From Legionella steigerwaltii (GTDB lineage Bacteria; Pseudomonadota; Gammaproteobacteria; Legionellales; Legionellaceae), in the NCBI RefSeq assembly GCF_001468065.1, contig NZ_LNYZ01000013.1:177450-241449 (forward strand): DNA of 64,000 nt, given 5' to 3'. The notes under the pieces were generated by a model. The model had not been told where the DNA came from. It saw only the letters and a list, made by a program, of their open reading frames with translations, and did no database searches. Shown in pieces: positions 1-64,000 of this stretch (position 1 is its first letter; the number at the start of each line of letters is the position of its first letter). The translations under genes were made by a program, and so were the position numbers.

Positions 1-178
1 ATAATGGGGGAGGTGGACGTCGAGCAAGTAGCCCCATTACAAGAAATATGACAAAGATAACAAGAAATAAAAAGAATAAAATTTTCGCAATTCCTGCTGC
101 CGCTACTGCAATTCCACCAAAACCAAATGCTGCAGCAATGATTGCAATAATAAAAAATATGAGGGCCCAATATAACAT
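1..178 (-). CDS. DUF1328 small membrane protein, C-terminus cut by window edge
   Basis: Reading leftward from an ATG at 178 gives a protein beginning [20 protein letters not shown], rich in Gly and Ala, then a second hydrophobic stretch ending in [10 protein letters not shown]. This matches the DUF1328 (YtjA-like) family of ~55-residue inner-membrane proteins. No stop is reached before the edge, so only a few residues can be missing. A GGAGG ribosome binding site lies just upstream of the ATG. Function in the family is not established; members are often stress-associated. The reading frame and family look clear. Confidence 0.8.
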
Positions 179-249
179 AATAACCTCCTTGTGTTTTTAT
201 TGAACAGAACATCTATTTCAATTATAGCTAAAGAATATGCATAAGAATG

Positions 250-362
250 ATTGTATCCTGGGTGCAGCGTAGCGGAACCCGGGGAAACTTCTTAAAAATC
301 AGGAATCTATGTTCGGGATAACGTGGTTCCCGGGTTCCGCTACGCTGCACCCAGGATACAAT
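250..362. repeat. REP-like palindrome, copy 1
   Basis: Inverted repeat with arms attgtatcctgggtgcagcg and its complement at 343-362, around a ~40-base centre. It belongs to the family with GTAGCC(T)GGGTG ends and GGAACCCGGG inner arms that recurs through the window. It lies downstream of the permease gene and upstream of the DUF1328 gene. Confidence 0.9.
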
Positions 363-403
363 GAACGTCAAGATGGGCATATCACGCTACTTAAGTGACC
401 GCA

Positions 404-1594
404 TTAATACATAATCGCAATGACGAGTAAGCCTGTAGCAATAAAACCAATTAATGCAAGACTGGAATTACCCCCAGGAACCAAATGACTTTCTGTTGTG
501 ACTAATGTCTGACGTCCTCGCCATGCCATGATTGCGGGCAATAACAACAATAAAATGACACAACAGATGCCGGCATAGCTTAACGCATGCAGATAAATCC
601 CTGGATTTAATAAAACCACTGCGAGTGGAGGAAGAAACGTTAAGATCAAAATATATTTTCCTTGGTTACCCGATTTTTTCAGTTTTAATCCATCTGCCAG
701 AAAATCAAATAATCCCAAAGAGACTCCTAAAAATGCAGTGAGCATACATATGGAAGTGAAAAAGCCAAAGAAACCGCTAATCCATTGATTTTGAACGGAT
801 TGGCTTAACGCTTCAGTTAATCCACTGGTAGCATGTTCTGAGCTCATCAGTGCGAGCAGTCCATTTTCTCCTTCACGAGAGACAACACCCATAATGACTG
901 CATCCCAAACAATGTAACAAACAAGGGGGATAAGCGAGCCGAATAGGATAACTCGCCTTAGGTTTCGTATGTCATCCCCGAAATAGTCGCGTAAACTGGG
1001 GATGATCGAGGCATAACCGAATGAGGTAATTAAAATCATTAAAGTGCCTGTAAAAGCACGGGCTGAACCATCAGTTAAACCCAGTGTAGAGGCATGAGGA
1101 CTAATAATTGCAACTAATAAAACGTAAATGCCTAATTTTCCGAACATTAAACCACGATTAACGTAATCTACAGAGCGTATTCCTTTGTAAACAATCAAAC
1201 TGAATAAAATTGTAAATAAGATTGCGGTAGCACTGTTGGGTAAATCAATATTCATTTTATGCAATAAGCTATTGAATACGTCGCTACCACCGGAAATATA
1301 AGCTGAGAGGAGGGTGTATAGCAAAAACAAGTACGTGATCCAAGCCACAATTTGACCGGGCAAACCTAGCGTGGATTTTGCCATTGAAATCATGTTACTG
1401 CCAGCTGGAAGACGTAGATTAACTTCCAAGAGTAATAATGCTCCTGCCGTCATGATCAGCCAGCAAAAGAATAGGAAGAAAATTGAATTGCTAAAACCTA
1501 CTTCCGCCGTAGACACAGGTAAGGCAAGCATCCCTCCACCTATTGAAGTTCCTACTATAAGTAATATTCCACCTATTAGTTTTGAATTGATCAT
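404..1594 (-). CDS. Aromatic amino acid permease, TyrP/Mtr (HAAAP) family
   Basis: A 396-residue protein of about eleven membrane segments, opening with the family signature GTSIGGGMLALPV in segment 1. HAAAP proteins such as TyrP, Mtr and TnaB import tyrosine or tryptophan with protons across the inner membrane. The ATG at 1594 was chosen because it gives the same length as the neighbour at 1796-2986, and the longer frame upstream runs into an inverted repeat (1681-1707). Related along its whole length to that neighbour, so the two are tandem duplicates that have diverged. The substrate cannot be told from sequence alone. Confidence 0.9.
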   Translation of the reverse strand: MINSKLIGGILLIVGTSIGGGMLALPVSTAEVGFSNSIFFLFFCWLIMTAGALLLLEVNLRLPAGSNMISMAKSTLGLPGQIVAWITYLFLLYTLLSAYISGGSDVFNSLLHKMNIDLPNSATAILFTILFSLIVYKGIRSVDYVNRGLMFGKLGIYVLLVAIISPHASTLGLTDGSARAFTGTLMILITSFGYASIIPSLRDYFGDDIRNLRRVILFGSLIPLVCYIVWDAVIMGVVSREGENGLLALMSSEHATSGLTEALSQSVQNQWISGFFGFFTSICMLTAFLGVSLGLFDFLADGLKLKKSGNQGKYILILTFLPPLAVVLLNPGIYLHALSYAGICCVILLLLLPAIMAWRGRQTLVTTESHLVPGGNSSLALIGFIATGLLVIAIMY

Positions 1595-1680
1595 GAGATA
1601 CCATCCAAAATAGTATAAAAATAATTCAATATGATACTTTGTTATCCATTTTAAGTCAATCGTATCATTGCCTGTTAAAT

Positions 1681-1707
1681 TACCCTCTCCCACAGGAGGG
1701 AGAGGGT
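1681..1707. repeat. Hairpin of the CCCTCTCCC/GGGAGAGGG type
   Basis: TACCCTCTCC and GGAGAGGGTA pair around a short loop. Similar hairpins occur at 31644-31678 and 60700-60744. It lies between the two permease genes and could act as a terminator for the upstream gene, although no T-run follows. Confidence 0.6.
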
Positions 1708-1795
1708 ATTCTCTCTTAATTTAAGTTAAGAAAACATCCCTTCTCCCAGCGGGGGATAAGGTGCCCATAAGGGCGGATGAGGGGTCTCACCAGAT

Positions 1796-2986
1796 TTATC
1801 TAGCCAAATTCCAAAATTCATGGGTTAATAGCCCAATCGAAACAGCAATTACTGCGATTTGAGTCCATTTACCGCCTGGAACGATATAGACAGAATGATG
1901 TTTTCTTCTACCAAAATAACACATTAGAGCAGGTAAAAGTAGTAGCAGTATGATACAAAAGATGCCTGCATAACCTAAAGCATGAATGTACGCACCGGGG
2001 TAATAAATTACTATAAGCAGTGGCGGAGCAAAAGTAAGTACAAACAACCCAAGGCCATGCCCCCCTCGTTCGCGTAACTTTAAACCATCTGCAAGAAAAC
2101 TGTATAAGCATAAGGAAACACCAAGAAATGCAGTAAGCATACAGATGGAGGTGAAGAAATTAAAGAGAGCGCTTATGGTTGTATTTTGTACTTTGTTCGA
2201 GAGCATGCTTGCCAAAGCACTCGTTGTATGTGGGTTATGCATTAAGCTCTCAAGGTTTTGACTTCCTTCAGAAGGAAGGGCTCCCATAATCACAGCATCC
2301 CAAGCCAAATAACAGATTAGAGGGATTAATGAGCCTATAAAAATAACCTTTTTCAGCTGTTTCACATCATCATCAAAATAGTCCCTCAGATTAGGCACAA
2401 TGATGGCAAATCCAAAAGAGGTAATTAAAATCATGATCGCACTGCCGATATATCGCATATCACCATGGCGCAAATGTTCTATTTCTATGTGCGGAGCAAT
2501 GAGGAGTACTAACAAAAAATAAACAGCTAATTTGCCAAACATCAACCCACGATTAACATAATCCACATATCGAATTCCACCATAAACGACCAGACCAAAA
2601 ATAAGCGTAAATAATAAACTGGCCTGCCAATCAGTCAAATGCAACCCTATTTTAAAAAGAAGGCTATTTAAGACGTCAGCTCCGCCAGATATATAGGCGG
2701 ACAGTAAGGTATAAAGCAAAAAGAGATAGCTTATCCAGGCAGCAAGCAAGCCATAATTACCTAAAGTAGCTTGTGCCATAGAAACCATATGTTTTCCTCG
2801 AGGTAAATACAGATTTGCTTCAAGGATAAAAAATGCCCCTAAAGTCATAAATACCCAGCACAGGAATAGAAAAATTGACGATTGCCAAAACCCGGTAGCT
2901 GCATTGGCAACAGGCAGGGCCAGCATACCCCCGCCTATAGAAGTACCAACGATTAAAAGAACTCCCCCGATAAATCTTGAACGCAT
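1796..2986 (-). CDS. Aromatic amino acid permease, TyrP/Mtr (HAAAP) family, second copy
   Basis: Another 396-residue HAAAP transporter with GTSIGGGMLALPV near the N-terminus and about eleven hydrophobic segments. The start at 2986 (MRSRFIGG) is preferred over 3010 because AAGG lies upstream of it and the length then equals its tandem copy. The longer start would overlap the lipoprotein gene upstream. It follows that gene by about ten bases, so the two may be co-transcribed. Likely tyrosine or tryptophan uptake; Legionella depends on imported amino acids, which may explain the duplication. Confidence 0.9.
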   Translation of the reverse strand: MRSRFIGGVLLIVGTSIGGGMLALPVANAATGFWQSSIFLFLCWVFMTLGAFFILEANLYLPRGKHMVSMAQATLGNYGLLAAWISYLFLLYTLLSAYISGGADVLNSLLFKIGLHLTDWQASLLFTLIFGLVVYGGIRYVDYVNRGLMFGKLAVYFLLVLLIAPHIEIEHLRHGDMRYIGSAIMILITSFGFAIIVPNLRDYFDDDVKQLKKVIFIGSLIPLICYLAWDAVIMGALPSEGSQNLESLMHNPHTTSALASMLSNKVQNTTISALFNFFTSICMLTAFLGVSLCLYSFLADGLKLRERGGHGLGLFVLTFAPPLLIVIYYPGAYIHALGYAGIFCIILLLLLPALMCYFGRRKHHSVYIVPGGKWTQIAVIAVSIGLLTHEFWNLAR

Positions 2987-2996
2987 TAATTTTGCC

Positions 2997-3716
2997 TTAC
3001 TTGGTTGCATAAACTACAGGTGATGGTACTGGAGCAGGGCAATTTGCACAAGTCTTAGTACCATAACTATTGAACCATTGAATCTCAATGCGTCGATTAA
3101 ATGCACTACCATGAATCAATTTATTATCACCTACATCATTTTTATCACCATAACCCTCTGCTTTAAGAAGTTGGGCTGGAATATTATTAGCCCATAAAAA
3201 TGTCATCATAGTTTCTGCCTGTGCTTGAGACATTAATTTTTTATGGTGATCCGTACCTACATCATCTGAGAATCCCGCAACATAAACTGGACTCAATGGG
3301 TAAAACTTCAATAACCTGATAATATTTTCCAAACCAGGATAACAAATTTCATTAAGGCGGGGGCTTTCAAACATAAAATACTTATCAACGGGTACAATTA
3401 AGGTCATAGTATCCCCGTACTGTACATACTGGATATTTTCTTTATTCAATTCTTTGATGATGCTGCGTCGACTGGCTTTGTAAAAACCTACTGCAACGCC
3501 CATAGCACCCCCTACCACGGTACCTGCCAGTGCGCCAGCCACATGTCCAGTTGCCGCCGCACCCACAGCAGTTCCGACAACTGCCCCGGTAGCAACTCTC
3601 CTGGGCATAGGGTGTACTGGTTTAAAATTATTATAAGGTGGATGAAAACAACTACTTAGTAAACATGTGATTAAGCCACAGCATAGAATTCGTGTTTTAG
3701 TTCGTTTGAGTGACAT
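2997..3716 (-). CDS. OmpA-domain lipoprotein with glycine-zipper segment
   Basis: Of 239 residues. It starts with a lipoprotein signal peptide whose lipobox is LLSSC, then a glycine/alanine-rich zipper (VATGAVVGTAVGAAATGHVA, roughly residues 41-60), then a C-terminal OmpA-like peptidoglycan-binding domain (about 115-225) with the pattern AGFSDDVGT...NRRIEI. The ATG at 3716 is supported by GGGAG six bases upstream; the longer frame lacks a signal peptide at its start. Expected in the periplasmic face of the outer membrane, tethered to the wall. It resembles Dot/Icm-type OmpA lipoproteins only in domain make-up, and I do not assign it to that system. Confidence 0.8.
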   Translation of the reverse strand: MSLKRTKTRILCCGLITCLLSSCFHPPYNNFKPVHPMPRRVATGAVVGTAVGAAATGHVAGALAGTVVGGAMGVAVGFYKASRRSIIKELNKENIQYVQYGDTMTLIVPVDKYFMFESPRLNEICYPGLENIIRLLKFYPLSPVYVAGFSDDVGTDHHKKLMSQAQAETMMTFLWANNIPAQLLKAEGYGDKNDVGDNKLIHGSAFNRRIEIQWFNSYGTKTCANCPAPVPSPVVYATK

Positions 3717-3859
3717 GTTCACTCCCTTGTCCAGTGATTTTGTCATTATTAAACATCTGCTTAAATTTCGCAATTGCAACGTCTTAATACTTGGACCATA
3801 TAGAGTCAGAATTTTGGGACATTGTATGAATATGGCGAAACAACAAGAGAAATATAGGG

Positions 3860-3952
3860 TGTAGCCTGGGTGAAGGCGTAGCCGTAACCCGGCATCTAAT
3901 CCTGATTCGAACCTCGATCCCGGGTTACGGCTACGCCTTCACCCAGGCTACA
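3860..3952. repeat. REP-like palindrome, copy 2 (GAAGGCGTAGCCGTAAC variant)
   Basis: Arms TGTAGCCTGGGTGAAGGCGT and complement enclose GTAACCCGG...CCCGGGTTAC. Same ends as the other REP copies but an inner arm variant shared in part with the copy at 21644-21737. Confidence 0.9.
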
Positions 3953-3997
3953 ATTTTCTCTTAAGTTGACGTCATTGCACTAAAATATTATTAACTA

Positions 3998-4624
3998 TTA
4001 ACAACAAGAGAACTCTAGGCCAGCATTCTTATCGATTGGATTAAGGGTTTCTTTTGGTTGTACTGGGGGTTTAAAGAAGTAAGAAATCAAATCTTTCTCA
4101 TTAGTATATTCAGCATCATGACGACTGATTGATCTAAACTCTGTAAAGCACGACAAAGCCTTATATGCCGCAGCAAGCATACCACCAACAACGGTTATTC
4201 CTACTGCAACACCTAAAACAGGTTGGACAATCAGTACAGGTAGGGCGATCCCAAAAATTCCTGCCCACAGAGAAAATGCGGTTGCTGCATAGAACATTAA
4301 TTCGCAAGCCTTGGCGAGATTATGGAATAAAACACTAATTTTTCTTGACTCACAGGCACTTCCAATTTTATCTAATGCCTCTTTGGGCTTCAGTTTCCCG
4401 TTTTTTACATTGGTTAATTCTCTTATAAATAATTCGTAACTTTGTACAATGTCTTCGACTTTTTTTGCTGAAATTGCTTTGGTATAAGAAAGATTATAAT
4501 AATTTTTTACAGCATCTATTTTTTGCTGTAATTTTTCGCCGATTTCTAGGCCATCAAATAGGGCTTGTAATTCTTTGTTACAGGTGTTTAGACGTGGCTC
4601 AAATATACTATGATTAACAGGCAT
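3998..4624 (-). CDS. Hypothetical protein with hydrophobic hairpin
   Basis: Not recognised. The 208-residue product has a helical, charged N-terminal half, two adjacent hydrophobic segments at about residues 108-155 (MFYAATAFSLWAGIFGIALP onward), then a hydrophilic tail ending in FSCC. This layout of soluble domain plus membrane hairpin recurs in Legionella-specific proteins, some of them Dot/Icm substrates, and in two other genes here (30558-31304 and 47990-48475). The C-terminal cysteine pair could be a lipidation site, but it lacks a CaaX pattern. Function unknown. Confidence 0.65.
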   Translation of the reverse strand: MPVNHSIFEPRLNTCNKELQALFDGLEIGEKLQQKIDAVKNYYNLSYTKAISAKKVEDIVQSYELFIRELTNVKNGKLKPKEALDKIGSACESRKISVLFHNLAKACELMFYAATAFSLWAGIFGIALPVLIVQPVLGVAVGITVVGGMLAAAYKALSCFTEFRSISRHDAEYTNEKDLISYFFKPPVQPKETLNPIDKNAGLEFSCC

Positions 4625-4767
4625 GATTCATCTCTTATTATTATTGTCGGAAACCATGGGTTATAACCATTCCAATTTACTTAAATGGTCTAAGTGTCTT
4701 ATATCATAATTAGTGTGAGTTCGACATAATGATAACCGTATTTTTTAGGCTTTGTTTCTATGTTCTT

Positions 4768-4846
4768 GTCATCCCGAGTGCAACGAGGGATCTCCCATCA
4801 TAACACCGCTCCACATCATGGAGGCCCTCGTTGCATTCGGGATGAC
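4768..4846. repeat. Inverted repeat of the GTCATCCCGAGTGCAACGAGG type
   Basis: GTCATCCCGAGTGCAACGAG pairs with the complementary arm CTCGTTGCATTCGGGATGAC across ~40 bases. It is unrelated in sequence to the GTAGCCTGGGTG family. It ends seven bases from the stop codon of the nuclease gene. Confidence 0.85.
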
Positions 4847-4852
4847 GTGGGA

Positions 4853-7393
4853 CTATTCTTCTACGTGAAATCGACACAAATTTTGAAAATCACAATGTTG
4901 GCAAATAGTTAAATGAGTTGGTTGAGGGGCGCAGTGGCCCTCTTGAAATTCTTTTGCCAAAGCAGTTAGTTGTCTTTGCCAAACCGTCCTATACTCCGTC
5001 CATGATTCTTCTTTTTTTAAAGAGGTAATCCCAGTAATATTTAGCTTTTCCTCACTAAGCCCCATGGAGCTTATTTTTCCAGTTTTTACTTGTAGGAGTA
5101 ATAGTGCATTAATTTGCTTATCCAGTAGCGCATAAAGTAATAACTGTGATTCTCTAGGTCTCTCTTCATTCCAAGGTTTGCTGGCAGGAAGGCTGCTTTT
5201 ATAATCAATAACCCATTTTTTATCTTCAACCTCATCCAGACGATCGACCCGTACTTGAAAATCAAGACCAGCTAAATTAATTGTATACGATTGCTCAACA
5301 GCCGCGACTGCAAAGGGAGGTCTTTGTTTTTCCCATTCCAGACAAGTTTGTACCAGTCGTTTTAACCGTGTGTATTCGACTTCTTGAATTGAATCAGAAA
5401 ATGATTCGCAAAGTTGTTTTTTTAGTGGAACTAAAGCGGCATGAATGGCTTCCTCAATGTATTGTTCCAGAATATTAGGCGCTAAATGAAGTAAATTGTG
5501 CTGAGTTTCCAATTTTTGCCATAACAGTTCCATTACTTGATGAATGAGTTGCCCTCGTTTTTTATTATCCAAACCATCTGTTGTTTGTAAGGATGTTTTG
5601 GCGCGAAGTCTGTGTTCAGCAAACGCTTTAAAGGGACATTTGGCTTGATTCGAAAGGATTGCTGTGCCTCCATGAATGTGTTCTTCGGCTAATAATGGAA
5701 CATTAAAACACTCCTCCATAATCATTAACTCAGATTGTTTTCTTGATTCATACTGTGTTGGTAGCAGTTCAAAATTTGGGAAATTGGTGATTAAGGAGCA
5801 AGGTAAATTGGGGGTATCAGCCTGCAGCTGGGCGTAGCTGAATACAATGGAGTCAGCACTTCTTTGTAATCGTTGTAGAATTTGTTGGGCAAACTGCAGT
5901 TCACGAGTTGGCAAGCTATGAGGCATACATAACTCACGCTGTAACTGTGGCGGGATAAAAGCAGATAAATGTACCTTTTGCGGCAAACATTGATCCGTTA
6001 AACCCATGATCCATAAACTGTCGAACTCACATCCTGATGCCTCAAGTAAGCCACAAATTTGAATCGGTGCATTCGTTTTTTGCGCTTGAAAAATTGTGTT
6101 TTTGACAAGATGCTGAACTACCTCCAGCACATCCGATTTTGTGAAGTTGGGTTTAAGTAAAGCGAATTGCCTCAGCTCATCAAAGACAGCGACAAAGCGA
6201 TTAAGACACTGATAATTCTCCGAGTTGAGATTATAGTCTCCGGGAAATCCTAAAATATTCAGACGCTTTTGAAATAGGTGTATCCATTCGTGTACGGTGG
6301 CTTGTTCAGGATAAGGAGTAATGTTGCTCAATAAATTAGCAAGTTTTGGGGCATGATCACGTAATTCCTCGATTAAAGGATTTAAGGGAATCGAATGATT
6401 AGTGAGTAGGGTTGCTTCTTGTAAATACTCAGAACGTGCGATGAATTCGTCTTTAGAACCACTAATGTAAGGTGACTGCAGCAGCAAGTTTACCTGTTGT
6501 GAATTGAGATGCGTGCCATCCAAGTTAAGCCAGCATAAAGCATGGGCCACCAAAGGGAAGTTACTCAGAGATTGACCCAAGGAAATATTAAAATGGGTCG
6601 TCTCAAAATGATGTGATAAGATTCTTTGTAATGAATGAGATTCTTGCTCTAAATTCGGTACAACCACACCGATATGTTGATTTCCTTCTTTTATTTTTAA
6701 ATGCAACCATGCTATGAGCTGTTCATATTCTTCTTTATTATGTTGTGCAGCTAATAGTTCAGTTTTCGACAATTTTTCTTGTAAATCATACTGATATTGA
6801 AGGAAACCCTTTTGAGCTAAGTATTCCTGCAAAAGCACTTGTTGAGGAGTAAAATCATCGAAACAAACCCACACAACATTTTGGGAAAATAAAGAACTAT
6901 TGGCATGGAGTAAATAGGGTATTAATTCATATTCAGTAATAAAATTTTGTTGTTTCAATTGTTTATCAAATAATTGCCACCAGCGTTGAAATTGTCGCGT
7001 TTGTGCTGTGTGATGAAAGGCTGAGTCTTGCGGATTAATTTGCCATTGTTGGCAACGCTCCCAAGCACTGATTACCGATTGAAGAAGTCCATCGCTGTAG
7101 GTGATATTGGATTCTGCTTGAATTATTTTACGCCATAAAAACTGACATTGAGCGTTGTTTAATAAAATGGGATGGGTTCCATGAGGATTAATAAAGTTGA
7201 TTTGTTCATAGGCTTTGGTTAGAGCAACACGAAAAGGCATGCATGTAGGCTTATCTACGGTTTGCTTCTTACATTGGGCAAAATAATGCTGAAGAATTGT
7301 CTCACTGAGTCGGTTATTGGGGGTGAGGACAGTGGCTTTTTGCGCTAAAAGAAGAAAAAGATGTTCTTTATCCGTGAAAGTATGTGTTGGCAT
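4853..7393 (-). CDS. AddB-like PD-(D/E)XK nuclease, probable DNA repair protein
   Basis: An 846-residue protein with a degenerate helicase-like N-terminal part and a C-terminal RecB-type nuclease domain. The motif WVIDYKSS carries the catalytic D and K, and QVRVDRLDEV precedes it. Cysteines in NQAKCPFKAF and in CQHCDFQNLC have the spacing of the 4Fe-4S staple of AddB-type nucleases. It fits the family of probable DNA repair proteins that usually pair with a UvrD/AddA-like helicase, processing double-strand ends. No such helicase gene adjoins it here: the next gene upstream encodes a membrane protein and a REP element separates them. Confidence 0.8.
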   Translation of the reverse strand: MPTHTFTDKEHLFLLLAQKATVLTPNNRLSETILQHYFAQCKKQTVDKPTCMPFRVALTKAYEQINFINPHGTHPILLNNAQCQFLWRKIIQAESNITYSDGLLQSVISAWERCQQWQINPQDSAFHHTAQTRQFQRWWQLFDKQLKQQNFITEYELIPYLLHANSSLFSQNVVWVCFDDFTPQQVLLQEYLAQKGFLQYQYDLQEKLSKTELLAAQHNKEEYEQLIAWLHLKIKEGNQHIGVVVPNLEQESHSLQRILSHHFETTHFNISLGQSLSNFPLVAHALCWLNLDGTHLNSQQVNLLLQSPYISGSKDEFIARSEYLQEATLLTNHSIPLNPLIEELRDHAPKLANLLSNITPYPEQATVHEWIHLFQKRLNILGFPGDYNLNSENYQCLNRFVAVFDELRQFALLKPNFTKSDVLEVVQHLVKNTIFQAQKTNAPIQICGLLEASGCEFDSLWIMGLTDQCLPQKVHLSAFIPPQLQRELCMPHSLPTRELQFAQQILQRLQRSADSIVFSYAQLQADTPNLPCSLITNFPNFELLPTQYESRKQSELMIMEECFNVPLLAEEHIHGGTAILSNQAKCPFKAFAEHRLRAKTSLQTTDGLDNKKRGQLIHQVMELLWQKLETQHNLLHLAPNILEQYIEEAIHAALVPLKKQLCESFSDSIQEVEYTRLKRLVQTCLEWEKQRPPFAVAAVEQSYTINLAGLDFQVRVDRLDEVEDKKWVIDYKSSLPASKPWNEERPRESQLLLYALLDKQINALLLLQVKTGKISSMGLSEEKLNITGITSLKKEESWTEYRTVWQRQLTALAKEFQEGHCAPQPTHLTICQHCDFQNLCRFHVEE

Positions 7394-7419
7394 AAAAATC
7401 CAGATTAATTGTAATTCAT

Positions 7420-7530
7420 TGTAGCCTGGGTGCAGCGCAGCGGAACCCGGGATTAAACATTTTATTTATGCATAGAAACCCGGGTTCCGCTGCGCTGCAC
7501 CCAGAGGCTACAAAGCACCCAAGCTACAAT
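7420..7530. repeat. REP-like palindrome, copy 3, with an extra half-end
   Basis: TGTAGCCTGGGTGCAGCGCA pairs with its complement ending at 7512. The right arm carries an insertion (CCCAGAGGCTACA) and is followed by a second partial end, GCACCCAAGCTACAAT (7515-7530), suggesting slippage or a nested copy. Confidence 0.85.
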
Positions 7531-7559
7531 TGTGAGGTTTGATAGGGAAGAGATTTTAC

Positions 7560-8165
7560 TTAAGTTTTTTTGCGCTGCAAAGTCCGGGGTTTGGTTGCTG
7601 GTTTTTTGGGTGCAGGTTTGGGCTTAGGTTTTGTTCTATCAGAGGCGCCTACATATCGTGGCAAACTATGGCTTTCTCGTCTATCGGTTCGTAAAATTTG
7701 ATAAACGAAGTGGCCACGTAAAAAGATCGAAGCGAAACCTGATGCAATAGCAAGTAAAAACCCAAAAAGAATATAGCTGTAACCAAGGACAATGAAGTAC
7801 GCATACACGAAATCATGAAAATTGTTTATTGGAAGCGCTTGGTTGTTTGATGTGTCCATGGAGAGCACCAAACCCAGATCAAAAAAAGGTAAGGAGACCA
7901 ACACCATAATAAAACCCAATAAAAAGGTTTTACGTTTGTAGGGTCTAGGGCAGTGAACAATACTTTTCCCAAATATAGCCCCAGTTATAGAAGCGACAAT
8001 CATCCCCAAGATAATTGCCTTAAAAAGAGGGACAAGTTCCTCTATGCCAAGGGTTGTGAGAAGCGCATCGATGAGTATCGTTCCGACAACGGACAGCAAT
8101 CCATAATAAACAGCTGCCAGTAAACGTGGGTTGGAAAAGTTAAGTGCAGGATCTTGTTTATTCAT
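7560..8165 (-). CDS. Conserved membrane protein, four segments and basic tail
   Basis: Not assigned to a family. The 201-residue product has hydrophobic segments near residues 19-38, 45-65, 80-105 and 125-155, then a strongly basic, proline-rich C-terminus (KPKPKPAPKKPATKPRTLQR) that would lie in the cytoplasm. The ATG at 8165 (MNKQ) has GGAG six bases upstream, whereas the ATG at 8177 has its GGAG only two bases away, so the shorter start is preferred. Confidence 0.7.
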   Translation of the reverse strand: MNKQDPALNFSNPRLLAAVYYGLLSVVGTILIDALLTTLGIEELVPLFKAIILGMIVASITGAIFGKSIVHCPRPYKRKTFLLGFIMVLVSLPFFDLGLVLSMDTSNNQALPINNFHDFVYAYFIVLGYSYILFGFLLAIASGFASIFLRGHFVYQILRTDRRESHSLPRYVGASDRTKPKPKPAPKKPATKPRTLQRKKT

Positions 8166-8353
8166 TTGGCACTCCATAGCTCCACCTATATATGTATCAT
8201 TTTAGTATAAATATTGTGCTCCAGAGAGTTTTATTCATTTTTTTTATTATGATTGCTTTAGACTTATCCAGGTGCATTAGATTCATCATGCGATGGAGGT
8301 GAATCAACATGATAATTTGTATATACTAAAAGAAATAATTATAGATTTTGATT

Positions 8354-8908
8354 ATGAAGAAATTAGGACGTTTTATTTTAAAACTGTTTGGTTGGAAAGT
8401 TGTCGGCGCACTACCACAAGATAAAAAATATTTGGTTGTTGTGGCTCCTCATACAAGCAATTGGGATTTTTTAGTGGGCTTATTTGCTCGCTTTTCAGTA
8501 GGAGTTAAAATTAACTTTTTAGCAAAAAATCAATTGTTCTTTTTTCCTTTAGGTTTGTTGCTAAGGGCATTAGGAGGGGCACCAGTCGATCGCTCCAAAA
8601 AAAGTAAGACTGTAGAACAAGTAGTAGATATATTTCGTTCTCGTGATGAATTTAAACTGGCTATTACTCCAGAAGGGACGCGTGGTCCTGTAACGCGATG
8701 GAAAGAAGGGTTTTATCATATTGCATGCCAAGCTGGTTTGCCCATAGTGATGGTGGGGCCTGATTATGCATCCAAGGAACTTCGAATTCATGAAAAGTTC
8801 CAACCTTCAGGGGATATTGATAGTGATTTTCCTAAAATTCTTGATTTTTTTAGGACTATAAGAGGCTGTTATCCAAAGGAAATTCCCGATTATCATTCTA
8901 AAAAATAA
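8354..8908 (+). CDS. PlsC-like 1-acylglycerol-3-phosphate acyltransferase family protein
   Basis: The 184-residue product carries the two acyltransferase signatures: the HX4D motif in PHTSNWD (His and Asp catalytic) and the PEGTRG substrate-binding motif about 85 residues later. It is short for PlsC (~240 residues), with no long N-terminal membrane segments, like the compact lysophospholipid acyltransferases. It probably transfers an acyl chain to a lysophospholipid or related acceptor at the inner membrane. The ATG at 8354 was chosen over a TTG two codons upstream; no strong ribosome binding site is seen. Confidence 0.85.
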   Translation: MKKLGRFILKLFGWKVVGALPQDKKYLVVVAPHTSNWDFLVGLFARFSVGVKINFLAKNQLFFFPLGLLLRALGGAPVDRSKKSKTVEQVVDIFRSRDEFKLAITPEGTRGPVTRWKEGFYHIACQAGLPIVMVGPDYASKELRIHEKFQPSGDIDSDFPKILDFFRTIRGCYPKEIPDYHSKK

Positions 8909-8928
8909 CTGGTCTTATGAATGCAGAA

Positions 8929-9010
8929 TGTAGCCTGGGTGCAGCGTAGCGGAACCCGGGTTTATCAGAAGAGAACATCCCGAATTCCGCTACGCTGCAC
9001 CCAGGCTACA
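8929..9010. repeat. REP-like palindrome, copy 4
   Basis: TGTAGCCTGGGTGCAGCGTA with complementary arm ending at 9010. It sits between two convergent genes (acyltransferase and GNAT). Confidence 0.9.
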
Positions 9011-9021
9011 GGTTTTAAGTC

Positions 9022-9546
9022 TTAAAAATGTTTTAACATTTTTAACATTTTAAACTTTTTCCCATCTGGGAGAGCAAAATATTCTGGCTGCTCAATTTGA
9101 TAGCCACACGCCTGATACAGTTTTACACCAGGTAAAGTTGCCATCATTTCCATTTTTGTAAATCCATGGGATAAAGCGCGTTGCTCACAATATTGTAGAA
9201 GCTTTTTTCCGAATCCTTGTCGAGCATGGTTTGGATGGACAAAAAAAGCCCTTATTTTGGCATAGTCTGTTCGCGGATTTAAAAATCCTTCTTCCCGTGT
9301 GTTGCATTGATCCCCGCCAAATAGGGTTTTTCGTTTACTCCATCCACCGCAGGCAACGACAGTACCCTCCTTTACTACTACATAATAGGTTTGATCCATA
9401 ATGAGTTCTTTATCCACGCCAAAAATTGAGCGAATTGCACCTTCAATTTCTTGATGGGTATAGTCTTCTTGGCTCAATTCACGTGCTGAATGCTCAATGA
9501 GTTGGTTTAAGATTTTAATTTCATCAATCTGCGCCGTTCTTATCAT
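9022..9546 (-). CDS. GNAT family N-acetyltransferase
   Basis: The 174-residue product has the GNAT acetyl-CoA binding signature in FFVHPNHARQGFGKKLLQYC (R/Q-x-x-G-x-G/A at about residues 127-135), preceded by the VVACGGWSKR beta strand. These enzymes transfer an acetyl group to an amine; the substrate is unknown. Reads toward the REP element and is divergent from the Lrp/AsnC gene at 9672, with about 125 bases of AT-rich DNA between the two starts where both promoters must lie. Confidence 0.85.
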   Translation of the reverse strand: MIRTAQIDEIKILNQLIEHSARELSQEDYTHQEIEGAIRSIFGVDKELIMDQTYYVVVKEGTVVACGGWSKRKTLFGGDQCNTREEGFLNPRTDYAKIRAFFVHPNHARQGFGKKLLQYCEQRALSHGFTKMEMMATLPGVKLYQACGYQIEQPEYFALPDGKKFKMLKMLKHF

Positions 9547-9671
9547 AACAGGTTCCTTTTAGGTCTTTTGATGGGGAAGTGAATGTAGCATGAAATAAAA
9601 ATAAATAAATTTTTAGTTTAATGATGTTTTGTTTCATTTTATAATGGTTAATTTTGATTTATGGGTAATAT

Positions 9672-10187
9672 ATGAAAAAATTTGGAGAAAAAAATGCACT
9701 AGAAAATAGAGCTGAACCGATACATTTAGATAAAATCGATAGAAAAATTTTAAATTTATTGCAGAAAGACAATCAAATTACCAATTTGGCTCTTGCTGAC
9801 AAAGTAGGAATTTCTGCTCCTCCTTGTTTTCGTCGTGTAAAACGATTACGTGATGAAGGCATAATTGTTCATGATGTTTCTCTGGTCGATCCTTTTAAAG
9901 CTGGACGTGGGCTCATTGTTTTTGCAAATATTACTTTGGAAAAGCAAAGAGAGGATTTGCTCGCTCATTTTGAGCGCAAAATGGCGGAACAAGAAGAAGT
10001 GAAGCAATGCTATTTTGTTTCAGGTGATACCGATTATTTGCTCGTGATTCATGTTGCGGATATGAATCATTACAATGAATTTGCACGCAGGGTATTTGCA
10101 AATGAAGCAAATATTAAAGTATTTCGCAGCAGTTTCTGTCTTAATCGCACAAAGTACAACACAAATATTCATTTTTCAGAGGATTAG
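9672..10187 (+). CDS. Lrp/AsnC family transcriptional regulator
   Basis: A 171-residue protein with an N-terminal helix-turn-helix (residues ~20-70, beginning LDKIDRKILNLLQKD and including ALADKVGISAPPCFRRVKRL) and a C-terminal RAM ligand-binding domain (~80-160). Family members form octamers that sense amino acids and control nearby or global genes. Divergent from a GNAT gene, which is a common arrangement for a local target, but a target is not shown. The N-terminus is ~18 residues longer than typical. Confidence 0.9.
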   Translation: MKKFGEKNALENRAEPIHLDKIDRKILNLLQKDNQITNLALADKVGISAPPCFRRVKRLRDEGIIVHDVSLVDPFKAGRGLIVFANITLEKQREDLLAHFERKMAEQEEVKQCYFVSGDTDYLLVIHVADMNHYNEFARRVFANEANIKVFRSSFCLNRTKYNTNIHFSED

Positions 10188-10204
10188 GAAATTGTATAGA
10201 AATC

Positions 10205-10284
10205 GTAGCTTGGGTGCAGCGCAGCGGAACCCGGGGAATGTAATAGTGCCGATCCCGGGTTCCGCTGCGCTGCACCCAGGCTAC
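10205..10284. repeat. REP-like palindrome, copy 5
   Basis: GTAGCTTGGGTGCAGCGCAG pairs with its complement ending CTAC at 10284. It lies between the convergent lrp-like and enolase genes. Confidence 0.9.
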
Positions 10285-10297
10285 CTATGTCATACAT

Positions 10298-11578
<1,281 letters not shown>

Positions 11579-11662
11579 TTACGATTAAATTGGTTAATCT
11601 GCACAAGCGATAATTTCTACCACTCAAATGTTGAGGTATTGTTTTGATATGCGCCTGCTTTG

Positions 11663-12688
11663 TCAAGGGATAGATTGTTTTCCCGCTGTGACTTGTTCAA
11701 GAAATTCATATTCTTTCGTTGTCTCTTGTGATTGAGAGTATCCAAAAAGGTAACTTATCAAACGTTTAAACTGCTTAAATAAGGATTCATCCTTGTTTTC
11801 TACATTTTTGATATGCAATGTATTTTGCATTTTGGTCAAAACTTCAATTGGAGTAAGTGTACCGAGTTGGTCTAAGTGTCCTTTCAATTCGTAAACACCT
11901 TGTGGTACAGGCACTTTTTTATCACCACGGTTTACTTTATGGTTTGAACCAAAATATCCTAGGGCCCAGGGATTTGAATTTCCTTCCAGGGCTTTGTCTA
12001 TTTTTTTATCAAGGTACCTCTTAATTTGGAGCAACAAATGATTGATTGCTTCATTTTCCTTTGCTGCAATAAATTGTGTATCTGCTTCGTCTTGAACTTG
12101 TTGTTTTAAGGCAGCAAAAATATTGGGTGTTTCAAAAGTGTATTCACGTGTCGCTAAAATTGAGGCTAGGGAGTGCACAATTTCACGATCTTGATGCGTA
12201 ATATGTGTTATTTGATAATTGGCAATTTTTGCAATTAATTCTGGAGTTTGGGTAATAAGTAAAACAGAATGTTTATTTTTTATTGCTTCCTGAAATAATT
12301 CACTTGGATTTAAAGAGAATAGAAATTTTAAAGAGTGTATTTGAGGCAATTGTAACTGTAGTTTTTCCAGGTATTTGTTTTGTCTGTCAATTTGGGTAGT
12401 AACGCGGCGCTGTAATTCGTCCTTATCATGTTCATAATGCTCTGCTTCTTTAAATTGCTCTTGATAAATTGCTACGTGTTCATTAATCGTTGCAATCATC
12501 TGTTCATGCAGTTCAATAAGTGCATCATGATTATTTTTTAATTCTGGGGAGCCAATTCTATTTTCAAAATTTAATTTAGAAATTGCACATTTTTGCATAT
12601 GGCTTGTGAATTTAGTTTTAAATTCGAACAAACTTAACGGATTCTGCGTTGGGGCAAGAGAACCTTCGATTTTACCTTCCATTTTCAT
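11663..12688 (-). CDS. Hypothetical helical protein, effector-like
   Basis: Not recognised. A 341-residue, largely alpha-helical and charged protein with no signal peptide. Residues ~60-115 are rich in E, Q, K and look coiled-coil. Near the C-terminus is FKRLISYLFGYSQSQETTKE followed by a short acidic stretch (EYEFLEQ) and small polar residues, the style of tail seen in Dot/Icm-exported proteins. That is an inference from composition only. Start could be the first or third codon (both ATG). Confidence 0.65.
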   Translation of the reverse strand: MKMEGKIEGSLAPTQNPLSLFEFKTKFTSHMQKCAISKLNFENRIGSPELKNNHDALIELHEQMIATINEHVAIYQEQFKEAEHYEHDKDELQRRVTTQIDRQNKYLEKLQLQLPQIHSLKFLFSLNPSELFQEAIKNKHSVLLITQTPELIAKIANYQITHITHQDREIVHSLASILATREYTFETPNIFAALKQQVQDEADTQFIAAKENEAINHLLLQIKRYLDKKIDKALEGNSNPWALGYFGSNHKVNRGDKKVPVPQGVYELKGHLDQLGTLTPIEVLTKMQNTLHIKNVENKDESLFKQFKRLISYLFGYSQSQETTKEYEFLEQVTAGKQSIP

Positions 12689-12786
12689 TATCTCAATGCA
12701 TGATGTGGTAACGAATCATAGCAAAATGCTCGTAATAATAAAAATAAATCATAAGTAGATGATTTATATATTCTGGAATAATTGCT

Positions 12787-12868
12787 TGTAGCCCGGGTGC
12801 AGCGAAGCGGAACCCGGGATAGGATCAATGCACGCTCCCGGGTTCCGCTTCGCTGCACCCAGGCTACA
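12787..12868. repeat. REP-like palindrome, copy 6
   Basis: TGTAGCCCGGGTGCAGCGAA with complementary arm ending TACA at 12868, just past the end of the maf-like gene. Confidence 0.9.
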
Positions 12869-12872
12869 AGAG

Positions 12873-13475
12873 CTAGAAACTCACTGCCCCAAGTTTTAGT
12901 AAAGCTTGGGTTAGAGGAAATAATGGTAAGCCTAAAATAGTATCTTCATTTCCCTGAACTTCTTTAAATAACCATTTACCTTGGTTTTCATATTGGTAAC
13001 TACCACAACTTTGATAAGGTTTTTCACTTTGCAAATAGGCTTCTAGAGTTGCTTCGCTTAAATGATGCAGCGTTAAGTAAGCTGTTTCATGATGTTGCCA
13101 AAGCACTTCATTGTTTTTGGCAATGCAAACGCAGGCAATTTGCAGGTGTTCTTTGCCACTTAATAAACGTAACTGTTTTACTGCAGTAGGATGGTTCAAG
13201 GGCTTATTCAGTACGACTTGGCCAAACAAACAAAGTTGATCTGCTGCAATAATAAAATGGTCTGGATGGTGCTGACTCACCTCTAAGGCTTTACTTGCAG
13301 CAAGCGCATAGCCTAAGTCAAGCGTGTTTTCTGATTTGAAGGACGCTTTAATTGCGTCTTCATCACAATGAGAAGGAACTACGGAAAATTCAATGCCAAG
13401 AGATTGGAGCAATTTGAATCTTATGGATGAGTTTGAAGCAAGAATGATGGGTTTTTGTTGTAAAAACTTAGACAT
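12873..13475 (-). CDS. Maf-like nucleoside triphosphate pyrophosphatase
   Basis: The 200-residue product has the Maf fold markers: IILASNSSIRFKLLQSLG at the N-terminus, SHCDED, and the AADQ segment holding the catalytic Asp, then LNKP and the QYENQGKWLF region. Maf/YceF enzymes hydrolyse non-canonical or methylated NTPs, preventing their incorporation. The usual SxSPRR triplet is replaced by SNSSIRF, as in the YceF (7-methyl-GTP) branch, which also lacks a strict PRR; the branch assignment is tentative. Its start overlaps the end of the ZIP gene by eight bases, suggesting co-translation. Confidence 0.85.
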   Translation of the reverse strand: MSKFLQQKPIILASNSSIRFKLLQSLGIEFSVVPSHCDEDAIKASFKSENTLDLGYALAASKALEVSQHHPDHFIIAADQLCLFGQVVLNKPLNHPTAVKQLRLLSGKEHLQIACVCIAKNNEVLWQHHETAYLTLHHLSEATLEAYLQSEKPYQSCGSYQYENQGKWLFKEVQGNEDTILGLPLFPLTQALLKLGAVSF

Positions 13476-14223
13476 ATGCAGCGACCAAAGCCATAAGTGA
13501 AAAACCTATAATTACAAAGCTAAAATCTTTGAGATTGCAGCAACGTTCGACCATAACGCAGCGTTCTAAGCCGTGAAGCGTTCCCAGATAAAGGAATGTT
13601 CCTGCTGAAGCAGCAATTAAAATGGGATCAAATAGAGATTTGGTTTCTACACCATGACCAAAATACCACCCCAAGTAGATACCAAGTGGCGTCATTAAAC
13701 TGAATAAAATGAAAAAGAGCAGGCTGGTGTTCATACTCATTGAGCTTTTATTCAATTGAACTGCTATGGCAAAACTTTCTGCCCATTTATGTGTAATAAT
13801 TGCAAGAAAAATCATAATAATCATAGAGTTATAATGAGCAAGTCCTAAGGCGGCACCCAACATTATAGAATGAACAGAGAGCATTCCCCAGGCTAAAATA
13901 GCAAAAGCAGGGTGCTTCGTATTATGGTGATAAAGTTCCTTGCCCAAATGTTCAAACCAGAGAAAAATCAGAAATACGGCACCAGTAATAATAAAGGCAA
14001 AAGGATAGTTGTACCCCATCTTTTTAAATAAAGAATTTGCATCTGGAAGCATATGCAATAGGCCTGCTCCCAAAAAAACACCCGTAGCCAAGGTTTCGCC
14101 GACAGGTAAATCAATATGTTGATCATCTTTAATACGTTTTCTAAAGGGATACCAGCCCGCGAGTAAAATGACAATAAAAATAGAAAACGCAAAAAATATT
14201 TTTAAACTGGTAGCTGATACCAT
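13468..14223 (-). CDS. ZIP family metal transporter
   Basis: The 251-residue product has about eight membrane segments. Segment 2 carries GVFLGAGLLHMLPDA and segment 4-5 the metal-site motif THKWAESFAIA, both typical of ZIP (Zrt/Irt-like) carriers that bring zinc or other divalent metals into the cytoplasm. Next to it, across a REP copy, is a cation diffusion facilitator that would export such metals, so this is a metal-homeostasis pair. Confidence 0.85.
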   Translation of the reverse strand: MVSATSLKIFFAFSIFIVILLAGWYPFRKRIKDDQHIDLPVGETLATGVFLGAGLLHMLPDANSLFKKMGYNYPFAFIITGAVFLIFLWFEHLGKELYHHNTKHPAFAILAWGMLSVHSIMLGAALGLAHYNSMIIMIFLAIITHKWAESFAIAVQLNKSSMSMNTSLLFFILFSLMTPLGIYLGWYFGHGVETKSLFDPILIAASAGTFLYLGTLHGLERCVMVERCCNLKDFSFVIIGFSLMALVAAYV

Positions 14224-14249
14224 TGTTTATCCTGTTATTTATTCTAAAT

Positions 14250-14341
14250 TGTAGCCTGGGTGAAGCGTAGCAGAACCCTGGGGTTGTGGACTTGAATAAA
14301 ACTTCTCAAACCCGGGTTCGCTGCGCTTCACCCAGGCTACA
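14250..14341. repeat. REP-like palindrome, copy 7
   Basis: TGTAGCCTGGGTGAAGCGTA and complementary right arm ending at 14341, with mismatches and a one-base deletion in the inner arms (AGAACCCTGGGG versus CCCGGGTTCG). It separates the two metal-transporter genes. Confidence 0.88.
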
Positions 14342-14374
14342 GTTACCACTATGCTACAAGCCAAACCACATAGT

Positions 14375-15511
14375 TTAGTTGTGATACATGGTCTCATGCA
14401 AGCTAAATAAGCGAACTTCTACAATATCAGATTGTAGTTTTAATGCTAAAATCACTCGGTCGTGCAATTCTTGCCATTTAGTGAATGTTTCATCACAGAC
14501 TATATCGATCCCTATCGTTCCATCCAGATAATGTAAATTCCAAAATAGAATTTGAGGAAAATCAATATGGACCTCATTTGAAAGCAGTTCGTGTAAAACC
14601 TTTCGGCTGGGTAAATGCAAAGAAGGACAAGAACGCTCGTCATCCTCAGGATCAACATGGACAATCACATCATTCACACTTTCTATTTGATCAGTAAGCG
14701 CATGGTGTACGTGTTGTGCAATATAATGTCCTTCAGATACCGATATCTTAGGTGAAACTAAAATATGTACATCAATTAATACATTTTCCCCCATAGAGCG
14801 ACTTCGTAATTGATGAATTTTTTCAACCCCATCCACATTTTGGATTACTTCTTCAATTCGAGTTAATAATTCCGGGCTGACTGCAGTGTCTACCAACTCT
14901 TTAACACTATTCCAGGCATAATCCCAACCCATCTTAACAATCATCAAACCAACTATAATCGCAGCGGCAGCGTCAAGATAACTATAACCTACAATGCTGC
15001 CAATTAAACCAACTAATACTACAAGAGAAGAGGCTGCGTCCGAACGATGATGCCAAGCGTTGGCAGTAATCAATTTAGAATTAATGCGTTTACCAATATA
15101 CAATGTATAGTGAAATAAAATTTCATTGCTCATGATGGAAATGCAAATGATTGGAAGTGTTAACCAATCTGGCATGCGATAATTAGAATGCAGCAAGTCA
15201 TATATTGAATCCCAGGCGATACCAATACCCGCAAAAATAAGTAATAGAGATAACAATAAGGTCGCAGCTGTTTCGATACGTTGATGCCCATAAGGATGAC
15301 TGGCGTCGGCATCAAGACTTCCGTATTTAGAAGCAAATAATACCATGGCGTCTGTTATGAGATCCGATAGGGAGTGAACCCCATCTGCAACAAGAGCGTG
15401 AGAATGAAAAAAGTATCCGCCGATGAGTTTTATGATGCCCAATAGTGCATTTGAAACAGCACCCAAAAGGGTTACTTTTTTTGCTTGCCAGTATCTGTCG
15501 TGTTGGGTCAT
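14375..15511 (-). CDS. Cation diffusion facilitator transporter, FieF-like
   Basis: The 378-residue product has six membrane segments followed by a cytoplasmic dimerisation domain (from about residue 210). Metal-site motifs are ADGVHSLSDLITD in segment 2 and HHRSDAASSL in segment 5, with HPYGHQRIE between them. CDF proteins export Zn2+, Fe2+ or other divalent cations by proton antiport. It is longer than E. coli FieF (300), with an extra ~80-residue C-terminal extension. Likely faces the ZIP importer functionally. Confidence 0.9.
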   Translation of the reverse strand: MTQHDRYWQAKKVTLLGAVSNALLGIIKLIGGYFFHSHALVADGVHSLSDLITDAMVLFASKYGSLDADASHPYGHQRIETAATLLLSLLLIFAGIGIAWDSIYDLLHSNYRMPDWLTLPIICISIMSNEILFHYTLYIGKRINSKLITANAWHHRSDAASSLVVLVGLIGSIVGYSYLDAAAAIIVGLMIVKMGWDYAWNSVKELVDTAVSPELLTRIEEVIQNVDGVEKIHQLRSRSMGENVLIDVHILVSPKISVSEGHYIAQHVHHALTDQIESVNDVIVHVDPEDDERSCPSLHLPSRKVLHELLSNEVHIDFPQILFWNLHYLDGTIGIDIVCDETFTKWQELHDRVILALKLQSDIVEVRLFSLHETMYHN

Positions 15512-15645
15512 GTTGTTTTTTTAATTAATATGATCTAGGTAAGACGAAGTAAGAATTTGGTTTTTTAGAATCCCAATTTCAGTTGTCTATCGGGTCTATT
15601 TAAACATGCTTGAGAATTATTTTATACATTAAATTGAAATATATA

Positions 15646-15786
15646 GGGCCTGTTTACAATTCGCTAGGTTGAGCCCAAATGACATGATTTTAGAGCATCG
15701 AAACGCAGCATACACGAAGTATGTGAGTATTGGAGCGCATAAAATCATGTCATTTGGGCCAAGATAGTAGAATTGTAAACTGGCCC
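15646..15786. repeat. 141-bp imperfect inverted repeat, MITE-like
   Basis: Outer arms gggcctgtttacaattc (15646-15662) and gaattgtaaactggccc (15770-15786) pair; inner arms GCCCAAATGACATGATTTTA and its complement (ending 15759) also pair. Different in sequence from the REP copies. No flanking target duplication was confirmed. Confidence 0.8.
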
Positions 15787-15833
15787 TAATGTATTTTAAG
15801 ACTAGTGTAAATTTTATAACGGATTCCACAAGA

Positions 15834-16915
15834 TGTTACGCATCTTGTGCACAGGATTATCCACAGATTTTGTGGATAAATATTTTTTGGACATCAAGGG
15901 TTAATAAGAGATAAGTCTTTTAGAATAAGAGTTTTGAGAACTATAAAAAAGTCTGAGTTTTATTTACTTGATATGATTAGAAGAGTTATCCACAAGATAT
16001 GTTTTGAAAGAATAAGAAACGTGCCTGACTATCTTAACAAAGAAAAAAATTAAAAACAGTCTTGACTTGGTATTTTTTTAAAAAATTTTATCTCTTAATA
16101 AATAGAATATTAAGATGCTTAAAAAATTTCCTGATTTATGAACTAACTAAGAATTATAAATTAAGAAGTCGTTTAAACCCAAATCTCTGGAACACTTTGG
16201 AAAGTTATGAAGCAGATGCAAAACAGACTGATTTTACAAGGTGTTTTACATCATGTGCACAGGATTATCCACAGATTTTGTGGATAAATGATTTTTAGAT
16301 CATAAAAGAGCAACTAAGAAATAAGTCTTATGGAATAAGGGTTTTTGCGGTCTATAAAGCGGTTTGAGTTTTAATTAATCGATTTGATTAGGAAAGTTAT
16401 CCACAGGATTTATTTTGAAATAATAAGAAATGTGCCTAACTATCTTAACAAAGAAAAAAATAAAAAACAGTCTTGACTTGGGTATTTGTAAAAAGAAAAT
16501 TTTAGTGTTGCTCTCTTCATTTTTTAATGATTTAAATTTGGTCAAATATGTGCGAGATGAATAGAAAAATAAAATTGGAAGAAAACCCTACAGTCAAACT
16601 TTAGTAACACTTTGGAAAGTTCTGGAGCACGCCTCAATTGAGCTGATTTTATAAGGTGTTTTACATCATGTTCACAGAATTATCCACAGATTTTGTGGAT
16701 AAATATTTTTTTTACGATAGGGTATTGAATTATTGATAAGCCTTTTGTAATAAGGTTTTTTTGAGATGTTATGTAAGAATTTGATTTGGAATATAAAGCG
16801 GATTAAAAGAAGTTATCCACAATGGATGCTTTAAAGAATTAGAAGATCTGACCACCATATTAACAAAGAAAAAAATAAAAAACAGTCTTGACTTGAGTAT
16901 TTTTAAAAATATTTT
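15834..16915. repeat. Three tandem ~410-bp repeat units, AT-rich, non-coding
   Basis: Three diverged copies share, in order, a GTGCACAGG or equivalent, a pair of inverted DnaA boxes, a third DnaA box ~130 bases on, the phrase TATCTTAACAAAGAAAAAAA (or close), and CAGTCTTGACTTG followed by an A/T run. The first DnaA boxes are 408 and 415 bases apart; the CAGTCTTGACTTG cores are at 16057, 16468 and 16883 (411 and 415 apart). Units 2 and 3 also share an upstream AACACTTTGGAAAGTT segment missing in unit 1. No credible gene lies inside; the block ends at the recG stop codon. Confidence 0.9.
15857..16821. other. Cluster of nine perfect DnaA boxes (TTATCCACA)
   Basis: Forward boxes TTATCCACA at 15857, 15986, 16265, 16397, 16680 and 16813, and reverse boxes TGTGGATAA at 15871, 16279 and 16694. 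In each unit the first forward and reverse boxes face each other five bases apart, making TTATCCACAGATTTTGTGG followed by ATAA. All nine match the strongest E. coli consensus with no mismatch. With long A/T runs next to each unit this looks like a replication origin or a DnaA-titration locus of the datA kind. No dnaA, dnaN, rpmH or gyrB gene is nearby, so its role is open. Confidence 0.85.
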
Positions 16916-18987
16916 TATCCTTGCAAAAATTGCTCAAAATTACCGAACCACCGTTGAGTCAAATCGTAAGCAGTTTGCGGTGAGTCTTCTATAAGTTGTT
17001 TTGCAATAGGGGGTAAAAGAGGAAGTAGATCGCGATCCCGCTGAATATCAGCAATTTTAAATTGTCGATAACCGGTTTGCCTAATTCCCAGCACTTCACC
17101 TGCTCCTCTTAATTCCATGTCCTTCTCTGCAATAATGAATCCATCATTGGTTGCACGCATAATTTTTAATCGTTCCGTGCCTTGTTGTGAGAGAGGGGAT
17201 TGATAAAGCAAAATGCAATGAGACTGAGCACTACCTCTTCCTACACGGCCACGTAATTGATGGAGTTGGGATAAACCCAAACGTTCGGCATTTTCAATAA
17301 TCATCAGACTGGCATTTGGAACATCTACTCCAACTTCAATGACCGTTGTCGCTACGAGCAAATTGATTTCACCGCATTTAAAAGCAGCCATCGTCGCTTC
17401 TTTTTCTATGGGTTTCATCCGTCCATGAACAAGTCCTACGCGTGCACTCGGAAGTTGTTCTTGTAATGCACGTGCTGTTTCAGTAGCTGCCATACATTGT
17501 AATTTTTCTGATTCTTCAATAAGGGTACAAACCCAATAAATTTGTCGTCCACTCGCTATAGCAACTTCCAATCGTTCAATAACCGCTTCCCGCTTATTCT
17601 GGTTCAATACAGCCGTAGCAATGGGTATGCGTCCAGGAGGTAACTCATCGATAATCGAGACATCCAAATGGGCTAAGTGGGTCATCGATAATGTTCTTGG
17701 GATAGGAGTGGCGGTCATTAATAATTGATGCGGGATAAGTTGTTCTTGTTGTCCTTTTTGTTGCAAGAGCAATCGTTGCTCAACACCAAATCGATGTTGT
17801 TCATCAATAATGACTAAACCTAAACGAGCAAAATTAACGGCCTCTTGAAATAAGGCATGAGTACCAATAATCAACTGACAACTATGATCTGCAAGCGCAG
17901 CAAATGCACTGCGCCGTTCACTAAGTTTCATTTTTCCGCTTAGTCTTAATATTTTAATGCCTAAAGGTTCTAGCCAACGGATTAGATTGTTAGTATGTTG
18001 CTCGCTCAGTAAATCTGTTGGTGCCATAAAGGCAACTTGTTGTCCATTTGCAATCGCTTGTAATGCTGCAAGAGCAGCAATGATGGTTTTTCCTGCGCCC
18101 ACATCTCCTTGTACCAAGCGCAACATCGGTTTCGTTTGCATTAAATCTTGGCTGATTTCTTGTGCTACTCTTTGTTGTGCATTCGTGAGCTTAAATGGAA
18201 GTGAGTCTAAAAATCGTTGTGTTAAGTTTTGATCAGTAGGTAATGCGACGGCATGGAGTGCATTTCTTGATTTCCTTGCAAATTGCATGCTAAGGCGTTG
18301 CGCTAACAATTCATCGAAAACTAATCGTTTCAGTGCAGGATGTTGACCTTGTTCAAGAGATTGTACTGAGATATCTGGAGGGGGATTATGCAATAATTGA
18401 ATCGCCTCACCCAAAGCCAAAAAATTATAGGCTCGCAATTGCTCGTTACCCATCCATTCCAATTGTTGAAGTTCCTGTTCGCAACTTTTTAATGCGACAT
18501 TCACCAATTGTCTTAACCGCGTTTGTGTTAAACCTTGTGTACTTGGGTAAATTGGTGTGAGCGTTTCATTGACCTGGCATTCCTCTTCATGATCAAGTAA
18601 TTGATATTCAGGATGGGTCATGGTCAGAGTATTATTGAATTCGCGTACTTCACCAAAAGCATGAATCATTGTGCTGTTCTTTAGGTTATTGATTTGATTT
18701 TTATTAAAATGAAAAAACTGAAGTTTTATTATTCCTGTTTTATCTTCAACATAACAATGCAGCATTGCTCGTTTACCGGGTTTAATTTCTGTTTTACACA
18801 CGCGTCCAGCAATGACGCTCCAATCATTGGGTCGTAAATCTTGGATGGGTGTGACTCGGGTCCTGTCTTGGTAGCGATACGGCAAGTGGAACAGCAAATC
18901 ACGCACAGAATGGATGCCGCATTTAGAAAGTTTTGCTGCAAGCGTTGGTCCGATTCCGGTTAGCGATTCACATGGTTTAGATAACAC
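16915..18987 (-). CDS. recG: ATP-dependent DNA helicase RecG
   Basis: The 690-residue product has the full RecG layout: N-terminal wedge domain (OB fold, ~50-150), then superfamily-2 helicase motifs with Walker A GDVGAGKT (~295), DEQHRFG as motif II, TATPIPRTLSMT as motif III, and the RGRVGRG motif VI, followed by the GEVLGIRQTG C-terminal region. RecG reverses stalled forks and processes branched DNA. It is divergent from argS, and the triple DnaA-box repeat lies directly after its stop. Confidence 0.97.
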   Translation of the reverse strand: MLSKPCESLTGIGPTLAAKLSKCGIHSVRDLLFHLPYRYQDRTRVTPIQDLRPNDWSVIAGRVCKTEIKPGKRAMLHCYVEDKTGIIKLQFFHFNKNQINNLKNSTMIHAFGEVREFNNTLTMTHPEYQLLDHEEECQVNETLTPIYPSTQGLTQTRLRQLVNVALKSCEQELQQLEWMGNEQLRAYNFLALGEAIQLLHNPPPDISVQSLEQGQHPALKRLVFDELLAQRLSMQFARKSRNALHAVALPTDQNLTQRFLDSLPFKLTNAQQRVAQEISQDLMQTKPMLRLVQGDVGAGKTIIAALAALQAIANGQQVAFMAPTDLLSEQHTNNLIRWLEPLGIKILRLSGKMKLSERRSAFAALADHSCQLIIGTHALFQEAVNFARLGLVIIDEQHRFGVEQRLLLQQKGQQEQLIPHQLLMTATPIPRTLSMTHLAHLDVSIIDELPPGRIPIATAVLNQNKREAVIERLEVAIASGRQIYWVCTLIEESEKLQCMAATETARALQEQLPSARVGLVHGRMKPIEKEATMAAFKCGEINLLVATTVIEVGVDVPNASLMIIENAERLGLSQLHQLRGRVGRGSAQSHCILLYQSPLSQQGTERLKIMRATNDGFIIAEKDMELRGAGEVLGIRQTGYRQFKIADIQRDRDLLPLLPPIAKQLIEDSPQTAYDLTQRWFGNFEQFLQG

Positions 18988-19151
18988 GCTATTACTGATA
19001 TTGAAGGAATTGATATTTAAGTGTAACTCATAAGCGGGACAGTAACAATTTGCGGTTTTTTAGCAAGACAGCAAATTGTGCCATACGAACCTTTTCATAT
19101 GGTGCAAAAAAGCGCATAATAACATCATTTTTTGATGGAAAACTGAGTAGC

Positions 19152-20912
19152 ATGAAACATACTGTCGAGCAGCTTTTAAAACACGCTTTAATGTCATTAC
19201 AAAAATCGGGCGAAATACCCTCAGGTTTAGATATTGAGATTAAGGTTGATCGTACAAAAGACTCCGCTCATGGTGATTATGCCAGTAATTTGGCCTTAGT
19301 TTTAGCAAAACCATGTCGTCAGGCACCACGCAAAATAGCAGAACTTTTAGTTCAGGCTATGCCGGTTGATCCTGCCGTGGAAAAAGTAGAAATTGCTGGG
19401 GCAGGGTTTATTAATTTTTTTATACGCAACAGTTCTCGTTCACAAATTATTGGTGAAATATTAGATAAAGGTGAGCGTTTTGGACGAAGTACTATTGGCC
19501 AAAATCAAAAAGTATTAATTGAGTTTGTTTCTGCTAACCCAACAGGTCCTTTGCATGTAGGGCATGGAAGAGGGGCTGCTTTTGGAGCCACTTTAGGAAA
19601 TGTTTTAAAGGCTGCGGGTTACGATGTTACTTTAGAATATTATGTGAATGATGCTGGACGGCAAATGAACATTCTTGCTGTCAGTGTGTGGCTGCGCTAT
19701 CTGGAGCTTGCTGGTGAAGCTGTTGTGATTCCTGCTAATGCGTATAAAGGGGATTATGTTTCCGAAATAGCTCAAGAATTTTTGGCAGAGCACGGTAAAG
19801 AATACGTGCATCCATGGACTACTGTAATTGAAGGTTTACCACTTGATGAGCCTCATGGTGGAGACAAAGAGGTTTATATTGATGCTTTGGTTGCTCGTGC
19901 AAAACAACTATTGGGTATGGATGTCTTTGCTCTGTTTCATCAACATGCATTAAATACTGTTCTTGATGATATTAAGGATGACCTCGCCGAATTTGGCGTG
20001 AAGTACGATAGTTGGTTTTCCGAGCAGTCTCTCTTTGAAGATGGTTCCATTCAAAAAGGTATTCAAGCGCTTAAGGACAGCGGTCATACTTTTGAAAAAG
20101 AAGGCGCACTCTGGTTTAGAGCTACTGATTTTGGTGATGAAAAAGATCGCGTGCTGGTGCGTGCTAATGGCCATACTACTTATTTTGCGTCCGATGTGGC
20201 TTATCATTGGAATAAATATGATAGGGGTTATGATCGAGTAATTGATATTTTTGGTGCAGATCATCATGGTTACATCACTCGCTTACGTGCGGTGGTAGGT
20301 GCTTTGGGACATGATGAAAGTGCGCTTGATGTTTTACTGGTGCAATTTGCTATTTTATATCGTGGTTCTGAGCGCGTACAAATGTCTACACGCAGTGGTT
20401 CTTTTGTTACCTTAAGAGAGTTGCGTCATGAGGTAGGTAATGATGCGGCGCGTTTCTTTTACGTGGCCCGTAAGTCAGAACAACATATGGATTTCGATTT
20501 AGACTTAGCAAAGTCAGAGTCCAGTGATAATCCGATTTATTATATACAGTATGCTCATGCAAGAATATGCTCGGTGTTAAGACAATTAAAGGAAAGAGGT
20601 TTATCTTGGGATAAGGCACTTGGTCTAAAACATATTGATTTGTTAGAGCAATCTCATGAAACTCATCTGATTTCTTTAATTGGTCGTTATCCCGAGATTG
20701 TAGAATTAGCAGCTGCCCATTGTGAACCACATCAAGTGGCTTATTATTTACGTGAAGTAGCCAATGGCTTGCATAGTTATTATAATGCTGTTCCACTATT
20801 GTGTGAACAAGAGCAATTGCGATGTGCTCGTCTTTGTTTGCTCGAAGCGGTGCGACAGGTATTAAAGAATGGTTTGGACTTATTGGGCGTATCAGCTCCT
20901 GAGAGTATGTGA
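19152..20912 (+). CDS. argS: Arginyl-tRNA synthetase
   Basis: The 586-residue product is of normal length for class I ArgRS, which charges tRNA-Arg. It has the N-terminal Add-1 domain (~1-100), the HIGH-type motif HVGHGRG after SANPTGPL, the VQMSTRSG segment in place of KMSKS, and a C-terminal DALR anticodon-binding domain. The ATG at 19152 (MKHTVEQ) gives the family's usual N-terminus; the frame is open further upstream but the added residues are not ArgRS-like. It overlaps the SPOR gene by one base (TGATG), so the two are likely co-translated. Confidence 0.97.
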
Positions 20913-21634
20913 TGACAAAAGAATATGGTAATAGGCGTTCTTCACGGTCGCGCGGTAGTACACCGCACCAGTTTCTAGTAATTACTTTTGCTTTTCTATT
21001 AGGTTATTTGACCGCTTCTTTTTTTGATTTTGACAAGTTAAGCAGCTGGGTAAATACCCAGGTTTTGGCTCATCATGAAATAAAAAAGGAACCTGCCAAA
21101 TCGGAAGCACAACAAGCAGCAATTCCACCTAAACCAAAATTTGAATTTTACACGCTACTGACTAATGAAAAAGTTCCTAATTCACAATCAAATGCTAACC
21201 CTACAGCTTCAGCTCAACCCACTTCATCAAATACTCCTGCATCTGCAACCTCGGCTACGGCAGTATCTGCAGCAACCCTAAAAACTGCATCAGGTAGTAT
21301 TTCAAATACGGCACCCTCAACAGCGGCACCAGTGAAACAAAATGTTGCTAAAGCACCACAAACACCACCAAAATCTGATGCTTCTTCAACTGCAAGAGGA
21401 AAATTTTTAGTGCAAGTGGCTTCTTTTAAAGCACGTAAAGATGCAGAACAAATGAAAGGCTCATTGATTCTAAAAGGGTTTGGCGCATACATAATTCCGG
21501 TAAGCCATCCTGTAAAAGGTAATTGGTTCCGGGTGGTAGTAGGTCCATATTCTAATCGGGTACTTGCGCAACAGGCTCAGGTAACTTTGGCCAAAAATGA
21601 ACGTCTAAATGGCATGATTACTAGTGGTGGATAG
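20912..21634 (+). CDS. SPOR-domain protein, FtsN-like
   Basis: A 240-residue protein: short basic cytoplasmic N-terminus, one membrane segment (~20-38, FLVITFAFLLGYLTASFFDF), a long Ala/Thr/Ser/Pro-rich linker (~75-155), and a C-terminal SPOR domain (~160-240, starting FLVQVASFKARKDAEQMKGS). SPOR domains bind denuded septal peptidoglycan, so a role in cell division like FtsN is likely. ATG at 20912 overlaps the argS stop; a GTG three bases earlier is possible. Confidence 0.88.
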   Translation: MTKEYGNRRSSRSRGSTPHQFLVITFAFLLGYLTASFFDFDKLSSWVNTQVLAHHEIKKEPAKSEAQQAAIPPKPKFEFYTLLTNEKVPNSQSNANPTASAQPTSSNTPASATSATAVSAATLKTASGSISNTAPSTAAPVKQNVAKAPQTPPKSDASSTARGKFLVQVASFKARKDAEQMKGSLILKGFGAYIIPVSHPVKGNWFRVVVGPYSNRVLAQQAQVTLAKNERLNGMITSGG

Positions 21635-21643
21635 GTTTTTTTG

Positions 21644-21737
21644 TGTAGCCTGGGTGAAGGCGAAGCCGTAACCCGGGATTCGGATAAAGAATCATGCTCT
21701 CAGAACCTGGGTTCCGCTGCGCTTCACCCAGGCTACA
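21644..21737. repeat. REP-like palindrome, copy 8 (hybrid inner arms)
   Basis: TGTAGCCTGGGTGAAGGCGA on the left and GCGCTTCACCCAGGCTACA on the right. The left inner arm is the GCCGTAACCCGGG variant and the right is GGGTTCCGC, so the arms come from two subtypes. It lies between convergent genes. Confidence 0.88.
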
Positions 21738-21783
21738 ATTGATGTTGTGATCGTTGGCTATGAAGGGTTCCCCAAGACGTTTT

Positions 21784-22122
21784 TCAACGTCGCACAACAA
21801 CCTGAATGTTTTCTGCATTTTTGATTGCGCGAGGTTTGCTAATCCCCACTGTAATTTGAGACACTTTAAATTGTTTTTTAATTAAATCTGCAACTTCATT
21901 GGCAACGGTTTCAATGAGTTGAAATGATTTTGATTCTACATAAAGGGTGACACTTTTACATAGCGCTTCATAGTCTATGGTCTTGGTCAAATCTTCCTGA
22001 CAGTCACTGAAATTAGTATCAATACTGATATCAATTAATAATTGTTGATTAATGCATTGCTCCCATGCATAAACACCAATTTTGGTATTTACATTAAGGG
22101 CTTTGATATTTAAGGTATCCAA
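21784..22122 (-). CDS. folB: Dihydroneopterin aldolase
   Basis: The 112-residue product has FolB hallmarks: IGVYAWEQCINQQLLIDISI near the N-terminus, TIDYEALC, the catalytic Glu in FQLIETVANEVADLI, and the final ITVGISKPRAIKNAENIQV. FolB cleaves dihydroneopterin to 6-hydroxymethyl-dihydropterin in folate synthesis. Length is near the usual ~118. It stands alone, with a REP copy on each side. Confidence 0.95.
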   Translation of the reverse strand: MDTLNIKALNVNTKIGVYAWEQCINQQLLIDISIDTNFSDCQEDLTKTIDYEALCKSVTLYVESKSFQLIETVANEVADLIKKQFKVSQITVGISKPRAIKNAENIQVVVRR

Positions 22123-22216
22123 TGATGTTCCTAGTCCAAAAGTGATTTACCTGTGATTTTATCTAAATAATTATCATTGTGTATAGAGTGTTAAAACCAG
22201 ATGCATTTGCAGTATT

Positions 22217-22294
22217 CTAGTCTGGGTAAAGCGCAGCGGAACCCGGGATTTTTACATATAAACCCGGGTTCCGCTGCGCTTCACCCAAGCTACA
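22217..22294. repeat. REP-like palindrome, copy 9
   Basis: TAGTCTGGGTAAAGCGCAGC pairs with the complementary arm ending GCTTCACCCAAGCTA. It carries several end mismatches, so it is an older copy. It sits just beyond the SGNH hydrolase stop. Confidence 0.85.
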
Positions 22295-22299
22295 ATCAT

Positions 22300-23739
22300 T
22301 TACACCTCTAGTTTATTAGACTCAGAATTCTCTTCTTGACCTTCAGTATTCTGTTTTGCAATACAGTGCACTGCTTTATCGTATCCCAGTAGCGGTAATG
22401 AAAGTGCCAGCATTAATGATAAGCCAAGAACCGTCTTACTTAATAAAATAGGTGCAGCCACGCTACCCGCTATTGCTCTAAGTGAGGTATGAACGTTTTC
22501 ATTTACTGCTACACGCCATAAATAAGTAGCCATAACGGGTACTAAAGTCAGATCCAACAAGCCAAAAGCAGGTAAGCCTGTATATTCATCATCAAATTGT
22601 TTTCCTGTAATTGCATGATAAGCGCTTTCAAAACGTACGGTTAAGCTGGAAGAGGGAGAAAATAATAATCGTAAATGGCGATATCGATTGTCACTTATAA
22701 ATTGTCCTATACTTTTGACGCGAAATGCTTCTATATCTTTTTTATTTAAAACCTGCGCTTGGATCTGCTTCTCATCGGCGCTCAAATAAATTCTAGGAAT
22801 GAATTGTTCATCGTGTTCGGATTTAGTCCCTGGAAATTGATACTCAATCGCGCTGGCAATTAATCGCCCCATGATCCCAGAGCCTTGTTCATTGGGTTCA
22901 ATCTGAAAAGCATGTTTTCCACCTAAAGGATTTAATGAAGAGGTTGTATCAACAAAAACTATCTCTTTTTCTTGAGTCGCTGCATAGGCTAGGATATCCC
23001 TATAAAGCTCATTCATGGTTTCTTCAACTACAGCAAAAGGAGCGCGTCCTTTTCCTTCAGCCCGTGCTAAGTGCGAAAATCCGGTATAAATAAAATAAGG
23101 AGTTAATTGTGTAATCGAAGGATAATATTGCGACAAGAGAACAATACGACTAAGTTGAGGATTCTTGTCAATTAATTCATCGATAATTTTTTTGTAATCT
23201 TTTAGTATATTTGCTTTTACTTGTTCAAACGCTAAGTGAATGGCTGGTTTTGCATCTTCTGGAGTAATTCTTAAAAGAAGTTGGGGATAATTCATTTCCT
23301 CCATTAAAGTATCCGCTAGAGCTTCTCTATAATTATTCCCCCCTACGCTTAACACGACAACATCTGGTTTCCATGCCGTAACTGCCTTGAGCTGATGTAC
23401 AGAATTAGAGCGTATATGGTCTTCATCGGTTAGAACTTTACCCAACGAACAATAAGACAATAAATCATCGGTAGTCGCGCCATCAACAGCAAAATTACCT
23501 ATAAAGTAAGATCCTGGTGTATGAGCTAGCGCTTCTGCGGTTTGATGAGTTACTGTATTTGATTTCTCTCCATAAGATTTGCTTCCATCTACCCAGCGTC
23601 CGTTATCTACCGTAGAATCGCCCGTAAAAGCAACTTTTATTGGGGGTGTTTCAGAATTCCCAAGCACTTGTTTTAATCTGCCTGTGTTCTTAGGGTATCC
23701 TGCTCCAATCGATTGTGACAAATTTTTAACTAATCCCAT
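22300..23739 (-). CDS. SGNH/GDSL-type hydrolase with C-terminal membrane segments
   Basis: A 479-residue protein. The GDS nucleophile block is KVAFTGDSTVDNGRW (Ser at about residue 42), and the GxN block is VVVLSVGGNNYREAL (~residue 135); a later HAFQIEPNEQGSG segment may hold the catalytic His. This is the lipase/esterase fold seen in lipolytic Legionella proteins. Residues ~385-455 contain two or three hydrophobic segments (LVPVMATYLW; VAAPILLSKTVLGLSLMLAL), which could anchor it in a membrane. No signal peptide. Substrate unknown; secretion through Dot/Icm is possible but unproven. ATG at 23739 is preferred to a TTG two codons earlier. Confidence 0.75.
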   Translation of the reverse strand: MGLVKNLSQSIGAGYPKNTGRLKQVLGNSETPPIKVAFTGDSTVDNGRWVDGSKSYGEKSNTVTHQTAEALAHTPGSYFIGNFAVDGATTDDLLSYCSLGKVLTDEDHIRSNSVHQLKAVTAWKPDVVVLSVGGNNYREALADTLMEEMNYPQLLLRITPEDAKPAIHLAFEQVKANILKDYKKIIDELIDKNPQLSRIVLLSQYYPSITQLTPYFIYTGFSHLARAEGKGRAPFAVVEETMNELYRDILAYAATQEKEIVFVDTTSSLNPLGGKHAFQIEPNEQGSGIMGRLIASAIEYQFPGTKSEHDEQFIPRIYLSADEKQIQAQVLNKKDIEAFRVKSIGQFISDNRYRHLRLLFSPSSSLTVRFESAYHAITGKQFDDEYTGLPAFGLLDLTLVPVMATYLWRVAVNENVHTSLRAIAGSVAAPILLSKTVLGLSLMLALSLPLLGYDKAVHCIAKQNTEGQEENSESNKLEV

Positions 23740-23874
23740 AATCAACTCTAATTGATAATAAAATGGTACAGATTATGTTTCCAAGTCCGTTCCGAGTCAA
23801 TTCAACTACAATTCTTGCATTACTTAGAGTGTAAATATGTTAGCATTAAAGCATTTTGATTATGTTGGGATAAT

Positions 23875-24936
23875 ATGATGTATGATTTGAATCAATCTTT
23901 GTTCCTACGCGCTTTAAGACGACAACCTGTGGAACGAACCCCAGTATGGATGATGCGTCAAGCTGGGCGTTATCTTCCAGAATATCGCAAGACTAGAGAA
24001 CAGGCAGGTGATTTTTTAAGCCTTTGCAAGAATCCCGAGCTTGCTTGTGAGGTGACATTACAGCCTTTGCGCCGTTATGCACTGGATGCAGCCATTTTAT
24101 TTTCTGATATTTTGACAATTCCTGATGCGATGGGGCTTGGTTTATATTTTGCCGAAGGTGAAGGACCTTGTTTTCGACATCCGGTACAAGATATCCAAAC
24201 AATTGCCAACTTGCAAATTCCGGAACCAGACTCTTTGGCTTATGTAATGAACGCTGTACGCTTAATCCGCCAAGAAATGCCCAAAGAGCTTCCTCTAATC
24301 GGTTTTGCAGGCAGTCCATGGACTTTAGCGTGTTATATGGTTGAAGGGAGAAGTACGAGAGAATTTAAACGTATTTTACATTTAATCTACACTGAAAGTG
24401 AGGCTGCACATGTTTTGCTGAATAAGTTAGCAACATCAGTTGCAAATTATCTGATGGAGCAAATCAAAGCGGGTGTTAATTCAGTCATGCTTTTTGATAC
24501 ATGGGGTGGAATTTTAACCCCAGAGAATTATCAAAATTTTTCTCTCCAGTATATGCAAAACATCGTACACCAAATAAAAGTCAATTATCCTGAAATCCCT
24601 GTTATTTTATTTACTAAAGGGGGCGGACAATGGCTAGAAAAAATGCTTATTTCGGGGTGTGATGCATTAGGAATCGATTGGACCTGTGATATAGGAGAGG
24701 CACGAAGAAGAGTCGGTGATAAGGTTGCATTACAAGGAAATCTTGACCCCTCAGTATTATTAACCTCAAGACAATGTATCCAAGAGCAAGTGAAAAAGGT
24801 ATTGGCATCCTTTGGATCCGGCTCAGGACATGTGTTCAACCTCGGTCACGGTGTTACTCCTGACGTCCCGCCTGAGCATGTCGCGGCGATGATTGAGGCA
24901 GTTCATGAATTTAGCCCCTATTATCATCAAAATTAA
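23875..24936 (+). CDS. hemE: Uroporphyrinogen decarboxylase
   Basis: The 353-residue product is full length for HemE, which removes four carboxyl groups from uroporphyrinogen III to give coproporphyrinogen III in haem synthesis. It carries the signatures [16 protein letters not shown], the [14 protein letters not shown] segment with the key Asp, [13 protein letters not shown], and [15 protein letters not shown] near the end. The start is one of two consecutive ATGs (23875 or 23878). Confidence 0.97.
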
Positions 24937-24943
24937 TATCAGT

Positions 24944-24976
24944 TGTAGCCTGAGTTTCGCTTTGCTCAGGCTGCGG
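24944..24976. repeat. Short hairpin resembling a collapsed REP end
   Basis: TGTAGCCTGAG and CTCAGGCTGC pair around TTTCGCTTTG. The first eight bases match the REP family end, but the inner arms are missing. Directly after hemE, it may serve as its terminator, though no T-run follows. Confidence 0.55.
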
Positions 24977-24977
24977 T

Positions 24978-25532
24978 GTGAGTGACATGCATCATTTTAT
25001 ATCTATTGAAACAGCAAGATTAATGCTCAGAAAACCGAATCAATTGGATTTTTTATCCCTTGCAAACTTATGGAAAAATGAGACTGTACGAAAGCACCTT
25101 GGTGGAGTCGTTAATGATAATATTATTAATGAACGAATTAATTCCATACAGAATCATTGGCATAGTACGGGATTTGGTCTATGTACTGTTCTTAGAAAAA
25201 ATACGACACAAATAATTGGCATTTGTGGGCTTCATCATTCAGATGAAGGAATAGAAATTTCATATATGTTTTTTCCGAAGTGGTGGGGACAAGGATTTGC
25301 TTATGAAGCGATAACTGCAAGTCTGAATTATGGCTTTGTACATTTAAATATTGGGAAAATAATTGCTATTACTCAAGAAGCTAATTCTAGATCGTGCTAT
25401 TTATTAGAGAAAGTAGGCATGAGATGTGTAGATACCTTTATACGTTACGATGCGCAACAATGCTTATATGAACTATTAAACAATCAAGACACAAGCAAAG
25501 TATTAAAATCAGTAATGGTTAATAATGGATAA
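24978..25532 (+). CDS. GNAT family N-acetyltransferase, RimJ/RimL-like
   Basis: The ~184-residue product begins with ISIETARLMLRKPNQLDFLS, the usual opening of RimJ/RimL-type acetyltransferases, and has WWGQGFAYEAITASLNYGFV as the acetyl-CoA loop, then NSRSCYLLEKVGM. These enzymes acetylate protein N-termini, antibiotics or small amines. The start is uncertain: GTG at 24978 or ATG at 24987. It follows a hairpin after hemE. Confidence 0.82.
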   Translation: MSDMHHFISIETARLMLRKPNQLDFLSLANLWKNETVRKHLGGVVNDNIINERINSIQNHWHSTGFGLCTVLRKNTTQIIGICGLHHSDEGIEISYMFFPKWWGQGFAYEAITASLNYGFVHLNIGKIIAITQEANSRSCYLLEKVGMRCVDTFIRYDAQQCLYELLNNQDTSKVLKSVMVNNG

Positions 25533-25739
25533 CAATAGTTCGGTCACGCGAGCAACTTTCGTACTGTACCCGCAAAAAACTATGCTCTCAAGACGCCCGC
25601 ATTTCAGATACTCTTCTTCAAATTCATTTTATATAGTGGAAACACTTGATTATATTCAGGGCAGCTGCCTTTTGCTGAAATAAAATGATACTATGGCGCC
25701 AACTATATAACAACATGAACAAAAAGCGAGGGGCTTGTA

Positions 25740-27215
25740 ATGAAAAATGCTGCTGGGATGATAGTCGAATATTTAGAGAGCGTATTGGATGCCCTGAAAA
25801 ACGCACCAGTAGGTGGTAAAGATGTAGGTGAATTGTTAAATAAAGTAAATGGAAGGTTATTTTTTACACCGTCGCTGGGAAATGTTCAGATAAAAGAACC
25901 TAAAGAGCTATTAGAAATACTATGTGTGGACGAAGTACTCGAATCCTTTGGCGAACACTTCGATCAATGGAAGCCTCGGGTAAATGAAACGAACCTAAGT
26001 CATACCAAAGCAACATTTTACAAACATTTTTTTGAGCCTATTGAAGAGAGTGAAGCATGGCGTAGCTTCTGGGAACAGCAAGTTCAATTAATAGTAAAGA
26101 GGGTTAAGTCCGAAAATGACGGGGCCGCAGAAGAAGAGATAAGCAAAGAAATCCAAAAGGTACATGATCAAATCGCCAGTACCATTATTTATAGAATACA
26201 ACAAAGTTGGCTAAGCAAACAAGGCAATAAAGTTACTGATGATTTCGCACGTGCATCCACTGAATCTGAGCGTGCAGAACAATTAGTAAGAAGAAACCTC
26301 TTGACTGCTAAAATAGCTGTGTTTGCTACGATAATTAATAATTCCTGGAATACTCTCGAACATTTTTTAGGCTCAGAGCATAATCCAGAACGTGGAACGA
26401 TCTATTTTGATTTTAATGATGAGATGAGAACTCTGGAAAGGAGCTTAGAAACTCAAAGCACCCAAATGGGACAAATGAAAGAGTCAAAAAAGAAAGAAGA
26501 GGCCATAGGTAATTTAGCAGCTAACATTAATAGTGCAAGACAAGGAAAAGGCTACCGAAATCTTGGTGAAGAGCAGAATGAAAAAAAACTACAAAATGTG
26601 CTGCGGGTTTTTGTTACTAAATTAATGGATGATACTTCACCGCAGGGTAAATTGGTAATTGAAGGTATAGCAAGAGGAATATTAGAGGATATTAAAAATA
26701 ATCTGACACAACGCATTAATATTGTTAATTTCCCAGAATATTTAAGTACGATAAAATTGTTAAGTACTATAGAAAATAAAGTTATCAAGAAAAAGTGTAA
26801 AGACTTATTGATTTTATGCGATACCAAAAAGGACAGCATAAAATTATATGATCAATCTGAGAAGAGCGAACTACTGCTTGATAATAATACAAGCCGAGAG
26901 CGAACTGAAACCATTTCAGAACCATCAGCATACAGCCCACCCCCATCCCCGCGTCTAACCCATCGGCCTACGATGCAGCAAATGCCAATCAAAGAAAAAA
27001 CACCTAACCTATTGGAACGATTCTTCAGAAGAAAAACAGCAGATCAGAGTAGGCCTGTTCTTAAAAAAAATAATTCCTTTATGCTCCCAGAAGAGATAAA
27101 AGATAGTGAGACAAGGAAGCTAAGAAGAGCTACAACATCTTTTTTTAAGCCTCATGATGAGGCAGAAAGTCAAACTACTACCAAAACATCCAGCTTAAGC
27201 ACAGGATGGGATTAA
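25740..27215 (+). CDS. Hypothetical helical protein, candidate Dot/Icm effector
   Basis: Not recognised. A 491-residue protein with no signal peptide, mainly helical to residue ~375, with likely coiled coil around 225-265. The last ~110 residues change character: a proline-rich patch (SAYSPPPSPRLTHRPTMQQM), basic clusters (LLERFFRRKT), and a Ser/Thr-rich tail ending TTKTSSLSTGWD. Such disordered, polar C-termini are common in Dot/Icm substrates. A good ribosome binding site (AGGGG) precedes the ATG, and a terminator hairpin follows. The gene stands alone. Confidence 0.7.
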   Translation: MKNAAGMIVEYLESVLDALKNAPVGGKDVGELLNKVNGRLFFTPSLGNVQIKEPKELLEILCVDEVLESFGEHFDQWKPRVNETNLSHTKATFYKHFFEPIEESEAWRSFWEQQVQLIVKRVKSENDGAAEEEISKEIQKVHDQIASTIIYRIQQSWLSKQGNKVTDDFARASTESERAEQLVRRNLLTAKIAVFATIINNSWNTLEHFLGSEHNPERGTIYFDFNDEMRTLERSLETQSTQMGQMKESKKKEEAIGNLAANINSARQGKGYRNLGEEQNEKKLQNVLRVFVTKLMDDTSPQGKLVIEGIARGILEDIKNNLTQRINIVNFPEYLSTIKLLSTIENKVIKKKCKDLLILCDTKKDSIKLYDQSEKSELLLDNNTSRERTETISEPSAYSPPPSPRLTHRPTMQQMPIKEKTPNLLERFFRRKTADQSRPVLKKNNSFMLPEEIKDSETRKLRRATTSFFKPHDEAESQTTTKTSSLSTGWD

Positions 27216-27249
27216 GGACAAAATACTAAGCTTGCTTCAAAGCTCATAT

Positions 27250-27267
27250 AGGCTCCTTTTGGAGCCT
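27250..27267 (+). terminator. Probable terminator hairpin
   Basis: AGGCTCC-TTTT-GGAGCCT is a perfect seven-base-pair stem about 35 bases after the stop of the gene ending at 27215. Only a short T-run (TTTG) follows, so it may be moderately efficient. Confidence 0.6.
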
Positions 27268-27386
27268 TTGCCTCAACAAGGTCGGGCCCGACGAAGTATT
27301 TATAGTCTTTGTCTTTTGCTGTGTCGCTTTTTTTAACGCTATAATGATGCAACTTCATTACAAAAAATTCAAAAGAAGAGATCATT

Positions 27387-28403
27387 ATGTCAAAGATAAA
27401 TTTCGCCAGCGATAATTATGCTGGTATTCATCCAGAAATTTTGCAAGCCATTCATGATGCGAACCAAGGCCCTGCGGTTGCTTATGGAAATGATGAGTTC
27501 ACAGCAAAAGCGATACTAAAATTTCGTGAACAATTGGGTGATGATATTGAGGTTTTCTTTGTGTTTAATGGCACAGCAGCAAATGTATTATCGTTATCTG
27601 CGATGAATCGTAGTTTCCATGCGGTGATTTGTCCTGAGACAGCTCATATTCAAGTTGATGAATGTGGTGCGCCAGAAAAATTTTCGGGTTCAAAATTATT
27701 ATTGATGCCTACGAAAAATGGCAAATTGTCGGTTGCTGAATTAGAAAAATATTTGCATCGCGTAGGTGATCAACACCACGTTCAGCCAGGTGTGATTTCG
27801 ATTAGTCAAAGTACAGAGTGTGGCACAGTGTATTCAGTTGATGAAATTAAAGCGATTGCCGATTTTGCGCACCAACATCATTTATATTTACATATGGATG
27901 GTGCTCGAATTGCTAATGCAGCCGTGAGCTTGCAAAAAGAGTTACGCACTTTTACTAAAGAAATTGGCGTTGATGTTTTATCATTTGGCGGGACGAAAAA
28001 TGGCTTGATGTTAGGTGAAGCAGTGGTGTTTTTTAATAAAAAACTAGCCGATGATTTTTTATATATCCGAAAACAAGGGATGCAACTTGCTTCAAAGATG
28101 CGTTTTATATCGGCACAATTTCATGCCTTATTTTCTAATGATTTATGGAAACGCAATGCCACACATGCAAACAAGATGGCCGCTTATTTTGCAAATAAAT
28201 TAAAGACAATATCCTCCGTCACATTAACGCAAACAGTGCAGGCAAATGCTATTTTTGCCATCATGCCAGGCGAGTTAATTAATAAATTGCAGCAGCATTT
28301 TTCTTTTTATTATTGGAATGAATCTCTATCCGAAGTGCGATTAATGACTTCTTTTGATACTAAAGAAAGTGAAATTGATCAATTTATTGCTATGATTAAG
28401 TAA
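27387..28403 (+). CDS. ltaE: Low-specificity L-threonine aldolase
   Basis: A 338-residue PLP enzyme of fold type I. It begins with NFASDNYAGIHPEILQAIHD, has VAYGNDEFTAKA and the PLP-lysine region DVLSFGGTKNGLMLGEAVVF, and HMDGARIANA before it. The family splits threonine or allo-threonine into glycine and acetaldehyde. Very similar proteins are sometimes annotated as beta-eliminating lyases, so the exact substrate is less certain than the fold. Confidence 0.88.
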   Translation: MSKINFASDNYAGIHPEILQAIHDANQGPAVAYGNDEFTAKAILKFREQLGDDIEVFFVFNGTAANVLSLSAMNRSFHAVICPETAHIQVDECGAPEKFSGSKLLLMPTKNGKLSVAELEKYLHRVGDQHHVQPGVISISQSTECGTVYSVDEIKAIADFAHQHHLYLHMDGARIANAAVSLQKELRTFTKEIGVDVLSFGGTKNGLMLGEAVVFFNKKLADDFLYIRKQGMQLASKMRFISAQFHALFSNDLWKRNATHANKMAAYFANKLKTISSVTLTQTVQANAIFAIMPGELINKLQQHFSFYYWNESLSEVRLMTSFDTKESEIDQFIAMIK

Positions 28404-28519
28404 ATCGAGAGGGAAACCCTCGACTGAGATAATTAAAAGTAGAAAAATTATTTCTAGACACTCCGGGACGCACTGCCATTAAGTTTTTGAGCAACGCCCC
28501 GGCTTTTGGTAGTCTCCTT

Positions 28520-29983
28520 CTAAGGACAAAGAGCAGGATTAGGTGGCGTACCATTTTTAAATGCATCAGCTAAATTAGCGACCGCATTAGATGAGAGCGT
28601 TGTAAATCCACCAAAGTCAGGCCACAGTTCAATTGATCTGGCATGATAAGTTGTCCCATTAACAATAGCACTGCACCAATTTAATGGTGACATGGGGGAT
28701 GCTGTTTGAAAATCAACAAACGTTGTTTTGGGGTTTATGGAATAAAGATTTTGTATTTCTGCATAGACAAAAGAATCTGCGGAAGGCAAAGGTGAATTTA
28801 AGGCATGATTACTTAATATACACTTGAAGGATGCCTGGCATTGCTGCATCACCTGAATCGTAAAAGCAGGATCTTGTTGGATTTTGCCACCATCTGTTTC
28901 ATGAAACAAGCTAAATGTATAATCCACCATAGTGTTAGTCCACGCAATGTAATCATCAATTGCACCACTCAAACATGCTTCTTGTTGTGCGTCTGTATAT
29001 CCAAAACTTTGAAGGTTGCTAATTGTGGGTGAGTCTAGCCAGGAAACAAAAGGTTCATCCGTTTCTGAAGCACAAGAAGTAATAGCAACTTCGCTAATGA
29101 GCGGATTAGAATTATAGCGTGCAGCCAACAATGATTGTAAATTTCTCCAAGCAGAAATGTATTCAGTGGTCCAGAATAAACCAATGGTTCCCTGCTGGTG
29201 CTTTCCATTATTCGTAGCATCAATAGAAATAGGGCCGCCATTTATCGCTTTTGCCCAAAGAGGTGCAGTAAATCCACCCCAAACCCTAAGTTTTGCGGTA
29301 AGTAGAGTTTTTGGATGAGCTTGATTATAAGATTGGATTGCTTCCAAGGCTTGATCAATTGCATTATTTTCCACTAAAGACCCTGGTCCATTGGGTTGTA
29401 GTTGCTCCCATGTTACATTAATCACCATTGCAGTAAACGAAGCGCCATAAGGCTCTATTATTGAGGGATCATTTACAGGTAAAATATGGGGATTATTATA
29501 AAAGGAAATATCTCCCATATTAATCAAACCATTAATCGGAGATTTTATTTTGATTAAAGTAATCGATAAACTATCCTCCTTGCCCGGCTGATAACATTGA
29601 TTGAGGTTTGGTGTCCCATCGGGATTGGCCTGACAGAGGCTAGGACCACCTGATAAACCATTTGTGGATAATGCGCTGCCTTCGACAGTTAAGGTGAGCG
29701 AGCACGTGTCATTTCCTTTGCCCTTCGGTCCAACCAAACACGGTTCTGCTTGATTAATACCGGTTATGGACTTGATGACTAATTGGTGCGCTTTTTTTGA
29801 GTTATTAGTTATCTTGTATTTTACAGTAGCAGTTCCTATTGAACTTACCTTCAATTGAGGGGGGAAACCTGTATCAGGGCTAAAACTCCATAACGGGATG
29901 TCAGCATGAGTCGCAGCAATCAAACAAAAAGTAGTTAAACCTAAACCTATTTGACTCATTAAACGAGCTAATTTCATATTCAT
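28520..29983 (-). CDS. Secreted hypothetical protein, possible glycoside-hydrolase-like barrel
   Basis: The 487-residue product has a signal peptide (to about residue 27, ...TFCLIAATHA), then an Ig-like N-terminal domain (~30-130: a TVKYKITNNSKKAHQLVIKS pattern and cysteines in CSLTLTV and SLCQANP), then a larger domain (~180-487). That second part has alternating strand and helix features and conserved-looking acids in CASETDEPFVSW and HETDGGKIQQ, as in TIM-barrel glycosidases, but no family signature is clear. It is probably exported by Sec to the periplasm or onward by type II secretion. Confidence 0.65.
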   Translation of the reverse strand: MNMKLARLMSQIGLGLTTFCLIAATHADIPLWSFSPDTGFPPQLKVSSIGTATVKYKITNNSKKAHQLVIKSITGINQAEPCLVGPKGKGNDTCSLTLTVEGSALSTNGLSGGPSLCQANPDGTPNLNQCYQPGKEDSLSITLIKIKSPINGLINMGDISFYNNPHILPVNDPSIIEPYGASFTAMVINVTWEQLQPNGPGSLVENNAIDQALEAIQSYNQAHPKTLLTAKLRVWGGFTAPLWAKAINGGPISIDATNNGKHQQGTIGLFWTTEYISAWRNLQSLLAARYNSNPLISEVAITSCASETDEPFVSWLDSPTISNLQSFGYTDAQQEACLSGAIDDYIAWTNTMVDYTFSLFHETDGGKIQQDPAFTIQVMQQCQASFKCILSNHALNSPLPSADSFVYAEIQNLYSINPKTTFVDFQTASPMSPLNWCSAIVNGTTYHARSIELWPDFGGFTTLSSNAVANLADAFKNGTPPNPALCP

Positions 29984-30031
29984 GTCCTTATATAACGAGC
30001 GATTTTTAGAATCGGTATCCAGCTTATTTAA

Positions 30032-30346
30032 TTAAGATGATAACTTTATCAATATCAATCCTGAAATAATTAGTAGTGCAGCAGTAAATCTTACTGCATT
30101 TGCTGCTTCTCCCATAAAAAAAACACCTAATAAAAAAGCTCCTACAGCGCCTATTCCTGTCCAGATAATATATGCTGTTCCTAAAGGAATGCTTTTCATT
30201 GAGATAGATAAAAGTGTAAAACTAGCGGCCATGGCGAGGATTGTAAGAGTTGAGGGAATGATTTTTGTGAAGCCTATAGATTGTTTCATAAAGTAAGCCC
30301 ATACAATCTCTAGGATTCCGGCAAAAAACAAAAATAACCAGTCCAT
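30032..30346 (-). CDS. sugE: SMR-family guanidinium exporter (Gdx/SugE)
   Basis: A 104-residue protein with four membrane segments. FAGILEIVWAYFMKQSIGFT holds the essential Glu of segment 1, and IPLGTAYIIWTGIGAVGAFL is nearly that of E. coli SugE/Gdx. Gdx dimers export guanidinium by proton antiport. The ATG at 30346 follows a GGAG ribosome binding site and is the normal start of the family; the longer frame runs through the riboswitch at 30367-30411, which supports the guanidinium function. Confidence 0.93.
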   Translation of the reverse strand: MDWLFLFFAGILEIVWAYFMKQSIGFTKIIPSTLTILAMAASFTLLSISMKSIPLGTAYIIWTGIGAVGAFLLGVFFMGEAANAVRFTAALLIISGLILIKLSS

Positions 30347-30366
30347 ACAAGTCTCCAATGTAATGG

Positions 30367-30411
30367 TCTGGTCGTCCAGAATTGAAACCTTGATGGATGA
30401 GGTCGTCCTCA
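30367..30411 (-). promoter_or_regulatory. Guanidine-II (mini-ykkC) riboswitch upstream of sugE
   Basis: On the minus strand two short hairpins with identical ACGA loops, GAGG-ACGA-CCTC (30410-30399) and CTGG-ACGA-CCAG (30379-30368), are joined by a ~19-base linker and followed by the ribosome binding site and ATG of the exporter. Two ACGR-loop stems are the whole definition of mini-ykkC, the guanidine-II class, which binds free guanidinium and frees the ribosome binding site. The match in structure, loop and downstream gene is complete. Confidence 0.93.
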
Positions 30412-30418
30412 TTTATAC

Positions 30419-30424
30419 ATTATA
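30419..30424 (-). promoter_or_regulatory. Probable -10 element of the riboswitch/sugE transcript
   Basis: TATAAT on the minus strand, with a 5' TG (TGTATAATG context), ends eight bases before the first riboswitch stem, so transcription would start right at the aptamer. No strong -35 is visible. Confidence 0.6.
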
Positions 30425-30557
30425 CAAAAATTAAAATATAATCTCTATTTAAGCAAACGCCGATTTCTTACCGCATGGCCATTATTCGAGGCGCAACGGT
30501 ATCTGGTTCAGCGATTGCATAAAAAAGTGTGCCTCGATAGAGGTCCATTAAAGGTCA

Positions 30558-31304
30558 TTAAGCCTTAGCGAAACCCGGTTCATCTTGCATTATTGGGAAT
30601 TGCTCATCTGTTTTCTTCGATTCAGCTGCTATATTTTGTGCTGATAATACATTATGTGCTTTAAAAAAGGCATAGGTACTTGCAATGCCTACAGCAGCAC
30701 ATCCCGCTATGACAACTCCTGCAATGCCACCAGTTAGAACTGTAGCGGCAACAACAAGTGCAAAAACTGATGCTGCAAAAAAAAGTGTTGCGAGAGCCAT
30801 GCTTGTATATAAAAATAAGCGTGTGTATTGTTCTGCTACTTCAGGGTGAGTCTTCGCTTCAATATGAAATTTAGCATTAGACATGATCCGCCCCGGAAGG
30901 GTTATAGGACATGGGATAAAACTGGGCCAAACAATACCAAAAGCAAGGTGGTTCCAACTCACATTGGATAAACTAGGTTTAGGAATGCCTGCAAATTCTG
31001 TCAAAAACCACTGTGCTGCTACGGCACAGTTTTGAGTTAAAATACCGGCATCTTTCCATGTTCTATGCCAATACTCTTTCCATCTCTTAACAATGTCATC
31101 AGGATTTGCCTCAATATCAAAGCTATAGACCGAGCTAGCTTCTTCTATGTTTTGTTTGGGATAAGAGCTCCATTTTTCCTTTGGTCCCTCCCATCGATTA
31201 ACACCATAATAAGTATGAGGATCAGTGGATGTATTTTCGAGCACGATTTCAATATGAGAGAAAATTCCATGAAAATTTAAAACGTGTACTTTTATGTTAG
31301 CCAT
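30558..31304 (-). CDS. Hypothetical protein, possible permuted papain-like fold with membrane hairpin
   Basis: Not firmly recognised. The 248-residue product begins MANIKVHVLNFHGIFSHIEI and later has TQNCAVAAQWFLTEFAGIP. An early His in a beta strand, then an N-Cys-containing helix, is the order seen in circularly permuted papain-fold proteins (LRAT, PPPDE and relatives), so a cysteine hydrolase or acyltransferase is possible. Residues ~165-222 form a hydrophobic hairpin (LFLYTSMALATLFFAASVFA onward), then a polar tail. The start at 31304 was chosen because the hydrophobic beta strand follows directly; the longer start adds 15 unrelated residues. Confidence 0.6.
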   Translation of the reverse strand: MANIKVHVLNFHGIFSHIEIVLENTSTDPHTYYGVNRWEGPKEKWSSYPKQNIEEASSVYSFDIEANPDDIVKRWKEYWHRTWKDAGILTQNCAVAAQWFLTEFAGIPKPSLSNVSWNHLAFGIVWPSFIPCPITLPGRIMSNAKFHIEAKTHPEVAEQYTRLFLYTSMALATLFFAASVFALVVAATVLTGGIAGVVIAGCAAVGIASTYAFFKAHNVLSAQNIAAESKKTDEQFPIMQDEPGFAKA

Positions 31305-31349
31305 GTCAAATTGTTTAAATATTAATTGATGCGGAATTATATTACACAA

Positions 31350-31703
31350 CTGAATTATTAAGCAATCATTAAGTAATATATTTGATCATTATGTTTCTTA
31401 AGTAGATGATTCGATTTATATAATTTCTTGCATATTGAATGAGACCTAGTGCCAAATTCATGAGTCATTTGGGTTGATTGAACGATGTAGCCAAGGATAA
31501 TGGGGTGGGGAGAGCCAACGGCGGTGGAGTAAAAACCAAATTCTGATCCGAATTTTTTTGCCCCACTCTATGTTCAACGGAACAGTTTATGTGATAATGG
31601 TTTGCAATCAAATGACTTTTAATGCTTGAGCAGTCCTGAAAAGAAATCCCCTTTCCCACAAGAGGGAGAGGGGAAATTTCACTACTTATAACCAAAGAAA
31701 CGG
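31350..31703. other. Intergenic stretch, no gene seen
   Basis: About 350 bases between divergent genes, rich in A/T on the left. It includes a hairpin of the CCCCTTTCCC/GGGAGAGGGG type (31644-31678). No coding frame with a plausible start, ribosome binding site or composition was found; promoters of both flanking genes should lie here. Confidence 0.6.
31644..31678. repeat. Hairpin of the CTCTCCC/GGGAGAG type
   Basis: AAATCCCCTTTCCC and GGGAGAGGGGAAATTT pair imperfectly. Same short-repeat type as 1681-1707 and 60700-60744. It lies ~25 bases upstream of the patatin gene. Confidence 0.55.
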
Positions 31704-32750
31704 ATGTCACTCATTATGACGCACTCAAAAAAAACAGCTGATGAAATTCTTATCGATTTAGCGCTACAAGGGGGTGGTGCTCATGGTGCTTTTACATGGG
31801 GCGTATTGGACCGTCTTTTAGAAGAAAAAAAGCTACGAATTGACGGTATTTCGGGTACATCTGCAGGTGCTATGAATGCTGTAGTTTTGGCTGATGGATA
31901 CATCAAAGGTGGTTCTCAAGGGGCTCGCAATTCGCTCGAATTGTTCTGGAAGAGTGTTTCTGATGCAGCACGCTTTAGTCCCTTACAACGCAGTCCACTT
32001 GATATTATGCTTGGACAATGGTCGCTTGATCATTCTCCTTTTTTCATTACCATGGACGTTTTGTCTCGATTGTTTTCCCCATACGATCTTGACCCATTTG
32101 GGGTTAATCCTCTCCACAATATTTTAGCGGAACTCATTGATTTCAAACGATTGCCACAAAGTTCAATTAAATTATTCGTTACTGCGACCAACGTGAGTAC
32201 TGGCAGAGGAAGAGTATTTCGTAATAACGAAATTACTCCTGAGGTACTTCTTGCATCGGCATGCCTACCCATTATTTTCAAGGCAGTTGAGATCGATGGA
32301 GAACACTATTGGGACGGTGGGTATTCAGGAAATCCCACAATTACACCGCTTGTTCGAGAATGTAAATCGCAAGATACGATTTTAGTGCAAATTAATCCAG
32401 TAACAAGACCAGGTTTTCCTCGGTCTGCACGAGATATCCTCAACCGCCTGAATGAAGTTTCATTCAATGCTGTGTTACTTAAGGAACTTCGCATGATTGC
32501 TTTATTACGGCAATTAGTACATCCAGGTGATTCCGAAGGCGCAAAATGGGCAGGCATGAGAATACACCGAGTTAGCAGCGACATGATGATCGAGCTTGGT
32601 TACTCCTCCAAGCTCAATGCAGAATGGGACTTTTTGCTCATGCTACGCGATGAAGGACGAAGAGCTGCTGAAGCCTTTCTGACGGAGCATACGCATGACC
32701 TCGGCCAACGTTCATCACTTGATCTTGATGTATTGCTTGAGGGAGTTTAA
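31704..32750 (+). CDS. Patatin-like phospholipase (PatD-like)
   Basis: A 348-residue protein with the patatin catalytic dyad: oxyanion loop QGGGAHGAF, nucleophile elbow GTSAGAMNA (Ser at about residue 53), and the Asp in YWDGGYSGNPT. Patatins release fatty acids from phospholipids. The remains of a GntP permease directly downstream recall the patatin/permease/3-hydroxybutyrate dehydrogenase clusters, and L. pneumophila PatD is known to be cotranscribed with BdhA, so PatD is the best guess. Start is 31704 or the ATG at 31716. The protein itself appears intact. Confidence 0.88.
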   Translation: MSLIMTHSKKTADEILIDLALQGGGAHGAFTWGVLDRLLEEKKLRIDGISGTSAGAMNAVVLADGYIKGGSQGARNSLELFWKSVSDAARFSPLQRSPLDIMLGQWSLDHSPFFITMDVLSRLFSPYDLDPFGVNPLHNILAELIDFKRLPQSSIKLFVTATNVSTGRGRVFRNNEITPEVLLASACLPIIFKAVEIDGEHYWDGGYSGNPTITPLVRECKSQDTILVQINPVTRPGFPRSARDILNRLNEVSFNAVLLKELRMIALLRQLVHPGDSEGAKWAGMRIHRVSSDMMIELGYSSKLNAEWDFLLMLRDEGRRAAEAFLTEHTHDLGQRSSLDLDVLLEGV

Positions 32751-32753
32751 TTC

Positions 32754-32979
32754 ATGGGAATCCTTGGGATTTTACTTGGATTATTATTACTGATTGTTTT
32801 GGCGTTTCACAGTTGGAGTATTCACCTGCTGCGGCATTAGTCGCCGCGCTTTTTGCAGGTGAGCCCTTGCTTGCCAACGTGACACAAACATTCAACTTTC
32901 CATCGCTTTTGATTCGCTCAGCAGTACTTATTTAATCTTGGCAGAAAACTACGGGATTGATCCTGCTTTATTGCAATAG
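32754..32979 (+). pseudogene. Degraded GntP-family permease remnant (N-terminus only)
   Basis: Four bases after the patatin stop an ATG with GGGAG upstream opens MGILGILLGLLLLIVLAFHS, the usual start of GntP-family gluconate/3-hydroxybutyrate permeases, but stops after 28 codons at 32840. From 32831 another frame continues the same protein, reading AALVAALFAGEPLLANVTQT, ending at a stop at 32935. A third frame (32902-32979) encodes FDSLSSTYLILAENYGIDPA and stops. The rest of the ~450-residue transporter is gone. At least one frameshift and a large deletion have occurred. Confidence 0.82.
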
Positions 32980-33209
32980 TTACATGTCAAGGAAATGCTC
33001 ATTAAGGGTAGAACAATTTTCTATGAGAAATAAAAATAATACTAGTGGAAATAAATGATGAATTTAAAAGAAGTTTTTTGAGTGAGGATGATAAATGAGG
33101 TATTGCTCTATGTTTTGTAAGCAAAAAACATTGCTTACTCATGGTTGTTTTAATTTTTTGATCAATATGGTATATTATTGATCAATATTGTCCTGCCATC
33201 AAACAGCTT
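32980..33209. other. Intergenic region with TTGATCAATAT direct repeat
   Basis: AT-rich gap upstream of the gene at 33210. TTGATCAATAT occurs at 33158-33168 and again at 33178-33188, exactly 20 bases apart, with TATATTA between them, about 25-50 bases upstream of the start. Each contains the palindrome TTGATCAA. This looks like an operator for a dimeric regulator next to a promoter. It is not the PmrA (CTTAAT repeat) or CpxR (GTAAA repeat) site known for Legionella effectors. Confidence 0.55.
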
Positions 33210-34121
33210 ATGCAAAGTAAATATCCAGCATTTTTTCCAAGTAACACGATAAAATCGTTTTCAGGTGTACAGTTTTCAAATGTTGTAAAAACTTCCTCTG
33301 CAATCGAATCATTATATCGAGGCGATGATCATCTTCCCGCAGTAATTTTTCTCATGCCGACCCTACTTACAGGGGTTTTTTGTCAGAGCTTCCCTGAAGT
33401 AATTGATATGGAGCAAATAAGATTGCACAAATTAACAAACTTATCTAATGATTTTCATATGGTGAGTATGTCAGAAGATTCTCAAGTTGCATTAAATTGG
33501 GGAAGTGGAAGCTTTATTACCATCGACCCTATTTTATTTTCTAATTATATTGTCGATGTTCATGCAACTTATCATAAAAATCAGCTCAATTTCCCCGCTC
33601 GAATGGAACGAGAAAAAGAGCACATAGCGTTAGTTGTACCCTTTTGCAGTATAAAAAAAATAACGATTCACAATAAAGAATTCGTTAACCCCTTTTATCT
33701 CAAAATATCTGCCGATAATCAGGAAGCAATAATAGCGTTTGATACGCTTTATGGCCAATTAGTTTCACTTTTAAGAAAAAAATACACTCAGGAAGTAGAT
33801 GAGAAAGAAGAGAAAACTGCCTTACGTGCTTATACTGAAGCCTATTTAAAATTTTATACTCAATTCAGTGGTAGTGATAATCCTTTTAATAAAAGCCTTT
33901 CAGAACTATTTGAGCACTACCCGGAATTTGTAGAGAATTTTTTACAAGCGAATCGTATAACATCAAAAGTAGATTTGCTCAACGAGCTTATTCTGAGTTC
34001 ATCTGAGAACTTATTTGAAGAACATCTTTATACGAAAGCGATTGATACCTCTTATATCTACAGAACTAAGGTGAGCACCACTTGTGAGGAAGATGACTGG
34101 GCTAAACCAATTTATAATTAG
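33210..34121 (+). CDS. Putative ADP-ribosyltransferase-fold protein, effector-like
   Basis: Not a known protein, but the N-terminal ~150 residues have, in the right order, the R-S-E elements of cholera-toxin-like ADP-ribosyltransferases: Arg37 in ESLYRGDDH, a serine strand FHMVSMSEDSQVALNWG (Ser86/Ser88), and Glu135/Glu137 in REKEHIAL, an ExE pattern typical of arginine-modifying enzymes, followed by PFCSIKKI in the place of the usual I/L-strand. Residues ~165-303 are helical and unrecognised. It has no signal peptide, and the tail is acidic/polar (CEEDDWAKPIYN). No clear ribosome binding site precedes the ATG. The fold call is inference from motif order. Confidence 0.6.
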   Translation: MQSKYPAFFPSNTIKSFSGVQFSNVVKTSSAIESLYRGDDHLPAVIFLMPTLLTGVFCQSFPEVIDMEQIRLHKLTNLSNDFHMVSMSEDSQVALNWGSGSFITIDPILFSNYIVDVHATYHKNQLNFPARMEREKEHIALVVPFCSIKKITIHNKEFVNPFYLKISADNQEAIIAFDTLYGQLVSLLRKKYTQEVDEKEEKTALRAYTEAYLKFYTQFSGSDNPFNKSLSELFEHYPEFVENFLQANRITSKVDLLNELILSSSENLFEEHLYTKAIDTSYIYRTKVSTTCEEDDWAKPIYN

Positions 34122-34174
34122 TAACAAGAACGATATAATTTGTAGGAACGAAACTTTCCACGATTCATCTAGAG

Positions 34175-35509
34175 TTATTCGTTCCTAAATTGTCGACTCA
34201 ATTGAATGGCCATTTCTATTGATTGCTCATAGTTTAGTCGAGGATCAACCAGGCTATGATACGCTTTTTTTAAATCATCTGCTGATAAACCGCGAGCACC
34301 ACCAATACACTCAGTGACGTTATCACCTGTTAGCTCAAAATGAACGCCGCCTAGATAACTGCCCATATTGCGATGAATTTCCAAAGCTTGTTTCAGCTCT
34401 AAAAGGATGTTATCAAAATGACGGGTCTTAATACCATCTAATGTTGTCTCTGTATTGCCATGCATGGGATCACAAGACCAGGTCACTGGAATTCCTGTTT
34501 TTCTCACCGTTTCGATAAGCGGGGGCAGTAACTTATCGATGTGTTTTGCTCCTAGACGCGTGAATAACAGAAGACGTCCTTCTTCACGCTTAGGATTGGC
34601 TCTGTGTAATACTTCTTCCAACCACTCTGTAGTAGCTCCTGGTCCAACTTTAATACCAATAGGATTTTCTACACCCCTTAAAAACTCCAAATGAGCGCTG
34701 TCAATTTGTGCCGTACGCATACCAATCCAGGGTAGATGAGTAGAGAGGTTATACCATAAGCCGTCTTCCATTTGACGGGTCAATGCTTGCTCATAGTGCA
34801 AATGCAATGCTTCGTGAGAGGTATAAAAATCTACTTTGGCCAGATTACTAGATTGTATTCCACCAATAGTATCTAAAAAGTCTAAAGCATCAGCGATTGA
34901 TTTAACCAACGTTTGGTACTCTTCTTTTTGCTTTGAATGTTCAACAAAACCTAAATCCCACTGTTGGGGATGGTTAAGGCTAGCAAAACCACTGTCGAGC
35001 AAACTACGAATGAAATTTAAGGTGATGGCTGAACAGTTGTAGGCTTGCAACAATAATTTAGGGTTAGGTTCGCGTGCTTCTAGAGTAAACTCTGGAGAGT
35101 TAACCAGATCACCGCGATAACTAGGTAAAGTAACGCCCTCGATTGTTTCATAATCTGAAGAACGTGGCTTTGCATATTGCCCAGCGATTCGTCCCACACG
35201 AATAATGGGTTTTCTCAAACCATGCAACAAAATTAAACTCATTTGTAAGATGATTTTTAATTTATTGCTGATGATTTCTGATCGGCAATCATTAAATGAT
35301 TCAGCACAGTCACCACCTTGAAGAATAAACGCTTCTCCACGTCCGGCACGTGCAATTTCTTTTTTCAAATTTTTTACTTCGCTACTGGTAACTAGCGGAG
35401 GTAAAAGACTCAATTGTTCTACAATTTTATTTAACTGTTCGTCATCAGCGTAAGTTGCAGCTTGTAAATAAGAATATTGGAGCCAAGAGGTAGGCGACCA
35501 TTTTTGCAT
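34175..35509 (-). CDS. Class II (plant-type) DAHP synthase
   Basis: A 444-residue enzyme joining phosphoenolpyruvate and erythrose 4-phosphate at the entry of the shikimate pathway. Class II features: W-SPTSW at the start, GRGEAFILQGGDCAESF (metal Cys), VGRIAGQYAKPRSS, THLPWIGMRT, GIKVGPGATTEWL, VTWSCDPMHGNTE and GGVHFELTGDNVTECIGG. The ATG at 35509 gives the usual N-terminus; the in-frame extension to 35560 is not conserved-looking. Class II enzymes are unlike AroF/G/H in sequence. Confidence 0.95.
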   Translation of the reverse strand: MQKWSPTSWLQYSYLQAATYADDEQLNKIVEQLSLLPPLVTSSEVKNLKKEIARAGRGEAFILQGGDCAESFNDCRSEIISNKLKIILQMSLILLHGLRKPIIRVGRIAGQYAKPRSSDYETIEGVTLPSYRGDLVNSPEFTLEAREPNPKLLLQAYNCSAITLNFIRSLLDSGFASLNHPQQWDLGFVEHSKQKEEYQTLVKSIADALDFLDTIGGIQSSNLAKVDFYTSHEALHLHYEQALTRQMEDGLWYNLSTHLPWIGMRTAQIDSAHLEFLRGVENPIGIKVGPGATTEWLEEVLHRANPKREEGRLLLFTRLGAKHIDKLLPPLIETVRKTGIPVTWSCDPMHGNTETTLDGIKTRHFDNILLELKQALEIHRNMGSYLGGVHFELTGDNVTECIGGARGLSADDLKKAYHSLVDPRLNYEQSIEMAIQLSRQFRNE

Positions 35510-35639
35510 AAAAAACCCATGTAACTTTTTTGAGTCTAAGTATGGAATAAATGAACACATACTGCAAGCTAATCGCTTATTATCGTTGTAATTATCATTT
35601 TGGTTTACGCATCCATGTGTAAATAAAAAAATTTAAGGA

Positions 35640-35667
35640 CTTGAAATATTATGAGCTGCCCCCATCT
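35640..35667 (+). promoter_or_regulatory. Sigma-32 heat-shock promoter before grpE
   Basis: CTTGAAA (35640-35646), thirteen bases, then CCCCATCT (35660-35667): a full match to the sigma-32 consensus with ideal spacing. It lies ~42 bases upstream of the grpE ATG, with a GGAAAGGAG ribosome binding site between. Confidence 0.9.
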
Positions 35668-35708
35668 CTGGTTTTCACATTGCTAGGCTGTGGAAAGGAG
35701 TAATTTTC

Positions 35709-36323
35709 ATGAGTAAACAAGATAAAAAAAATTGGCATCAGTTTAAAGAACAACATCAAAATGAAGAACATCAATCTAAAGAGACAAGTGAGGGACATGA
35801 AGAAGTTTTGGACTTACCTGAAGAAATAGCACACCCTGAACCCTCCTTAGATCATCCAAGTTATATTGAATTGAGTGAGAAACTAACTCTTGCAGAGCAG
35901 CAAGCTCATGAAAATTGGGAAAAAGCAGTTCGTGCTCAAGCGGAGTTGGATAACGTACGTCGTCGTACCGAGCGCGAGGTAGCTAATGCTCATCGTTATG
36001 GCGTTGAAAAATTGATTTCTGATTTGCTACCGGTAATCGACAGTCTAGAGCAGGCTTTACAATTGGCTGTTAAAGCAGAAGATGCATCGATGAAAGAAGG
36101 TTTAGAATTAACTTTGAAGCTTTTTATGGATGTATTGAAGAAATTTGAGGTGCAGCAAATTGATCCAACTGGCGCCCCCTTTGATCCACAACTTCACGAA
36201 GCCATGTCGATGCAAGATGCGCCTGATGCTGAACCTAATACGGTGCTCGCGGTATTCCAAAAAGGATATAAATTGAGTGATCGAGTGATTAGACCGGCGC
36301 GAGTTGTCGTATCAAAAAAATAA
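35709..36323 (+). CDS. grpE: Nucleotide exchange factor GrpE
   Basis: A 204-residue protein with an acidic, disordered first ~60 residues, a long helix to ~120 (AQAELDNVRRRTEREVANAH) and the C-terminal beta domain with FDPQLHEAMS and VLAVFQKGYKLSDRVIRPAR. GrpE speeds ADP release from DnaK. First gene of the grpE-dnaK-dnaJ cluster, directly behind a sigma-32 promoter. Confidence 0.97.
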   Translation: MSKQDKKNWHQFKEQHQNEEHQSKETSEGHEEVLDLPEEIAHPEPSLDHPSYIELSEKLTLAEQQAHENWEKAVRAQAELDNVRRRTEREVANAHRYGVEKLISDLLPVIDSLEQALQLAVKAEDASMKEGLELTLKLFMDVLKKFEVQQIDPTGAPFDPQLHEAMSMQDAPDAEPNTVLAVFQKGYKLSDRVIRPARVVVSKK

Positions 36324-36340
36324 AAATGTGAGATTTATGG

Positions 36341-36368
36341 GTTGAAATTGACAGGTTATGCCCCATAT
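36341..36368 (+). promoter_or_regulatory. Sigma-32 heat-shock promoter before dnaK
   Basis: GTTGAAA (36341-36347), thirteen bases, CCCCATAT (36361-36368). Close to consensus with the same spacing as the grpE promoter, and ~45 bases before the dnaK ATG. It gives dnaK its own heat-inducible start in addition to read-through from grpE. Confidence 0.85.
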
Positions 36369-36413
36369 ATGAATCATTGCATTAGAAATTACTAAATTTG
36401 GAGCAAGAATAGA

Positions 36414-38357
36414 ATGGCTAAAATCATAGGAATCGACTTAGGTACCACCAACTCATGTGTTGCGGTAATGGAAGGTGATAAACCTAAAGTAATTGAAAAC
36501 AGTGAAGGTCACCGCACTACACCTTCAATTGTTGCTTATACAGATGACGGCGAGGTATTGGTTGGACAATCCGCAAAACGTCAAGCAGTAACCAACCCAG
36601 ATAATACTTTATTCGCCATTAAGCGATTAATTGGTCGTCGTTTTGATGATGCGGTTGTGCAAAAAGATATCAAAATGGTTCCTTACAAAATCATTAAAGC
36701 AGACAATGGTGATGCCTGGGTTCGTGTTAAAAGCCAAGATAAAGCGCCACCACAAATTTCGGCTGAAGTATTACGTAAGATGAAAAAAACTGCAGAAGAC
36801 TATCTTGGTGAAGAAGTGAAAGAGGCGGTAATTACTGTACCTGCTTATTTCAACGATTCTCAACGTCAGGCAACCAAAGATGCGGGTCGTATTGCAGGTC
36901 TTGAAGTAAAACGTATCATTAACGAGCCTACTGCTGCAGCGCTTGCCTACGGAATGGATAAAAAGCGCGGTGATTCAGTTATTGCTGTATATGACCTGGG
37001 TGGTGGTACTTTTGATATCTCAATTATTGAAATTGCAGAAGTTGATGGAGAACACCAATTTGAAGTACTCGCAACGAATGGTGATACATTCTTGGGAGGA
37101 GAAGACTTCGACTTGGCTTTAATTGATTATCTGGCTTCTGAATTCAAAAAAGATAATGGTATTGATTTACATAATGATCCATTGGCATTACAACGCCTGA
37201 AAGATGCAGCTGAAAAAGCGAAAATAGAACTTTCCTCAGCACAACAAACAGATGTTAACCTGCCTTATATTACAGCTGATGCGACAGGACCAAAACATTT
37301 AAATATTAAATTGACTCGCGCCAAACTGGAGTCTTTAGTTGAGAAACTGGTTGAGCGTACTGTTGAGCCTTGTAAAATCGCGTTGAAAGATGCTGGATTG
37401 ACTGTATCACAAATTAATGAAGTCATTTTGGTGGGTGGTCAAACCCGTATGCCTTTGGTACAAAAAACAGTAGAAGAATTTTTTGGTAAAGAACCACGGA
37501 AAGACGTTAACCCTGATGAAGCAGTTGCTGTTGGTGCTGCCATTCAAGCTGCAGTTTTATCTGGTGAAGTGAAAGATATTCTGCTCCTTGACGTAACTCC
37601 TTTGTCTTTAGGTATCGAAACTATGGGTGGGGTAATGACAAAGCTCATCGAGAAAAATACCACAATCCCAACTAAAGCCAATCAAGTATTCTCTACAGCA
37701 GATGATAATCAAACAGCAGTTACTGTGCATGTATTGCAAGGTGAAAGAGAGCAGGCCTCAGCGAATAAATCTTTAGGTCGATTCGATTTGGGTGATATTC
37801 CTCCTGCACCACGTGGCGTACCGCAAATTGAAGTAACCTTTGATATTGATGCGAATGGTATTCTTAATGTTTCTGCTAAAGATAAGGCTACAGGTAAGGC
37901 ACAATCAATTGTGATTAAAGCATCCAGTGGTTTGAGTGATGAAGAAGTGGAAGCAATGGTTAAAGATGCCAAGTCTCATGCCGAAGAAGATAAGAAGTTT
38001 AAGGAAATGGCAGAGCTACGCAACCAGGCAGACAGTTTGATCCACAGCTGTGAAAAGTCTATGAAAGATTTAGCAGCCGAGCTTTCTGAAGATGAGAAAC
38101 AAGGTATAGAAAAAGCCGTTGCTGAATTAAAAGAAGCAATCCAAGGCAACGACAAAGCACAAATTGAAGACAAGTTAAAAGTGCTAAGCGATGTTTCCTC
38201 AAAAATGGCCGAACGAGTTTATGCTAAAAAAGCATCTGAAGGTCAAGCAGGACAAGGTCAGGCGCAGCAAGAACAAGCTCAAGCTCAAGAATCGGCTAAA
38301 GCGGATGAGGGTGTTGTGGATGCTGAATTCGAGGAAGTTAAAGACGATAAGAAATAA
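36414..38357 (+). CDS. dnaK: Hsp70 chaperone DnaK
   Basis: The 647-residue product is full length. The ATPase domain begins [16 protein letters not shown], with [16 protein letters not shown] and [14 protein letters not shown]; the substrate domain starts about residue 390 ([17 protein letters not shown]); the Gln-rich tail ends in [12 protein letters not shown], the normal DnaK C-terminus. It folds and disaggregates proteins with GrpE and DnaJ. Confidence 0.99.
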
Positions 38358-38391
38358 TGGGTTATATCGTGACTTAGTTGCCTAGGTGCTT

Positions 38392-38483
38392 TGTAGCCTG
38401 GGTGCAGCGAAGCGGAACCCGGGATTAAGAAGTTCGTTCATCTTCAGAAATCCCGGGTTCCGCTTCGCTGCACCCAGGCTACA
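38392..38483. repeat. REP-like palindrome, copy 10, between dnaK and dnaJ
   Basis: TGTAGCCTGGGTGCAGCGAA pairs with the complementary arm ending at 38483; the arms are almost perfect. It sits inside a gene cluster that is normally cotranscribed, 35 bases after dnaK. Confidence 0.92.
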
Positions 38484-38515
38484 TTGTCCTTTTTAATTTT
38501 AATATGTGAGTAGTT

Positions 38516-39655
38516 ATGGAACAGCGGGATTATTATGAACTTTTAGAAGTAAGTCGAACTGCAAGTGATGCCGAAATTAAAAAAGCATATCGAAGATTGG
38601 CAATGAAGTATCATCCTGATCGTAATCCTGACGATTCTGCTGCTGAAGAAAAATTTAAAGAAGTTCAATACGCTTACAGCATTCTTTCTGACCCACAAAA
38701 GCGTGCGGCCTATGATCAATATGGACATGCGGGTGTTGATCCTTCCATGAGAGGAGGGCCTGGAGGTTTTGGTGGTTTTGGTGGTTTTGGCGATGTTTTT
38801 GAGGATATTTTTGAAAATATTTTTTCGGGCGGACGCGGCGCAGGACGACAATCTCGTGGTCAACGCGGTGCTGATTTGCAATTCAACGTCCAATTAACGC
38901 TTGAAGAGGCTGCTCTTGGTAAAGAAGTACAAATTACTGTTCCCAGACATGGTGCGTGTTCTACATGTAGTGGCAGTGGTGCTAAAAAAGGAACACAACC
39001 AAAATCATGTGAAACCTGTAATGGGATGGGACAAGTCAGAATCCAACAAGGCTTTTTCTCCATTCAGCAAACTTGCCCTAGTTGCCATGGTGAAGGAACA
39101 ATTATTTCCGATCCTTGCCCAGATTGTCATGGTCAAGGCCGGGTACGTGAAAGCAAAAAACTTACAGTCAAAATTCCTGCTGGGGTGGATAACGGCGATC
39201 GAGTTCGTTTAAGCGGAGAAGGAGAGGCCGGCATGCATGGAGGTGGCCCAGGCGATCTTTATGTACAGGTCAGTGTAAAAAAACATGCCATATTCGAACG
39301 CTATGAAAATGACTTGCATTGTGAAGTCCCTATAAGTTTTATTATCGCAGCCATGGGTGGCTCTATAGAAGTACCAACTCTTGAAGGACGAGTTACTTTA
39401 AAGATCCCTGAAGAAACACAAACCGGTAAAGTGTTTCGTTTAAGAGGGAAGGGAATGAAATCCGTTCGTGGGCATGGTCAGGGTGATTTATTATGTAAGG
39501 TAGTAGTAGAAACCCCTGTGAATTTATCACGAGAGCAAAAAGAATTATTAACTAAATTTCAGGAATCACTGGAAAATGCTAAAGGAAAACATTCTCCGCG
39601 CTCCAATTCGTGGTTTGCAGGTGTGAAAAAATTCTTTGAAGACATGAAATTTTGA
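38516..39655 (+). CDS. dnaJ: Co-chaperone DnaJ
   Basis: The 379-residue product has the J domain (1-70) with the HPD motif in KYHPDRN, a G/F-rich linker (~75-120), four zinc-binding CxxCxGxG repeats ([32 protein letters not shown]), and the C-terminal substrate domain. DnaJ delivers clients to DnaK and stimulates its ATPase. No separate sigma-32 promoter is obvious in the gap, which is filled by a REP copy. Confidence 0.98.
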
Positions 39656-39734
39656 GCCAAGTAAGTTACAATTGCTCAAATTTACCCAAATGTGCATTTT
39701 TTGTGCTTAATGGCTAAAGGATTTGTAATCGTTT

Positions 39735-39815
39735 TGTAGCCTGGGTGAAGCAAAGTGGAACCCGGGTTTTCTGAAAAAAGTTCTCCGGGTTACGCTTCGC
39801 TGCACCCAGGCTACA
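39735..39815. repeat. REP-like palindrome, copy 11
   Basis: TGTAGCCTGGGTGAAGCAAA with an imperfect complementary arm ending at 39815 (arms differ at several bases: AAAGTGGAACCC versus GGGTTACGC). Lies between dnaJ and carA. Confidence 0.85.
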
Positions 39816-39865
39816 GATTCGCCAAGCCTAAAAAAACACATTGAATAACTAAGTAGAGTAGATCC

Positions 39866-40978
39866 ATGATGAACCAACCAGCAATTTTAGTATTAGCCGA
39901 TGGCACCATTTACGAAGGTATTTCGGTAGGAGCAACAGGCGATTGTGTCGGCGAGTTGGTTTTTAATACTTCTTTAACCGGTTATCAGGAAATGCTCACG
40001 GATCCCTCTTATGCACGACAAATTATTACGTTAACAACAGCTCATGTAGGGAATACTGGATGCACTCATGAGGATATGGAATCAAATAAAATTTGGGCAG
40101 CGGGTTTGGTGCTTCGTAACTCTTCAATTATCCATAGTAATTATCGTGCTGAGCAGTCTCTTCCTGATTGGCTCAAAAAAAATGGTGTAGTAGCCATTGC
40201 CGGAATTGATACTCGAGATTTGACCTTACGTCTGCGAGAGCATGGTGCTTTGGGTGCTTGCATCAGTACTCATGTCGAGAACCCTGAGTTGGTTTTAGCA
40301 AAAGCACGCTCCTTTTCTGGATTGCAAGGCGTTGATTTGGCTTTAGAAGTTTCTAGAAAAACAATGGAACGATGGCATGATGGCCAAGGGGAATGGGGAA
40401 AAGGCTCGCAGCCTCAACAATTCCACGTTGTTGCTTATGATTTTGGGGTAAAGCACAATATTTTACGAATTTTACATGACAAAGGGTGTCACTTAACCTT
40501 AGTTCCAGCGAAAACATCAGCGGCAGAAGTTTTAGCACTGAATCCTGATGGGGTATTTTTATCAAATGGCCCAGGGGATCCACAGGCTTGTGATTATGCC
40601 ATTCGCGCCACCCAAGAGTTTTTGGCACATAATATTCCTCTATTTGGCATTTGCCTGGGTTTTCAGATTTTAGCTTTAGCCTGTGGCGGAGTGACCAAAA
40701 AAATGAAATTTGGTCATCATGGAGCAAATCATCCAGTAATTGAAACTGAAGGAAAAAAACGTGTATTTATAACCAGTCAGAACCATGGATTTTCTGTGGA
40801 TGAAGAGAGTTTGCCTGATTGTCTCGCGATCACGCATCGTTCTTTATTTGATAATACCTTACAAGGTATCAGACATAAGGAAAAACCAGCATTTGGCTTT
40901 CAAGGACATCCTGAAGCCAGCCCTGGCCCCCATGATATAGAAATAATATTTAATGAATTTATACAATTGATGAAATAG
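39866..40978 (+). CDS. carA: Carbamoyl-phosphate synthase small subunit
   Basis: The 370-residue product has the CarA N-terminal domain ([20 protein letters not shown]) and a class I glutamine amidotransferase domain with the nucleophile in [13 protein letters not shown], and the His/Glu pair in [11 protein letters not shown]. It supplies ammonia from glutamine to CarB for arginine and pyrimidine synthesis. carB is not next to it: the following gene is metK, 29 bases on. Start is one of two ATGs (39866 or 39869). Confidence 0.96.
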
Positions 40979-41007
40979 GATATATAAATTATAAAGAGGA
41001 TTAACTA

Positions 41008-42156
41008 ATGAATGAAAGTCACGTCTTTACTTCAGAATCGGTTTCTGAAGGACATCCTGACAAAATCGCGGATCAAATTTCTGATGCCATTTTAGATGCT
41101 ATTTTAATGCAAGATCCCGCTGCGCGTGTTGCGTGTGAGGTGTTCGTTAAAACGGGTATGGTGTTAGTTGGTGGGGAAATTACTACCAAAGCCTGGGTGG
41201 ACGTGGAAGCAGTTACGAGACAAGTAGTTAAAGATATAGGTTATAACAGTTCGCAAATGGGATTTGACTGGGAGTCTTGCGCAGTACTTTCTGCCATAGG
41301 CAAACAATCTCCTGATATTGCTCAGGGTGTGGATAATAAAGAAACAAAAATTCTTGGTGCTGGAGATCAAGGTTTAATGTTTGGTTATGCCAGTCGTGAG
41401 ACTGATGTCTATATGCCTGCTCCTATTGCTTATGCACATCGTTTGATGGAAAAACAAGCTCATTTACGTAAATCAGGCGCATTACCCTGGTTACGTCCAG
41501 ATGCCAAATGTCAATTAACCTTAAAGTATGAAAAGGGAATACCGGTTGAAGTGGACACCGTCGTGTTTTCTACACAGCATGCAGCTGAAATTGGATATAG
41601 TGATTTAGTTGAGGCGGTACGTGAAGAAATTATTAAAACAACGCTACCTTCCGAATGGTTGACTCCCAAGACACGATATTTTATCAATCCAACAGGTCGT
41701 TTTGTTATTGGTGGCCCTTTAGGAGATTGTGGACTTACTGGTCGCAAAATCATCGTAGATACTTATGGAGGTATGGCGCGACATGGGGGTGGATGTTTCT
41801 CTGGTAAGGATCCTTCTAAAGTGGATCGATCTGCAGCTTATGCGGCGCGACACGTGGCAAAAAACATAGTTGCTGCAGGATTAGCTGATAAGTGCGAACT
41901 GCAAATTTCTTATGCAATTGGTGTGGCTGAACCTACCTCAATTTTTGTTGAAACTTTTGGTACAGGTCGTTTAAAAGATAGTGAAATCATCGAATTAATT
42001 AATACTCATTTTGATTTAACGCCACAGGGCATTATTGAAAATCATGATTTGCTTCGTCCAATCTACAGACAAACAGCAACTTATGGCCATTATGGGCGTG
42101 AGAATTTTCCATGGGAACGATTGGATAAAGTGACGGAGTTACGTAAAGCCTTATAA
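41008..42156 (+). CDS. metK: S-adenosylmethionine synthetase
   Basis: The 382-residue product has [15 protein letters not shown] at the N-terminus, [12 protein letters not shown] in the middle and [19 protein letters not shown] toward the C-terminus, the three MetK signatures. It makes SAM from methionine and ATP. An AGAGG ribosome binding site precedes the ATG. It is followed 11 bases later by ahcY, so production and recycling of the methyl donor are in one transcription unit. Confidence 0.98.
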
Positions 42157-42166
42157 GGAGATTCTA

Positions 42167-43492
42167 ATGGAGCTAGTCAGTAAAGCAGGAGTAGGAAGCA
42201 CTATGACAAAAGATTATAAAATAGCTGATATCTCGCTGGCATCTTGGGGACGCAAGGAAATCGCGATTGCTGAAACTGAAATGCCTGGATTAATGGCTTT
42301 GCGTGAAGAGTTTGCTGCAAGCAAGCCGTTAAAAGGTGCCCGTATAGCAGGTTGTTTGCATATGACCATCCAAACCGCAGTGCTCATCGAAACGTTAATT
42401 GCTTTAGGTGCTGAGGTTCGTTGGTCTTCTTGTAATATATTTTCTACTCAAGATCATGCTGCTGCAGCCATAGCTGCCAAGGGTATCCCAGTCTTTGCTT
42501 GGAAAGGTGAAACTGAGGAAGAATATTGGTGGTGTGTTGAGCAAACTCTAGCTGGACCGAATCATTGGACTCCTAATTTATTGCTGGATGATGGTGGTGA
42601 TTTAACGCAAATCATACATCAAAAGTTTCCAGAGTTACTCTCAGGCATTAAAGGGGTTTCTGAAGAAACAACTACTGGCGTTGCACGACTGTATGAAATG
42701 GCCAGAAACGGTGATCTAAAAATCCCTGCGATAAATGTGAATGATTCAGTCACTAAATCCAAATTTGATAACATGTACGGCTGCCGTGAATCCTTGCTGG
42801 ATGGGATAAAACGGGCTACTGATGTGATGATTGCAGGGAAAGTTGCTCTAATTTTAGGTTATGGAGATGTAGGTAAGGGCTGTGCGCAAGCATTACGTGG
42901 CCAGGGTGCGATTGTTTTAATTGCAGAAATTGATCCCATTTGTGCGCTTCAAGCTGCAATGGAAGGGTATCGTGTTGTAACTCTGGATGATGTTGCCGAG
43001 CAAGTGGACATCGTTGTTACTGCTACAGGTAATTATCATGTAGTGACTCATGAGCATATGAGGCGTATGCGTAATCAGGCGATTTTATGCAACATTGGTC
43101 ATTTTGATTCTGAAATTGATGTACACAGTTTAAAGAAATACCAATGGGAAAATATTAAGCCACAAGTTGATCATGTCATTTTTCCTGATGGTAAGCGCAT
43201 CATTCTTTTAGCAGAAGGACGTTTGGTCAATTTAGGTTGTGCTACAGGTCACCCAAGTTTTGTGATGTCGGCATCTTTTTCTAACCAAATTTTGGCGCAA
43301 ATTGAATTATTTAAGAATGCTGCTCAATATGACCGACAGGTTTACGTTCTTCCTAAAGTATTAGATGAAAAAGTAGCTCGTTTGCATCTGGGACGAATAG
43401 GAGCAAAATTGACACAACTTACTAAGGAGCAAGCAGACTATTTAGGTGTGGCGATCAATGGTCCTTATAAATCAGATCAATATCGTTATTGA
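42167..43492 (+). CDS. ahcY: Adenosylhomocysteinase
   Basis: A 441-residue NAD-dependent enzyme that hydrolyses S-adenosylhomocysteine to adenosine and homocysteine. Substrate motifs are [16 protein letters not shown] and [14 protein letters not shown]-type ([20 protein letters not shown]); the NAD site is [20 protein letters not shown], and [10 protein letters not shown] follows. AAGGAG stands seven bases before the ATG at 42167; a second ATG at 42203 is possible. Pairs with metK. Confidence 0.97.
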
Positions 43493-43563
43493 TTGCGGTA
43501 AGGGAACGGCTGTATTTCTCGCACCTGCACTCAAATCCAGCTGTTCCTCAAGATTCGACAGTA

Positions 43564-43619
43564 GGTTGGGCCTTGGTGCCCAACATGACTGCACTCATTT
43601 GTTGAGCCAAGGCCAAACC
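43564..43619. repeat. Inverted repeat, GGTTGGGCCTTGG family
   Basis: GGTTGGGCCTTGG (43564-43576) and CCAAGGCCAAACC (43607-43619) pair with one mismatch. It is followed by an isolated REP-type right end (CACCCAGGCTAC, ~43625-43636), so two repeat families adjoin here. Confidence 0.7.
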
Positions 43620-43642
43620 TATCACCCACCCAGGCTACGCCG

Positions 43643-44110
43643 CTACCATCTTTCTGATTGCGTACTTTGAGTAAAATACTCAGCAAGCCTGCGTTTCGTT
43701 CCAGGACTCACCATCTCAGGTAAATTATCATACTCATACCAGGCCATTTGCTCAATTTCGTGGGAATAGGCTTCCACAGAGGTAAAATTTTTAATGATGA
43801 AGATCACAGGATAGTCATTTACTCCCAGATAGGTATGAAAATAAATCCCAAATAAGTGAGGCTCTTCCGCGGGAATTATTCCGACTTCCTCTTTTAATTC
43901 ACGCAATAACGCTTCTTTTACTGACTCCCCTTTTTTTACGCCACCACCTGGTAAATACCAATGCGGTTGATAAGTGTGTTTTACCAAAAGGATTCGATTG
44001 TCATGATTCAAAATAATGGCGCGAGAACCTAGGGTTATTAAACCAAACAAAGATTGTAATTTGCGGATGCAACGTGTGGCTGATTTATAAAAAAGTGTTC
44101 GCAAGTCCAT
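43643..44110 (-). CDS. NUDIX hydrolase
   Basis: A 155-residue protein with a complete Nudix box: WYLPGGGVKKGESVKEALLR followed by ELKEEVGI, so G-x5-E-x7-REL-KEE-x-G is intact. NUDIX enzymes cleave nucleoside diphosphate derivatives, using the box to bind magnesium. The specific substrate is unknown. It is convergent with ahcY across a repeat-filled gap. Confidence 0.9.
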   Translation of the reverse strand: MDLRTLFYKSATRCIRKLQSLFGLITLGSRAIILNHDNRILLVKHTYQPHWYLPGGGVKKGESVKEALLRELKEEVGIIPAEEPHLFGIYFHTYLGVNDYPVIFIIKNFTSVEAYSHEIEQMAWYEYDNLPEMVSPGTKRRLAEYFTQSTQSERW

Positions 44111-44298
44111 GAAAAATTTTTTAACACAAACAAATAGATAGATTCAGTATATAGAGCATCTCAGGAATTTCAACCGCCATTTTTTAAGATTAATACATTA
44201 CGTATAGGAGTGTAACATTTTGGGATAAGTTTAATCTTGTTTTGCCCTATATCTTATAGCATACTGAATTGCGATGTATTTTATAAGGAGATTTTCGC

Positions 44299-45978
44299 AT
44301 GTTTAAATCAGGGATTTTAGGTTTAGGTCTTTTATCTATAGTTCATAGCGTTTTCGCTTCACCAGAGCAAAATACAGTTCGAGTGATAATCAAATATAAA
44401 GAACAAATAACCAGCATTTCATCTTTAAAGTCACAAATAAAACAAGTGACCCAATTACCCGTAAAAGAATTTAATCCAATGGCAAATGGTGCTTTTTTAT
44501 TGATTTTAGATGCAACAAACAGCTCCTTGGCAAAAGGAAATGATGAGGATGAAACATCCCTGATTTTGGAACGTCTACGCACAAATCCTCAAGTTTTATA
44601 TGCAGTTAAAGACAGGGTGAGTTACTTTAAGCCAGTTCCTGATCCTGAAATTCTAGGTACAGGTGATTTATTATCCCATGAAAGCCAATGGGATGAATTT
44701 ACTCGTCCTGCAGGAATTATGTTGGAATCTAAGCCCGGATTTAGAGATGGGGCTTGGGCTTATACTACGGGCTTTTCTAAAAAGCCAATAGTAGTTGCTG
44801 TTTTAGATACTGGAATTGCTTTAAATGATAGTTTGATCAATAACTTGGTTAAAGATAATGCCGGTAATTTATGGGGTTGGAATTTTGCAGGAAATAATAA
44901 TAACTTAATCGATGAAACCCGCTCTTACCATGGCACTCATGTTGCTGGAACCATTGCGGGTTATGGAAGCGTCATGAACGGTATGGGCGAAGATCTAAAA
45001 ATTCTTCCTTTAAAAATCCCCGCGGCTAATGGCATGTTTTATGAAAGTTCCGTCATTAATGCCATTTATTGGGCTGTAGGTGGCGAAGTTCCTGGAATTC
45101 CGACTAATATTCATCCAGCAAAAATATTGAATATGAGCTTTGGCGTGGATAGAGGGCCTAAAGACGAAATTGATTATTGTGACCAGGCTTTACAGGAGGC
45201 AGTCTTTTTTGCGCGCAAGAAAGGTGCGGTATTGGCAGTTGCTGCGGGAAATGACAACGTTTGGGAGCATTTTAATGCGCCTGCAATCTGTAATGGAACC
45301 ATTAAAGTCGCGTCCACAGGCCCCGAAGGACTTAGGTCCTATTTTTCCAACTATGGTCCAAGTGTTACCTTAGCTGCCCCGGGTGGGGACAAGCGCTATG
45401 GCATTTGGGGAGGAATTTTATCTACAGTAAATCCTGGTGGTGGCTATAATGGCTCGGGTTTTGATTTTTATCAAGGAACCAGCATGGCTACGCCACATGT
45501 TGCTGGTGTTGCTGGATTAATTTTTGCCGCGAGTGAAAAAGTACTCAGTTCAGAACAAGTGGAACAAATACTGTATACAACAACACATGATTTTGGATTA
45601 AGCACTGATCCAAATAAATCGTGCGTGGGTAAAAAGCCTTGTGGGCATGGCATTCTGGATGCTGAAAACGCAGTTAAAGCAGCTGCGGCAGGCTATGATC
45701 TCGTCTTTTCTGCCCCCAAAATAGAACGTTTGGCAATTAAAGATTGCGGAAAGAACACACTGGCTCCTAGTAAAACGCGCATTGTTTCAGAAGATAGTAT
45801 TTGGATACAAAATCATACCAATTGTGATGTTGTAGAGAGCTTCCAGAAGCCATACATAGAGCAAGATAAAAATGGAACGATTACTGCCCATTATGGTTCT
45901 GTAAGCTATCGATTGGATCAAAGTGCTTACAAATCATGCCATGTCATTGGTTATGATGGAGTGGGTTGTTATTTATAG
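44299..45978 (+). CDS. Secreted subtilisin-like (S8) serine protease
   Basis: A 559-residue preproprotein: signal peptide (~1-20, ending HSVFA), an inhibitor-like propeptide (~25-105), and an S8 catalytic domain with Asp170 (VAVLDTG), His211 (HGTHVAG), oxyanion Asn318 (AAGNDN) and Ser395 (GTSMATPHVAG). All catalytic residues are present. Two cysteine-rich segments follow (~435-445 and the C-terminus, ending CHVIGYDGVGCYL). Likely exported by Sec and then type II secretion. AAGGAG precedes the ATG. Confidence 0.93.
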   Translation: MFKSGILGLGLLSIVHSVFASPEQNTVRVIIKYKEQITSISSLKSQIKQVTQLPVKEFNPMANGAFLLILDATNSSLAKGNDEDETSLILERLRTNPQVLYAVKDRVSYFKPVPDPEILGTGDLLSHESQWDEFTRPAGIMLESKPGFRDGAWAYTTGFSKKPIVVAVLDTGIALNDSLINNLVKDNAGNLWGWNFAGNNNNLIDETRSYHGTHVAGTIAGYGSVMNGMGEDLKILPLKIPAANGMFYESSVINAIYWAVGGEVPGIPTNIHPAKILNMSFGVDRGPKDEIDYCDQALQEAVFFARKKGAVLAVAAGNDNVWEHFNAPAICNGTIKVASTGPEGLRSYFSNYGPSVTLAAPGGDKRYGIWGGILSTVNPGGGYNGSGFDFYQGTSMATPHVAGVAGLIFAASEKVLSSEQVEQILYTTTHDFGLSTDPNKSCVGKKPCGHGILDAENAVKAAAAGYDLVFSAPKIERLAIKDCGKNTLAPSKTRIVSEDSIWIQNHTNCDVVESFQKPYIEQDKNGTITAHYGSVSYRLDQSAYKSCHVIGYDGVGCYL

Positions 45979-45983
45979 CTTCA

Positions 45984-46090
45984 TGGGGACGGTCCGGGAC
46001 GGACCCCAATGTGTTTTGAACAAGTTGACTAATAATTAATGGGGTCCGTCCCGGACCGTCCCCAATGGGGTTCGTCCCGGACCGTCCCCA
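45984..46090. repeat. Inverted repeat, GGGGACGGTCCGGGACGG family, with extra arm
   Basis: TGGGGACGGTCCGGGACGG at the left; the right arm, its complement, appears twice in tandem (to ~46064 and 46090). The loop reads AATGTGTTTTGAACAAGTTG then ACTAATAATTA. Closely related copy at 49861-49930 shares the loop. Confidence 0.85.
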
Positions 46091-46096
46091 TAGGCA

Positions 46097-46912
46097 CTAG
46101 AAAAAAGGGCGTAAACGTTTCGCAGTGGCACGTTGCTCCAATTGTTCAGAAGAAATCTTGCTTGGTTGCGGTACAATGTAAGAAGGGTGAGGTTTATAAA
46201 TGGAAGGCATTATATTGAGAACTTCTTCAGCCTGCTTTAAAAGAAGTTCTACTTTTTGTTCTACCAACTCAGTTTTATTAATTTTTTCATAAAGTAGTTT
46301 GGCCTCACCAATACCATTCAGTATCGCTTGGTAAAATTGAGAAATTGGTCCCCTAAGTGCGGCTATATGATCAAAAATGGGACCAATGGACTGATATTCT
46401 AGAAGCAGTGTTACATTTTCTTCAAGTTTCTTTATCAAATTTAAAAAGTGATTGTGTTGCGAAATCAGTTTTTGCATTCCTTTAATTAGCATATTCTGCT
46501 TGAGGTGTTTTCTTTGGTGATTTAACTCAAAAGTTAAATGGTCTTTTTGATATCGGTGGGCGATCTTTAATAAGGAATTAACAAGTAGAGAAAGCGCATG
46601 GAGTAATTGCTTCAAATCTTCATTCCCTAAAGCAAATGCAAGTCGATCAAAGTTCATTTTAGGTGAATGTCGGGGTTGAATGCCTAAAAGGAAAAGCACG
46701 TTTTGATCAATGCTTAGCAGAATAGCCAGAGCATCCTGACAACTTAAACGATACTGGAGAACTAATTGGATTGAATAAATGGTATCTTCCATAGAAGAGT
46801 CTTCTTCTGTAGGAGCGCTCAGTACTTCATGGAGAAGATTTTTTGATGATTCAATACATTTTGTCGCTTCATCCAGTAATTTTTTTAATTGCTCTATATC
46901 GATTTCGTTCAT
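46097..46912 (-). CDS. Hypothetical helical protein, effector-like
   Basis: Not recognised. A 271-residue, almost all-helical protein with leucine-rich heptads over residues ~60-230 and no signal peptide. The C-terminus, SKISSEQLEQRATAKRLRPF, combines an E/Q-rich patch with a basic end, resembling the E-block style of Dot/Icm signals. ATG at 46912 is preferred to a TTG three codons upstream. Divergent from the DUF962 gene. Confidence 0.62.
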   Translation of the reverse strand: MNEIDIEQLKKLLDEATKCIESSKNLLHEVLSAPTEEDSSMEDTIYSIQLVLQYRLSCQDALAILLSIDQNVLFLLGIQPRHSPKMNFDRLAFALGNEDLKQLLHALSLLVNSLLKIAHRYQKDHLTFELNHQRKHLKQNMLIKGMQKLISQHNHFLNLIKKLEENVTLLLEYQSIGPIFDHIAALRGPISQFYQAILNGIGEAKLLYEKINKTELVEQKVELLLKQAEEVLNIMPSIYKPHPSYIVPQPSKISSEQLEQRATAKRLRPFF

Positions 46913-47023
46913 TATTTGCAATGCGCCACGTTGATGAATAAAAAAGCATCTTTATTATAATAATAACATCTGAATGAGCTTTTAAACTATACTTTAAAAA
47001 TTAGGGTTATTTTCCATACAGTT

Positions 47024-47332
47024 ATGAACGATAAGAAATTTGCGAACTTTGATGAGTTCTATCCTTTTTATCTCAATGAGCATAAAACAATAATGTGCCG
47101 CCGTCTGCATGTTATTGGAACTTCTCTGGCCTGCTTGTGTTTCCTTTTTTTCCTTATTACCTGGCATTGGTTATGGCTTATTCTGATGCTGGTAACGGGA
47201 TATGGGTTTGCTTGGATTGGGCATTATGCCTATGAAAAAAATAAACCGGCAACATTTCATTATCCGCTATACAGCTTAATGGGGGATTTTGTCATGCTAT
47301 GGCAGATTTTAAGTAGAAAATTAAAGTTCTAA
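47024..47332 (+). CDS. DUF962 (Mpo1-like) membrane protein
   Basis: A 102-residue protein with DUF962 hallmarks: FYPFYLNEHKTIMCRRLHVI, GTS, then two membrane segments, WIGHYAYEKNKPATFHYPLY and SLMGDFVM. The yeast homologue Mpo1 is an Fe(II)-dependent dioxygenase acting on 2-hydroxy fatty acids; conserved histidines (EH, RRLH, GHYAYE, FHYP) fit a metal site. The bacterial role is not established. Confidence 0.88.
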   Translation: MNDKKFANFDEFYPFYLNEHKTIMCRRLHVIGTSLACLCFLFFLITWHWLWLILMLVTGYGFAWIGHYAYEKNKPATFHYPLYSLMGDFVMLWQILSRKLKF

Positions 47333-47414
47333 TTCTGGAGACTAAATATATTTCTGTATTTTTGAGCAAAATTAGTCTAAATTGCAATTAAATCTTTCGC
47401 ATAAGGAGTGTGCC

Positions 47415-47861
47415 ATGATACTTGAGAGTCCTGCATTCACCCATAATGCTTATATTCCTCAAGAATATACTTGTAATGGTGCTAACCATTCACCCCCATT
47501 AGTGTGGAAAAATGCACCAAAGAATACCCAATCTTTTGTTTTGATTATGGATGATCCTGATGCACCAATGGGATTATGGGTGCACTGGATTTTACTTAAT
47601 TTACCTTCTAATTGTCATGAACTTAAAACAGGATCTGGCATTCCATCCCAAGCAATTAGTGCACGAAATAGTTGGAATAAAACTGGCTATGGTGGTCCTT
47701 GCCCCCCAAGTGGTACTCACCGTTATTTTTTCAAGCTTTATGCTTTAGATACCTTTTTAAATTTAGGCGAAGATGCGACGAAAAAAGAGATAGAAACCGC
47801 GATGCAAAATCATATTATTGAGCAGACTGAATTAATTGGAAGATACAGTCAATCGTCTTAA
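47415..47861 (+). CDS. YbhB/YbcL family (PEBP/Raf kinase inhibitor-like) protein
   Basis: A 148-residue PEBP-fold protein: NGANHSPPLVWKNAP, FVLIMDDPDAP with WVHWILLNLP and GYGGPCPPSGTHRYFFKLYA form the ligand-binding pocket. The ATG at 47415 has AAGGAG seven bases upstream. Function in bacteria is uncertain. It is cytoplasmic, with no signal peptide. Confidence 0.9.
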   Translation: MILESPAFTHNAYIPQEYTCNGANHSPPLVWKNAPKNTQSFVLIMDDPDAPMGLWVHWILLNLPSNCHELKTGSGIPSQAISARNSWNKTGYGGPCPPSGTHRYFFKLYALDTFLNLGEDATKKEIETAMQNHIIEQTELIGRYSQSS

Positions 47862-47882
47862 AGGGGGATTCTTTAATAAATT

Positions 47883-47965
47883 TGTAGCCTGGGTGTAGCG
47901 AAGCGAAACCCGGAGTTTTATACGCTTCTTAATCCCGGATTTCGCTTCGCTACACCCAGGCTACA
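47883..47965. repeat. REP-like palindrome, copy 12
   Basis: TGTAGCCTGGGTGTAGCGAA and complementary arm ending at 47965; inner arms AGCGAAACCCGG/CCGGATTTCGC are a variant. Between convergent genes. Confidence 0.9.
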
Positions 47966-47989
47966 AAAATTACAAAGCATCTTGCCTAA

Positions 47990-48475
47990 TTAAAATCGGG
48001 CAATGGATAAACCACAACATTCTTCAGTTACGTTATTGAGATGCTCCACAACACTGCTTAGGCATCGAGTCAGTAAATATATTGGATTAAAAACAATTGC
48101 TGCAACAGCGGCACAAGTTGCAATAATTCCCATAGTAGCATCGACGACCGTATGGGCTGCACATGATTTAAATGAGGAACACGTACTCGAACTGGCCACA
48201 GACCCGGGGGCAAAAACGGCTAATAACAAAGCTGGTACAAGGAGTAATAAAGTAGCCGCCAAATAAAGAAAAGCTTTCAAAAAGAGCAACAATGCATTTA
48301 CGCCTAACCAAATGGGGTTATGGAGTGGACGAACGAGTAAGTCGGTGAACTCACTTAGCTCATGAATAGGGCGAAAATAGGATGGATTTGGAATCGGAAT
48401 TAACCTACTGTATTTATCTCTTAGGCTGGAGTGAGCACTCCAATGTGATTCTACTTTTGAAAAAAAACTGGCCAT
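47990..48475 (-). CDS. Hypothetical protein with two hydrophobic hairpins
   Basis: Not recognised. The 161-residue product begins with a soluble ~50 residues, then has LGVNALLLFLKAFLYLAATL with LLLVPALLLAVFAPGS, and a second hydrophobic stretch (DATMGIIATCAAVAAIVFNP), with six cysteines scattered through the C-terminal half. Like the proteins at 3998 and 30558 it fits the Legionella-only, hairpin-bearing class. The ribosome binding site is weak (AAGGATAATG). Confidence 0.6.
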   Translation of the reverse strand: MASFFSKVESHWSAHSSLRDKYSRLIPIPNPSYFRPIHELSEFTDLLVRPLHNPIWLGVNALLLFLKAFLYLAATLLLLVPALLLAVFAPGSVASSSTCSSFKSCAAHTVVDATMGIIATCAAVAAIVFNPIYLLTRCLSSVVEHLNNVTEECCGLSIARF

Positions 48476-48641
48476 GACACATTATCCTTTTTTATTATTT
48501 TTTAGGGGCGTATCATGCCAATTAATAAAAAAAAAGAAAATACTTCGATTAAAAAATTAGTTGGCTTTTGAAAGGGATAGTCTTAATCCGGATTAGACTA
48601 AGTCTGGACCCGGATTCCAGGTATGTAAACGGACCTTGTTC

Positions 48642-49142
48642 CTATGAAGGAATTTTTCCACAAGCAATACGATCGCCACCGCCACCCAAGGGAGGATTAT
48701 CACTATAATTATCCCCACCTGCATGAACCATAATGGCATGTCCCTTAATATCTGTAGTTTTTAAACGGGGTGCCAGTGTGGGAATATTTGCCATTCCATT
48801 ACTGTCAACAACGAGTACAGGCAAATCACCCAAATGACCTTCGCCATATGGGCCAAGATGCTTATTGGTGTTTGCTGGGTCTAAATGAGCGCCTGCATTT
48901 TTAGCATGATCACCGCAGTCAGGATGTTGATGGATATGAAAACCGTGAATGCCTGCAGGAAGCCCCGTTAATTGAGGTTTAATCAGCAAACCATATTTGC
49001 TGTCTTCAAAAGTGACTTTTCCTATTGAAGCTCCATCAGCGGTAGCGACATCACTTGTTAGTGTGTCTGCAGCGGCTATTGATGCAATAAATAAGGCTAA
49101 AGCACCCATGATAATTTGTTCTTTTTGTTTGTTTTTCTTCAT
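48642..49142 (-). CDS. sodC: Periplasmic Cu,Zn superoxide dismutase
   Basis: The 166-residue product has a signal peptide (~1-25, ending ASIAAA), then the SodC core: copper ligands in [10 protein letters not shown], zinc site in [20 protein letters not shown] and GHLGDLP, and [17 protein letters not shown] with [12 protein letters not shown]. It turns superoxide into hydrogen peroxide and oxygen outside the cytoplasm, helping against phagocyte killing. Confidence 0.95.
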
Positions 49143-49267
49143 GGCTTAATCCTTTTTCGTGACAATTTTTCTATTCTAACATAGCATATTAGCAATGCAT
49201 TATCTAAATATTGAATTTTAAAAACGTGAATAGTTATTGAAATGAATCACGTTAAAGGTTTGTTATT

Positions 49268-49795
49268 ATGATTAAAAATTATCCTACACCTAATATCAGA
49301 ACAGCGACATTAGAAGATGCGGAGGCTATAGCACAGATCCATATCTGTTCCTGGCAAAAAATGTATCGAGATTTCATTCCAGAAATTATATTACAAAACT
49401 TATCTTTAAAAGAGCGAACTCAGCAATGGTATGATTTGATAAACCAGGAAGTTAAAGTGCTAGTCATCGAAGTAAACAATCAAATCATAGGTTTTGCGAG
49501 TATTTGTCCTTTTCGTGATTTTAACGCAGACCAAACAATGGGCGAAATCAGTGCAATTTATTTGCACCCGGATTATTGGCGAATAGGTTTGGGTACTCAA
49601 TTATGTATGGCTGCAATTTCTGAACTCGCGAACCAAGGATACAAAAAGATACTTTTGTGGGTATTTGAAGACAACATTCAAGCACGCAAATTCTATGATG
49701 CTTTAGGTTTTGAAGCCACAAGTTCAACCAAGTTAGAAGAGTTTTATGAGGGCGGGGCTTTGCTAAAAGAGGTTCTTTACCAGAAAGTCATTTAA
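49268..49795 (+). CDS. GNAT family N-acetyltransferase
   Basis: A 175-residue protein with ISAIYLHPDYWRIGLGTQLC as the acetyl-CoA loop, LEDAEAIAQIHICSWQKMYR at the N-terminus (typical of PhnO/RimI-like members), and ILLWVFEDNIQARKFYDALG. Substrate unknown. Followed by a good terminator hairpin. Confidence 0.87.
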   Translation: MIKNYPTPNIRTATLEDAEAIAQIHICSWQKMYRDFIPEIILQNLSLKERTQQWYDLINQEVKVLVIEVNNQIIGFASICPFRDFNADQTMGEISAIYLHPDYWRIGLGTQLCMAAISELANQGYKKILLWVFEDNIQARKFYDALGFEATSSTKLEEFYEGGALLKEVLYQKVI

Positions 49796-49811
49796 GTTGT
49801 TGATTCGTGGT

Positions 49812-49829
49812 CCGGGCTAAAAAGCCCGG
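49812..49829 (+). terminator. Terminator hairpin after the GNAT gene
   Basis: CCGGGCTAAAAAGCCCGG is a perfect seven-base stem with a four-base loop, 17 bases after the stop. There is no run of T after it on the plus strand. Confidence 0.65.
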
Positions 49830-49860
49830 CAATCTATTGAATCATACGCAAGTATACCAA

Positions 49861-49930
49861 TGGGGACGGATACCAATGTGTTTGAACAAGTTGACTAATA
49901 ATTAGCAGAGTCCGTCCCGGACCGTCCCCC
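49861..49930. repeat. Inverted repeat, GGGGACGGTCC family, second copy
   Basis: TGGGGACGGATACCAATGTG, the shared loop TTGAACAAGTTGACTAATAA and right arm GTCCGTCCCGGACCGTCCCC. The left arm has lost about a dozen bases compared with the copy at 45984. Confidence 0.8.
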
Positions 49931-49932
49931 AC

Positions 49933-51423
49933 TTATGTTCCGCAAAACGTTTGATGTACTCGTTCGTGAGGCAACGGCAAACACTGTAAGTTCTCGGTAT
50001 TTTTTTGTTGCTGAAAAGGGTTTTTTAATACTGCCAAAAGAGCATCCAATAAGGTACTGTCATTGTCTTCAATAAATGCGTTAATTGCATTTTCAACTAA
50101 GTGATTTCTTGGGATATAAGCGGGATTCACCTGATTCATTTTAGTTTTTATTGTCAGGAGATCAACGTTTTGTTGTTTCAGGCAATTTAACCAGTCAGAA
50201 ACCCACTGCTCACTATAAGGCTGATTTCCTAAGGCTTTGACTAAATCGTTCTGAGAGCGTCCACAATCAATGGATTGACTCATAAGACGAAAGGTATTTG
50301 TAAAATCCGGTTTATGTTCTTGTAATAATCCAAAGAAATTTTTAATAAGTTCCGTGGAGTTCGTATTTGCATCGGGCAAACCTAATTTTTCTCTTATTTT
50401 TTTGTTCCAGTATTGAGAAAAAAGCGCGTTAAATGAGTCGAGAATTTCTTGCAATTGTTGTGGTGCTTTGTCTTCTTCAAATAAAGGCAATAAAGTCTTA
50501 CCAAACTGCGCTAAATTCCATTTAGCGATAGAGGCTTGATTTCCAAATGCATAACGGCCAGCGACATCAATGGAGCTAAATACGGTACCAAAATCAAATT
50601 CATCCATAAACGCACAGGGTCCATAATCAATCGTTTCGCCGGAGATCGTCATATTATCCGTATTCATGACTCCATGAATAAAACCTACACCCATCCATTC
50701 AGCAATAAGATGTGCCTGGCGGTCCACAACCTTTTTAAATAATTCAAGATAAGGACTTTCGCAGGATAAAAGTTCAGGATAGTGTCTTTCAAGAGCATAA
50801 TTCGCTAGAGATTTTAGTAAGTGGTTCTCTTTTTGCGCCACAGCATATTCAAACGAACCCACTCGTAAACTACTGGATGCAACCCGAGTTAATACACCTA
50901 AAGGGACAGGTCCATTTTGTCGATAAATTGTTTCTTTACTTGCAATTGCGGCCAAACAACGGGTGGTTGGAATGTTTAGCCCATACATCGCTTCGCTGAT
51001 TAGGTATTCTCTTAATACAGCAGAAAGCGGTGCTCTACCATCGCCCATCCGGGAAAACATTGTTTTTCCAGAACCTTTGAGCTGAATATCCCATCGTGCT
51101 CCATCGTGACTACGTATTTCGCCAAGTAATACAGCGCGACCATCCCCTAAAAGAGGAACATAGTATCCGAATTGATGCCCTGCATAAGCTAAGGCAATAC
51201 TTTTAAGGTGCGAGGGAACAGAGTTTCCCGCATAAAAAGATAAGAGCTCTTCTTCATGAGCGGAAAAGGAATCTGGAGCACAAAGAAAAGCAGCTAATTC
51301 ATGGTTGTATTTGACGAAATAAGGATTTGCGATCGGAGTTGGAGCGATCACTTCATAAAAATTAGGGGGTAATTTTAAGTAAGAACTGCGATGAATATAA
51401 GGAATCAAGTTGAGCCAATCCAT
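49933..51423 (-). CDS. selO: SelO/YdiU pseudokinase-fold protein adenylyltransferase
   Basis: A 496-residue UPF0061 protein. YAGHQFGYYVPLLGDGRAVL and LGEI form the nucleotide loop, with the conserved KGSGKT-like (QLKGSGKTMFSR), GDGRAPL and VMNTDNMTISGETIDYGPCA segments. SelO transfers AMP from ATP to Ser/Thr/Tyr of target proteins and aids redox stress. The C-terminus ends CGT: a cysteine sits where eukaryotic SelO has selenocysteine. Confidence 0.95.
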   Translation of the reverse strand: MDWLNLIPYIHRSSYLKLPPNFYEVIAPTPIANPYFVKYNHELAAFLCAPDSFSAHEEELLSFYAGNSVPSHLKSIALAYAGHQFGYYVPLLGDGRAVLLGEIRSHDGARWDIQLKGSGKTMFSRMGDGRAPLSAVLREYLISEAMYGLNIPTTRCLAAIASKETIYRQNGPVPLGVLTRVASSSLRVGSFEYAVAQKENHLLKSLANYALERHYPELLSCESPYLELFKKVVDRQAHLIAEWMGVGFIHGVMNTDNMTISGETIDYGPCAFMDEFDFGTVFSSIDVAGRYAFGNQASIAKWNLAQFGKTLLPLFEEDKAPQQLQEILDSFNALFSQYWNKKIREKLGLPDANTNSTELIKNFFGLLQEHKPDFTNTFRLMSQSIDCGRSQNDLVKALGNQPYSEQWVSDWLNCLKQQNVDLLTIKTKMNQVNPAYIPRNHLVENAINAFIEDNDSTLLDALLAVLKNPFQQQKNTENLQCLPLPHERVHQTFCGT

Positions 51424-51603
51424 AAAAATGTATATTAAAATGTTTAAAAAAAATCCTTCAATTTAAATAGCAATTAGAATTTTAAGGAAGCTAAATAACT
51501 ATCTACCCATTTTGGCGGGAACGATTGCCGAATTAAAAGGAAGCTCTTGATCATATTATAGTGTCTATATTAAGAGCTACTCAAATTGGGAGAATAATAA
51601 ATT

Positions 51604-52251
51604 TTAATTATTACTCAATGCGCTTGTAGGTTCAGAGTGATATTTGCTTAGAAATTCCTCACCTTTCTTTCCTCCATCACTTCGTTGAATTTTGTTCATA
51701 TAACCATCCCACCCTGGAAGTTTATCGAGATTTCCTGACGCAATAATCTCTTTTGTCTTTTTTTCATGAGCCTCACTTATTTTGTCAAATTCTTCCCTTT
51801 TGCCAATGAATAAATTTACTCCTATTCCTTTTTCTTCGGCTGCTTTAACAAATTCAATGATTTCTTGTTCTGGAGTATTATCAGGGAAAAACGCAACAAG
51901 TTTAGGTGTATAACCAGGAGCTGCATTTGTAGGATGAGCAATTGCTTCGAGAGTCACATCCCTTATACAATTCATTTCTTCTTTGGTTGCATTTTCTGGT
52001 ATTTTGATGACCCAACTATCGGGATAAAATTTATTCTCTACCGAAAATTTGGCGCCCGATTTTTTAGATACAAAATCAACATGTAGTGGCGTAACCTTGC
52101 CTTTATCATACATTTTTTCAAAAAAAATTTTATTAGGCTGAATTTCAAATAATAAGTTGGGGTGTGCCTTATTCGTCACAGCCAATGCTGCTAACAGTTC
52201 TTCATATCGTTCTTTTGCAGCTTTCTTTTCTTCATCTATTTTTGATTGCAT
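51604..52251 (-). CDS. Hypothetical protein
   Basis: Not recognised. A 215-residue soluble protein without signal peptide or membrane segments. N-terminal helix rich in E/K (MQSKIDEEKKAAKERYEELL), then alternating strands and helices (FEIQPNKIFFEKMYDKGKVT; AKFSVENKFYPDSWVIKIPE) and a polar tail with an EE pair and TSALSNN. Composition and size fit Legionella accessory proteins. No partner gene is evident. Confidence 0.6.
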   Translation of the reverse strand: MQSKIDEEKKAAKERYEELLAALAVTNKAHPNLLFEIQPNKIFFEKMYDKGKVTPLHVDFVSKKSGAKFSVENKFYPDSWVIKIPENATKEEMNCIRDVTLEAIAHPTNAAPGYTPKLVAFFPDNTPEQEIIEFVKAAEEKGIGVNLFIGKREEFDKISEAHEKKTKEIIASGNLDKLPGWDGYMNKIQRSDGGKKGEEFLSKYHSEPTSALSNN

Positions 52252-52337
52252 AAGTTTCTCGAAGATGGATCATAGTTTACATAAGTATATACCACTTAAA
52301 TCGTTTATACCTTGTCAATAACACATCAAAATTCACT

Positions 52338-53630
52338 TCATTTTGATTTATTGATTAACCGATAAATCAATAAAGCTGCGCGTTGAGTTTGAGTTGTAAG
52401 TGAAGGAATGTCTAACGTTTCACTCACCGAATGTGCCCCTGTACCTACAGGACCTAAACCAGCCAAGGCCCCATTGACTATGGAAGCAATATGGGAAATA
52501 TCACCTGCACCTCTGATTCCTGGATCAAGAGGAAGTACCATTCCTTGTCCTAGGTTTTCACTGACCATGCTGTATTGTCTTAATAGTGATTCATTAGTGA
52601 CAGTAGGTGGCATGCTTGGAATCCCATCTTGGAATTTGATGGAGGCTGTAGTTCCAGGCAGATGATTGGCAACAATGTCGGTTATTTTTTTCTCGGCGTC
52701 ATTTTTTTGATCTTCGGTAATAAAGCGTAAGTCTCCGTTTGCTAAGGCACTTTTGGCAATGACATTTCCTTTGCCAAAGGCCTCTCCTTGGCTGTTATTT
52801 TTATTGTTAATCGTGGTGCCACCTAAAATTAGTCCGGGACTAAATGTTAAAAATTGTTCTTTACTCAGCTGGGTACGCATCGTATTTAAGATCCGTGTTA
52901 ACTCAAAAACAGCACCATAACCTGCTTTTTTTTGAAAAATCTCTGATGAATGTGCCTCATTGCCGTGGGCTTCCAATGTCCAGTGGGCTATGCCTCTGCG
53001 CGCAACGGTTGCGGTATCTGGTGTAATTGACCACTCAAAATCTAAGGCAACATCACATTTTTTTGCTGCATCAATTAAAGGCTTTCTTGAAATTGAGGTA
53101 GGCTTCCCAGAATCTTCTTCATCACCGGTTAGGATAACTGTTATATTCGCATTATCTAGCGCTTTTGCTTCGTGCAACGCTTTTAATGCATAGAGAATAA
53201 CAACTATACCCCCTTTATCATCGATAACTCCTGGACCTGTTGCAACCGAACCTTTATGTTCAAAATGTTGAAACGGGCTTTTTGCAGGAAATACAGTATC
53301 CAGATGTCCAATTAAAAGTAGTTTTTTGCCTTTATTTCCACTGTGTTGCGCAATCAAGGTTCCTGCTCGATGCAGCGCGGGTGGTTCATTAACCCAATAG
53401 GTTTTAAAGCCAAGTTGATCAAATTTTTTGCGTAGAATGTTCCCTACTTGATTAATTCCTTTAAGGTTTGTCGCGCCGCTGTTGATATTAACTAATTGCT
53501 CCAATAAGGAAAGTTGCTCTTGAGATTTGGTCGTAGTGTATTGAGTTATATTTTTTTCTACTGGAGTGAGATTATCCGCGTTTGCGATTTGGTTGAGGAA
53601 TAGAAAAAAAATACAGCCGAGCCTTCTCAT
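52338..53630 (-). CDS. M20 metallopeptidase, glutamate carboxypeptidase-like
   Basis: A 430-residue protein with a signal peptide (~1-18, ending ANA). Metal ligands are in IGHLDTVFPA, GVIDDKGG (bridging Asp), TGDEEDSG (Glu pair) and the last His region VGTGAHSVSETLDI. This is the CPG2-type peptidase family, which cuts C-terminal glutamate from folates or peptides; exported copies act in the periplasm. A dimerisation lid (~210-320) is present. Confidence 0.9.
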   Translation of the reverse strand: MRRLGCIFFLFLNQIANADNLTPVEKNITQYTTTKSQEQLSLLEQLVNINSGATNLKGINQVGNILRKKFDQLGFKTYWVNEPPALHRAGTLIAQHSGNKGKKLLLIGHLDTVFPAKSPFQHFEHKGSVATGPGVIDDKGGIVVILYALKALHEAKALDNANITVILTGDEEDSGKPTSISRKPLIDAAKKCDVALDFEWSITPDTATVARRGIAHWTLEAHGNEAHSSEIFQKKAGYGAVFELTRILNTMRTQLSKEQFLTFSPGLILGGTTINNKNNSQGEAFGKGNVIAKSALANGDLRFITEDQKNDAEKKITDIVANHLPGTTASIKFQDGIPSMPPTVTNESLLRQYSMVSENLGQGMVLPLDPGIRGAGDISHIASIVNGALAGLGPVGTGAHSVSETLDIPSLTTQTQRAALLIYRLINKSK

Positions 53631-53719
53631 TATAGATTCCCAATATGTAAATTATTGACTTGGGAGCAATCATACACTGCTTTGAACAACAGACCCTAAA
53701 AGTTATGAAATTTAATAAT

Positions 53720-54214
53720 TCATTTTTCTGATGCTAAAAATTCAAGAGTTAGCGTGCAGGGAACATAACCTTGTTTTGAAGTCTCCACAAGAATCTGATC
53801 ACAGCAATTTACGAGTGCGGCAAAATCCTGAGAGTTATCCCCTTGATGCAAAAGAAATGAAGCCGAAGCTCGAAATAAGGTCAGGCTTGAGACCAGTTTC
53901 TTGGCATCAATTTGTCCACTCATGAGAGTCTCAACAGGAATTTTTCTTTTTATTTGTTGTTCTACTAGTTTTGCGATCGCGTAATAATTTTGAAAAAGTT
54001 CTTCGTTTTGCAAATAGTCGCATGCTTCTTTGAAATCAACAATCCCAAAATATTGGGCTGTTGAACTGAATCCAATCAGTTTGAGTTGAGGAAAGATATA
54101 CCATATCCAATGACTTTGTTTGCGTCCTGCTTTGAGCTCATTATAAGCCTGCAGGAATGAAGTATACATTTCTTGGCCTTGTTGGGCCTTGATAAAGCGT
54201 TGAATAGTGCTCAT
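53720..54214 (-). CDS. DUF1810 protein
   Basis: The 164-residue product opens with TIQRFIKAQQG and carries GRKQSHWIWYIFPQLKLIGF and AQYFGIVDFKEACDYL, the DUF1810 pattern. The ATG at 54214 (MSTIQRF) matches the family start; the longer frame adds 25 unrelated residues. Function unknown. Divergent from the cyclodipeptide synthase gene. Confidence 0.88.
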   Translation of the reverse strand: MSTIQRFIKAQQGQEMYTSFLQAYNELKAGRKQSHWIWYIFPQLKLIGFSSTAQYFGIVDFKEACDYLQNEELFQNYYAIAKLVEQQIKRKIPVETLMSGQIDAKKLVSSLTLFRASASFLLHQGDNSQDFAALVNCCDQILVETSKQGYVPCTLTLEFLASEK

Positions 54215-54394
54215 CAGAAAGTACCTTAATTTAAAGCGCCATAAGAATTTTATAGCATCATAGAGGGTTAACGTACAGTAATATGACAATGATGATGCAA
54301 TGATTTATTAATGGACAGGATGATTTTAATAAAATAAAATATGACTTCTTTTTATGCAAAAATAGTGGTGAGCGACGCAAAGGAGGTTAGGAAG

Positions 54395-55159
54395 ATGAGT
54401 CTAGTTGATAACAGGATTGTAAAAGCTTCCTTTAGAGAAAACCCAGTAGAGGAAAGAAAATTGTTTCCTCAATCCTCATGCCTTATGCCAATTAGTGTTG
54501 GACAATCCATTCATGAGGGTGAAAAATTTGCAGCGGTTATTAAACTGATTAATGCCTCATTTCAACAGTGTACCATCCTTGTTGATGATAGTGTGCAACG
54601 TCATACAATGGGCATTATGAATCATGCGACTTCGGATGAATTACATCAACTCGCTGTCAAAGAAGGTGATGATTGGTTAAAGCGAAATGAAATGGCTTAC
54701 AATCAATTAACCATCCCTTTTGAGATCATGCGTTGGGATGATTGGTACAACAGTCAGAATTACATTAACAGTCATGTACGTGTTCAAAAGGAATATGCTT
54801 CCAATGAATCGTTTCGTCATGCAATTCATGCCAACATTGATGATTTTTTAACACGATATCTGAGTCGATTTTCTAGAGAAGATGTAGACTCTGAACGGGC
54901 ATTTCGGCTTTGTCTTGATTATTTGATTGAAGAATGTTCTGTGATGTGTCTGTGGACAGAAAAGGCATATGATTTCGAAGTTTATCCCAGTGGTCGAAAC
55001 AAAGCGATGGCGGCTACTTATGAATATTTAATAAAACCTCACTATCCAAACTATTTAAGACCGGTTGCACTCCGATTTAAGAAGTATCCTGCGAAAACAA
55101 CAGGAGAGAATTTGAGTATGCTCCAAGAAATTGCTCAGATAAGTGAATCGGTGGCGTAG
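54395..55159 (+). CDS. tRNA-dependent cyclodipeptide synthase, XYP subfamily
   Basis: A 254-residue CDPS, which joins two aminoacyl-tRNAs into a cyclic dipeptide (diketopiperazine). CLMPISVGQSIHEGEKF holds the catalytic Ser (Ser34), EGDDWLKRNEMAY the conserved G-x-x-W-L-x-R-N, and LDYLIEECSVMCLW the catalytic Tyr and Glu. YP in FEVYPSG and Gln after ISVG define the XYP branch (X = Gln). A perfect AAAGGAGG eight bases before the ATG at 54395 decides the start. No tailoring enzyme (oxidase, methyltransferase, P450) is adjacent, so the unmodified dipeptide may be the product. Substrate amino acids cannot be read from this. Confidence 0.92.
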   Translation: MSLVDNRIVKASFRENPVEERKLFPQSSCLMPISVGQSIHEGEKFAAVIKLINASFQQCTILVDDSVQRHTMGIMNHATSDELHQLAVKEGDDWLKRNEMAYNQLTIPFEIMRWDDWYNSQNYINSHVRVQKEYASNESFRHAIHANIDDFLTRYLSRFSREDVDSERAFRLCLDYLIEECSVMCLWTEKAYDFEVYPSGRNKAMAATYEYLIKPHYPNYLRPVALRFKKYPAKTTGENLSMLQEIAQISESVA

Positions 55160-55162
55160 TGG

Positions 55163-55254
55163 CGTAGCCTGGGTGCAGCAAAGCGGAACCCGGGATCAAG
55201 AATTCATTTATTTCCAGAAAACCCCGGGTTCCGCTTTGCTGCACCCAGGCTACA
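55163..55254. repeat. REP-like palindrome, copy 13
   Basis: GTAGCCTGGGTGCAGCAAAG pairs with the complementary arm ending at 55254. It begins four bases after the CDPS stop, and separates it from the convergent histidine kinase. Confidence 0.9.
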
Positions 55255-55264
55255 AAATATCGGA

Positions 55265-57739
55265 TTAATGAGGTGTTTTAACTTTGATCCATTTTTTAAT
55301 TTCAGATGTCGTTTCATCAATTACTCTAAGAACTTGCTGATACAATTGTTCCAGTAAATCACGTTGTCCTGATTTCCAATAGTTTTCAAGATATTGGCAT
55401 GCTGTTTTTATCCGAGTGGCACCAACGTACACTACGCCTCCCTTAATTTTATGTGTCAGTTTTTGGGTTTGTTCCCAGTCGCCTTGATCATGTGCTTTTT
55501 TTAGCAGAGCAATATCTTCCACAAGAGAGTGATTGATCATGAGGTTAAGTATGTCATAGAGTGTATCTTCTGTACCCGTAGTTTTAATTCCTTCTTCAAC
55601 ATCAAACAGCGGGAATTTAGAAAGATCAAAAAGCTGTTCTTCTGCTGTAGGTAAATCAAAAACACCTTGGATAGGGGGGATTCCTTTTTCTTTTTGTATG
55701 GAAGGAATAAACGAGTTCAAAATATCACAACATTTTTCTTGAGTTAGCGGTTTACTGATCACGGCATTGATACCTGATTCAATACATCGTTGTTTGTTTT
55801 CATCCCCCACATGGGCGGTAAGCGCGATGATAGGGGTATGATATTTTTTGGCAACTTCATGTACACGAATGTAGTGAGTTACTTGATAACCATCCAAATC
55901 AGGTAAACCAATATCCATAAAAATCAAATCGTACCTGTTTTTCTTCCAAAGTTGTAAAGCAGATTGTCCATCAACCGCCAGATCGACTTGGCAGGCGCAC
56001 TGATTCAACATCGCTTTTGCTATGGTTTGCGCCACAGTATTGTCTTCAACGAGCAAGATACGATGTTTGAATGATTTTATCGATGAGTCTGGAGAAGGGA
56101 TGTTCGTTGCAGTGTTTTGTTCAAGACTTGATATATTGAGTCCAAAATCTTTATCAATGCCGGTTTCGTCTTCCAAAAGTGCGGTTTTTAAGGGAATGAT
56201 ACAAGTGAACGTTGTTCCTTTGGCAACAGTACTCTCGACATATATTTCTCCATCTAATTCATCAATAAACTGTTTGATTACAGCAAGGCCTAAACCTGCT
56301 CCTTTATAAATTCCTTTATACGAAGGTGTTAAGCGCTTGAATTGCAGAAAAATTTCCTGTTGCTTGTCTTGGGGAATTCCCATGCCACTATCTTCCACGA
56401 CAAATTTGATAACCACGTCACGGTTTTCTCGTTTCGCCAGTTTGGCTGTTAGTTTCACAAACCCAACATCTGTAAAATTCAATGAATTAGAAATCAGTTC
56501 CAGTAAAATTCTATGGATGCGAATAGGATCTCCGATAAAGAATCTGGGAATATCGGGATCAAATTCCAGAGATAAAGTCAGACGTTTAGAGGATGCTTTG
56601 GCTTTATTCAGCTCAATCACATGTTGCGCTATTTTTTGTAAAACAAATTTTTTCCTTACTTTGGGTATTTCACCAGAACTTACATGAATCGCTTCAAGTA
56701 CATCATCCATAAAATCAAGCAGGGCATGGCCTGATGCGACCAGATTCTCCGAGTATTCCTTAATACGAGGATTTTCTGCTTCAGATTTGATGATGTCTGC
56801 AAATCCAACGATGCCGGTGAGTGGTGTGCGAATGTCGTGACGCATATTCTCAAGAAACTCTGTTTTTGCCAGACTGGCTGCTTCTGCTTTTTCTTTTGCA
56901 ATCTTGAGCTCCGCTTCAATTTTTTTTCTGTCGGTGATGTCAATGGAAATCCCTAATACTCCGGTAATTTCCCCTTTTCTATTGCGCATTGGCGATTTAT
57001 GACTTAAAAAAATGGCATCTTTACCCGCTACTAGCGCTTTTTCTTCAATAATTTCAGTTTCACCAGTTTGCATGATATGAAGATCATTTTGGCGAAATAA
57101 TTCGGCTTGATTCTTACCCCAAGGTAAATCAAAATCGGTTTTTCCTACGATTTCATAGCCAAATTGAAACCCCGCACTTTGAGCTTGTAGGTTATTGCAT
57201 CCTAAATACACTCCGTTTTTGTCTTTCCAATAAACGTGCCCAGGCATATTGGCCAAAATGTTTTCTAAGGTGGATTGTGTTTTTTCTTGGCTTGAACAGA
57301 GATCTGCCTCTTGTTTTTTCCGATTGGTTATATTTAATGATATGCCAATAATGCCCGCGACATTGCCTTTTTCATCGTGTAGGGGCGTTTTACGGGTTAA
57401 TACGACCACTTGTTCTCCAGTCGCTATGGTCCCAATTTCTTCCAACTCCAATGGAGAATTAAGTGCCATTACCCTTAAATCATTATTACGAATTGTTTCT
57501 GCAGAGGCAGCCCAAGGCATTTCAAAATCTGTTTTTCCAATTATGGATTTCATCCCGGTCATTTCCAGCATCGCATCATTACCGCCTAAATAAACTCCAT
57601 TTTTGTCTTTCCAATAAATGCTTCCTGGTAATGATTTGATGATGCTTAAGATAAGGGAAGAATTTTCCGCAGATGAAGCTGAAGTAGGGGGCTCCTTGGA
57701 ATGATTGGTTTTGATTTTATTACGTTTCTTTTCTGACAT
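55265..57739 (-). CDS. Hybrid sensor histidine kinase: PAS-PAS-HisKA-HATPase-REC-Hpt
   Basis: The 824-residue product holds two PAS domains (~25-140 and ~155-275) that are near-duplicates (YWKDKNGVYLG in both; GKTDFEMPW and GKTDFDLPW), a HisKA dimer domain with the phospho-His 301 in ENMRHDIRTPL, an HATPase (~400-520; N box ISNSLNF, G boxes), a receiver domain with Asp609 (IFMDIGLPDLDG), and an Hpt domain with His763 (LTHKIKGG). No membrane segment, so the sensor is cytoplasmic. The phosphorelay His-Asp-His would end on a separate response regulator not in the window. Confidence 0.92.
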   Translation of the reverse strand: MSEKKRNKIKTNHSKEPPTSASSAENSSLILSIIKSLPGSIYWKDKNGVYLGGNDAMLEMTGMKSIIGKTDFEMPWAASAETIRNNDLRVMALNSPLELEEIGTIATGEQVVVLTRKTPLHDEKGNVAGIIGISLNITNRKKQEADLCSSQEKTQSTLENILANMPGHVYWKDKNGVYLGCNNLQAQSAGFQFGYEIVGKTDFDLPWGKNQAELFRQNDLHIMQTGETEIIEEKALVAGKDAIFLSHKSPMRNRKGEITGVLGISIDITDRKKIEAELKIAKEKAEAASLAKTEFLENMRHDIRTPLTGIVGFADIIKSEAENPRIKEYSENLVASGHALLDFMDDVLEAIHVSSGEIPKVRKKFVLQKIAQHVIELNKAKASSKRLTLSLEFDPDIPRFFIGDPIRIHRILLELISNSLNFTDVGFVKLTAKLAKRENRDVVIKFVVEDSGMGIPQDKQQEIFLQFKRLTPSYKGIYKGAGLGLAVIKQFIDELDGEIYVESTVAKGTTFTCIIPLKTALLEDETGIDKDFGLNISSLEQNTATNIPSPDSSIKSFKHRILLVEDNTVAQTIAKAMLNQCACQVDLAVDGQSALQLWKKNRYDLIFMDIGLPDLDGYQVTHYIRVHEVAKKYHTPIIALTAHVGDENKQRCIESGINAVISKPLTQEKCCDILNSFIPSIQKEKGIPPIQGVFDLPTAEEQLFDLSKFPLFDVEEGIKTTGTEDTLYDILNLMINHSLVEDIALLKKAHDQGDWEQTQKLTHKIKGGVVYVGATRIKTACQYLENYWKSGQRDLLEQLYQQVLRVIDETTSEIKKWIKVKTPH

Positions 57740-57922
57740 AAGTTGCTCTCTTTATTTTTAAAGTTATAGACCTAATATTCAACACGTACAAGATAAACAA
57801 CTCATATTTTCAATAAATGCATTAAAGTGGGGTTTTATTAGGATCTGTTTACAGATCCTCTCTTGCTTAATGAGCTGCCAGGGTCTTTAATAAATAAATG
57901 TTTATTTACTTGGAGCACCAAA

Positions 57923-58384
57923 ATGTCTGTGAGTAAAGAATGCATTAAGCTGTTGCAAAATTTAGTGGATCAATATGGACAAAATGGAAAGAAAGATAAA
58001 GATTACTCATTGCTCTATCCTTTATTAAAAGAATTGTTGTTTCTCGTACTACAAAATAAAAAAGATCATAAAGACGAACGGATTACTGGTTTTCTCAGTT
58101 CCTCTGCATTGATTTTGGAAGAAAATCCCTGTTTTGCACAGGCATGCAGACTATTTTTAATTGCCTATCAAGAAATCACCCATGCTTTAGATTCGATGTT
58201 GGATGTTGAATTAAAGATTCAACCCGAATTGGATGCGTCATGGGGTAAGCAACTTGAATCAGAACCCAATACCTCTCATAAACACTCTCTTTTTTTCATT
58301 GAATTACAAGAGGCTATTGCTAGAAGGGCGCTGCGTATGGCAGAAAAAGAGTCAAAAACTTGGGAAATACCTAATTTAAAGTAG
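57923..58384 (+). CDS. Hypothetical protein
   Basis: Not recognised. A 153-residue soluble, helical protein; the ATG at 57923 (MSVSKECIKLL) has GGAG seven bases upstream, whereas the longer frame starting at 57863 has none. Near the N-terminus the charged stretch YGQNGKKDKDYSLLYPLLKE may form a helix. Between the histidine kinase (divergent) and a DUF2490 gene (convergent). Confidence 0.6.
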   Translation: MSVSKECIKLLQNLVDQYGQNGKKDKDYSLLYPLLKELLFLVLQNKKDHKDERITGFLSSSALILEENPCFAQACRLFLIAYQEITHALDSMLDVELKIQPELDASWGKQLESEPNTSHKHSLFFIELQEAIARRALRMAEKESKTWEIPNLK

Positions 58385-58410
58385 TCAAGAGTTCAATGAA
58401 GTATGGACAA

Positions 58411-59127
58411 TTATTGAGTGACGGTAATTTTCAGATACAAGCCATGGGTTAATAAATTTTGATTGTTTCTTTGAAACTTAGTTTGTTCTATGTAGCCAAA
58501 ATCAAATGATGCGGCTTTTGAAAGTTGTCGTTCTAGACCAAAAAAGAAACGGTTTTCTGCAAAAAATTTATCACTTACCCATGATGGATGATTGAAATTA
58601 AAGAATCCTTCATCGAAGGTTGAAAGTGAATATTTGGTATTCTGAAAAGGAATTTTGAGAGCGATTTGTTCCCGCAAACGTGTTGCCCATTCAGCGTATA
58701 AAGTATTTTTGCGTTCCTCAAGTCGAGAGCGATTCGATATATTAAAGAATTTAGAGTGATGTATTTTCCAAAGAAATTGCTGCCACAATACATTTTCATG
58801 TGCAACAACACCTTGGGTATTCTCTGATAAAAAATAGGCATAGCCAATATAGGGTGTAAAATTAGGTGTAATTTGATATCCAGCACCAGAATAGAGATGC
58901 GCTTCATCCAGCCCATAGCGATCATCAATGAGGATCAACCTTGGTTCCAGATAATATTTCCATTGTTTGTATTCATTTACAAACGGGCCAATAAAGATTC
59001 CTGTCAACCAAAAGGTGCCGAAATTTTGTGTATTTGCAAAACTTGTTGAGCATATAGAAATCGAAAATAATAAATAAAAAATCCTTCGAATATTTAAGTT
59101 CTTAATCGATTCCATAAGCAGGTGCAT
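58411..59127 (-). CDS. DUF2490 outer-membrane-type protein
   Basis: A 238-residue protein with a signal peptide (~1-33, ending SFA), then beta-strand repeats including WKYYLEPRLILIDDRYGLDE, FTPYIGYAYFLSENTQ and RLEERKNTLYAEWATRLREQ. These match DUF2490, predicted outer membrane barrels of unknown role. Start is the ATG at 59127 or the one at 59115. Confidence 0.82.
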   Translation of the reverse strand: MHLLMESIKNLNIRRIFYLLFSISICSTSFANTQNFGTFWLTGIFIGPFVNEYKQWKYYLEPRLILIDDRYGLDEAHLYSGAGYQITPNFTPYIGYAYFLSENTQGVVAHENVLWQQFLWKIHHSKFFNISNRSRLEERKNTLYAEWATRLREQIALKIPFQNTKYSLSTFDEGFFNFNHPSWVSDKFFAENRFFFGLERQLSKAASFDFGYIEQTKFQRNNQNLLTHGLYLKITVTQ

Positions 59128-59151
59128 CCTTATGATTTTATGTATACTGAT

Positions 59152-60522
59152 TTATCCTAAAAGCGCACGAATTATTTTTAATTTCAATTGGGTATAGGGC
59201 ATGTATTTAATAGGTAGTTCAAACCAAAAAGGTTTTTTTAAAATACTTTTGAAGTGACTGAATGTTTTAAAACCTGCCTCACCATGATAACTGCCCATAC
59301 CGCTTTCCCCTACACCACCAAATGGGAGGCGTGAGTCACAAATATGCATGATCACATCATTAATACACCCACCTCCGAAAGAAACCTCATGTAAAATTCG
59401 TGTTTGTACTTTTGAATTTTTTCCAAAAATATAAAGGGACAGCGGTCGCGGACGTAATTTGATTTCTTGCAGGACAGGATCTAGATCAGTAAAAGGAATA
59501 ACGGGTAAAATTGGCCCAAAAATCTCTTCTTTCATGATTTCATCTGTAAAACTGACATCCTTAAGAATGGTTGGCTCAATATAATTTTCTGTATCAATGA
59601 CCTGTCCACCAGTGAATAATTTATTCGGATCAATGAGTTTTTTTAAACGTTGTAGATGCTTTTGATCGATAATGCGTACATAGCTTTCGCTCTCAAGGGG
59701 ATTAGGGCCAATAACCTTGCTGATTTGGCTTTTAAGCTCTTCCAACAAGGGTTGATAAATCTTTTCCTCAACCAAAAGATAATCAGGTGCAATACAGGTC
59801 TGTCCGGCATTTAAAAACTTCCCCCATACAATTCGCTGCGCTGAAATTTTTAGATCTGCATCAGCAAAAACAAGGCAAGGGCTTTTGCCGCCCAATTCTA
59901 GGGTGATAGGAGTCAAGTGTTCCGCAGCAGCCTTAGCAACAATTTTGCCTACTGTGGTACTGCCTGTAAAAAATATTTTATCAAAACGTGTGTTAAGGAG
60001 CTCTTGTGCGACATCAACGCCGCCTTCTACAACATAAAGATAAGCTGGATCAAAATTTTGATTGATTATTTTTGCTAGAGCGGCTGCCGTATTCTGAGGC
60101 AACTCACTTGGCTTGATAATACTGGTATTGCCTGCTGCCATGGCTGCAATTAAAGGAATTAACGTGAGCTGATAAGGGTAATTCCATGCTCCGATAATCA
60201 ACGTTGTGCCATAAGGTTCTGGCAGGATGAAACTTTTTCCTGGTTGGTTCACCAGTCCGGTTCGTGTTGCTTTGGGTTTAGCCCATTTATGTACGGATTT
60301 AACTGCTTTATCAAGTTCATGATAAATTAGGGCAAGCTCAGTTAAATATGTTTCAAATTGAGATTTTTTTATATCTGCATAAAGTGCTTCAGAGAGGAGT
60401 TGTTCATTTTGTTTGAGGATGGTTTTTAATTTCTGAAGCTGCTGTTTACGAAAATCAATCGCTTTCGCTTTTCCCTCCGCTGCAAACTTTCTCTGCTCTT
60501 CAACAACCGTGTGGATCTTCAT
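59152..60522 (-). CDS. Aldehyde dehydrogenase, class 3-type
   Basis: A 456-residue NAD(P)-dependent dehydrogenase. LIIGAWNYPYQLTLIPLIAA, FFTGSTTVGKIVAKAAAEHL, LELGGKSPCLVFADADLKIS and the catalytic Cys in FLNAGQTCIAPDYLL are all present, and FGGGCINDVIMHICDSRLPF near the end. Class 3 enzymes oxidise medium and long aliphatic or aromatic aldehydes. The C-terminal hydrophobic/basic tail could associate with membranes, as in fatty aldehyde dehydrogenases. Confidence 0.93.
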   Translation of the reverse strand: MKIHTVVEEQRKFAAEGKAKAIDFRKQQLQKLKTILKQNEQLLSEALYADIKKSQFETYLTELALIYHELDKAVKSVHKWAKPKATRTGLVNQPGKSFILPEPYGTTLIIGAWNYPYQLTLIPLIAAMAAGNTSIIKPSELPQNTAAALAKIINQNFDPAYLYVVEGGVDVAQELLNTRFDKIFFTGSTTVGKIVAKAAAEHLTPITLELGGKSPCLVFADADLKISAQRIVWGKFLNAGQTCIAPDYLLVEEKIYQPLLEELKSQISKVIGPNPLESESYVRIIDQKHLQRLKKLIDPNKLFTGGQVIDTENYIEPTILKDVSFTDEIMKEEIFGPILPVIPFTDLDPVLQEIKLRPRPLSLYIFGKNSKVQTRILHEVSFGGGCINDVIMHICDSRLPFGGVGESGMGSYHGEAGFKTFSHFKSILKKPFWFELPIKYMPYTQLKLKIIRALLG

Positions 60523-60844
60523 GAATGGGCCCCTGCATAAAAAGTTGTTATTTATCAGTAGCTAAATCATTCCATTCTAGTTAAATCCTTAAGGCATAGC
60601 TAGAGAATTCATATTCTTTTCCGTTAAGGTTTTCCTGGGCGTGAGCATTGACTTCGCGGACAACCCGTCAAATTAATGAAGAAATGTGGGACAATTTCCC
60701 CCTCACTATCCTCTCTCCCCCAGAGTGGAGAGGGGATGGTGGTGAAATACTATAAACCTCCTCGCCCGCACAAGAGATTTTGATTAAATAGAGTATTAAA
60801 TCGCGGGAGAGGGTTAGGTGAGTATATATTTTGAGATTCTTAGC
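60523..60844. other. Intergenic stretch with a CTCTCCC/GGGAGAG hairpin
   Basis: About 320 bases without a gene. It holds CCCTCACTATCCTCTCTCCC and AGTGGAGAGGGGATGGTGGTG (imperfect inverted pair, ~60700-60744), part of the same short-repeat type as 1681 and 31644, and a second GGGAGAGGGTTAGGTGAG at ~60805. Nothing else recognised. Confidence 0.6.
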
Positions 60845-61888
60845 TTAAGGCGATGGAAGTTTGCTTTTTGAATTTAAAATTTCATCCTGTAATTCCATAA
60901 TTTTCTCCATGTACATTTCTTCTGTACTCAATTTGTCCTTACATAATGCTTTTTCTGCAGGTGTCATTCTAAGTAACAATTGAATGTAAGCATCCGTTGC
61001 GGTTTGTGTTTGCGATGAAAAAGTTGTTGACAAGGTACCTTTGATAACAAGATCAATCAGATTTGGGTTAATCGAATGAGATGAATCAGATTGGCTTTTA
61101 TTTTCGGCATCTTCTTTCAGTTTTTTTAGAGTTGTATTCATTATTTGGAGAAACTGAGCTAATCCAGTAATTGGATTGGTTATTCCTAGTGAAACAGCAC
61201 GAAGGATGCTCATGCATTGCTCTCTGCATGAGTTTTCTAATAGGTCATCCAGATCATTAACAAATGGAGGTAACTCAACAGTTGAGTTTAGACTGTCCAT
61301 AAAATGAGTATCAGATAATAAACTCTTATGTTTTTCCCCCGTTTTGCTATTTTGAAAAATGGTTTTATCAAGTAACGAGGGGGTCAGACTACTATGACAT
61401 GCCTCAGAAATGCTTATATTTTTTCGTGTTGTACGTCCTTTCCCATGTTGCAATGAGGTATGACCGTATGTCGGCACGATCCCTGTTTTGTAATAAGCAA
61501 TTAAGGTATAAAAAAATAAATCAACACGTCGATTAGCGTGTTCAATAATATTTTCTTTTGATAGAGTAAGAAGCGCATTTTGATCATGATGTTGTGTTGC
61601 TAAGAAAAAATTTGAACGAGGCAATTTGAGTGCAGCACTGTAATTGTCTTTATAATCAAAACGATGTCTTTTTTTATCTGCAAATTGTACGCGTTCTTCG
61701 GTTTTTAATTTTTTAAAAAAATGAGAACTAGGTCCTTTCGCAAAAGAAGCGGGAGTCGTTTCTTTTTTGGGGGGCGTAATCACTGGTGTCATTTTTTTTG
61801 CTGAGGGCACTGTTGGAGATAGAGAAGTTTTAAATGTGGGGCTAGTTTGTCGTACAGGTTTATCAAACCTGAATAGTCGCTTCATCAT
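60845..61888 (-). CDS. Hypothetical protein, effector-like
   Basis: Not recognised. A 347-residue protein with no signal peptide. The first ~60 residues are proline/serine/threonine- and lysine-rich (RQTSPTFKTSLSPTVPSAKK), likely disordered; the rest is helical, with a E/K-rich C-terminus (EEMYMEKIMELQDEILNSKS) ending in KLPSP. The ribosome binding site GGAGG five or eight bases before consecutive ATGs (61888, 61885) decides the start. Candidate Dot/Icm substrate by composition only. Confidence 0.62.
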   Translation of the reverse strand: MMKRLFRFDKPVRQTSPTFKTSLSPTVPSAKKMTPVITPPKKETTPASFAKGPSSHFFKKLKTEERVQFADKKRHRFDYKDNYSAALKLPRSNFFLATQHHDQNALLTLSKENIIEHANRRVDLFFYTLIAYYKTGIVPTYGHTSLQHGKGRTTRKNISISEACHSSLTPSLLDKTIFQNSKTGEKHKSLLSDTHFMDSLNSTVELPPFVNDLDDLLENSCREQCMSILRAVSLGITNPITGLAQFLQIMNTTLKKLKEDAENKSQSDSSHSINPNLIDLVIKGTLSTTFSSQTQTATDAYIQLLLRMTPAEKALCKDKLSTEEMYMEKIMELQDEILNSKSKLPSP

Positions 61889-62003
61889 AAATACCTCCGA
61901 GATTATGGCTAAAACGTTACAATTATTTCTCAAAGTGTTTCAAGAATTATCTTTGCACGAAGCGACTTCATTTGACAAGGGGAGCCGTTAGATTATTTCC
62001 GAT

Positions 62004-62834
62004 TTACGAGCTCTTTTTCTTATTCGTTTTTTCGGTGGTTTTTTTCTTTTTCATGCTCTCTTTCAAAAGAGCAATAAAATCAACTACATCTGCAGAACTT
62101 TCTTCAGCAATTTCTGAAGCCTCCTCTTCTTTGATAACTGGTTGTTTGGCTATTTGTTGATCGAGCCATTTTTTCAATGTCTCACGGTATTCATTATGAT
62201 ATTTTTCTGGCTCCCATTTAGTAGTCATTTCATCGATTAAAGTAACCGCCATTTTTATTTCCGATTGAGAAATCTTATAAGTTTTAAATTCTTCTTGGGG
62301 AACATCCATTTCTTTTTCTTCGCGTATCTCATCTTTAAAATGAATTAAGTACAAAAGTAGGGCATGTTGATGAGGGAGAATTAAACAAATAGATTCTTTT
62401 GTGCGGATAATGACTTTAGCAACGCCTGCTTTATTTGTCTTTTTTAACGATTCCCTTAATAAAACATAAGCTTTTTTATTTTTACTTTCTGGAATGAGGT
62501 AATAAGGCTTTATTAAATAAAGGCTGTCAATTTCCTGAAAATCAACAAATTCTTCAATGTTAATTGCTTTAAATAAATCGGGACTGGCTTTTTCAAACTT
62601 TTTTTCATCAACAACGATGTAGCGATCTTTTTCAAATTCAAATCCTTTTACTATTTGATCCCAAGGAACTTCCTTACCGGTTTTTTCGCTAACTCGTTGA
62701 TAATGAACTCTTGATTTCGTTTTTTTATCAAGCAAATGAAATTTGAGCTCATCTTGCTCCTCAGTGGAATACAAAGAAACCGGTATAGAAACTAGGCCAA
62801 AAGATATCTCGCCTTTCCAAAATGATCGAGGCAT
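62004..62834 (-). CDS. ku: Ku DNA end-binding protein
   Basis: A 276-residue bacterial Ku. It starts with SFWKGEISFGLVSIPVSLYS, and carries LDKKTKSRVHYQRVSEKTGKE, KPYYLIPESKNKKAYVLL, and MAVTLIDEMTTKWEPEKYH; the Lys-rich tail (KKKKTTEKTNKKKSS) resembles the C-terminal extension that recruits LigD. Ku rings bind broken DNA ends for non-homologous end joining. Divergent from ligD across 147 bases. Confidence 0.95.
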   Translation of the reverse strand: MPRSFWKGEISFGLVSIPVSLYSTEEQDELKFHLLDKKTKSRVHYQRVSEKTGKEVPWDQIVKGFEFEKDRYIVVDEKKFEKASPDLFKAINIEEFVDFQEIDSLYLIKPYYLIPESKNKKAYVLLRESLKKTNKAGVAKVIIRTKESICLILPHQHALLLYLIHFKDEIREEKEMDVPQEEFKTYKISQSEIKMAVTLIDEMTTKWEPEKYHNEYRETLKKWLDQQIAKQPVIKEEEASEIAEESSADVVDFIALLKESMKKKKTTEKTNKKKSS

Positions 62835-62981
62835 TTCTTCATCCTTTAATTACATTTCTTATTAAAGAGTAGACCATTTTTAAACGCCATATAGGGATAG
62901 AGCCTGTCTAAAGGAAGTTGAGTGGAAATTCTAAGTATTTTTCTTAAACTTAAAATAATCAGTGTGTGAGAGGAGCGGCGC

Positions 62982-63584
62982 ATGGGTATCGAGCCTTATC
63001 GTAAAAAAAGGAATTTTAATAAAACTCCTGAGCCCAGTGGTGTGGTTTCTTCTGCAAAGGATTATTTATTTGTGATTCAAAAACATGCAGCAAGTCATCT
63101 TCATTATGATTTTCGTCTTGAGTTAAATGGGGTTTTACTCAGTTGGGCTGTTCCTAAGGGCCCATGTTTTGATCCTTCTGTAAAACGGCTCGCAATGCAT
63201 GTAGAAGACCATCCTATTGAGTACGGATATTTTGAAGGAATAATACCTAAAGGCCAATATGGTGCAGGCAATGTGATGTTATGGGATCAAGGCATCTGGA
63301 AACCTCTTGATACTGATCCTGAAAAAGCATATCAATCAGGACACTTACGCTTTGAATTAGAGGCCAAAAAATTAAAAGGACGCTGGGATTTGGTGCGTTT
63401 TAAAGATGAAGAGCATTGGTTTTTAATTAAATTTAAAGATAAATTTGCTCGAAAACTGGAGGAGTATGATGTGACTGAAGAAGAGCCGGATAGTGTGCTG
63501 ACGAATCTTTCCATTGATGAAATAGGGGCGCAATATAGTCGGATCAACAAATTGAATAAAAAAAATAACGTAAAAAAAAACTGA
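62982..63584 (+). CDS. ligD: LigD N-terminal 3'-phosphoesterase domain (frame ends at A9 run)
   Basis: The 200-residue frame encodes the PE domain: HASHLHYDFRLELNGVLLSW with the metal-binding His/Arg/Asp, AVPKGPCFDPSVKRLA, HPIEYGYFEGIIPKGQYGAG, and WDLVRFKDEEHWFLIKFKD. This trims ribonucleotides and 3' phosphates at ends. The frame stops at 63584 after a run of nine As (63572-63580). The ATP-dependent ligase domain follows in another frame, with only Lys/Asn linker between. In related Legionella, LigD is one polypeptide. Either a one-base indel, a sequencing error, or a programmed slip explains it. Confidence 0.92.
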   Translation: MGIEPYRKKRNFNKTPEPSGVVSSAKDYLFVIQKHAASHLHYDFRLELNGVLLSWAVPKGPCFDPSVKRLAMHVEDHPIEYGYFEGIIPKGQYGAGNVMLWDQGIWKPLDTDPEKAYQSGHLRFELEAKKLKGRWDLVRFKDEEHWFLIKFKDKFARKLEEYDVTEEEPDSVLTNLSIDEIGAQYSRINKLNKKNNVKKN

Positions 63585-64000
63585 AAAATAAACAACCACC
63601 AGAACTTGCTAATCATTTAAGTGTCAGCTCATTTCCCGGTTTTGTTGCCCCTCAATTGGCTACGCTGGTAGATAAAGCTCCGGAGGGCTCAGATTGGGCC
63701 CACGAAATAAAATTTGATGGGTATCGAATTATGGCGTTGATTCATAATGAACATATCCGCTTAAAATCACGTAATAACAAAGATTGGACTAATGATTTAT
63801 CCTCTGTAGTCGATGCACTTCAAGAATTGGCTTTGCCTCAAGTCATATTCGATGGAGAAGTCGTTTTACTTGATGAACATGGGAAATCTGATTTTCAATT
63901 ATTACAAAATACAATTAAATCAAATACTAAGGCTCCGTTTATTTATTATCTGTTTGATATTTTATATTTCGATCAATTTGATTTAAGGACATTGCCTTTA
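63569..64000 (+). CDS. ligD: LigD ATP-dependent DNA ligase domain, in a shifted frame, cut by window edge
   Basis: From 63569 the frame is open to the edge. After FPGFVAPQLATLVDKAPEGS it shows the ligase nucleotidyl-transferase motif EIKFDGYRIMALI (adenylated Lys in motif I) and VIFDGEVVLLDEHGKSDFQL (motif III-like), so this is the LIG domain. It has no ATG, GTG or TTG or ribosome binding site close to the domain's start, so it needs the upstream frame: one extra A in the nine-A run, or a -1 shift there, would fuse it to the PE domain. The remaining ligase and any polymerase domain lie beyond the window. Confidence 0.9.

What the first reader, a model, noticed from the sequence alone, without database searches (positions are those of the whole stretch)
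15834..16915. Three ~410-bp tandem repeats with nine perfect DnaA boxes next to recG
Seen: forward TTATCCACA boxes at 15857, 15986, 16265, 16397, 16680, 16813 and reverse boxes at 15871, 16279, 16694. Every unit repeats the same three-box geometry and the CAGTCTTGACTTG plus A/T run. Known: such exact, dense boxes mark oriC, or DnaA-titration loci such as datA in E. coli, and AT-rich segments are where origins open. Inferred: this is an origin-like element, or a DnaA sink, expanded by duplication. No dnaA/dnaN/rpmH genes flank it, which makes a normal oriC less obvious. The block is non-coding and I know of no description of it.
Basis: partly seen in the sequence, partly recalled or inferred. 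Interest (0 to 1): 0.85.

Follow-up and report, generated by a model that had tools for sequence, protein, structure and literature searches.

The report
Triple DnaA-reset (DARS-like) array beside recG
Three related DNA blocks beside the recG gene of a Legionella species carry the same three-site arrangement that E. coli uses to recharge its replication-starting protein DnaA, so this looks like a replication-timing control element in several copies and not a second origin.

Summary
In detail: nine perfect TTATCCACA boxes in three units, 408 and 415 bp apart, lie between a CDF transporter gene and recG. The origin reading fails, and a decisive part was missed. Beside each inverted pair sits a weaker box: [III]-3 bp-[II]-5 bp-[inverted I]. 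That is, mirrored, the core of E. coli DARS1 and DARS2, which turn ADP-DnaA back into ATP-DnaA. Mismatches over the three boxes: window units 1, 2, 2; DARS1 2; DARS2 3; best place in E. coli datA region 6, oriC region 8; shuffles 6-9. The units sit at the recG 3' end in at least 36 of 45 congeneric genomes, 1-4 per genome, all 67 cores in one orientation. A second locus, beside rimI/rlmD, is in at least 29 of 45. In two sampled relatives GC skew flips at dnaA and opposite it, not at these units. A core match is in 232 of 369 Gammaproteobacteria, reversed pattern none; with a free gap, 84 of 92 matches have the 3-bp spacing. Best reading: a DARS-type element, tandemly amplified. Activity is untested.

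The parts
15845..15879 (+). Unit 1 DARS-type core: box III 15845-15853 (TTGTGCACA), box II 15857-15865, inverted box I 15871-15879
15986..15994 (+). Unit 1 accessory perfect DnaA box, 106 bp after box I
16253..16287 (+). Unit 2 DARS-type core: box III 16253-16261 (ATGTGCACA), box II 16265-16273, inverted box I 16279-16287
16397..16405 (+). Unit 2 accessory perfect DnaA box, 109 bp after box I
16668..16702 (+). Unit 3 DARS-type core: box III 16668-16676 (ATGTTCACA), box II 16680-16688, inverted box I 16694-16702
16813..16821 (+). Unit 3 accessory perfect DnaA box, 110 bp after box I
16028..16089 (+). Conserved A-tract plus CAGTCTTGACTTG module of unit 1 (copies at 16439-16500 and 16854-16915); role unknown
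   Evidence: shared by both loci of the genus in the consensus
16915..18987 (-). recG, ATP-dependent DNA helicase RecG; its stop abuts unit 3
14375..15511 (-). CDF family cation transporter gene on the other side

Best explanation
The block is three tandem copies of a DARS-type (DnaA-reactivating) element. In each copy ADP-DnaA is expected to bind boxes I and II, which face each other, and box III beside box II. The forced head-to-head contact would make DnaA release ADP; free apo-DnaA would then take up ATP and become able to start replication at oriC. The accessory box about 107 bp away and the A-tract module may help assemble the complex or bind a DNA-bending protein; several copies would raise the gain. 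Shown here: the box arrangement, that it fits DARS and not E. coli oriC or datA, its fixed place across the genus, and that it is not at the skew-defined origin of the relatives sampled. Inferred from E. coli work: binding, ADP release, effect on initiation, role of copy number.
For: Same 14- and 12-bp offsets of the three boxes as in E. coli DARS1 and DARS2. Geometry score 1, 2, 2 in the window and 1 at the own second locus, against 2 and 3 for DARS1 and DARS2, 8 for the E. coli oriC region, 6 for the datA region, 7 for the own dnaA region, 6-9 in 100 shuffles, 5 for the best place in the rest of the window. Units collected without regard to box III have a box-like 9-mer (2 or fewer mismatches) at -12 in 116 of 173, at -13 in 0 and at -11 in 1. 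The recG locus is found in at least 36 of 45 congeneric genomes, all 67 cores in one orientation, last core 223-242 bp from the recG end in 32 of 34. Core match in 232 of 369 Gammaproteobacteria with no hit for the reversed pattern, and 84 of 92 free-gap matches have the 3-bp spacing. Hda, the opposing arm of the E. coli DnaA cycle, is encoded in the own genome; IHF is documented in L. pneumophila (PMC4273665, passages).
Against: No biochemistry. Box III is weak in the window (1-2 mismatches; an E. coli DARS box III has 1). In one search other upstream offsets also reach up to 35 of 173 (at -23), so weak boxes are common there. The accessory box lies on the box I side, unlike E. coli DARS2. 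The neighbours differ from those of E. coli DARS1 and DARS2. IHF-like sites do not sit at one offset in both loci, and Fis sites were not tested. Degenerate cores occur as dispersed repeats in some relatives.
Confidence: 0.75

Rival explanations
1. DnaA titration locus (datA in its first sense): a cluster of strong boxes that soaks up DnaA once the locus is duplicated, and so delays initiation.
For: Twelve perfect boxes in the two own loci (9 + 3) out of 82 in the genome. Extra copies of strong boxes would titrate whatever else they do.
Against: Titration needs number, not geometry; yet the 5-bp and 3-bp spacings and a weak box III are kept, and 20 of 36 recG loci have a single unit. The E. 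coli datA region lacks the arrangement.
Confidence: 0.13
2. DnaA acts here as a transcription regulator of the CDF gene or of recG.
For: The array lies upstream of the CDF start.
Against: Distance from core to CDF varies from 173 to 4294 bp, while the recG side is fixed, and recG ends there. The other locus lies beside other genes, rimI and rlmD.
Confidence: 0.04
3. A replication origin, first or second.
For: Dense DnaA boxes next to A/T-rich DNA.
Against: Skew signs flip at dnaA and about half-way round in G009 and G062. In the own draft contig the samples 53 kb and 18 kb before and 17 kb after the array are all positive; the contig does change sign elsewhere, nearest between 210 and 245 kb. 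DARS cores are not in the E. coli oriC region or the own dnaA region.
Confidence: 0.02
4. A mobile or dispersed repeat that happens to carry DnaA boxes.
For: Of eight congeneric genomes searched with up to 3 mismatches, four (G011, G015, G031, G059) hold roughly 6 to 9 similar degenerate cores each (my count); two G059 copies share about 590 bp at 74% identity.
Against: The recG-side and rimI/rlmD-side units are at orthologous places in at least 36 and 29 of 45 genomes, at recG always in one orientation.
Confidence: 0.03

Closest known systems
E. coli DARS1 (bioD-uvrB intergenic)
   Same: Three-box core with identical 5-bp and 3-bp spacers, boxes I and II inverted, box II the strongest; intergenic and far from oriC.
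   Different: Single copy; box I is the imperfect one of the pair; no accessory box at the Legionella distance; other neighbours.
E. coli DARS2 (the 455-bp element, found here between rppH and mutH)
   Same: Same core geometry (3 mismatches); element of similar length to one Legionella unit; DARS2 has further boxes outside the core (PMC8682772, introduction).
   Different: Further boxes are on the box III side in E. coli and on the box I side in Legionella; IHF and Fis sites of DARS2 not established here.
E. coli datA
   Same: Non-coding cluster of DnaA boxes that controls DnaA (PMC4585315, passages).
   Different: No place with the core geometry in the region (best 6 mismatches). By coordinates about 0.10 of the chromosome from oriC, the recG units 0.25-0.40 from dnaA.
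Bacterial oriC
   Same: DnaA boxes plus A/T-rich DNA.
   Different: No dnaA neighbourhood, no skew minimum in the relatives sampled, no DARS core in the E. coli oriC region.

Membership tests
DARS (DnaA-reactivating sequence) | Core of three DnaA boxes, I and II inverted 5 bp apart, III 3 bp beyond II | tested here: met
   spacing control
DARS (DnaA-reactivating sequence) | Non-coding chromosomal site away from oriC, kept at a fixed place among relatives | tested here: met
   0.25-0.40 of the chromosome from dnaA in nine genomes (arithmetic)
DARS (DnaA-reactivating sequence) | Speeds ADP release from DnaA and raises ATP-DnaA | not testable with these tools
   no biochemistry available
DARS (DnaA-reactivating sequence) | DARS2 subtype: IHF and Fis sites at set distances | tested here: inconclusive
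   IHF-like sites (8 of 9 consensus positions, both strands) upstream of box III in 23 of 51 recG-locus and 25 of 28 second-locus units, shuffles 9% and 12%, but at differing offsets; Fis not tested
DARS (DnaA-reactivating sequence) | Same genomic neighbours as E. coli DARS1 or DARS2 (orthology, not needed for kind) | tested here: not met
   neighbours are recG/CDF and rimI/rlmD, not uvrB or mutH
datA | Box cluster around an IHF site | not tested
   only the absence of the DARS geometry in the datA region was tested
datA | Close to oriC | tested here: not met
   0.25-0.40 of the chromosome from dnaA in nine genomes (arithmetic)
oriC | At a GC-skew minimum | tested here: not met
   two relatives sampled, and the own contig around the array
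oriC | Next to dnaA or other oriC marker genes | tested here: not met
   dnaA on contig C5, array on C13; neighbours recG and CDF

The most novel reading that the evidence does not exclude
The DARS core is an ancestral control element of the Gammaproteobacteria, perhaps of further Pseudomonadota, present away from oriC in most lineages. Legionella keeps two fixed DARS loci, one mid-arm at recG and one mostly near the terminus beside rimI/rlmD-relA, and has turned the recG copy into a 1-4 unit tandem array: a dosage dial for recharging DnaA.
Probability: 0.5. Interest if true: 0.75.

Novelty: new variant of a known kind. Interest (0 to 1): 0.62.

Why it matters
The passages I saw place the DARS2 core among gammaproteobacteria related to E. 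coli (PMC4245941), with a review adding E. coli-proximal beta- and gamma-proteobacteria (PMC5742627). If the same core works in Legionella and much of the class, the ADP-to-ATP reset of DnaA is a general mechanism and not an enteric speciality. The natural series of one to four tandem copies at one place allows a comparison of copy number with replication timing, and the spacing rule (3 bp and 5 bp) gives a simple way to find candidate sites in other genomes.

Tried and rejected
Origin: rejected by skew and the place of dnaA. RNA element: no Rfam match in the block. Plasmid relative: no match in 72,556 plasmid records. CDF regulation: rejected by the varying distance. Shared neighbours in the class: of 43 loci searched with recG, CDF, aceF, lpd, rimI, rlmD, relA and six E. 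coli DARS neighbours, one hit, relA in a Legionellaceae contig (the stretches are mostly 3 kb, and the ptsP piece may have been translated out of frame). IHF sites: suggestive only. Concerted evolution: inconclusive; within-genome identity 0.844 over 49 pairs, between-genome 0.809 over 1032, nearest unit of 47: 19 own genome, 9 same index, 19 other index. One search used a pattern one base too long and found nothing; one search used the right one.

Limits. The class pattern leaves the first base of box I (as read on the other strand) free because DARS1 differs there, so its exact match to DARS1 is no independent evidence. Skew was sampled, not computed over whole chromosomes. The 36 and 29 of 45 are lower bounds: only stretches around core matches were fetched, and I did not look up recG or rlmD in the remaining genomes. 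Of those 29, rlmD was seen in 23; in the other six only rimI. One search dropped one of 174 distinct units, too near a contig end. One search lists only part of its matches. oriC need not adjoin dnaA in this class, so distance from dnaA is an imperfect measure outside Legionella.

Full report
What is there. The window (G000:C13:177450-241449) holds, between a CDF transporter gene (14375-15511, -) and recG (16915-18987, -; names), three diverged tandem units 408 and 415 bp apart. The genome has 82 exact TTATCCACA in 3.95 Mb; nine in 965 bp is far beyond chance.

E. [quoted passage not shown] I took both loci from K-12 MG1655. In each, box II starts 14 bp after box I and box III 12 bp after box II. 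The window's units show the mirror image with the same offsets: TTGTGCACA-gga-TTATCCACA-gattt-TGTGGATAA and two like it. Over the 27 box positions the units have 1, 2 and 2 mismatches to TT[AT]TNCACA and the own second locus 1; DARS1 has 2, DARS2 3. The best place in the E. coli oriC region has 8, in the datA region 6, in the own dnaA region 7, in the rest of the window 5, and 100 shuffles of window 15001-17000 give 6-9. That the fetched stretch beside glyVXY contains datA is recalled.

Box III was not used to find the units. Units were collected by the three perfect boxes alone. Among 173 distinct units in the fetched loci a box-like 9-mer (2 or fewer mismatches) lies at -12 in 116, at -13 in 0, at -11 in 1; other upstream offsets reach 35 at most (at -23). 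Units from Ktedonobacteria and other distant bacteria in that listing largely lack it and serve as an internal contrast.

The genus. The window's species was not identified. The three-perfect-box geometry is in 40 of 45 congeneric genomes; of the other five, four hold a no-mismatch core (G015, G031, G057, G064) and one, G030, 81% complete, none. Locus A, at the recG 3' end, was found in 36 of 45: 20 with one unit, 4 with two, 9 with three, 3 with four. All 67 cores point the same way. The last core lies 223-242 bp from the recG end in 32 of the 34 loci where recG is in the stretch, 268 and 1189 bp in the other two; the CDF gene lies 173-4294 bp away. Locus B, beside rimI and, where seen, rlmD-relA, was found in 29 of 45 (my tally over; rlmD seen in 23), with two units in G010, G013 and G022 and one in the others; 24 genomes have both loci. 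The accessory box is present, mostly 106-111 bp after box I, in 54 of 55 recG-locus and 28 of 28 second-locus cores counted.

Position. In G009 the ten GC-skew samples from 0 to 1.8 Mb are positive or zero and the ten from 2.0 to 3.8 Mb negative, with dnaA at base 367. In G062 the eleven samples to 2.05 Mb are positive, the next eight negative, the last (3.9 Mb) slightly positive, dnaA at base 373. By arithmetic, locus A lies 0.25-0.40 of the chromosome from dnaA in nine genomes with one chromosome-sized contig (G001, G006, G009, G011, G018, G019, G059, G062, G065); locus B lies 0.445-0.484 away, near the terminus, in seven of eight, and at 0.245 in G019. In the own contig the samples around the array (140, 175 and 210 kb; array at 193 kb) are all positive; the contig changes sign elsewhere, nearest between 210 and 245 kb. 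So the array is not at the origin of the relatives sampled. DARS2 and DARS1 of E. coli lie about 0.21 and 0.33 from oriC (coordinates).

The class. The pattern CACA-N3-TTATCCACA-N6-GTGGATAA with at most one mismatch is in 232 of 369 Gammaproteobacteria, the reversed pattern in none. With a free gap of 0-14 in place of N3 and no mismatch, 60 of 151 genomes match, with 92 matches, 84 of them with gap 3 (my count; 4 of the 84 are the own genome's; 5 of the 8 others share their inverted pair with a gap-3 match). In a sample of the phylum 52 of 150 match: 21 of 37 of the same class and 31 of 113 of other classes (my count). In six genomes of other families with one large contig (G054, G124, G150, G176, G328, G401) both listed cores lie at least 115 kb from dnaA. 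In 22 of 32 class loci examined, one core each, a further perfect box in the same orientation lies 186-194 bp on the box III side (my count). Legionella has its accessory box on the box I side; E. coli DARS2 has a perfect box at a like distance on the box III side but in the opposite orientation.

How it probably works. In E. coli head-to-head contact of ADP-DnaA on boxes I and II drives ADP release, and apo-DnaA leaves and takes ATP (PMC8682772; PMC5742627, passages). DARS2 also needs IHF and Fis (PMC4245941, passages). The same core predicts the same act here. Hda, the opposing arm, is encoded in the own genome. IHF is documented in L. pneumophila (PMC4273665, passages). IHF-like sites upstream of box III are more frequent than in shuffles but differ in offset between and within loci, so DARS2-type regulation stays open. 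The conserved A-tract module with CAGTCTTGACTTG is shared by both loci and unexplained.

In print. The listings for Legionella + oriC + DnaA box (2 papers), Legionella + DnaA + replication initiation + origin of replication (11) and DnaA-reactivating + Legionella (0) show no description of this element; searches for DARS in other groups listed mainly E. coli and general replication papers. Kasho 2014 (PMC4245941, passage) says the DARS2 core is conserved among gammaproteobacteria related to E. coli. Subscription journals are mostly not held, so a wider survey may exist.

Against the reading. No biochemical data; box III at locus A is weak; neighbours and accessory boxes differ from E. coli; degenerate dispersed cores exist in some relatives; titration by the same boxes could act in parallel and cannot be separated by sequence alone.

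Noticed in passing
window 15644-15788: A 145-bp element with long inverted ends (MITE-like) sits between the CDF gene and the array; similar copies (83-89%) occur in three of the sampled own stretches (L320, L321, L329) and in G033 (L218).
   Followed up: partly
window 30367-30414 (-): Guanidine-II riboswitch (Rfam) before an ORF on the same strand that looks like a small multidrug-resistance-type membrane protein (the likeness is recalled, no family search run).
   Followed up: no
G059 (L307, L314), also G015, G031, G011: Dispersed repeats with degenerate DARS-like cores, roughly 6-9 per genome by my count; two G059 copies share about 590 bp at 74% identity. Nature unknown.
   Followed up: partly
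Class loci L003, L004, L269-L298: In 22 of 32 a further perfect DnaA box in the same orientation lies 186-194 bp on the box III side of the core, an architecture unlike that of Legionella.
   Followed up: partly
G000:C29:24894-24923 and G000:C38:2345-2374: Two further one-mismatch core matches in the own genome, outside the two loci described.
   Followed up: no
window 46038-46090: Two tandem 26-bp GC-rich units.
   Followed up: no
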